Source of the DNA: Clostridiaceae bacterium
Lineage (GTDB): Bacteria; Bacillota; Clostridia; Saccharofermentanales; Saccharofermentanaceae
Assembly: GCA_012718915.1 (NCBI GenBank)
Contig: JAAYBI010000029.1
Coordinates: 1-35,519 of the forward strand
Direction: 5' to 3'
Length of the DNA stretch: 35,519 nt
Shown here: one piece after another, positions 1 through 35,519 of the stretch
Layout: the number at the start of each line of letters is the position of its first letter
How positions within the stretch are numbered: position 1 is the first letter of the stretch
Notes under the pieces: generated by a model
Seen by the model: only the letters and a program-made list of their open reading frames with translations
The model's database searches: none
What the model was told of the DNA's origin: nothing
Made by a program: the position numbers and the translations under genes

Positions 1-35
1 ACAAAAAAGCGCCGCGAACATTACTGTCGCGGCGC
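1..35 (-). terminator. Intrinsic terminator of the gyrB transcript
   Basis: A perfect 9-bp stem (9-17 with 27-35, arm GCGCCGCGA) encloses a 9-nt loop. Read on the minus strand it is followed by a run of six T (complement of 3-8). It lies 24 bp beyond the gyrB stop codon, so it closes the dnaA-side minus-strand gene block. Confidence 0.9.
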
Positions 36-59
36 ACAAGAGTTTGCTTGAGATTACGC

Positions 60-2255
<2,196 letters not shown>

Positions 2256-2331
2256 TTATTTTATTATATTACCTGCAAAATTTCCCATTATGTCGAATTT
2301 CGAACACCCCTGCATAAACATAGTGAAATAT

Positions 2332-2607
2332 TCAACCGGCAATTGATTTAGAACAATCTCTCTTCGTATTGTTCTCCATTCGCTTCATCAATGTGTGCGT
2401 TGATAATCCGGACACATACAAACGGTCTAATGTGATAATCAACGACTGGGGAATATCTGTTGAAACGTACTCAACCAAACCCTTGTTCTCATGCTCAGAC
2501 ATAAATTCAGTCATATCGGTCTGATGCGGTTGAACATGATTTAAGTCGATAATTGCAACGATATATTTATCAGAAAGAGAGTATTCTCCGCCAATATGAA
2601 TATACAT
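2332..2607 (-). CDS. remB: RemB-like regulator (DUF370 family, YaaB)
   Basis: A 91-residue protein beginning MYIHIGGEYSLSDKYIVAII, with a DIPQSLIITLDRLYVSGLSTHTLMKR segment. This is the signature of the DUF370 family (Bacillus subtilis YaaB/RemB, linked to extracellular-matrix gene regulation; the paralogue RemA is a DNA-binding activator). The position between recF and gyrB is the same as in B. subtilis, which strengthens the call. The start is set by GGGAG 6-10 nt upstream of the ATG. It probably opens its own transcript together with gyrB, from an extended -10 promoter at 2655-2663. The function in this organism is inferred from family and synteny only. Confidence 0.82.
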   Translation of the reverse strand: MYIHIGGEYSLSDKYIVAIIDLNHVQPHQTDMTEFMSEHENKGLVEYVSTDIPQSLIITLDRLYVSGLSTHTLMKRMENNTKRDCSKSIAG

Positions 2608-2618
2608 TTATTCTCCCG

Positions 2619-2639
2619 ATCTTAGTCGCCAACTAAGAT
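2619..2639. promoter_or_regulatory. Inverted repeat in the remB leader
   Basis: ATCTTAG (2619-2625) and CTAAGAT (2633-2639) form a perfect 7-bp inverted repeat around a 7-nt centre. It sits between the extended -10 and the remB ribosome-binding site, roughly at +10 to +30 of the predicted transcript. It could be an operator or a 5' UTR hairpin; no T-run follows on the minus strand. Confidence 0.45.
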
Positions 2640-2654
2640 AATCACAACATGTAA

Positions 2655-2683
2655 ATTATACCACATGTATGTCGATACGTCTG
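2655..2683 (-). promoter_or_regulatory. Extended -10 promoter for remB-gyrB
   Basis: On the minus strand TGGTATAAT is a full extended -10 (TGnTATAAT; TATAAT is the complement of 2655-2660). The -35 region at 17-bp spacing is poor (CAGACG), as is common for extended -10 promoters. It lies about 50 bp upstream of the remB start. Confidence 0.55.
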
Positions 2684-2704
2684 AAATACAAACGTTATTC
2701 GTTA

Positions 2705-3952
2705 TTAATCCGTCACTTCGATACGGCCTTCCCGGACATGAAAATATCGAATTGAATCTGTATCTGAAAACATTGAAGGACAAAGCGGCCGCAATTCCTT
2801 GGAGACAAAATCACGGTCGGTACAAGTGATGAATACCTGAGATTCTCCAAGGCTTTTCAATAATGCCATTCTGCGATATGCATCTAATTCGCTGAATACA
2901 TCATCAAGAAGCAATACCGGCATTTCGTCAGTTTCTTCCTGAAGAATAGATAATTCCGACAACTTGAGTGCAAGAGCAGCCGACCGTTGCTGACCTTGAG
3001 AAGCATAGAGACGGATATTTAGATTATTAAGGGATATTTCGAGGTCATCACGATGTGGACCGATACCGGTAACACCTTTGTCTATATCGTCTGATTGTGT
3101 TTGCTTCCATTTGCTGAGTAAGAAGGACTCGATTTCATATAATACTTCAGGATTTGGATCTGCATTCGGCATAAGAAGCGTCTTAAAATCATCACCAAGT
3201 TCATTAACTCCGGTGACGGTATGATAACGTAGCTCAAGAGTCTCTTTTTGGTCTGAAATATTATCGTGAAAACGGGCGGCACATTCAGCAATACGTCTTG
3301 AAAAATGCTTCCTTTGAATAATAATTCTAGCTGCATAGGGTGCCATACAAGAATCCCAAGCATCTAATTCCGGAATAGATTGGTGGTTAAATATTTTACC
3401 GGTTGCAGCTCTTAATTGTTTGAGAACACGATTTCTTTGATTTAAAAATCGCGAGTATTGCTGAATATCATAAAAATATGATGGTCGAATTTGAGAAATA
3501 AGAATATCCATGAAACGTCTTCGTACCGAAGGGCCTTCTTTTATAAGTAATAAATCCTCAGGAGCAAATATAACAGCGTTAAAAAGACCGAAATACCGGC
3601 TTATTTTGTCTAATTCAATCGAATTATGAAATGCTTGCCGTCGTTTTTTTGAAATATTTGAAATTGACTTTTCGGCATCATAAAAGGCTAAAGCCAACGA
3701 TTCTGAACGTGAATTATGTCGATCCGATTGAATATCTATACATACTTTATAATAATCTTTACCATGAGAAATAAGCTCTTTATCCTTCGATGTCCGATGA
3801 GATCGAACGGATGCCGAAAGATAAAGAGCCTCAATAACATTGGTTTTACCTTGAGCATTATAACCATAGAGAACATTAACTCTCGATCCGAATTCTAAAT
3901 CAAGCGCAATATAATTTCTAAAGTTCTCCAGGTGCAATGACAATACGCGCAT
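2705..3952 (-). CDS. recF: DNA replication/repair protein RecF
   Basis: SMC-like ABC ATPase that binds gapped DNA and helps RecOR load RecA. The 415-residue protein shows Walker A GYNAQGKTNVIEAL near residue 30, the ABC signature SQGQQRSAALALKLSE, and Walker B VLLLDDVFSELD followed by FITCTD. The length is slightly above the usual 360-380 residues. The start lies 6 bp after the dnaN stop, so translation is probably coupled; only a weak purine-rich ribosome-binding site is visible within the dnaN end. The small S4-domain gene (yaaA/rlbA) often found between dnaN and recF in Bacillota is absent. Confidence 0.95.
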   Translation of the reverse strand: MRVLSLHLENFRNYIALDLEFGSRVNVLYGYNAQGKTNVIEALYLSASVRSHRTSKDKELISHGKDYYKVCIDIQSDRHNSRSESLALAFYDAEKSISNISKKRRQAFHNSIELDKISRYFGLFNAVIFAPEDLLLIKEGPSVRRRFMDILISQIRPSYFYDIQQYSRFLNQRNRVLKQLRAATGKIFNHQSIPELDAWDSCMAPYAARIIIQRKHFSRRIAECAARFHDNISDQKETLELRYHTVTGVNELGDDFKTLLMPNADPNPEVLYEIESFLLSKWKQTQSDDIDKGVTGIGPHRDDLEISLNNLNIRLYASQGQQRSAALALKLSELSILQEETDEMPVLLLDDVFSELDAYRRMALLKSLGESQVFITCTDRDFVSKELRPLCPSMFSDTDSIRYFHVREGRIEVTD

Positions 3953-3958
3953 ACAAGA

Positions 3959-5062
3959 TTATCTTCTTAACGGTAAAACAAGATATGCAAAGTCTTCCTC
4001 TTCCAAAGGCTTCATAATGCAAGGTCCGTTGCTGCCGTTAAACTGAACACTAATATCACCATCATCTATAACTCGGAGGGCATCAATAAAATATCGAGGA
4101 TTAAAATCAATATCGATCAATTCTCCGCTAATGCGAACGGGAACTTCTTCACGAAGTGTACCCAATTCTGTGCTGGCACTAATAACTAATGTCTCATCGT
4201 TCGGCATTGACAATTGAACCGGACAGCGTCTATCTTCCGAAAGAATAATTAATGAAGCACGCTCGATGGCACTCAACATAGCACCGGGAGAAACGGTCAT
4301 ATTCGTCTCACCGGTTTTCGGTAAAATAGACTTATAATTCATATACTCGCCCTGAATCAACCTTGAAACGATACGTACTTTACCTGTGTCGAAAAGAATA
4401 TGATTAACAGAAGAATAAACAATTAATTCAGTATCTTTGCCACCTAAAATACGACCGACTTCGTGTAATGCTTTGCCGGGAACAATAAACTTCATAATCG
4501 GCAAATCCATACCCATCTGTTGTTTACGAAGAGCAAGTCTAAAACCATCTATAGCAACCATTTCAACATTTGTCCCATCACAGGAAAAGAGACAACCATT
4601 CAAAGTCGGACGACTCTCATCTGTCGATACAGCAAAAATGGTCTGTCTTATCATATCCTTAAGAATGCCTTGCATAATAATAATCTTCTCAGCATCCTTA
4701 ACTTCAGGAATCTTCGGATAACCTTCTGCAGATAATCCCTTAATTGAAAAAACAGAAGATCCGCTAATGATACTAATCAACAAACGTTCATCGGTCTCAA
4801 TAATTACTTCTTCTTCCGGAAGTTTACGGACAATCTCGCCAAAAAGCTTGGAATTAATAACAACGGAACCGCTCTCAAGCGCATCAGCATCCAATTGAGC
4901 TTCTATGCCGGTTTCCAAATCATAACCGGTCAACTGAACGCCCTTGTCTGTAACATCTATAAGAATTCCATCAAGAATAGATAAAGTAGAACGTGTTGAA
5001 ACGGCCTTCTGAACAATTGAAATCGCTTCGGTAAGTCGATCTCTGGAACAAATAAATTTCAT
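3959..5062 (-). CDS. dnaN: DNA polymerase III beta sliding clamp
   Basis: Processivity clamp; 367 residues, the standard length. It begins MKFICSRDRLTEAISIVQKA, has the SRPTLNGCLF motif of the second clamp domain, and ends with AYLVLPLRR, the characteristic C-terminal clamp motif. The start is fixed by GGAGGTGG just upstream of the ATG. It follows dnaA in transcription order but is separated from it by about 400 bp holding the putative oriC, and a TATAAT -10 (minus strand, 5102-5107) suggests it also has its own promoter. Confidence 0.97.
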   Translation of the reverse strand: MKFICSRDRLTEAISIVQKAVSTRSTLSILDGILIDVTDKGVQLTGYDLETGIEAQLDADALESGSVVINSKLFGEIVRKLPEEEVIIETDERLLISIISGSSVFSIKGLSAEGYPKIPEVKDAEKIIIMQGILKDMIRQTIFAVSTDESRPTLNGCLFSCDGTNVEMVAIDGFRLALRKQQMGMDLPIMKFIVPGKALHEVGRILGGKDTELIVYSSVNHILFDTGKVRIVSRLIQGEYMNYKSILPKTGETNMTVSPGAMLSAIERASLIILSEDRRCPVQLSMPNDETLVISASTELGTLREEVPVRISGELIDIDFNPRYFIDALRVIDDGDISVQFNGSNGPCIMKPLEEEDFAYLVLPLRR

Positions 5063-5084
5063 TGGCCACCTCCAAAAAATTGCT

Positions 5085-5445
5085 TTTTTATACCACTACT
5101 TATTATACAGAAAAAATGAGAAAAAGCCATCCGATATACGACAATAGCTATATAAAGGGACGTTAAGATACTGTAAATTCTTAATTATTACAGGCTTTAG
5201 GATACAACTTGAAAAAGCATTTTCGTAAAAACGCTATTATAAATAAATTAGTTTAATTCTCCGCCTTATTCTTATGGTCTGTTTAAGTTGTGAAAAAGTA
5301 GCTTTATCCACTATGACGGGGGCTTTTCCCCTGTGAAAAAGTTCTGGATAAATGAGGGGAAAAATGACCGACTTATCAGACCTTTTAACAGTGTGAAACT
5401 ATCCACAAATTGTCCACGCATTATTAAGGCGAAGTTATCCACATA
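5085..5445. other. Putative chromosomal replication origin (oriC) with DnaA-box cluster
   Basis: The dnaA-dnaN intergenic region contains one perfect DnaA box TTATCCACA (5435-5443, plus). Single-mismatch boxes are CTATCCACA (5399-5407, plus), TTATCCACT (5304-5312, plus) and a minus-strand box at 5343-5351. A weaker box, TTGTCCACG, lies at 5410-5418. An AT-rich stretch with TTATTA/TAATTA motifs (about 5085-5260) lies beside the cluster toward dnaN and is a plausible unwinding element. The gene arrangement is the classic bacterial origin locus, and genes on both flanks point away from it except dnaA. This stretch has no coding potential. No comparable box cluster is seen upstream of dnaA, so a bipartite origin is not supported. 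Confidence 0.82.
5102..5107 (-). promoter_or_regulatory. Candidate -10 element for dnaN-recF
   Basis: TATAAT on the minus strand, about 40 bp upstream of the dnaN start and in an AT-rich stretch. No convincing -35 hexamer is seen at 17 bp, so this is a candidate only. Confidence 0.35.
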
Positions 5446-5465
5446 TAGACAAAAAACGGTGGAAA

Positions 5466-6863
5466 TTAGTTTGAAAGACGTTTTTTTATATCGTCAATAT
5501 CCCGGCCAACTTCAGAGGTATCCGAAGATATTTCTGAACTGACTTTATTGCATGCATGGATGACAGTGGTATGATCCTTACCGCCAAACGCTTCTCCGAT
5601 TTTCGGAAAAGTCATACTGAGAAGATAGCGACAAAGGTACATTGCAACCTGTCTTGGAACGATGACATCCTTGCTGCGACGATTTGAAAGAATGTCGCTG
5701 ACGGAGATGTTGTAATATCGAGAGGTAACTTCCATGATCATTTGCGGAGTCACGGTCTTAGCGGGTTTGGGTTGAATAATGTCCTTAAGTGCTTCTACTG
5801 CGGCATCCAGATCTATTCCGCCGGCTAATAAACTATAAGCTACGACCGTATTGAAAGCACCGTCTAGTTCACGAATGTTAGTTGCGATATTGGATGCCAA
5901 ATAATCCAGTACTTCTTCCGGTACGCTGAGATTGTTTTGACCGGCACGCTTCTGAAGAATGGCATAGCGGGTTTCATAGTCCGGGGGCTGAATATCAACT
6001 ATAAGTCCGGATGAAAAACGGGTCCGAAGACGCTCTTCAAGCGATGCCAGGCTTTGGGGCGGCTTATCGCAAGTCATTACAATATGCTTACCGGATTCAT
6101 GCAGAGCATTAAAGGTGTGGAAAAACTCAATCTGCATTTGCTCTTTACCCTCAATAAATTGAATATCGTCAATCAAGAGAAGGTCGGCGCCGCGGTATTT
6201 TTCACGAAAACTATCATATGAAGCTTCCTTAATGGCAGAGATGAATTCGTTGACAAACTGCTCGCACTGGACATAGATAACTTTTTTATCCGTGCGCCGG
6301 CGCGTAACGAAATTGCCGATCGAATGCATAAGGTGTGTTTTGCCCAACCCGGATCCGCCATATAGAAATAGCGGGTTGTAATTGCGGCCTCCGAGTTTTT
6401 CGGCGACTGCGACGCAAGCGGCATGCGCGAAACGGTTGCCGGAGCCGACAACGAATGAATCAAAAGAATATTGCGGGTTCAGCTGCGACGCGCCGGAAGA
6501 AGCCGAGGCTTTTGTCCGGGGGAGCGATGTTTCGGAAGTATCTTTTTCGATGGAGCGAACCGCATCCAGCAGCTCTTGGGAGCCGTTGACGGATATTTTG
6601 ACATCGATGGGATGATGCAGAGCTGCCGAAAAGGAATTATCAATTAATGGCTTTAATTGTGTAACATAGGATTGAGAGAAATCATTCGGAACCGAAAGTA
6701 TAAAGAGTCGATCATCCGCATACACGGGAACGAGGGGGTCAATCCAAGTCTTCATACTGACTTCGGTCAATTCTTTAGACAATATAATCTTGACTTTAGA
6801 CCAAAGTGATTGCATTTCGGTGTCTTGCATATCTGATGATTCCAATCCCTGTTCTTCACTCAA
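5466..6863 (-). CDS. dnaA: Chromosomal replication initiator DnaA
   Basis: AAA+ initiator that binds DnaA boxes and opens oriC. Domain I (LWSKVKIILSKELTEVSMKTW) is followed by a linker and the AAA+ domain with Walker A GGSGLGKTH and Walker B LLLIDDIQFI. The C-terminal DNA-binding domain carries the signature GGKDHTTVIHACNKV. The longest frame starts with TTG at 6863 but has no good ribosome-binding site; an ATG at 6830 (residue 12) has GGAA about 9 nt upstream and gives an N-terminus like that of other DnaA proteins, so the true start may be 6830. Two near-identical 13-bp repeats lie just upstream. Identity is certain. Confidence 0.96.
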   Translation of the reverse strand: MSEEQGLESSDMQDTEMQSLWSKVKIILSKELTEVSMKTWIDPLVPVYADDRLFILSVPNDFSQSYVTQLKPLIDNSFSAALHHPIDVKISVNGSQELLDAVRSIEKDTSETSLPRTKASASSGASQLNPQYSFDSFVVGSGNRFAHAACVAVAEKLGGRNYNPLFLYGGSGLGKTHLMHSIGNFVTRRRTDKKVIYVQCEQFVNEFISAIKEASYDSFREKYRGADLLLIDDIQFIEGKEQMQIEFFHTFNALHESGKHIVMTCDKPPQSLASLEERLRTRFSSGLIVDIQPPDYETRYAILQKRAGQNNLSVPEEVLDYLASNIATNIRELDGAFNTVVAYSLLAGGIDLDAAVEALKDIIQPKPAKTVTPQMIMEVTSRYYNISVSDILSNRRSKDVIVPRQVAMYLCRYLLSMTFPKIGEAFGGKDHTTVIHACNKVSSEISSDTSEVGRDIDDIKKRLSN

Positions 6864-6889
6864 ATTGAATGATTTGCTTAAAAGTATTT

Positions 6890-6922
6890 CCTATAATAGC
6901 AGAAAGTGACCTATAATAACAG
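6890..6922. repeat. 13-bp direct repeats upstream of dnaA
   Basis: CCTATAATAGCAG (6890-6902) and CCTATAATAACAG (6910-6922) match at 12 of 13 positions and are offset by exactly 20 bp, two helical turns. They lie 27-59 bp upstream of the dnaA TTG. On the minus strand each contains TATTAT, a possible -10; on the plus strand each contains a perfect TATAAT facing the sortase gene. They may be promoter elements, a regulator site, or both. Confidence 0.5.
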
Positions 6923-6984
6923 TGTTTCAGAATGCTGCACGCAGAAGATAATGGGGCGATGCGTGTATATATAAAGACCTTCTT

Positions 6985-7019
6985 TTCGAAAACCGGGCAA
7001 TGGCGTCAAGGTTTTCGAA
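6985..7019 (+). promoter_or_regulatory. Leader hairpin of the sortase gene
   Basis: TTCGAAAACC (6985-6994) and GGTTTTCGAA (7010-7019) form a perfect 10-bp stem with a 15-nt loop just upstream of the sortase ribosome-binding site. No T-run follows, so it is not a terminator; it may be an mRNA 5' stabiliser or operator. Confidence 0.45.
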
Positions 7020-7048
7020 GGGGTTAGGACGTGAAAAGGGAGATAAGG

Positions 7049-7786
7049 ATGAAAAAACATATTAATGGGAGCGATTCGGCGAAGAAAAAATCAAAACAGT
7101 TGATTTTTAGAGTTATTGTTTTAACCATCGGGTTGGCGTGTCTCGGAACCGGTATATTTCTTTTGGTCCGGCGACCGTATATTGAGAAAAAACGCGTTGA
7201 AAAAGCTTCTGATATCGTAGAATCAATCCAGGTCGGAAGCGTGGTCGTGAAGGTTAAGACGGATGATTTCGAGGTTGAAGGAGAGGCTTACGAAGACGCA
7301 TACGAGGCGGTTGACGAAAATGGCAACCCAATCGATTTTGAAAGTGAGCTGTTTGATTTGCCCGCTGAGGTCGAACTTCGAGCCATCGGGACCATTACAA
7401 TTGAATCTATCGAATGCATTTTGCCGCTTTGGGACGAGGCTTCGGTCGTCGCGTTGAGATATGGTGCCGGTGTTTTGAATATTGAAAAGTCAGCGCCGGG
7501 TCAGAATGGCAATCTGGTCATTTTAGGTCACCGCATGAAGACGTTTGGAAGTCTTTTTAATCGGCTGGGCGAGGTAAAAATCGGGGATGAGATTGAGATT
7601 GTCGTTGCCGACGGGACATCTTTTGTCTATGTCGTCGACGAAATCATTGAAAAACTCAATCCTTCGGAGATACCGACCGTCGTAAATCCCGACATCGATG
7701 ACGGCAAAAGAGTGACCTTGGTGACATGTACGCCGACCGGCGTCGGTTCGCATCGATTAATCATTATTGGTCATCTTGCGGAATGA
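7049..7786 (+). CDS. Membrane-anchored sortase, class D-like
   Basis: Transpeptidase that would attach proteins to the cell wall or to other proteins at the outer membrane face. An N-terminal basic stretch and one transmembrane segment (LIFRVIVLTIGLACLGTGIFLLV) form the anchor. The catalytic domain shows the His motif ILGHRMKTFGSLFNRL, the Cys motif TLVTCTP and the Arg motif SHRLIIIGH, completing the His-Cys-Arg triad. The spacing and GHR-FG-F pattern resemble class D sortases. I prefer the ATG at 7049 (AAGGGAG, 6-nt spacing) over an upstream GTG at 7031. It is monocistronic and diverges from dnaA. No LPXTG substrate is complete in this window. Confidence 0.85.
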   Translation: MKKHINGSDSAKKKSKQLIFRVIVLTIGLACLGTGIFLLVRRPYIEKKRVEKASDIVESIQVGSVVVKVKTDDFEVEGEAYEDAYEAVDENGNPIDFESELFDLPAEVELRAIGTITIESIECILPLWDEASVVALRYGAGVLNIEKSAPGQNGNLVILGHRMKTFGSLFNRLGEVKIGDEIEIVVADGTSFVYVVDEIIEKLNPSEIPTVVNPDIDDGKRVTLVTCTPTGVGSHRLIIIGHLAE

Positions 7787-7799
7787 TTTTTCTTTTTTT
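7759..7799 (+). terminator. Possible weak terminator overlapping the sortase 3' end
   Basis: AATCATT (7759-7765) pairs with AATGATT (7782-7788), followed by TTTTTCTTTTTTT. The stem is AU-rich and the loop is 16 nt, so strength is doubtful, but the long T-run just after the stop codon fits. Confidence 0.4.
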
Positions 7800-7805
7800 A
7801 AGGAA

Positions 7806-7873
7806 TTGTCGACTTTTTCTAGCGACAAGTGAAGTAACAGATGGTAAAATTCACACCAAAAGTTTCGGTGTGA
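7806..7873 (+). promoter_or_regulatory. carA promoter with operator-like repeat and leader hairpin
   Basis: A candidate promoter is GCGACA (7822-7827), 17 bp, TAAAAT (7845-7850). An inverted repeat TTGTCG (7806-7811)/CGACAA (7823-7828) overlaps the -35. Right after the -10, TCACACC (7851-7857) and GGTGTGA (7867-7873) form a perfect 7-bp hairpin with a 9-nt loop, at or near the transcript 5' end. Only a weak T-rich tail follows. Confidence 0.5.
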
Positions 7874-7895
7874 TTCATTATGGCACGGAGGGCTT

Positions 7896-9077
7896 ATGAG
7901 CAAAGCTTGTTTAATTTTTAGTGATGGAAGCATATATGAGGGTACAAGGTTTGGAGCGGATCGGGATGCGGTATGTGAAGTGGTTTTTGCGACCGGTTCG
8001 ACCGGCTATGTCGAATTGCTGACCGATCCTTCGTTCTGTGGCCAGGCGGTTACACTGACGCACCCGATTGTCGGTAATTATGGAGTATTCGAAGATGTAT
8101 CGGAGTCGGAGAGACTCTGGGTCGGGGCTCTGATTATTCGGGATTTGACAGAGGTTGAAGGTGATGAGCGCGGCGCAGAGGACTTTGATGCGTATCTTAA
8201 GCGCAATGGTGTTCCCGGCTTATATGGCGTGGATACTCGGGAGATTGTGTTAAAGATTCGGGAAGAGGGCACGAAAGTCGGAGCGATTCTCAGTGGCGAG
8301 GCCAAAAATGTGGATATGGATGCGGCAATGGAGATGATTAAGGCTTACGACGCAAGGCATTTGGTGCCGGAAGTCAGCCCGAAAGAAGTCACCGTTTATC
8401 CGGCCTGGCATCAGGGATGGGACGAGAATAAGATCAATAGTGCCCGGCAGACGAACAAGAGATCGGATATTGCACTTCCTCAGACCGAGTCCTTGGAGGA
8501 GAAGCTTTATAAAGTGGCGTTCTTGGATTTTGGCGCCAAGAAGAATATTATTTGGAATTTGACGATGCGGGGATGTGAGGTTTTGGCGTTTCCTTGGGAC
8601 ACCGATGCCGATACTATTCTCGGGCAGAAACCGGACGGTATATTTTTGTCGAACGGACCCGGAAATCCGGAGCATTGCGGCCAGGCGATTGAGGAGATTA
8701 AGAAGTTAATCGAGACGGGGATTCCGGTTATGGGTATTTGTCTCGGACATCAACTGATTTCGCTGGCTCTCGGTGCAAAAACACACAAGCTCAAGTATGG
8801 CCATCGTGGTGCTAATCATCCGGTTAAAGAGCTGGAGAGTAACCGCATCTATATTACTTCTCAGAATCACAGTTTTGTGGTCGAAGAAGATTCTTTACCG
8901 TCTGAACGATGCGTGGTGAGTCATGTCAATGTGAACGACGGGACGGTCGAGGGTATCAGGATGACGGACAAACCCGTATTTACGGTACAGTATCATCCGG
9001 AAGGTGCTCCCGGTCCCCAAGACAACAACTATCTGTTTGATCGATTTATTGCGCTGATGCGCGATTCGAAACACTGA
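7896..9077 (+). CDS. carA: Carbamoyl-phosphate synthase small (glutaminase) subunit
   Basis: Hydrolyses glutamine and passes ammonia to CarB for carbamoyl phosphate in pyrimidine and arginine synthesis. The N-terminal CarA-specific domain (FATGSTGYVELLTDPSF, LTHPIVGNYG) is followed by a class I glutamine amidotransferase domain with nucleophile motif GICLGHQLISLALG and the His-Glu motif VQYHPEGAPGPQDN. The length of 393 residues is slightly above the usual 360-380 because of an extended linker between the domains. GGAGGG supports the ATG. It is followed after 10 bp by murT, giving an unusual carA-murT-gatD operon; carB is not in this window. Confidence 0.94.
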   Translation: MSKACLIFSDGSIYEGTRFGADRDAVCEVVFATGSTGYVELLTDPSFCGQAVTLTHPIVGNYGVFEDVSESERLWVGALIIRDLTEVEGDERGAEDFDAYLKRNGVPGLYGVDTREIVLKIREEGTKVGAILSGEAKNVDMDAAMEMIKAYDARHLVPEVSPKEVTVYPAWHQGWDENKINSARQTNKRSDIALPQTESLEEKLYKVAFLDFGAKKNIIWNLTMRGCEVLAFPWDTDADTILGQKPDGIFLSNGPGNPEHCGQAIEEIKKLIETGIPVMGICLGHQLISLALGAKTHKLKYGHRGANHPVKELESNRIYITSQNHSFVVEEDSLPSERCVVSHVNVNDGTVEGIRMTDKPVFTVQYHPEGAPGPQDNNYLFDRFIALMRDSKH

Positions 9078-9087
9078 GGTTAAGCGT

Positions 9088-10530
9088 ATGCGTTCTTTTC
9101 GGGTCGGTTTTGCCCTTATTATAGCCGGTGGGATTCGATTATCGCTGAGATTATTAGGCAAAGGCGCAACGGCGTTGCCGGGTAAAATTGCGGTTAAGAT
9201 TGCACCGCGATTTATTCGCGAGATGGCAAGCGGCTGCGATATTATTACGGTTACCGGCACCAACGGCAAGACGACCACAACACATATGATTTCAGAGAGT
9301 CTTCGAAAAAGTGGTTACTATGTCGCGACCAATGTTTCCGGGGCGAATTTATCGTCGGGTATAGCAACGACGTTTGCTCAGGAGCTACGACCGGTCAGGC
9401 GAGCCGTAAGCAAAGGATTGAAGCCGGTCTATGTTCTGGAGATTGATGAAGCCGCGTTTGCGAAGGTGGCGGGAGATCTGTCGCCGAAGGTTTGCGTGGT
9501 CACAAACCTCTTCAGAGACCAGTTAGATCGATTCGGAGAACTGCTTTATACACGGGATTGTATCGAAAAGGGTCTCGATATGACCGACGCATTGATATTA
9601 CTGAATGCCGACGATTCCATGATCGCTGCTTTGAGAAAAAACCGGGAGTCCCGCACAGAATTTTATGGTGTGGATGAGCGCTCCATGACGCGTAACAATG
9701 TTACGGACACGGTTGCTTCGAGAGCTTTGCCGGCATCGTCCGATGCCGAATACTGTCTTTCGTGCAAGCGAAAGTATGAATATGGCGCGAGAAGTTTCGG
9801 TCATTTCGGCACGTATTCCTGCTCAAGTTGCGGTGATACCAGACAAGAACCACAGCAATCGGTGTATTTTGATCCCACAAAGAGTTCTTCGGACCCGGGC
9901 CTGCCTCTGGTTTTTCAAGGCAAAGATTACTCGGTGGAAGGCGTACTTCCGATTCCGGGCTCTCACAATATTTACAATGCAGCGGCAGCGTTCGCAGCAT
10001 GTACGTCTTTTGGCAAAATTATCGGAGACCCCAAGTTGTCACCGATTCAGGTTGCGGCGGCCCTAAGTGAAGTACAGCCGGCATTTGGCCGCATGGAGAA
10101 GATAAGGGTCGGTGATAAGAGTTTTTGTATTTTGCTGGTTAAGAACCCGGTCGGGCTGGATCGCGCTTTATCGATGGTCGCTTCAGCTTCAGATGCAGAT
10201 GGAATGTATCTCTTGTTGAACAGCAATATCGCTGACGGTACGGATGTGTCCTGGATATGGGATGTTGATTTTGAAAGCAAAACGATGCCGGACAAATTAT
10301 ACGTCTCCGGGGAGCGCTTCGGTGACATGTTACTGCGCTTGATCTATTCGGGTGTTGATACGAATCAACTTAGATATGCGTCAATGTCCGAGGCCTTTGT
10401 ATTATTTGAAGAAGCCCTGAGTGCTTGTGAACCTGGAAAATGCCTGTATGTTCTTCCGAACTACACGTCAATGCTGGCGTTGCGCAAATTTTTGGTTGGT
10501 AAATATCGGCTTAAAGATTTTTGGAGGTGA
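9088..10530 (+). CDS. murT: MurT, lipid II isoglutaminyl synthase ATP-dependent subunit
   Basis: With GatD it amidates the D-Glu alpha-carboxyl of lipid II, using glutamine-derived ammonia and ATP, on the cytoplasmic face of the membrane. A Mur-ligase ATP site VTGTNGKTTTTHM lies near residue 55. A Cys4 zinc ribbon (C223, C226, C245, C248) is inserted in the central domain, as in known MurT proteins, and the C-terminal region is DUF1727-like. It is 480 residues. Its stop overlaps the ribosome-binding site of gatD, so the two subunits are translationally coupled. The hydrophobic N-terminus (FALIIAGGIRLSLRLL) may associate with the membrane. Confidence 0.92.
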   Translation: MRSFRVGFALIIAGGIRLSLRLLGKGATALPGKIAVKIAPRFIREMASGCDIITVTGTNGKTTTTHMISESLRKSGYYVATNVSGANLSSGIATTFAQELRPVRRAVSKGLKPVYVLEIDEAAFAKVAGDLSPKVCVVTNLFRDQLDRFGELLYTRDCIEKGLDMTDALILLNADDSMIAALRKNRESRTEFYGVDERSMTRNNVTDTVASRALPASSDAEYCLSCKRKYEYGARSFGHFGTYSCSSCGDTRQEPQQSVYFDPTKSSSDPGLPLVFQGKDYSVEGVLPIPGSHNIYNAAAAFAACTSFGKIIGDPKLSPIQVAAALSEVQPAFGRMEKIRVGDKSFCILLVKNPVGLDRALSMVASASDADGMYLLLNSNIADGTDVSWIWDVDFESKTMPDKLYVSGERFGDMLLRLIYSGVDTNQLRYASMSEAFVLFEEALSACEPGKCLYVLPNYTSMLALRKFLVGKYRLKDFWR

Positions 10531-10535
10531 CGTTT

Positions 10536-11276
10536 ATGAGCAAGTATTCTCTAAAAATCTGTCATTTGTATCCGGATTTGCTGAATCTCTACGGAGATCG
10601 GGGCAATATTTTGGCACTGTCATACCGAGCCGGACTTCGAGACATTGATACGGAAATAGTAGCCCTCAGTATGGGGCAATCTTTCGAAAAGGATCAATAT
10701 GATATCGTCTTTTTTGGCGGAGGCCAGGATGCGGAACAAAAAATGATTCGAAGAGATTTAGTCACCGTCAAAGGAGAAGCGGTCAAAGAGGCGGTTGAAG
10801 AGGGGATGGTGTTCTTGTGCATTTGTGGCGGCTATCAGATGATGGGTCACTACTATCAAGAGCAGGATGGCGAAAAAATTGATTGTCTTGGAGCGTTGAA
10901 CGTATATACCGAGGCGAGAAAACAACGCTTTATCGGCAATACAGAGTATCGCTGTGAGCTACCCATCAATGATCCGATCATTTACGGATTTGAAAATCAC
11001 AGCGGAAGGACATATTTGGGAGATAATGTCCGGCCGCTTGCAAAAGTAGTGTACGGAAAAGGCAACAACGGCGAGGACGGGACCGAAGGTGCCGTCTATA
11101 AAAACGTTATCGCATCCTATTCTCACGGAAGCCTCTTACCTAAGAACCCCGAATTATGTGACTATATTCTGACGCTTGCGCTCAAGCGTAGATTCGGCGA
11201 AGACTTTACGCTTAAGCCGGCAGACAACCAGTTTGAAGAAATTGCAAGAAAAGAGTTCGATTCTTGCAAAAAGTAG
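10536..11276 (+). CDS. gatD: GatD, lipid II isoglutaminyl synthase glutamine amidotransferase subunit
   Basis: Class I glutaminase partner of MurT. The nucleophile is Cys97 in FLCICGGYQMMG, and His197 in SYSHGSLLPKNPE is the expected catalytic His; the family lacks the usual Glu of the triad. The protein is 246 residues from the ATG at 10536, which has GGAGGTGA 5 nt upstream, overlapping the murT stop. The 3' end of this gene (11242-11269) carries the palindrome that I interpret as the glnA operator, so the coding sequence and a regulatory site share the same bases. Confidence 0.93.
   Translation: MSKYSLKICHLYPDLLNLYGDRGNILALSYRAGLRDIDTEIVALSMGQSFEKDQYDIVFFGGGQDAEQKMIRRDLVTVKGEAVKEAVEEGMVFLCICGGYQMMGHYYQEQDGEKIDCLGALNVYTEARKQRFIGNTEYRCELPINDPIIYGFENHSGRTYLGDNVRPLAKVVYGKGNNGEDGTEGAVYKNVIASYSHGSLLPKNPELCDYILTLALKRRFGEDFTLKPADNQFEEIARKEFDSCKK
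11242..11269. promoter_or_regulatory. Inverted repeat upstream of glnA (nitrogen-box site 1)
   Basis: TTGCAAGAA (11242-11250) and TTCTTGCAA (11261-11269) form a perfect 9-bp inverted repeat. The core is TGCAAG-N14-CTTGCA, ending 8 bp before the -35 of glnA. The same motif with the same 14-bp centre recurs before amt, purA and gltB. It lies inside the gatD 3' end. Confidence 0.75.
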
Positions 11277-11306
11277 TTGACAAGTAATACATTCTGCGGT
11301 TAAAAT
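11277..11306 (+). promoter_or_regulatory. glnA promoter
   Basis: Perfect -35 TTGACA (11277-11282) and -10 TAAAAT (11301-11306, 18-bp spacer; TTAAAA at 17 bp). Transcription should start near 11311-11314, giving a leader of about 110 nt before the glnA start codon. Confidence 0.8.
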
Positions 11307-11322
11307 GACAACGACCGATGGA

Positions 11323-11356
11323 GGAGATGGGGAAGACCTGTCTCCTTTTGTTATTT
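11323..11356 (+). terminator. Leader terminator (putative attenuator) of glnA
   Basis: GGAGATGGG (11323-11331) pairs along 9 bp (two G-U) with CCTGTCTCC (11337-11345) around a 5-nt loop, followed by TTTTGTTATTT. It lies between the glnA promoter and start codon, about 10 nt into the transcript. It may attenuate glnA and also stop readthrough from carA-murT-gatD. Confidence 0.7.
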
Positions 11357-11385
11357 CGGAAAAGTAACAAGATAACAAGCGGAAG

Positions 11386-11401
11386 GGTCGAACCAACGAC
11401 C
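11386..11401 (+). promoter_or_regulatory. Second glnA leader hairpin near the ribosome-binding site
   Basis: GGTCG (11386-11390), a six-base loop AACCAA, and CGACC (11397-11401) form a perfect 5-bp hairpin 10 nt before AAGGAGG. The same CGACC, inside a 10-base direct repeat CAACGACCGA, also occurs at the transcript 5' end (11309-11318), so GGTCG has two possible partners. This could be a switch between two folds. Confidence 0.45.
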
Positions 11402-11422
11402 GAGGAATTCAAGGAGGACATT

Positions 11423-12754
11423 ATGGCTAAGTATACGCGACAAGATATTCTGGACATCGTAGAGAAAGAGGATGTGCGCTTTATTCGACTTCAGTTTACG
11501 GATATTTTCGGCATGCTCAAGAATGTAGCAATCACCCCGAGTCAGTTGGAGAAGGCTCTGAGTAACGAGTGTATGTTTGATGGATCGTCAATCGACGGCT
11601 TTGCTCGCATTCAGGAATCAGACATGTATCTTTATCCGGATTTGGATTCTTTCGTCATTTTCCCTTGGCGTCCGCAGATCGGCAAAGTAGCTCGACTGAT
11701 CTGTGATGTATACACACCGGAAGGCAAGCCGTTCGTCGGTGATCCTCGCTATGCGCTGAAGCGTGTATTGGCTGAAGCAGAAGCCATGGGATACTCCTTC
11801 AACGTCGGACCGGAGCTGGAATTCTTTTTGTTCCATTATGACGAAGACGGCAAACCGACAACATTTGCACATGATCAGGGCGGTTACTTTGATCTCGAGC
11901 CGATCGGACAAGGCGAAGATATTCGCAGAGAGATTACTTTTGCGCTCGAGCAAATGGGATTTGAAATTGAAGCCACGCACCACGAAGTGGCTCAGGCGCA
12001 ACATGAGATTGACTTCAAGTTCGGAGATGCACTACGCATTGCGGACGATATCATGACCTTCAAATTGACGGTTCGTTCGATCGCTAAGAAGTACGGGATG
12101 CACGCCACCTTTATGCCTAAGCCGATTTTCGGTATCAATGGTTCAGGAATGCACACCAATATGTCCCTTATGAAGGACGGCAAGAACGCATTCTATGACC
12201 CGGATTCGGAGCTCGGTCTTTCTGAGACGGCGATGCAATTTATCGCAGGCTTGCTCAAGAATATCAAGGGATTCACCGCTATCAGCAATCCTCTGGTCAA
12301 TTCCTATAAGCGATTGGTTCCCGGATATGAAGCGCCATGTTATCTGGCGTGGTCAGCGGCTAACCGCTCTGCCTTGATTCGTATTCCGGCAACTCGCGGC
12401 AAGGGGACCCGTGTGGAGCTTCGCTGTCCGGACCCGGCATGTAACCCTTACCTTTCTCTGGCCATGTGTTTGGCGGCCGGCTTGGACGGTATTAAGAATA
12501 AGATGACACCGCCTAAGCAAGTCGTCAGCTCCATTTTTGAAATGACTGCCGAAGAAAGAAAAGAACATGAGATTGACAATCTTCCGGGCAGCTTGGAAGA
12601 AGCCATTGTATATCTTGAAAAGAACGATTTGGCCAAAGAGGTTCTCGGCGATCACATTTACGGCAAGTATATTGAAGCCAAGAAAAAGGAATGGGATGAG
12701 TACCGGATGCGCATCAGCCAATGGGAATTAGACTCGTATCTCTTAAAGTATTAA
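11423..12754 (+). CDS. glnA: Glutamine synthetase type I (GSI-alpha-like)
   Basis: Makes glutamine from glutamate, ammonia and ATP as a dodecamer. The ATG at 11423 with AAGGAGG gives 443 residues, the length of GSI-alpha enzymes such as B. subtilis GlnA, without the adenylylation insert of GSI-beta. Motifs include [18 protein letters not shown], the ATP-site region [17 protein letters not shown], and [25 protein letters not shown]. The frame is open further upstream, but that part is the leader RNA. Control is probably by the palindrome at 11242-11269 and the leader terminator, and the next gene is an ANTAR antiterminator. Confidence 0.96.
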
Positions 12755-12788
12755 TGCCACGGACATTCGTGTTTTTCCGGATTGCCAT

Positions 12789-12829
12789 CGAGTCGGCCTT
12801 AGCGCAGATAGTGTGTTTGGGCCGACTCG
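12789..12829 (+). other. Strong hairpin between glnA and nitR
   Basis: CGAGTCGGCC (12789-12798) and GGCCGACTCG (12820-12829) form a perfect 10-bp stem with a 21-nt loop. No T-run follows, so it should not terminate; it may stabilise the glnA mRNA or set the glnA:nitR ratio by processing. Confidence 0.6.
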
Positions 12830-12881
12830 GGTGAACGGAACCGACCGGAAAGTTGCATCGGACAAGGATGGGAGGCAGCAG

Positions 12882-13487
12882 ATGAGAGGCGTCATTATTG
12901 GATTTTCTGATCAACAGATGGCATCAAAAATTCGGGACATCATGATTCGTAACGGAATCAATGTTCGCGGCATCGCACACAGTGGTTCCGCATTGCTTCG
13001 CCTCACGCTGCTCGAAGACGGTGGAGGGTTGGTCGTCTGCGGTTCTGAGCTTAAGGACATGACCGCTTATCAGCTATTTTCTCAACTTTCTGAGGATTTT
13101 GACGTACTTGTGTTGGCGGCGATTCCGCCAACCGGATTTTTCCCGGAGGAAGCATCCGGACTATTCTTTTTGAGTGCTCCGATATTTTCGGAAGAATTAG
13201 CGTTTTACTCGAAAACGCTGTTAGATACGAGACAAATGCCGATGGCGACATATAAGCGGGAGAGTCGAAGGAAGAAAGATGTTTTCGACCAGAAAACACT
13301 AAGAAGTCCTGAAGAGACCCGGGATATTCAGATGGCCAAAATGGTACTGATTGAGAGGCGCCATTTTTCGGAGGAAGAGGCTCATCGATATCTTCAAAAA
13401 GAGAGTATGCAGCGCGGATTGAGAATGGCTACGCTGGCCAGGCAGATCCTGGACATTGATCAGCAACAGAAGGAGGATGCCGGATGA
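12882..13487 (+). CDS. NitR-like ANTAR-domain antiterminator (pseudo-receiver)
   Basis: Predicted RNA-binding antitermination factor of nitrogen genes. Residues 1-110 resemble a response-regulator receiver, but the phosphoacceptor Asp is missing: the beta-3 strand reads LVVCGSELKDM (Cys53-Gly-Ser). Residues about 147-193 (AKMVLIERRHFSEEEAHRYL, then QKESMQRGLRMATLARQILD) match the ANTAR three-helix domain. The start at 12882 is fixed by GGGAGG 6 nt upstream. The position after glnA matches NitR-type proteins described next to glnA in solventogenic clostridia. No promoter is seen in the 127 bp after glnA, so it is likely co-transcribed with it, and its stop overlaps dapF (ATGA). The signal sensed is unknown. 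Confidence 0.85.
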   Translation: MRGVIIGFSDQQMASKIRDIMIRNGINVRGIAHSGSALLRLTLLEDGGGLVVCGSELKDMTAYQLFSQLSEDFDVLVLAAIPPTGFFPEEASGLFFLSAPIFSEELAFYSKTLLDTRQMPMATYKRESRRKKDVFDQKTLRSPEETRDIQMAKMVLIERRHFSEEEAHRYLQKESMQRGLRMATLARQILDIDQQQKEDAG

Positions 13488-14349
13488 CACAGATTGCTTT
13501 CACCAAGATGCACGGTATCGGCAACGATTATATTTATATCGATTGCACGATAAAGAATCCGTTCAGCAAGCAAGAGGTGCAAAGCTTTGCACGTCGTTAC
13601 GGTGATCGTCATTGCGGCATCGGGTCAGACGGCGTAATTTTAATTAAGAATTCGCGAAAAGCGGATTTCTTCATGGAGATGTATAACGCCGATGGTTCGC
13701 AAGGCAAAATGTGTGGTAATGGGATTCGATGCCTGGCGGCATTTGTCCATGCAAAAAAACTAACGGATAAAACAGAACTCGAAATAGAAACTCTTTCGGG
13801 AATTAAACATATTCAGCTCGAAAAAATTAAGGGGCATCTATATGTTGCGACGGTGAATATGGGCAAACCTTCATTTCGAACAGGAGACATTCCGGTGCTT
13901 TGGAGTGACGATATCATGCTCAACGAAGCGGTAGCAATTGGTGGGGCGCTTTATAATGTTACGGCAGTATCGATGGGTAATCCGCATGCGGTTATTTTCA
14001 CAAGGGATGTACTCACAATGGATATTGAGCCAACCGGCACATTGATGGAGAAGCATCGTCTTTTTCCGGAAGGCGTTAATGTTGAATTTGCGGAGATCAT
14101 TTCGCGCGGTCGCATTCGCATGCGCGTATGGGAGAGAGGCTCTCAAGAAACAATGGCGTGCGGAACCGGTGCCTGTGCCGCGGTCGCGGCGGCGGTGGAG
14201 AACGGGCTTGCGGATCGTAAGGTCACGGTTGAGCTGAATCGCGGAGAACTGTCGATTCATTGGGACCGCGATAGTGGCGACATTATTATGGTCGGGCCGG
14301 CTGAGATTGTCTATGAGGGCGTTGTCAATTTCCATAACAAGGAGACGGT

Positions 14350-14353
<4 letters not shown>
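13484..14353 (+). CDS. dapF: Diaminopimelate epimerase
   Basis: Converts LL- to meso-diaminopimelate for lysine and peptidoglycan. The two catalytic cysteines are in MCGNGIRC (Cys77) and MACGTGACA (Cys226), and the N-terminus FTKMHGIGNDYIYID is canonical. It is 289 residues. It overlaps the upstream ANTAR gene by 4 bp and the downstream dapL by 4 bp (ATGA both times), so it is translated from one polycistronic mRNA. Pairing with DapL completes the tetrahydrodipicolinate to meso-DAP route. Confidence 0.96.
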
Positions 14354-17287
<2,934 letters not shown>

Positions 17288-17383
17288 CAAGAAAACAGAA
17301 ATAGTCAGAATGAATGAATAGGTTAATATAGTTGCAATAAATGTTCGAATATTTACATATATAAGCAGATTTTTTCACACATA

Positions 17384-17409
17384 TGAAAGTGCTTGAATAA
17401 GAACTTGCA
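17384..17409. promoter_or_regulatory. Inverted repeat at the gltB promoter (nitrogen-box site 2)
   Basis: TGAAAG-N14-CTTGCA (17384-17389 and 17404-17409), one mismatch from the motif at glnA and amt, with the same 14-bp centre. Here it overlaps the -35 (17393-17398), unlike the other three sites. A protein bound here would be expected to block RNA polymerase, or to replace -35 contacts. Confidence 0.55.
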
Positions 17410-17421
17410 AAATGATATAAT
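17393..17421 (+). promoter_or_regulatory. gltBD promoter
   Basis: TTGAAT (17393-17398), 17-bp spacer, TATAAT (17416-17421). The leader to the gltB start is about 138 nt and contains several hairpins. Confidence 0.78.
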
Positions 17422-17446
17422 TCAGATGTTGTATGACACCACCCTT

Positions 17447-17474
17447 GCCGACGAAGTTCGTTAGCCGGGTCGGC
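17447..17474 (+). promoter_or_regulatory. Upstream hairpin of the gltB leader
   Basis: GCCGAC (17447-17452) pairs with GTCGGC (17469-17474) around a 16-nt loop. It lies about 10 nt upstream of the leader terminator and may be the first element of an antitermination fold. Confidence 0.4.
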
Positions 17475-17484
17475 TCGGATTCTC

Positions 17485-17522
17485 GCTCGGCGCTTCAATG
17501 ATGAATCGCTCGGGCATTTTTT
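17485..17522 (+). terminator. Leader terminator (putative attenuator) of gltB with A1/G4 hexaloop
   Basis: Arm 17485-17496 (GCTCGGCGCTTC) pairs imperfectly with 17503-17515 (GAATCGCTCGGGC), followed by A and six T. The loop AATGAT (17497-17502) is six bases with A at position 1 and G at position 4, the loop pattern recognised by ANTAR proteins. It sits between the gltB promoter and start codon. Pairing has a bulge and a mismatch, so the exact fold needs computing. Confidence 0.6.
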
Positions 17523-17565
17523 GTTTTCGGGCCCATTCTTTTTATCATACACGAGGAGGCGTAGG

Positions 17566-20500
17566 ATGAGAGTTTACAGGAACACAATGCCCGAGGCACA
17601 AGGACTATATTCACCGGATAATGAGCACGATGCTTGCGGAATCGGCTTTGTAGTAGATATAAAAGGGCGCAAGTCGCATTCGATCGTCCGCCAGGGCTTG
17701 ACAATATTGGCAAATCTGGCACACCGCGGCGGTGCCGGCAGCGAAGAGAATACCGGAGACGGAGCAGGCATACTGCTTCAGATTCCGGATCGATTTTTTC
17801 GAAAAGCACTCGGGCAGCGCGTGTTGCCGCCGGTCGGGCAATATGCGGTGGGCATGGTATTTATGCCGATAATCCCCCAAAACCGTGAGGCTTGCCGGGA
17901 TCTGATTGAAAAGAATATCAAAGCCGCCGGACTGGAGACCATTTGTTGGCGTGACGTCTCGGTTAACGAGACTATTCTTGGGGCGAAGGCTCGGGATTGT
18001 CGGCCTCACTTTGCGCAGATTTTTATTAAGATTTCGTCTTTGGCTTCGGGTTCTTCTGGTTTTTCCGACTCGGTGGCCCCGGATGATTTGGCCACTTCTT
18101 TTTCGGAAGCTTCCGAGACGAATCTGGTTCGTTGTCTGTATCGTGCGCGCAAGCTTTGCGAGCGACAAGAAGATGATTTTGAGTCGAGATATCAAGAGGG
18201 TTTCTATTTTGCAAGTTTTTCGAATCGAACCATCGTTTATAAGGGCATGTTGACTGCGGAGCAGATGGATGCATTTTATATGGACTTGGCGGACCTTGAT
18301 TTTGAATCCGGAATCGCGCTGGTTCATTCTCGATACAGCACCAACACGTTTCCGAGCTGGGAGCGTGCTCATCCGTATCGCTTTTTGATTCACAATGGCG
18401 AAATCAACACCTTGCGCGGCAATGTCAATTCAATGCGAGCCCGTGAGTCGCATATTCGTACAGAGGCTTTCGGTCGTAAGGTTGATGATATTTTTCCAAT
18501 CATTAATCCGGACGGCAGCGACTCGGCAATGTTCGATAATGCCCTGGAGTTCTTGTTGTTGTCGGGGCGTTCGCTGGAACATGCGGCACTGATGATGGTT
18601 CCGGAGCCGTGGTATTATCACGAAGAAATGAGTGACGCGAAAAAGGCGTTTTACGAATACCACAGCATGATTATGGAGCCGTGGGACGGGCCGGCGGCAA
18701 TGGCATTTACGGACGGACGCAAGGTGTGTGCAATTTTGGATCGTAACGGCCTTCGCCCATCTCGTTATACGGTGACCAAGGATGGCCGGGTCATTTTGTC
18801 CTCGGAGACCGGTGTGTTGGATATACCCAATGATCAGATTGTGAGACGCGAGCGACTCCGACCCGGTCGCGTCTTGCTGATAGATACCGAAAAGGGCGTC
18901 ATCATCGAAGACGAAGAGATCAAAGAGCGTCTTTCCTCGGCGCAGCCCTATCGCGAATGGCTTGACGCGCACACGGTCTCTCTGGAAGACTTACCTTGCG
19001 ATGCATGTGCCGAATCGAAAAAAAACATGTTCTTAAGACCGATCAATCTGAGACCCGATGGTGAACTCGAAAAAGCACCGCTCCAAAAGCTCCAAAAAGC
19101 ATTCGGCTACACCTATGAAGATTTACGCACGACCTTGGTTCCGATGGCCAAGGAGGGCATTGACCCGCTTGGGGCGATGGGTGTAGATACGCCGATTGCC
19201 GTATTATCCGAGCAACCGCAACTCCTTTATAACTATTTTAAGCAATTATTTGCTCAGGTCACTAACCCGCCGATTGATGCGCTTCGAGAAAAAATCGTTG
19301 TTATGAGCCGTCTGGCATTGGGCGCCGAAGGCGATCTGATGAACCCGAAGCCGACAGATTGTCGCAAAATTATTCTTGACCATCCGATTCTCAGACAACG
19401 CGACATGGAAGCGATCAAGTCATTGGTCTGTGATTTCAAATCGGCGACGCTTTCGATTTTATATCCGGCCGGCGGCGACGGCGAAGTATTGAAAACTCAT
19501 CTGGATCGCCTTTGCCTGGCGGCTGAACGCGCCTTGAATGCGGGTGCTAATGTCATTGTTCTCTCGGATCTGGGTGTCAGCGAGAAAAAAGCCGCGATAC
19601 CGGCGCTTTTGGCGGTATCAGCGCTTCATCAACACATGACGCGTGAACGTCGGCGAAAGGATTTTTCGTTGGTCATCGAATCCGGCGAGCCTCGTGAAGT
19701 GCATCACTTTTGCTTGTTGGTTGCGTTCGGAGCATCGGCGGTCTATCCGTATCTGGCTTTTGAGAGCATCAGACATGAGACTGAAACCGGATTTTTGGAT
19801 CTTCCATATGAAAAAGCTGAATACAACTACATCTCCGCAGCGGTTAAGGGCATGATCAAAGTTCTCTCGAAGATGGGTATTTCGACGATTCAGAGCTACA
19901 AGGGTTCACAGATTTTCGAGGCGATCGGCATCGGCAAAGAGGTGATGGAACAGTATTTCACCTCGACACCAAGTCGAATCGGCGGCATCGGACTCGCGGA
20001 GATTGCAAGAGAGACCGGCATGCGACACGATAGTGCGTTTGCGGTAAACAATCCGGATCCCGAGCTGGATGTCGGAGGTCAATTTCAATGGCGCAGTGAC
20101 GGTGAAGTGCACATGTATAACCCGATGACCGTTCAAATGCTTCAACGCGCCGTACGAAGCGGTAATTACGAATTATATAAAGCATACAGTCGTGAGATGA
20201 ATGACGATACGCAAAAGGCGTGCACGATTCGCGGCTTGCTTCGATTTGCGCCGAGCAGACATGCGATTCCCATTGAAGAAGTCGAGCCGGTCGAGTCTAT
20301 TGTTCGTCGCTTCAAGACCGGAGCGATGTCTTATGGCTCTATCAGCAAGGAAGCACACGAGGCCTTGGCGGTAGCCATGAACCGCTTGGGCGGCAAGAGC
20401 AACACCGGTGAGGGCGGAGAAGACCCCGAGCGTTTCGCGGTCATGCCGAATGGCGATTCAGCCAACAGCGCAATCAAGCAAATTGCGTCCGGCCGATTCG

Positions 20501-22266
20501 GCGTCACGTCTCACTATCTTGTTAATGCCAGAGAACTCCAAATTAAAATGGCACAGGGCGCAAAGCCCGGTGAGGGCGGACAGTTACCCGGCAGGAAAGT
20601 ATATCCGTGGGTTGCAAAAACCCGCCACAGCACACCGGGAGTCGGACTGATATCCCCGCCGCCGCACCACGATATTTACTCCATCGAAGATCTGGCCGAA
20701 TTGATTTTCGATCTGAAAAATGCCAACAAATATGCACGAGTCAGTGTCAAACTGGTCTCGGAAGTCGGTGTCGGAACCGTTGCCGCCGGTGTAGCCAAAG
20801 GCCGTGCGGATGTCGTTTTAATCAGCGGTTATGACGGCGGAACCGGAGCGTCGCCGCGCACCAGCATCAAGCACGCAGGTCTTCCTTGGGAACTCGGTTT
20901 GGCCGAGACCCATCAAACCCTGATTCTCAATGACCTGAGAAGTCGCATTGTCGTCGAAACCGACGGCAAGCTGATGACCGGTCGTGACGTTGCCGTCGCT
21001 GCGCTCCTCGGCGCAGAGGAATTCGGATTTGCTACCGCGCCGCTGGTCGCACTCGGGTGCGTCATGATGCGGGTCTGTAACCTGGACACATGCCCGGTCG
21101 GCGTCGCAACTCAGAATCCGGCACTTCGTGCAAAATTTGCCGGAAAGCCCGAACACGTCGTCAATTTCATGCGGTTTGTCGCACAAGACCTTCGCGAAAT
21201 CATGGCAGAGCTCGGTGTCAGAACCATCAATGAAATGGTTGGAAGAACAGATCTTCTGGTTCCTGACCGAGCGATGGAGTTCTGGAAAACGCGTCAAATT
21301 GACGTATCGTCGCTCTTGTATCGGCCAGGATGCGGACCGATTGAGGCAAAGTTCTGCACGGAAAAACAGGATCACAAACTCGAACAGACGATGGATCACC
21401 GCATACTGATACCCCTTTGTGAAAAAGCCATCGCTGAGGGCAAGCCCGTAGAAGCCTCTTTGGCGATTCGAAATGTTAACCGCGTCGTCGGGACACAGCT
21501 CGGATCCATGATTACATCACGTTATGGCGAAAAAGGCCTTCCCGAAGATACCATACGTCTGACTTTCACCGGATCTGCCGGGCAAAGCTTTGGCGCCTTT
21601 ATACCTAAGGGACTAAGTATGACTCTGATGGGTGACGCCAACGACTATCTGGGAAAAGGTCTGTCCGGAGGCAAGATAGTCGTTCGCGACCGTGGCGGTG
21701 CCGGATTTGATGTCAGTGCAAATATTTCGGTTGGAAATACCGTGCTATACGGAGCAACATCCGGCGAAGTCTACATCCGCGGTGTGGCCGGTGAGCGTTT
21801 TGCCGTGCGCAACAGCGGAGCAACCGCGGTGGTGGAGGGCTGTGGCGATCATGGATGTGAGTACATGACCGGCGGAAAAGTATTGGTTCTCGGAGAGACC
21901 GGCAGAAACTTCGCGGCCGGCATGTCCGGCGGCGTCGCATACGTGCTGCGCAGAGAAGGGCTTTTCGAGAAGCGCTGTAACACCGAAATGGTCTCCTTGT
22001 ATCCGTTAACGGATGAGAATGAAATCAGAGAGGTCCGCACGCTTTTGGAAAAGCACGTTAAATATACCGATAGCACATTTGCTGCAGAGATACTTGAAAA
22101 TTTCGAAGCATATCTTCCGGATTTCGTGAAGATAATGCCCAAAGATTACGAGCGCATGCTCAATTCGGTCAAAGAAGTGGAAGCTCAAGGCCTTTCCGGT
22201 GAAGAGGCCCTGATGGCGGCCTTTGAAGCCAATTACAAAGACGTCGCACGCGTTACCGGCAGTTGA
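17566..22266 (+). CDS. gltB: Glutamate synthase large (alpha) subunit
   Basis: Converts glutamine plus 2-oxoglutarate to two glutamates. From the ATG at 17566 (GAGGAGG) the protein is 1566 residues. Cys24 in [11 protein letters not shown] is the Ntn-amidotransferase nucleophile, so a 23-residue propeptide should be removed. Motifs of the FMN-binding synthase domain include [16 protein letters not shown] and the [13 protein letters not shown] loop. Three cysteines for the [3Fe-4S] cluster are C1165, C1171 and C1176 ([16 protein letters not shown]). The C-terminal GXGXG-type beta-helix domain is present. gltD follows after 13 bp. A terminator between promoter and start suggests attenuation. Confidence 0.96.
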
Positions 22267-22279
22267 AGGAGGTGGCAAC

Positions 22280-23830
22280 ATGGCTAAACCAACAGGATTC
22301 ATGGAATATCAACGAGAGGATCCCAAAGATCGTCTTCCGATAGAAAGAATTTGTGATTACAACGAGTTTCACGAGCACTTTGACGAAAAGAAGCGACGGG
22401 AGCAGGCCGCGCGATGCATGGATTGCGGCATACCCTTTTGTCACACCGGCATAATGATTAACCGTGCGGCATCGGGATGTCCGATCAACAATCTCATTCC
22501 GGAATGGAATGAATTGATATACAAAGGCCTTTGGGATGAGGCTTATCGCCGCCTTGCAAAGACCAACAACTTTCCGGAATTTACGGGAAGAGTTTGCCCG
22601 GCGCCCTGTGAAGGCGCCTGTACCGTCGGACTCAACGATACGGCCGTTACGATCAAGCAAAACGAGTGCCACATCATTGACCGCGCGTTTGAAGAGCGAC
22701 TCGTTGCGCCGACCGTTCCGTCTGTTCGCAGCGGTAAAAAAATCGCCGTCATCGGCTCCGGCCCGGCCGGACTGGCTTGCGCCGAGCAACTTAATAAAGT
22801 CGGACACGAAGTGACGGTTTACGAGAGAAGCGACCGACCCGGCGGACTATTAATGTACGGCATTCCGAACATGAAGCTCGAAAAAAGTGTTGTCCTTCGG
22901 CGCGTCGAACTGATGGAACAATCCGGTATCCGATTTCAGATGAACACCGAAATCGGAAAAGACCTGCAGCTCGATAGACTTCTGGATACAAACGATGCGG
23001 TCATATTATGCTGTGGTGCGACTCTTGCCCGTGATCTGAACGTCCCGGGGCGCGAAGCAAAAGGTATATATTTCGCCGTTGATTTTCTGACTCAAAACAC
23101 AAGAGCGCTCCTTTCCGAAAAAGTCAAGAAAGAGAGTGGCAATAGCGGCGCGGGAGATGCGGCTGGTGCACAGTCAAAATGTGCGGGTGTACCAACCGGA
23201 GCCTTGTCGGCAAAAGACAAAAATGTCATCATCATCGGAGGCGGCGACACGGGAACCGATTGCGTCGGCACGTCGCTTCGCCACGGCGCGAAAAGTGTCA
23301 CTCAGATTGAAATTATGCCCCGCCCGTCCGAGACTCGTCCGGCCGACAATCCGTGGCCGCAGTGGCCAATGACACTCAAAACCGACTACGGACAGCAAGA
23401 AGCCATAGCAGTGACCGGAAAAGATCCCCGCGTCTGGGAGACCACCGTACGCGCAATAAATAAGGACTCAAAGGGACGCGTGAAAAGTGTTGAGACCGTA
23501 CAAGTCAAGTGGCAAAAACTCGAAAACGGCGCCATGGTACCCAAGCCCGTCGAGGGCACCGAAAAAACCTTGCCCGCCGACATGGTATTGTTGGCGATGG
23601 GATTTCTGGGCCCCGAGGACCACGTTTTGGGTGATGTTCGTATCGAGCGGGACACGCGGAGCAACTTCATCGGCATCGATGGCGTCTATCAATCCTCCAA
23701 TCCAAAACTTTTCGCTGCAGGTGATGCACGCCGCGGGCAGAGTCTGGTCGTCTGGGCGATCTTCGAAGGCCGCGCCGCGGCCGCCGGATGCGACGCTTAT
23801 CTCATGGGCAAGACAAATTTGCCGGGATAA
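22280..23830 (+). CDS. gltD: Glutamate synthase small (beta) subunit
   Basis: Passes electrons from NAD(P)H through FAD and Fe-S clusters to GltB. N-terminal cysteine clusters (CMDCGIPFC, ASGCPINN, CPAPCEGAC) bind the Fe-S centres. FAD and NAD(P) motifs are VIGSGPAGLACAEQL with RPGGLLMYGIP, and IIGGGDTGTDC. The C-terminal GDARRGQSLVVWAI is the FAD-closing motif. It is 516 residues from the ATG at 22280 (AAGGAGGTGG), slightly long because of a Gly/Ala-rich insert (residues about 280-305) just before the second Rossmann motif. Co-transcribed with gltB. Confidence 0.95.
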   Translation: MAKPTGFMEYQREDPKDRLPIERICDYNEFHEHFDEKKRREQAARCMDCGIPFCHTGIMINRAASGCPINNLIPEWNELIYKGLWDEAYRRLAKTNNFPEFTGRVCPAPCEGACTVGLNDTAVTIKQNECHIIDRAFEERLVAPTVPSVRSGKKIAVIGSGPAGLACAEQLNKVGHEVTVYERSDRPGGLLMYGIPNMKLEKSVVLRRVELMEQSGIRFQMNTEIGKDLQLDRLLDTNDAVILCCGATLARDLNVPGREAKGIYFAVDFLTQNTRALLSEKVKKESGNSGAGDAAGAQSKCAGVPTGALSAKDKNVIIIGGGDTGTDCVGTSLRHGAKSVTQIEIMPRPSETRPADNPWPQWPMTLKTDYGQQEAIAVTGKDPRVWETTVRAINKDSKGRVKSVETVQVKWQKLENGAMVPKPVEGTEKTLPADMVLLAMGFLGPEDHVLGDVRIERDTRSNFIGIDGVYQSSNPKLFAAGDARRGQSLVVWAIFEGRAAAAGCDAYLMGKTNLPG

Positions 23831-23911
23831 TTGATAAGCAGCGGGCCGCAGAGAGATCATCGGGAAGCAAGATATTGCGTCAGTGCGGCACGGTCAGAAG
23901 AAGAGAATGCT

Positions 23912-23970
23912 ACGGGACTGTCTAAAAAGACTTGTAACGAAGTCGAAAGAGACAGCCCCGTTCATTTTGT
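23912..23970 (+). terminator. Terminator after gltBD
   Basis: ACGGGACTGTCT (23912-23923) pairs with AGACAGCCCCGT (23950-23961) along 12 positions (one mismatch), with an inner GACTT/AAGTC stem, followed by TCATTTTGT. The stem is strong and the T-tract moderate. Confidence 0.7.
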
Positions 23971-23993
23971 CTCGATTGCTTCGCGAATAGAGA

Positions 23994-23999
23994 TATAAT
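23994..23999 (+). promoter_or_regulatory. -10 element of the ArsC/Spx-family gene
   Basis: A perfect TATAAT 35 bp before the start codon. The best -35 candidates are weak (TCGATT at 16 bp) or too distant (TTGTCT at 21 bp). Confidence 0.45.
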
Positions 24000-24033
24000 G
24001 ATTATCAAGAAAAAATATACGGGAGGCGTGCTC

Positions 24034-24384
24034 ATGGTGTTTATTTGTTACCCTCGTTGCACAACTTGCCAAAAGGCAAGAAAATGGCTGGACGATCACG
24101 ATATCGAGTATATATTTAGAGATATTAAGATGGACCGGCCGACCAGAGCAGAAATCGCCGCGTGGCAGAAGAATGGTAATCTCCCGCTGAAGCGATTCTT
24201 TAACACTTCCGGACTCCTTTATCGAGAGCAGAACTTGTCTAAGCGAATTCCCGGCATGAGTGAAGACGAACTTCTGGATCTGTTGGCTACCGACGGCATG
24301 ATGGTAAAGCGTCCGCTTTTGATCGGAGATGATATGGTTCTGGTTGGCTTTCGCGAAAAGGAGTGGGAGGAAAGATTGGGTTGA
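24034..24384 (+). CDS. ArsC/Spx-family thioredoxin-fold protein
   Basis: A 116-residue protein with a CTTC motif (CYPRCTTCQKARKWLDDHDI) at the N-terminal end of a thioredoxin-like fold and the family C-terminal segment VKRPLLIGDDMVLVGFREKEWEE. The family includes Spx/MgsR RNA polymerase-binding regulators and arsenate-reductase-like enzymes, and sequence alone does not separate them. GGGAGG, 7 nt before the ATG at 24034, decides the start. No ars genes are nearby, so an arsenic role is not supported. It is monocistronic, between the gltBD terminator and the amt promoter. Confidence 0.8.
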   Translation: MVFICYPRCTTCQKARKWLDDHDIEYIFRDIKMDRPTRAEIAAWQKNGNLPLKRFFNTSGLLYREQNLSKRIPGMSEDELLDLLATDGMMVKRPLLIGDDMVLVGFREKEWEERLG

Positions 24385-24553
24385 GTGATCCGCCATCTCT
24401 TGCCGGGAGAGACATAGCGCAGTGAATTGCAGGACGAACATCTCTTCTGTCGACGATTCTTTGCGAGATAAGACCCATAGAGAAATTATTTGCGGAGCGA
24501 CTTGCACAAATATGCCGGTTGGCGGTGAATATTTTCTCGATAAGCCTGCAAAG
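24385..24553. other. Intergenic region after the ArsC/Spx-family gene
   Basis: No gene seen. It has a short TCTCT/AGAGA hairpin (24396-24412) soon after the stop codon, without a T-run, so no convincing terminator. The amt operator and promoter follow from 24554. Confidence 0.5.
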
Positions 24554-24579
24554 TGCAAGTTTATAAATATAATCTTGCA
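24554..24579. promoter_or_regulatory. Inverted repeat upstream of amt (nitrogen-box site 3)
   Basis: TGCAAG (24554-24559), 14-bp AT-rich centre, CTTGCA (24574-24579). It is identical in half-sites and spacing to the glnA palindrome. It ends 18 bp before the -35, ten more than at glnA and purA, about one helical turn. Confidence 0.72.
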
Positions 24580-24597
24580 TAAATTACGAAAAAACAC

Positions 24598-24626
24598 TTG
24601 ACAAGCAATGTGGGCGGTATTAATAT
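24598..24626 (+). promoter_or_regulatory. amt promoter
   Basis: Perfect -35 TTGACA (24598-24603), 17-bp spacer, -10 TAATAT (24621-24626). The transcript should start near 24632, only about 10 nt before the leader terminator stem. Confidence 0.82.
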
Positions 24627-24640
24627 AACAACATCAAACA

Positions 24641-24680
24641 AAGACGTGGCGTTCCAACGGGGCGCGGCGTCTTTTTGTAT
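24641..24680 (+). terminator. Leader terminator (putative attenuator) of amt
   Basis: A 15-position stem (24641-24655 with 24659-24673, one G-G mismatch, three G-U) closes on a 3-nt loop AAC and is followed by TTTGTATTT (five T in a row counting the two that end the stem). It lies between the promoter and the AAGGAGGTGA ribosome-binding site of amt, so full-length amt mRNA requires readthrough. Confidence 0.78.
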
Positions 24681-24696
24681 TTAAGGAGGTGACTAT

Positions 24697-26412
24697 ATGC
24701 TTTCATCGGCAAGTACCATTTGGGTCTTGGTTGCTGCGGCACTCGTGTTCTTTATGCAAGCCGGATTCGCTATGGTAGAAACAGGATTGACTCGCGCGAA
24801 AAACGCCGGAAACATCATCATGAAGAACATGATGGACTTTTCGATCGGTACGATTTTGTATTGGTTTTTCGGATTCGGCATTATGTTTGCGGGGTCGAGT
24901 GCATTTATTGGGGGATTGGATTTTCTGTCTCGGGGGGCCTATACGGATATTTTACCGGCCGGCGTACCGAAATTCGCATTCCTCATTTTTCAAACGGTGT
25001 TCTGTGCTACGGCGGCTACGATTGTGTCGGGTGCCATGGCAGAAAGAACCAATTTCTTAGCCTACTGCATATATAGTGCAGTGATCAGCGGTGTTATTTA
25101 TCCGATCAGCGGCCACTGGATATGGGGCGGCGGATGGCTCGCAGATTTGGGCTTTCACGATTTTGCCGGTTCAACCGCGGTTCACATGGTCGGTGGTGTT
25201 GCGGCCTTAATCGGGGCCATGATTCTCGGACCACGTATCGGTAAATACGACAAGAATAAGAAGTCCAGAGCGATCTTGGGTCACAGTTTGCCTTTAGCGG
25301 CATTGGGCGTATTTATTCTCTGGTTCTGTTGGTTTGGTTTTAACGGTGGTTCGACCGTATCGGCCGACGGTGACGAAGCTTTGACCGCGATGGGTCACAT
25401 TTTTGTTACAACGAACCTTGCGGCAGCAGTCGCGGCTCTTACGGTTCTTATCGTCACTTGGATACGATACAAGAAACCCGATGTTTCCATGACACTCAAC
25501 GGTGCTCTGGCCGGATTGGTTGGTATTACAGCTGGATGTGATGTTGTTAACCCCGTTGGCGCAGCCCTCATAGGTCTTATCGCCGGCGTCTTGGTCTTTG
25601 TCGGTATCGAGTTTGTAGATAAAGTTCTTCATGTCGACGATCCGGTCGGTGCAGTTGGCGTACACGGTATCTGCGGTGCAGCCGGTACGTTGATGGTTGG
25701 ATTGTTTGCGATAGATGGTGGTTTGTTCTATGGCGGCGGATTTAAAATGCTCGGCGTTCAGGCTGTAGGCGTCGGTGCGGTCATCGCATGGGTTGCCGTC
25801 ACCATGACGATTGTATTCTTTATCCTGAAGAAAACCATTGGCCTTCGCGTTTCAAAAGAAGAGGAAATCACCGGTCTGGATATCTGCGAGCATGGACTTG
25901 AGAGCGCTTACGGCGACTTCAGCATCATCGATCGCAGCGCACTGGATCTTCTTACAGATGGCACGACAGCTGAGTTTGTTCCGTCCGGCAAGGTGCCGAT
26001 GGATGCAGCCGTCCCGGTTGCTCTGCGCACAGCGACCGCGCCGATGGCGTCCGATGTGAAAATGACGAAGATTGAAATTATCATCAAGCAGAACAAGTTT
26101 GAAGCTTTGAAAGAAGCCATGGATCAGATCGGTATTACCGGTATGACGGTGACCCAAGTGTTGGGATACGGCATACAGGGTGGAAGAACCGAATACTATC
26201 GCGGTATTAAGATGGAGACTACACTCTTGCCGAAGATTAAGGTTGAAATCGTAGTGAGCAAGGTTCCTGTAAGCCAAGTCGTAGAAACGGCGAAAAAGGT
26301 TCTTTATACCGGCAATATCGGTGATGGTAAAATCTTTATTTACAATACTGAGAATGTCATCAAGATTCGAACCGGTGAAGAAGGTGTAGAAGCCCTCCAG
26401 GATGTCGAATAA
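24697..26412 (+). CDS. amt: Ammonium transporter with fused C-terminal PII domain
   Basis: Membrane ammonium channel of the Amt/Mep/Rh family joined to its own PII regulator. The first about 390 residues are membrane segments, with the pore twin histidines in GSTAVHMVGGVAALIGA and VGVHGICGAAGTLMVGL. After a roughly 65-residue linker, residues about 456-566 form a GlnB/GlnK-like domain (KIEIIIKQNKFEALKEAM, T-loop start GYGIQGGRTEYYRG, KIGDGKIF-like NIGDGKIFIYN, KIRTGEE). The T-loop Tyr that GlnD uridylylates (Tyr51 in E. coli) is replaced: RGAEY becomes RGIKM. In most bacteria amt and glnK are separate adjacent genes. The start is set by AAGGAGGTGA. Confidence 0.95.
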   Translation: MLSSASTIWVLVAAALVFFMQAGFAMVETGLTRAKNAGNIIMKNMMDFSIGTILYWFFGFGIMFAGSSAFIGGLDFLSRGAYTDILPAGVPKFAFLIFQTVFCATAATIVSGAMAERTNFLAYCIYSAVISGVIYPISGHWIWGGGWLADLGFHDFAGSTAVHMVGGVAALIGAMILGPRIGKYDKNKKSRAILGHSLPLAALGVFILWFCWFGFNGGSTVSADGDEALTAMGHIFVTTNLAAAVAALTVLIVTWIRYKKPDVSMTLNGALAGLVGITAGCDVVNPVGAALIGLIAGVLVFVGIEFVDKVLHVDDPVGAVGVHGICGAAGTLMVGLFAIDGGLFYGGGFKMLGVQAVGVGAVIAWVAVTMTIVFFILKKTIGLRVSKEEEITGLDICEHGLESAYGDFSIIDRSALDLLTDGTTAEFVPSGKVPMDAAVPVALRTATAPMASDVKMTKIEIIIKQNKFEALKEAMDQIGITGMTVTQVLGYGIQGGRTEYYRGIKMETTLLPKIKVEIVVSKVPVSQVVETAKKVLYTGNIGDGKIFIYNTENVIKIRTGEEGVEALQDVE

Positions 26413-26455
26413 TCATTCGCAGAAAGTAATCAACGTCTTGTAGGATGTCGAATAG
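26399..26455 (+). repeat. Short duplication of the amt 3' end
   Basis: The last codons and stop of amt (GGATGTCGAATAATCA, from 26400) recur about 43 bp downstream as GGATGTCGAATAGTCA, with one base changed so that TAA becomes TAG. It looks like a small local duplication. Confidence 0.6.
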
Positions 26456-26464
26456 TCAGCCAAT

Positions 26465-26537
26465 GTCGGTAAGCATTGCCCCTCATGACGACGGATAATC
26501 AGCCATAGCCAATCATGGTCAACCATTGCTTACCGAC
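26465..26537. repeat. Long inverted repeat after amt
   Basis: GTCGGTAAGCA (26465-26475) and TGCTTACCGAC (26527-26537) are perfectly complementary across a 51-bp gap. No ORF or T-run is attached. It could be a remnant of a small repeat element. Confidence 0.5.
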
Positions 26538-26550
26538 TCCACCCAAATTT

Positions 26551-26596
26551 CAACCGCACAGCCGGCAGTCACGCTAGTTGTGCGGTTGTTTGTTGC
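26551..26596 (+). terminator. Terminator of amt
   Basis: CAACCGCACA (26551-26560) pairs perfectly with TGTGCGGTTG (26579-26588), loop 18 nt, followed by TTTGTTG. It separates amt from purA, so the later purA leader terminator is not needed to stop amt transcription. Confidence 0.75.
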
Positions 26597-26643
26597 ACAA
26601 TAATGAAGAAAGTCGATTCTTTTTTATGTAATGTCAATAAAAA

Positions 26644-26669
26644 TGCAAGTTGGAGCAGTCGAATTTGCA
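26644..26669. promoter_or_regulatory. Inverted repeat upstream of purA (nitrogen-box site 4)
   Basis: TGCAAG (26644-26649), 14-bp centre, TTTGCA (26664-26669); one mismatch from the glnA and amt motif. It ends 8 bp before the purA -35, the same distance as at glnA. Confidence 0.65.
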
Positions 26670-26677
26670 TAATCAAA

Positions 26678-26706
26678 TTGACACGCTTTCTGGTCGCTCG
26701 TATAAT
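26678..26706 (+). promoter_or_regulatory. purA-guaA promoter
   Basis: Full consensus: TTGACA (26678-26683), 17-bp spacer, TATAAT (26701-26706). Start of transcription is expected near 26713. Confidence 0.88.
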
Positions 26707-26715
26707 AAACGTGGC

Positions 26716-26755
26716 GGGAAAATCGCGGGAATAATGCTCCGATTTCCCTTTTTTG
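26716..26755 (+). terminator. Leader terminator (putative attenuator) of purA
   Basis: GGGAAAATCG (26716-26725) pairs with CGATTTCCC (26740-26748) with one bulged A, followed immediately by six T (26749-26754). It begins almost at the predicted transcript start and precedes the AGGGAGG ribosome-binding site of purA. Confidence 0.78.
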
Positions 26756-26788
26756 TTTCAATCCGTCTATTACCAAGGGAGGAAAACA

Positions 26789-28063
26789 ATGGTTAAAGCA
26801 ATCGTCGGCGCGAACTGGGGAGATGAGGGCAAGGGCAAGATTACGGATATGTTTGCCGACAAGTCCGATATTGTCATACGTTTTCAGGGCGGCGCAAACG
26901 CCGGCCACACCATCATCAACCACTACGGTAAATTTGCACTGCACCAACTGCCTTCCGGTGTTTTTCACCAGAGCGTCACCAACATCATAGGAAACGGTGT
27001 CGCGCTAAATATTCCGAAGCTTCAAGAAGAGATTAACCATGTCGTTATAGGCGGCGTCCCGATGCCGAATCTGATGGTTTCGGATCGCACGCAAATCGTC
27101 ATGCCCTATCATGTTCTGTTTGATCAATATGAAGAGGAGCGTCTAGGCGGCAAGGCTTTTGGGTCGACCAAGTCCGGCATCGCTCCTTTTTACTCAGATA
27201 AATATGCTAAGATCGGATTTCAAGTATGCGAGCTTTTCGATGAGGAGGCGCTCAGCGAAAAGATTTCTTCTGTTCTGGAAGTTAAAAACATAATTATTCA
27301 AAATCTCTACCATAAGGAGCCGATCGACGCGGCGGAGCTTTTCGACACGTTGATGGATTATCGCAAATTTATTGCGCCGTTTGTCGCGGATGTCGGTGCT
27401 TTTCTGTATGATGCGATTAAGAGCGGTGCGCGCGTGTTGCTTGAAGGTCAGCTGGGTTCTATGAAGGATCCGGACATGGGGATTTACCCGATGGTCACAT
27501 CATCCTCGACATTAGCCGGATACGGCGCAGTGGGTGCGGGTATTCCGCCCTATGAGATCAAGGAAATTGTTGCAGTGACCAAGGCCTATTCGTCTGCGGT
27601 CGGAGCCGGAGAGTTTGTCAGTGAGATTTTCGGAGATGAGGCCAATGAGATGCGTCGTCGCGGCGGTGACGCCGGTGAATACGGCGCAACCACCGGAAGA
27701 GCGCGTCGGATGGGCTGGTTTGATTGTGTGGCCAGCCGCTACGGTTGCCGGGTTCAGGGCGCAACAGAGGTGGCGTTGACGGCAATCGATTGTCTGAGCT
27801 ATCTGGATCAAATTCCGGTCTGCGTCGCCTATGATATTGACGGTGAGCAAACGCTTGATTTTCCGAACCAGACCAAGCTTAAGCACGCGAAGCCGGTTCT
27901 CAAAGTACTCGAAGGTTGGAAAACCGATATCAGGGGCGTCACCTCTTTTCAGCAATTGCCCAAAGCGGCTCAGGAATACGTGCTCTTCATCGAAAAGGAA
28001 CTGGGCGTTCCGGTTCGTATAGTATCGACCGGTCCAAAGCGAGAAGAAATCATGTTCCGCTAA
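26789..28063 (+). CDS. purA: Adenylosuccinate synthetase
   Basis: Joins IMP and aspartate with GTP, the first committed step to AMP. From the ATG at 26789 (AGGGAGG) it is 424 residues. Motifs are GANWGDEGKGKITD (P-loop-like, with Asn where most have Gln), GGANAGHTI with the catalytic His, and ATTGRARRMGW. The segment that reads GIGPAY in many PurA proteins is GIAPFYSDKYAKIG here, so it belongs to a divergent PurA branch. It is followed by guaA after 33 bp, forming a purine operon that makes both AMP and GMP branch enzymes from IMP/XMP. Confidence 0.95.
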   Translation: MVKAIVGANWGDEGKGKITDMFADKSDIVIRFQGGANAGHTIINHYGKFALHQLPSGVFHQSVTNIIGNGVALNIPKLQEEINHVVIGGVPMPNLMVSDRTQIVMPYHVLFDQYEEERLGGKAFGSTKSGIAPFYSDKYAKIGFQVCELFDEEALSEKISSVLEVKNIIIQNLYHKEPIDAAELFDTLMDYRKFIAPFVADVGAFLYDAIKSGARVLLEGQLGSMKDPDMGIYPMVTSSSTLAGYGAVGAGIPPYEIKEIVAVTKAYSSAVGAGEFVSEIFGDEANEMRRRGGDAGEYGATTGRARRMGWFDCVASRYGCRVQGATEVALTAIDCLSYLDQIPVCVAYDIDGEQTLDFPNQTKLKHAKPVLKVLEGWKTDIRGVTSFQQLPKAAQEYVLFIEKELGVPVRIVSTGPKREEIMFR

Positions 28064-28096
28064 TTAGTGTTCGGACATAAAGAGAGGGCTCTATAG

Positions 28097-29629
28097 ATGA
28101 CTAACGAAAAAATCCTCGTCCTTGATTTCGGAGGACAGTATAATCAACTCATCGCGCGACGCGTTCGAGAGCAAAATGTATATACGGAGATTCTTCCCTA
28201 TACGGCGAGTCTGGAGCGTATTCGCGATGGTCATTATAAAGGCATCATTTTTACCGGCGGACCGAACAGTGTCTACGAAAAATCATCACCCCACTATAAT
28301 AAAGATATCCTGAATTTAGGCATACCGGTGCTCGGCATTTGCTACGGCGCGCAGCTTCTGGCGTATATGCTGGACGGCCTGGTTAAGACCGCGCCGGTCA
28401 GCGAATACGGGAAAACAGAGATCACATTGTCTTCGGTCGCGAAGCTTTTCAAGAATGTAAAGCCGGATACGACCTGTTGGATGAGCCATACGGATTACAT
28501 TGCCGTGCCGCCGGAGGGTTTTGTCGTGACGGCACAGACCAAGGATTGCCCGGTCGCCGCGATGGAGAACCCGGAAAAGGGCTATTACGCCGCACAGTTC
28601 CATCCGGAAGTCATGCACACGCCTCAGGGTTCCGACATTCTCAGAAACTTTATCTACGATGTCTGCGGCTGTTCCGGTGAATGGGTGATGTCGGCATTTG
28701 TCGAGGAGTCAATCGCAAAAATTCGCGAAAAGATCGGCCAGAAGCGTGTCCTCTGTGCCATGTCCGGTGGTGTCGACTCGTCGGTTGCCGCCTTAATGAT
28801 CCACAAAGCCGTCGGCAAGCAGCTGACTTGTGTATTCGTGGATCATGGCCTCCTGCGTAAGAACGAGGGCGATGATGTTGAGCGCATTTTCAAGGGCGAG
28901 TTCGATATGAATCTCATTCGAGTGAACTGCGAAGATCGATTCCTTGCCCGTCTGGACGGCGTTGCCGATCCTGAGACCAAGCGAAAAATTATCGGAGAAG
29001 AATTCATCCGCGTCTTTGAAGAAGAAGCCAACAAGATTGGCCAAGTGGATTTTTTGGTACAGGGTACCATCTATCCGGATGTCATCGAAAGTGGCGTCGG
29101 CGATGCCGCCGTCATCAAGAGCCATCACAATGTCGGCGGATTGCCGAAGGATATAGCTCTCTCGCTCATCGAGCCACTTCGCGATCTTTTCAAGGATGAG
29201 GTGCGAAAAGCAGGACTCGAATTGGGCATTCCGGATGATCTGGTATGGCGTCAGCCTTTCCCGGGACCCGGGCTTGCGATTCGAATCATGGGTGAAATTA
29301 CGAAGGATAAACTTAACATTCTGCGTGATGCGGATGCGATCTTCAGAGATGAGATCAAGAAGGCAGGACTCGGGCGCGACGTTAATCAATATTTTGCTGT
29401 CCTGACCAATGTCCGATCTGTCGGAGTCATGGGCGACTTCCGCACCTACGATTACATGCTCGCTTTGCGCGGCGTATCCACCAGCGACTTCATGACCGCG
29501 GACTTCGCGCGAATTCCGTACGACGTGCTTGATATTTGTTCAAGACGAATTATCAATGAGGTCGGGCATATCAACCGGATTGTGTATGATATCACGAGCA
29601 AGCCGCCGGCGACGATTGAATGGGAATAG
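28097..29629 (+). CDS. guaA: GMP synthase (glutamine-hydrolysing)
   Basis: Aminates XMP to GMP using glutamine and ATP. The N-terminal class I glutaminase domain has [13 protein letters not shown] (nucleophile Cys) and [12 protein letters not shown]. The ATP pyrophosphatase domain has the P-loop [14 protein letters not shown], and the C-terminal dimerisation domain ends [15 protein letters not shown]. It is 510 residues, standard length. AGAGAGGG precedes the ATG. Second gene of the purA-guaA operon, ended by a strong terminator at 29647. Confidence 0.97.
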
Positions 29630-29646
29630 TGTTATTCTAGGATTAG

Positions 29647-29690
29647 TCCCCTAAACGCCTTGATATCAGGGCGTCTAGGGGATTTTTATT
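29647..29690 (+). terminator. Strong terminator after guaA
   Basis: TCCCCTA pairs with TAGGGGA (outer stem 29647-29653/29676-29682) and ACGCC with GGCGT (inner stem), one mismatch between them, followed by TTTTTATT. It marks the boundary between the nitrogen/purine block and the accessory region. Confidence 0.92.
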
Positions 29691-29922
29691 GTTGCGTTGA
29701 CCACAAATTCCGTTTAAATGATGCAATGGAAACAGCAAATAAAATTTTTAAGCGGAAGTTCCTCCATATATTTTTCGGTGTCAATGGTCTCTCTAAGAAA
29801 AGAGAGGATATCGATACAGCACAGAGTTAGTGTAAAGTTTATCTCGGTCAAAATATAAAAGAAAAACCCCCGATGTGGTAGAATTCGAATCACTTCACTA
29901 GAATGTAACGGAGGACCCATAT

Positions 29923-31041
29923 ATGCAAATCGGTTGTACGAAAAATCTTTGCCAACAGCTTAAAGTGATCCCGCAAGCCTTTAGAGATAAGGTGCCATTG
30001 TATGCGTGGCACGCCAATATTTTTACGCTTCATAGGAAAAAAGCCGTTCTTCTCGCCCATGATGCGTCGCGGTTTCCGATTCTTTTGTTCGGCCTCAAAG
30101 CCTCTCATTGGAAACAAATCGACAGCATCATCGAGAAAGCGATCTTGCGCGCGCTTGAGAACGAAGGCATCCGACCGGAAGTCATCCAAGCCTTTATGCG
30201 GGACGCCGGGGAGGTTGTTTTCACAAAGACAAATGACCGGTCGGTTCTGTCTGCGATGAATCAGATGATACAAGGCATCAAGTACTCAGAGAATAAGGAG
30301 ATGAATTCGGAGGACATTTTTCAGGAGGAAGTATGCCACTATATGGGCGAGTGGATATTTCGGCATGACGGTGTATATCGTAGCCCTAGAGAAGTGCTTC
30401 GGGAGGTACTGACCGAAAAGTATGGCGTCGGTCCGGACGGAAGCCCGCGATCCATTTATTCTGTGGTCGCTTTTCAATTCATGATGAAGCTGGAGCTGGA
30501 TAAGCATAAAGTGTGGCGAAGAGTCATTGTTCCGGCGAACATTAACTTCCGTCGACTTCATTTCGTGATACAGGATGCCTTTGGCTGGCGAAGCTATCAC
30601 TTGTATCGATTTGATTTTTTTGAAAAGGGCAAAATCGTCGCTTCGGTTTGCCTGGATCCATATTCGGATTTTCTGTTCGAAAATGAAAATGCTCCGAGCG
30701 AAGCGGATGATCAAGTTATGGTCACCCGGTATTTCCCGAAATTTCGGGAATGTACCTATGAATATGATTTCGGCGATGGATGGATCCACAAGCTCAAAAT
30801 CGAAAAGATTATCGAAGACTATGAGGACGTCCGCCCGGTATGCATCGGAGGCGAAGGCGATTGTCCGCCGGAGGACGTTGGAGGCGAAAGCGGATACGAT
30901 GATTTTCTTGAGGCCATTCGGAATCCCAAGCATCCGGAGCATCGGGAAATGACGGCTTGGGGAATCTATCAGCGGTACGAGCCGTTTGATCTATCTAAAA
31001 CGAATAGAAAGCTCGCTCGTTCTTTATACCGAATAGACTGA
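29923..31041 (+). CDS. DUF6933-like / pRiA4b ORF-3-like fusion protein
   Basis: A 372-residue protein with two parts. Residues 1-120 (MQIGCTKNLCQQLKVIP, YAWHANIFTLHRKKAVLLAHD) resemble the DUF6933 family. Residues about 185-345 (AFQFMMKLELDKHKVWRRVI, FHVIQDAFGWRSYHLYRFDF-like, YEYDFGDGWIHKLKIEKI, CIGGEGDCPPEDVGG) match the plasmid pRiA4b ORF-3-like family, often seen in mobile or defence contexts. The biochemical function of both domains is unknown. GGAGG precedes the ATG by about 8 nt. It is monocistronic, with a CTCTC/GAGAG hairpin (about 29790-29808) in the region upstream. No transposase is present, so the family name should not be taken as evidence of a mobile element. Confidence 0.8.
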   Translation: MQIGCTKNLCQQLKVIPQAFRDKVPLYAWHANIFTLHRKKAVLLAHDASRFPILLFGLKASHWKQIDSIIEKAILRALENEGIRPEVIQAFMRDAGEVVFTKTNDRSVLSAMNQMIQGIKYSENKEMNSEDIFQEEVCHYMGEWIFRHDGVYRSPREVLREVLTEKYGVGPDGSPRSIYSVVAFQFMMKLELDKHKVWRRVIVPANINFRRLHFVIQDAFGWRSYHLYRFDFFEKGKIVASVCLDPYSDFLFENENAPSEADDQVMVTRYFPKFRECTYEYDFGDGWIHKLKIEKIIEDYEDVRPVCIGGEGDCPPEDVGGESGYDDFLEAIRNPKHPEHREMTAWGIYQRYEPFDLSKTNRKLARSLYRID

Positions 31042-31077
31042 GCGTGGGGTGGGACCGGGAAAAAGTTGCGTTTTGAC

Positions 31078-31172
31078 GCGAGCACGAGAAGATTCCTTAT
31101 TAAAGGTTTCTTTAATAAGGCGCTCTCAAGCAACTCCTTATTAAAGAAAAGTGCCAAAAACTTTAATAAGGG
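31078..31172. repeat. 95-bp direct repeat, copy 1 (upstream of fic)
   Basis: From GCGAGCACGAG to CTTTAATAAGGG this block recurs at 32508-32602 with one base different (31124 T, 32554 C). It contains two palindromes: CCTTATTAAAG/CTTTAATAAGG with a 4-bp centre (31095-31120) and the same arms with a 14-bp centre (31136-31171). Confidence 0.95.
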
Positions 31173-31222
31173 CGGTCATTCGCATGCCTTGTTTAAAAAA
31201 ATACCATAAAATTTTAATAAGG
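31095..31222. repeat. Palindromic iteron array in the fic promoter region
   Basis: CTTTAATAAGG arms occur at 31110, 31161 and, as TTTTAATAAGG, at 31212, exactly 51 bp apart each time. Left arms CCTTATTAAAG are at 31095 and 31136, and a decayed one (CCTTGTTTAAA) is at 31187. The third palindrome overlaps a candidate promoter TTGTTT (31189-31194)-N18-TTTAAT (31213-31218) for the Fic gene. This suggests operator sites, perhaps for the winged-helix part of the Fic protein itself. Confidence 0.65.
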
Positions 31223-31241
31223 GACGCGTTCAAGGGAGGAA

Positions 31242-32396
31242 ATGGCTATGACTCATAATCGTGCCGGTAAATATGTTCATCAGCTAACGGGCTATGATGC
31301 ATTCATTCCAACGGATCTTCCGCCGGATCCTCCAGTGAATATGGATGCAGAAATGATTCGCCTTCTATCCTTGGCGGATCGAAAATTGGGACGGCTTGAT
31401 GGAGTCACACAGATTTTGCCAAATCCAGATCTGTTCGTTGGAATGTATGTGCAAAAGGAAGCGGTATTGAGCTCGCAAATTGAAGGGACGCAGGCTTCAT
31501 TTGTTGACGTTCTTCAGGTTGATGCGGATACGGCTGCGAAGAGGCAGGATGTTGAAGAAGTTGTAAACTATGTTAAGGCAATGAAATACGGGATGAATAG
31601 ACTTGAGACGCTACCCTTAAGTCTTCGTCTGCTGAGAGAAATACACGGTATTTTGTTGAGCGGGGTGAGAGGAAGCCAGCGAAATCCAGGCGATTTTCGA
31701 ACATCCCAGAACAGGATAGGCTCTTCGGGATGTAGCCTAGCAACGGCATCATTTGTTCCGCCGCAGGTTGCTGAAATGACATCTGCACTGGGGCATCTTG
31801 AAAATTATATGTATTCAGAAAGTGATATTCCGCATCTTATTCGAATTGCACTGATTCATGCTCAATTTGAAACGATTCACCCCTTTTTGGATGGAAATGG
31901 AAGAATGGGAAGGTTGCTGATTGCTTTTTGGCTATATCAACAACAAATTCTAAAATATCCCCTCCTATATATCAGCTACTATTTTAAAAAGAACCGGACA
32001 GAATACTACGATCGATTGATGAATATTCGCACGAAAGGAGATTGGGAAGGCTGGGTGAAGTTTTTTCTGGAAGGTGTGGCACAAGTTGCAGATGAAGCAA
32101 CTCAATCGGCAAGTGAAATCATGAAATTGAAGGAAATGATTATGGAAAAGATTCAAAAAGAAACGAGCGGGAAAGCCAACTCGGTGTTACTGCTTGACCT
32201 CCTTTTTCGAATGCCTATAATTACTATAAATTTAGTTAAGGATGAGCTGAAGGTTTCCTATCCTACGGCGAAAGCTCTTACGGAGCATTTTCGTGAAGCG
32301 AAAATCATTCGTTGTATCGATGATTCCATTCTGCGAAACAAGAGGTACATCTTTTCTGAATATGTAACGATACTTGAGAGAGGCACAGAAATCTAA
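31242..32396 (+). CDS. Fic family protein (class II) with winged-helix C-terminus
   Basis: Predicted AMP-transferase (AMPylator) or related nucleotidyl-modifying enzyme. The catalytic motif HPFLDGNGRMGR starts at His213 and is intact. The inhibitory-helix motif S-x3-E-G (SSQIEG, Ser77 to Gly82) lies N-terminal to the Fic core, which defines class II Fic proteins with built-in autoinhibition. The last about 70 residues (LLDLLFRMPIITINLVKDEL, SYPTAKALTEHFREAKII) look like a winged helix that could bind DNA. GGGAGG suits a start at the third codon (31248) as well as 31242. The gene sits between two 95-bp direct repeats with an iteron array over its promoter. No antitoxin gene is adjacent. Confidence 0.9.
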   Translation: MAMTHNRAGKYVHQLTGYDAFIPTDLPPDPPVNMDAEMIRLLSLADRKLGRLDGVTQILPNPDLFVGMYVQKEAVLSSQIEGTQASFVDVLQVDADTAAKRQDVEEVVNYVKAMKYGMNRLETLPLSLRLLREIHGILLSGVRGSQRNPGDFRTSQNRIGSSGCSLATASFVPPQVAEMTSALGHLENYMYSESDIPHLIRIALIHAQFETIHPFLDGNGRMGRLLIAFWLYQQQILKYPLLYISYYFKKNRTEYYDRLMNIRTKGDWEGWVKFFLEGVAQVADEATQSASEIMKLKEMIMEKIQKETSGKANSVLLLDLLFRMPIITINLVKDELKVSYPTAKALTEHFREAKIIRCIDDSILRNKRYIFSEYVTILERGTEI

Positions 32397-32507
32397 CCTA
32401 AGTATCGGAAACCTGTCGGCCCACCGTCTCTCCCACGCGAGCACGAAGAAATCCCCCCCGACATGTGCGCCACTCTCGTTATATTCGGTCAACAACGTAT
32501 CTCCCAA

Positions 32508-32602
32508 GCGAGCACGAGAAGATTCCTTATTAAAGGTTTCTTTAATAAGGCGCCCTCAAGCAACTCCTTATTAAAGAAAAGTGCCAAAAACTTTAATAAG
32601 GG
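32508..32602. repeat. 95-bp direct repeat, copy 2 (downstream of fic)
   Basis: 94 of 95 bases match copy 1, at an offset of 1430 bp. It carries both palindromes (arms at 32525, 32540, 32566, 32591) but lacks the third, degenerate iteron and the promoter. A partial copy of its first 15 bases (GCGAGCACGA-GAA) also occurs near 32437, preceded by the same CTCCCA. Confidence 0.95.
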
Positions 32603-32616
32603 AGGCCGAGTCGCCG

Positions 32617-33666
32617 AATTTCCTTAGCGATTATTTCCATACGAATGATTTCTTAAGCGTGAAAGAGATTACTCCGTCTATTCGAAAATCTGAAGTTTGG
32701 ATTCAAGAATAATTCAATGGCGCAGCCGGCTTGACGAAGCTCCATCGCACACTTAATCTTGCCACAGTTGAAGACGATACCGGAATAGCACTCTCTCTCG
32801 AAAACTTCCTATATCATTTCCATCTGGATGTCAGAAACGTATTGTCGAGAGGGCCCTTTTCGCAATTATGTATTGCGGCGGCTGTTCGAGAAGACTATGA
32901 AGAGCCTCTGGAAGAATACGTTTCGAAGGCCCTGCCGCGTCTATGTGCCATCGATTCGAGAAACTGGATTATGTAATTGATTGACACTCTCCAGCGAATG
33001 GATGAAGTCGATGTCAACCGCCTGTCCGAAAAAGAGATCCGGATGCTCCAGATGTTCCATTATTCAGTCTGGCTGCATGCAGAAGAAGATAACGGGAGAG
33101 ACACACTATATATGAAGCTTATGCAAATCAAAAACTCACCTGTGCTATTAGCCGACATCATTGACGAGCCGGTCAACATCGGGTTCGATTGCCCGCTTGA
33201 CTTGCACTGCACCTACACAAGAGACAAAATCCTCGTCGCTATGAACTACATGAAGCCCTCAACCATAAGAGAAGGCGTCAAATATTTGCCCGAAAAGAAA
33301 ATCGATCTCTTCTTCATCACGCTCAACAAATCCGACAAAGACTATTCGCCGACCACACTATATAACGACTATTCCATCAATGAAACGCTCTTCCACTGGC
33401 AGAGCCAAAGCACAACTTCTGAAGCCTCGACGACCGGCAAGTGATACTGCCACCACAAAGTGTCCGCGAACAAAGTCCTCCTGTTCGCGCGTGAATCCAA
33501 GACGGATATTGGTGGAACATCACCATATACATACTTGGGATTTGCCGATTATGTGACGCGCGAGGACAGCCGTCCGATGAACATCACATGGAAGCTGCAC
33601 CGCCCGATTCCTGCAAAGTACTTGAAGAAGACGAATAAGTTGGTGGGACGAGGTTGTATGGAATAG
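32617..33666 (+). pseudogene. Decayed C-terminal part of a DUF3427-type protein
   Basis: One reading frame runs through this stretch but is broken by three in-frame stops: TAA at 32710, TAA at 32974 and TGA at 33442. Text between them is recognisable: LSLENFLYHFHLDVRNVLSR, then KKIDLFFITLNKSDKDYSPT, INETLFHWQSQSTTSEASTTG, and after the last stop SPYTYLGFADYVTREDSRPM and NITWKLHRPIPAKYLKKTNK. These match the DUF3427 domain found at the C-terminus of DEAD/DEAH-box helicases. The helicase part is missing; the left end abuts repeat copy 2. The stop at 33442 falls where the family usually has Arg (TGQRY), consistent with CGA to TGA. The first segment (32617-32709) is in frame but I cannot place it in the family. 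Confidence 0.8.
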
Positions 33667-33714
33667 TCTTTGAGAAAAGAAAGTTGGGGTTATCGGTATA
33701 AATATCACATGAAG

Positions 33715-33743
33715 TTGACTATCCATAAATAAATATATATATT
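33715..33743 (+). promoter_or_regulatory. Promoter of the repeat-controlled secreted-protein gene
   Basis: TTGACT (33715-33720), 17-bp spacer, TATATT (33738-33743). The predicted start near 33750 leaves a leader of about 40 nt with GGAGGG (33777-33782) before the TTG at 33790. Confidence 0.72.
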
Positions 33744-33789
33744 GATAAGTAAATCAGCAAGAATTATTCATTTGGCGGAGGGCGAAGCC

Positions 33790-33876
33790 TTGAGACAATT
33801 TCTGAGAAGAGAAGAGAAGAGAAGAGAAGAGAAGAGAAGAGAAGGCACTCGTGGCGGTCGTTTCTTAGCGTTCTGA
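33790..33876 (+). CDS. Short frame from the likely true start, now out of frame with the secreted protein
   Basis: TTG at 33790 has GGAGG at 8-nt spacing, the best translation start in the region. It reads MRQFLRREEKRREEKRREGT and stops at TGA 33874-33876 after 28 residues. The middle is encoded by the GAGAA repeat. With one repeat unit fewer, or two more, this start would read into the signal-peptide core and the whole downstream protein. At present its stop overlaps the ATG at 33876 (TGATG), so translational reinitiation is possible. Confidence 0.6.
   Translation: MRQFLRREEKRREEKRREGTRGGRFLAF
33804..33844 (+). repeat. Pentanucleotide tandem repeat (GAGAA)8
   Basis: Eight uninterrupted GAGAA units plus one G. 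The unit length is not a multiple of three, so each gain or loss shifts the reading frame. It lies inside coding sequence, at the charged start of a signal peptide. Position and unit parallel the CTCTT (complement AAGAG) repeats that switch Neisseria opa genes. Confidence 0.95.
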
Positions 33877-35519
33877 TGAGTGCACTGGTTCTTCTTGGCG
33901 GTAGTTCAATTTCGTTACTAGCAGAGGGTGAAAGGCCGGAAGAATTATTCTTTTGTGCGGATGATTCTCTTTCGTTTTCGGCCAGTGCTGCAGTCACATC
34001 CTCTTGGGATGCTCAAGCCAATATCGACCTTATATTTACCAATTGCGGAGAAGAGACGATCCACAATTGGTGTTTTATTTTTGATCTGCCGTATGAGATC
34101 GAAAACATATGGAACGGTTCTATCATTGAGCATCGGGACGGCGTGTATTCGGTGACAAATGTTGGGTGGAACCAGGACATTCCGGTCGGAGGATCGGTCA
34201 CGGTCGGATTTACGGCCGCCTCGACCGACGGGACGGATGTTACGGTTATGCCGACCTTTTTCCTCCTGAACACCGAGAAAATCGAGGTGGATGCCGATGC
34301 GGCTTCACTCACCTATCAAGAGTATTCGGCATGGGGCAGTGGATTTACGGGGGCGCTTAGTCTCAGCCATAGCTTGGAGCATACGCTGACCGATTGGAGT
34401 GTTTCTTTTTCGTGTAATCGACCGATTCTTCAAGTGAACAACGGTATCTTATCGCAAAGCGATGACGGTGCCTGTCTGATTTATAACGACGGGAATCATC
34501 AGAATGTTGAGGTCGGTACAACACAGGTCGTCGGCATTCAAGGGGGAGTGGCGGATACGCAGATTCCATTTGAGCTGTCTGATGTGCATGTGTTTATGTG
34601 GACGCAAGTATTTTCATTGACAGAGGACGAAAATGCAAACGGGGTCGCTGATTACCTGGATTTTATCTCCGGTGGCCAGACGGACCCGGGTCCGAATTTG
34701 GAAACGGACACGGATGGAGATGGAATACCGGACTATTTTGAGCTCGAGTGGGGAACGGATCCGCATAATATGGATACGGATGGAGACGGAATCGACGACT
34801 TGAATGAATTTTATTGTGGACTGGATCCGCTGACTTCGGATGCGGATGAAGATTTCGACGGTGACGGACTTACCCTCGAACAAGAACAAGCGCAGGGGAC
34901 GGCATTTTGGAATGCGGATACCGATTATGACGGTTTGTCTGACGGGGATGAAGTCAATGTCCATGGGACAGAGCCGATTAATGAGGATATCGATGGGGAT
35001 GGACTGTTCGATGGGGATGAGATCGCTTTAGGACTGAATCCGTTGAATGCGGCTACTCATGGAGTACCTGATATACAATATACTCAATCCTATGTCTTAT
35101 CGCCGGGAAGCGTTGTTTTTTCAGACATCAATACCGAAGAATCACCATACGTAATGTCCTTGGAGATTACCGCATCCGGGAATGTTCCGGAATACCTTGT
35201 AGCCTTAGAAAGTAGTTATTCTGCTACAGTGCATAACGATGCGATGCTGGGTCTTGTGGCGGAGCTTGAATATGACGGGCGTTACATTATCGATGAAGTC
35301 AAGCTGAAGTTTGAAGTTCAAGATGAATTCATTCCCAACGTTGGGAGTGCGTATGCTGCGGTCAGTCCAGAATTTGAAGGCATTAAGCGATATTGTGTGT
35401 TCCGATATTTTGAAGATATTAATATGCTCCTTCCTGTAGAGACTTACTATGACGAGGAGAATCAACTCGTTTACGCGATTACGGATATGGTTGGCACCTA
35501 CTGCTTAATCGATATGGAT
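33876..35519 (+). CDS. Secreted surface protein with carbohydrate-binding-like domains and TSP type-3 repeats (partial, phase-variable)
   Basis: Open to the right edge of the window (548 codons, no stop), so the C-terminus is unknown. From the ATG the product starts MSALVLLGGSSISLLAEGE, the hydrophobic core and cleavage region of a signal peptide but without the basic n-region, which is encoded upstream across the repeat. Residues about 36-116 and 150-225 resemble carbohydrate-binding modules of the CBM2-like type (WNGSII...YSVTNVGWNQDIPVGGSVTVGF). Residues about 278-390 contain several DxDxDGxxD calcium-binding type-3 repeats (TDTDGDGIPDYFELEWGTDP, MDTDGDGIDDLNEF, NEDIDGDGLFDGDEIALGL). The frame remains open upstream to 33753 but has no ATG, GTG or TTG there, which is why the out-of-frame TTG at 33790 matters. 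The neighbouring sortase is far away and no sorting signal is visible yet. Confidence 0.8.
   Translation, partial: MSALVLLGGSSISLLAEGERPEELFFCADDSLSFSASAAVTSSWDAQANIDLIFTNCGEETIHNWCFIFDLPYEIENIWNGSIIEHRDGVYSVTNVGWNQDIPVGGSVTVGFTAASTDGTDVTVMPTFFLLNTEKIEVDADAASLTYQEYSAWGSGFTGALSLSHSLEHTLTDWSVSFSCNRPILQVNNGILSQSDDGACLIYNDGNHQNVEVGTTQVVGIQGGVADTQIPFELSDVHVFMWTQVFSLTEDENANGVADYLDFISGGQTDPGPNLETDTDGDGIPDYFELEWGTDPHNMDTDGDGIDDLNEFYCGLDPLTSDADEDFDGDGLTLEQEQAQGTAFWNADTDYDGLSDGDEVNVHGTEPINEDIDGDGLFDGDEIALGLNPLNAATHGVPDIQYTQSYVLSPGSVVFSDINTEESPYVMSLEITASGNVPEYLVALESSYSATVHNDAMLGLVAELEYDGRYIIDEVKLKFEVQDEFIPNVGSAYAAVSPEFEGIKRYCVFRYFEDINMLLPVETYYDEENQLVYAITDMVGTYCLIDMD

What the first reader, a model, noticed from the sequence alone, without database searches (positions are those of the whole stretch)
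31078..32602. Fic gene bracketed by 95-bp direct repeats made of palindromic iterons
The two repeats differ at one base in 95 and enclose the whole fic gene with a 1430-bp period. Inside are perfect 11-bp arms CCTTATTAAAG/CTTTAATAAGG, with right arms spaced 51 bp apart and a degenerate third site over the promoter. Recombination between the copies would delete fic exactly. The Fic protein ends in a predicted winged helix, a natural candidate to bind these sites and repress itself. This could be an autoregulated toxin-like cassette, or the result of a recent duplication in which a second fic was lost.
Basis: partly seen in the sequence, partly recalled or inferred. Interest (0 to 1): 0.78.

Follow-up and report, generated by a model that had tools for sequence, protein, structure and literature searches.

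The report
Self-repressing Fic gene with phased operators
The repeats around this bacterial defence-type toxin gene (fic) are a string of evenly phased binding sites, probably for the Fic protein itself, and the same layout sits in front of related fic genes in many bacteria, so a whole toxin family probably switches itself off this way; the extra copy behind the gene looks like a leftover duplication.

Summary
Two 98-bp direct repeats (31078-31175, 32508-32605; two mismatches) bracket a class II, SoFic-type fic gene. All eight exact copies of the 11-mer CTTTAATAAGG in the 2.2-Mb genome lie in them. The upstream copy is the distal part of a six-half-site operator array that runs into the fic promoter. 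The array is not local: exact 8-mers repeated 50-52 bp apart occur upstream of 38 of 73 orthologs in the phylum, against 25 of 1387 control windows. Half-sites alternate in orientation with spacings of 27 and 24 bp; other lineages use a 41-bp period, about one helical turn shorter. Half-site sequence differs by clade and tracks the recognition helix of the Fic C-terminal HTH; residue 341 has the highest mutual information with operator class of 375 columns. Best explanation: Fic represses its own promoter through cooperative binding, as shown experimentally for one distant Fic, CccR. Binding was not tested here. The downstream copy was seen only in this lineage and abuts a truncated helicase pseudogene; a duplication relic is most likely. 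Looping and excision are possible but unsupported; no empty site was found.

The parts
31242..32396 (+). fic gene, 384 aa: Fic_N + Fic domain, class II inhibitory motif SSQIEG, active site HPFLDGNGRMGR, C-terminal HTH (recognition helix near SYPTAKAL, residues 339-346)
   Evidence: Pfam Fic_N 4.6e-29 and Fic 2.6e-19; PADLOC SoFic 1.3e-120; PDB SoFic 9tch/3eqx aligned to residues 45-379; weak Pfam HTH_13 hit on the C-terminus, below cutoff
31078..31175 (+). upstream copy of the 98-bp direct repeat: the distal four half-sites of the operator array
31095..31120. distal close-packed dyad CCTTATTAAAG-N4-CTTTAATAAGG (half-site starts 15 bp apart; 14 bp in the 8-bp core frame)
   Evidence: the same 14-bp pair in L083, L107, L108, L109 and in L159, L160
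31136..31171 (.). middle dyad CCTTATTAAAG-N14-CTTTAATAAGG
31187..31222 (.). promoter-proximal, degenerate dyad CCTTGTTTAAA-N14-TTTTAATAAGG, over the likely promoter and upstream of the start codon
   Evidence: position matches the -10-spanning dyad of orthologs
32508..32605 (+). downstream copy of the 98-bp repeat: the same four half-sites without the promoter-proximal dyad
32701..33645 (+). remnant of the C-terminal third of a DUF3427 helicase, broken by stop codons, downstream of the second repeat
   Evidence: 47.6% identity to residues 729-1053 of an intact helicase in G008; Pfam DUF3427
29923..31041 (+). upstream neighbour, DUF6933 + PRiA4_ORF3 protein, part of the tract 99% identical to G001

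Best explanation
The sequence upstream of fic is an autoregulatory operator. Dimers of the Fic protein bind through their C-terminal winged helix to alternately oriented half-sites (TTTAATAAGG) spaced 27 and 24 bp apart (51-bp period). The promoter-proximal dyad overlaps the likely promoter, so bound Fic blocks transcription of fic. The distal dyads raise local occupancy through cooperative contacts between neighbouring dimers, which would explain the fixed helical phase. Shown here by comparison: the array, its geometry, its conservation and its covariation with the recognition helix. Inferred: binding, repression and cooperativity, from the experimentally characterised Fic protein CccR. The downstream copy most likely is a relic of a local duplication of the operator segment (perhaps with a second fic that was later lost), now next to a decayed helicase gene.
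For: Half-sites (exact 11-mer) occur only at this locus in the genome. In 73 orthologs (30-60% identity) exact 8-mer direct repeats sit at 51 bp in 24 loci, 52 bp in 13 and 50 bp in 6, against 0.4-0.5 per bin in shuffles. A 50-52 bp repeat is present in 38/73 upstream regions against 25/1387 flanking control windows and 8/364 windows inside fic. Half-site geometry: plus-to-minus spacing 27 bp in 51 of 68 pairs (28 in 10), minus-to-plus 24 bp in 27 of 50 (25 in 9, 23 in 5, 14 in 6). Independent set of 44 loci from viral contigs: 51 bp in 8 and 41 bp in 11, against 0.19 per bin in shuffles, with spacings 27/24 or 25/16. Half-site tracks recognition helix: residue 341 is N in 29/29 GAAATAA loci, S in 5/5 CAAAATAA, P in 5/5 TTTAATAA; it ranks first of 375 columns for mutual information, 0 of 20,000 permutations as high. 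At Fic-domain identity 55-80%, recognition helices are more alike when operators match (0.57-0.68 against 0.30-0.46). The paralogous SoFic-type gene of the same genome (L042) has a different half-site, CATGGGTA. Precedent: CccR, a class II Fic with C-terminal HTH, represses its own promoter by binding AGATAATCAT-N26-ATGATAATCT (PMC9755527).
Against: No binding, footprint or expression data for this protein. Operator classes were assigned partly by eye and the permutation test does not correct for shared ancestry; below 55% Fic-domain identity the pairwise comparison shows no clear excess. L085 and L096 carry N at the recognition position but a different half-site (GAAAACTC), so one residue does not set specificity alone. 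A clear array was not seen in every ortholog (for example L024, L102, L104, L113). The fic -35 element in the window is poor and the promoter scan did not list a fic promoter. No reliable structure model was obtained.
Confidence: 0.82

Rival explanations
1. The array is read by another DNA-binding protein, and Fic is only a regulated gene.
For: Binding by Fic itself was not tested.
Against: Half-sites change between clades together with the Fic recognition helix. The exact 11-mer occurs nowhere else in the genome. Two SoFic-type genes in one genome have different operators.
Confidence: 0.1
2. The 98-bp repeats are ends of a single-gene mobile cassette that moves or excises by recombination between them.
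For: Locus-specific direct repeats also bracket fic in two distant genomes: L117 (85 bp, 92%) and L076 (69 bp, 97%), with unrelated sequences found only at those loci. The tract 30150-32318 is almost identical in G001, while the rest of the aligned contig is about 80% identical.
Against: No empty site, no recombinase next to the gene, no downstream copy in other orthologs of the same class. The tract shared with G001 includes the upstream gene and has gradual edges, as in homologous recombination, and does not end at the repeats. In L076 the repeat seems to be the 3' end of the upstream gene, a different situation.
Confidence: 0.12
3. The downstream copy is a functional second operator that forms a 1.4-kb repression loop with the upstream array.
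For: All four half-sites in the copy are perfect; the two mismatches between copies lie outside them.
Against: No exact half-site core within 600 bp downstream in the seven other loci checked: L083, L107, L108, L109, L063, L159, L160. Too few mutations have accumulated to show selection.
Confidence: 0.2
4. The repeats act at RNA level (terminator, attenuator or riboregulator).
For: Perfect inverted arms could form hairpins.
Against: In main-clade orthologs a -10-like box lies inside the promoter-proximal dyad, so the distal dyads lie upstream of the transcript. No Rfam match up to E 0.1. Spacing is conserved at DNA helical intervals.
Confidence: 0.03

Closest known systems
CccR of Yersinia pseudotuberculosis (PMC9755527)
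   Same: Class II Fic with a C-terminal HTH that represses its own promoter by binding widely spaced inverted half-sites near the -35/-10
   Different: One pair of 10-bp arms with N26 (36 bp start to start). Here a multi-site array with 27/24-bp alternation and another sequence; the protein is closer to SoFic; secretion by a T6SS is not implied.
SoFic / Sofic anti-phage Fic (PDB 3eqx, 9tch; PMC12249575)
   Same: Same domain order; PADLOC SoFic model matches at 1.3e-120
   Different: The passages read of the Sofic paper describe autoinhibition and an antitoxin AS1, not an operator; identity is low and the NCBIfam SoFic equivalog cutoff is not reached.
AbiEi autoregulation at multiple inverted repeats (PMC7319586, abstract only)
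   Same: A toxin-antitoxin promoter controlled through several inverted repeats
   Different: There the antitoxin binds DNA; here the Fic protein itself carries the HTH.
Phd-Doc (from memory)
   Same: Doc shares the Fic fold; the operon is autoregulated
   Different: Phd, not Doc, is the DNA-binding protein.

Membership tests
SoFic-type class II Fic | Fic motif HPFxDGNGRxGR and N-terminal inhibitory motif (S/T)xxxE(G/N) | tested here: met
   HPFLDGNGRMGR and SSQIEG in the translation; the key residues are invariant in alignment A1
SoFic-type class II Fic | Match to the PADLOC SoFic model over the full length | tested here: met
   E 1.3e-120, residues 17-380
SoFic proper (NCBIfam NF046030 equivalog) | Curated cutoff of 550 bits | tested here: not met
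   166 bits: a relative, not an equivalog
SoFic anti-phage system | Protects against phage by AMPylation | not testable with these tools
   needs an experiment
CccR-type autoregulated Fic | C-terminal HTH in the same chain | tested here: met
   alignment to SoFic structures through the C-terminus; HTH_13 hit below cutoff
CccR-type autoregulated Fic | Inverted half-sites in its own promoter region | tested here: met
CccR-type autoregulated Fic | Direct binding and repression | not testable with these tools
   supported indirectly by covariation
Excisable cassette | Empty site with one repeat in relatives | tested here: inconclusive
   none seen; G001 assembly stops at the boundary of the downstream repeat

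The most novel reading that the evidence does not exclude
The nearly equidistant, alternating, helically phased sites let Fic dimers assemble as a continuous oligomer on DNA. Assembly both silences the promoter and holds the enzyme in an inactive state, so a phage-induced loss of DNA binding would release active AMPylase and new synthesis together.
Probability: 0.12. Interest if true: 0.85.

Novelty: new variant of a known kind. Interest (0 to 1): 0.62.

Why it matters
Autoregulation by a Fic protein was found, in the papers searched, for one protein only (CccR). A conserved, phased operator array across SoFic-type fic genes suggests that the toxin-like enzyme itself is the repressor in a large defence-linked family, without a separate DNA-binding antitoxin. 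The helix-to-half-site correspondence gives a readable specificity code, and the 51/41-bp spacing makes cooperativity directly testable.

Tried and rejected
Exact dyad search in viral contigs: none. Empty-site search with the downstream region in 39 relatives: only remnants and unrelated contexts. AlphaFold2 on the single sequence: unusable, pLDDT 34.5. That was my oversight; the tool accepted the job, but I did not collect or use it. RNA-family reading rejected. Downstream half-site clusters as a general feature rejected. Repeats of L117 and L076 as the same element as here rejected: unrelated sequences. Literature searches for other autoregulated Fic proteins gave only CccR.

Full report
Observation. 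The two repeats are 98 bp long (31078-31175 and 32508-32605), 98% identical, 1430 bp apart, and bracket the fic gene 31242-32396. It is the only direct repeat of 40 bp or more found in the window. CTTTAATAAGG occurs 8 times in the genome, all here, with about 1.4 expected.

What the upstream copy is. It is the distal part of an array of six half-sites in alternating orientation: 31095(-), 31110(+), 31136(-), 31161(+), 31187(-, degenerate), 31212(+). The last pair lies over the likely promoter, about 20-55 bp before the start codon. Same-orientation plus sites are 51 bp apart.

The protein. Fic_N + Fic domains, SoFic model in PADLOC, aligned to SoFic crystal structures over residues 45-379. It has the class II inhibitory motif and a complete Fic motif. 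The NCBIfam SoFic equivalog cutoff is not met, so it is a relative of SoFic. The C-terminal HTH is supported by homology and a sub-threshold HTH_13 hit.

Conservation of the array. Upstream regions of 73 orthologs from the phylum were compared with shuffles and with downstream DNA. Exact 8-mers repeated at 51 bp occur in 24 loci, 52 bp in 13, 50 bp in 6, against 0.4-0.5 per bin in shuffles and at most 1 downstream. A 50-52 bp repeat is present upstream in 38/73 loci, in 25/1387 other flanking windows and 8/364 windows inside fic. Scanning with the half-site of each class gives spacings of 27 bp (plus to minus) and 24 bp (minus to plus), with a 14-bp variant of the latter in the clade of the window. 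An independent set of 44 deduplicated loci from viral contigs shows 51-bp and 41-bp periods, with spacings 27/24 or 25/16; one further group there has 19/23. Periods that differ by 10 bp, about one helical turn, suggest contacts between proteins on one face of the DNA; this step is inference. Plasmid-borne relatives in cyanobacteria, proteobacteria and other groups carry similar half-sites on inspection, not all equally clear.

Link to the protein. Half-site sequence differs between clades: TTTAATAA, GAAATAA, CAAAATAA, AGTAAAAT and others. Residue 341 in the recognition helix separates the classes best of 375 columns; none of 20,000 permutations reached the observed value. Caveats: classes were assigned partly by eye, ancestry is not corrected for, and L085/L096 show that this residue alone is not sufficient. 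The pairwise comparison at matched Fic-domain identity points the same way for 55-80% identity; at lower identity no such excess is seen.

Mechanism. CccR, a class II Fic with HTH, represses its own promoter by binding inverted 10-bp arms with a 26-bp spacer (PMC9755527). The present array fits the same principle with more sites. I give 0.82 that Fic represses fic through this array. Cooperativity is likely but less certain.

Downstream copy. It repeats the four distal half-sites and stops before the promoter-proximal dyad. About 95 bp further on lies the broken C-terminal third of a DUF3427 helicase gene. Other loci of the same operator class have no such copy. In G001, a relative with about 80% nucleotide identity over most of the aligned contig, the tract 30150-32318 differs at only a handful of positions and both edges diverge, which fits recent homologous exchange. 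Its contig stops at the boundary of the downstream copy, so presence there is unknown. Duplication with later loss fits best; looping and excision remain possible.

Conduct note. One structure job contained proteins from loci outside the sources the tool names. It was an oversight; the result was not collected and nothing here rests on it.

Noticed in passing
window 29903-32446 vs G001:C2 (L062): Tract of about 2.2 kb nearly identical between two species that are about 80% identical over most of the aligned contig: recent exchange of DUF6933/PRiA4 gene, operator and fic.
   Followed up: partly
L117 (G897:C8) and L076 (G178:C4): fic genes also bracketed by locus-specific direct repeats (85 bp with a third partial copy; 69 bp), unrelated in sequence to those here.
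   Followed up: partly
L120 (G833:C134): A 30-bp tRNA 3'-end-like sequence occurs on both sides of a fic gene, possible attachment sites; three tRNA genes lie nearby.
   Followed up: no
L042 (G000:C55:6419-7351): Second SoFic-type gene in the same genome with a different half-site, CATGGGTA.
   Followed up: partly
window 31713 (fic codon 158): The window reads R where G001 and the aligned relatives mostly have W in a conserved QNWIG stretch; effect unknown.
   Followed up: no
window 29923-31041: DUF6933 + PRiA4_ORF3 fusion, also matching a PADLOC candidate model (PDC-S63).
   Followed up: no
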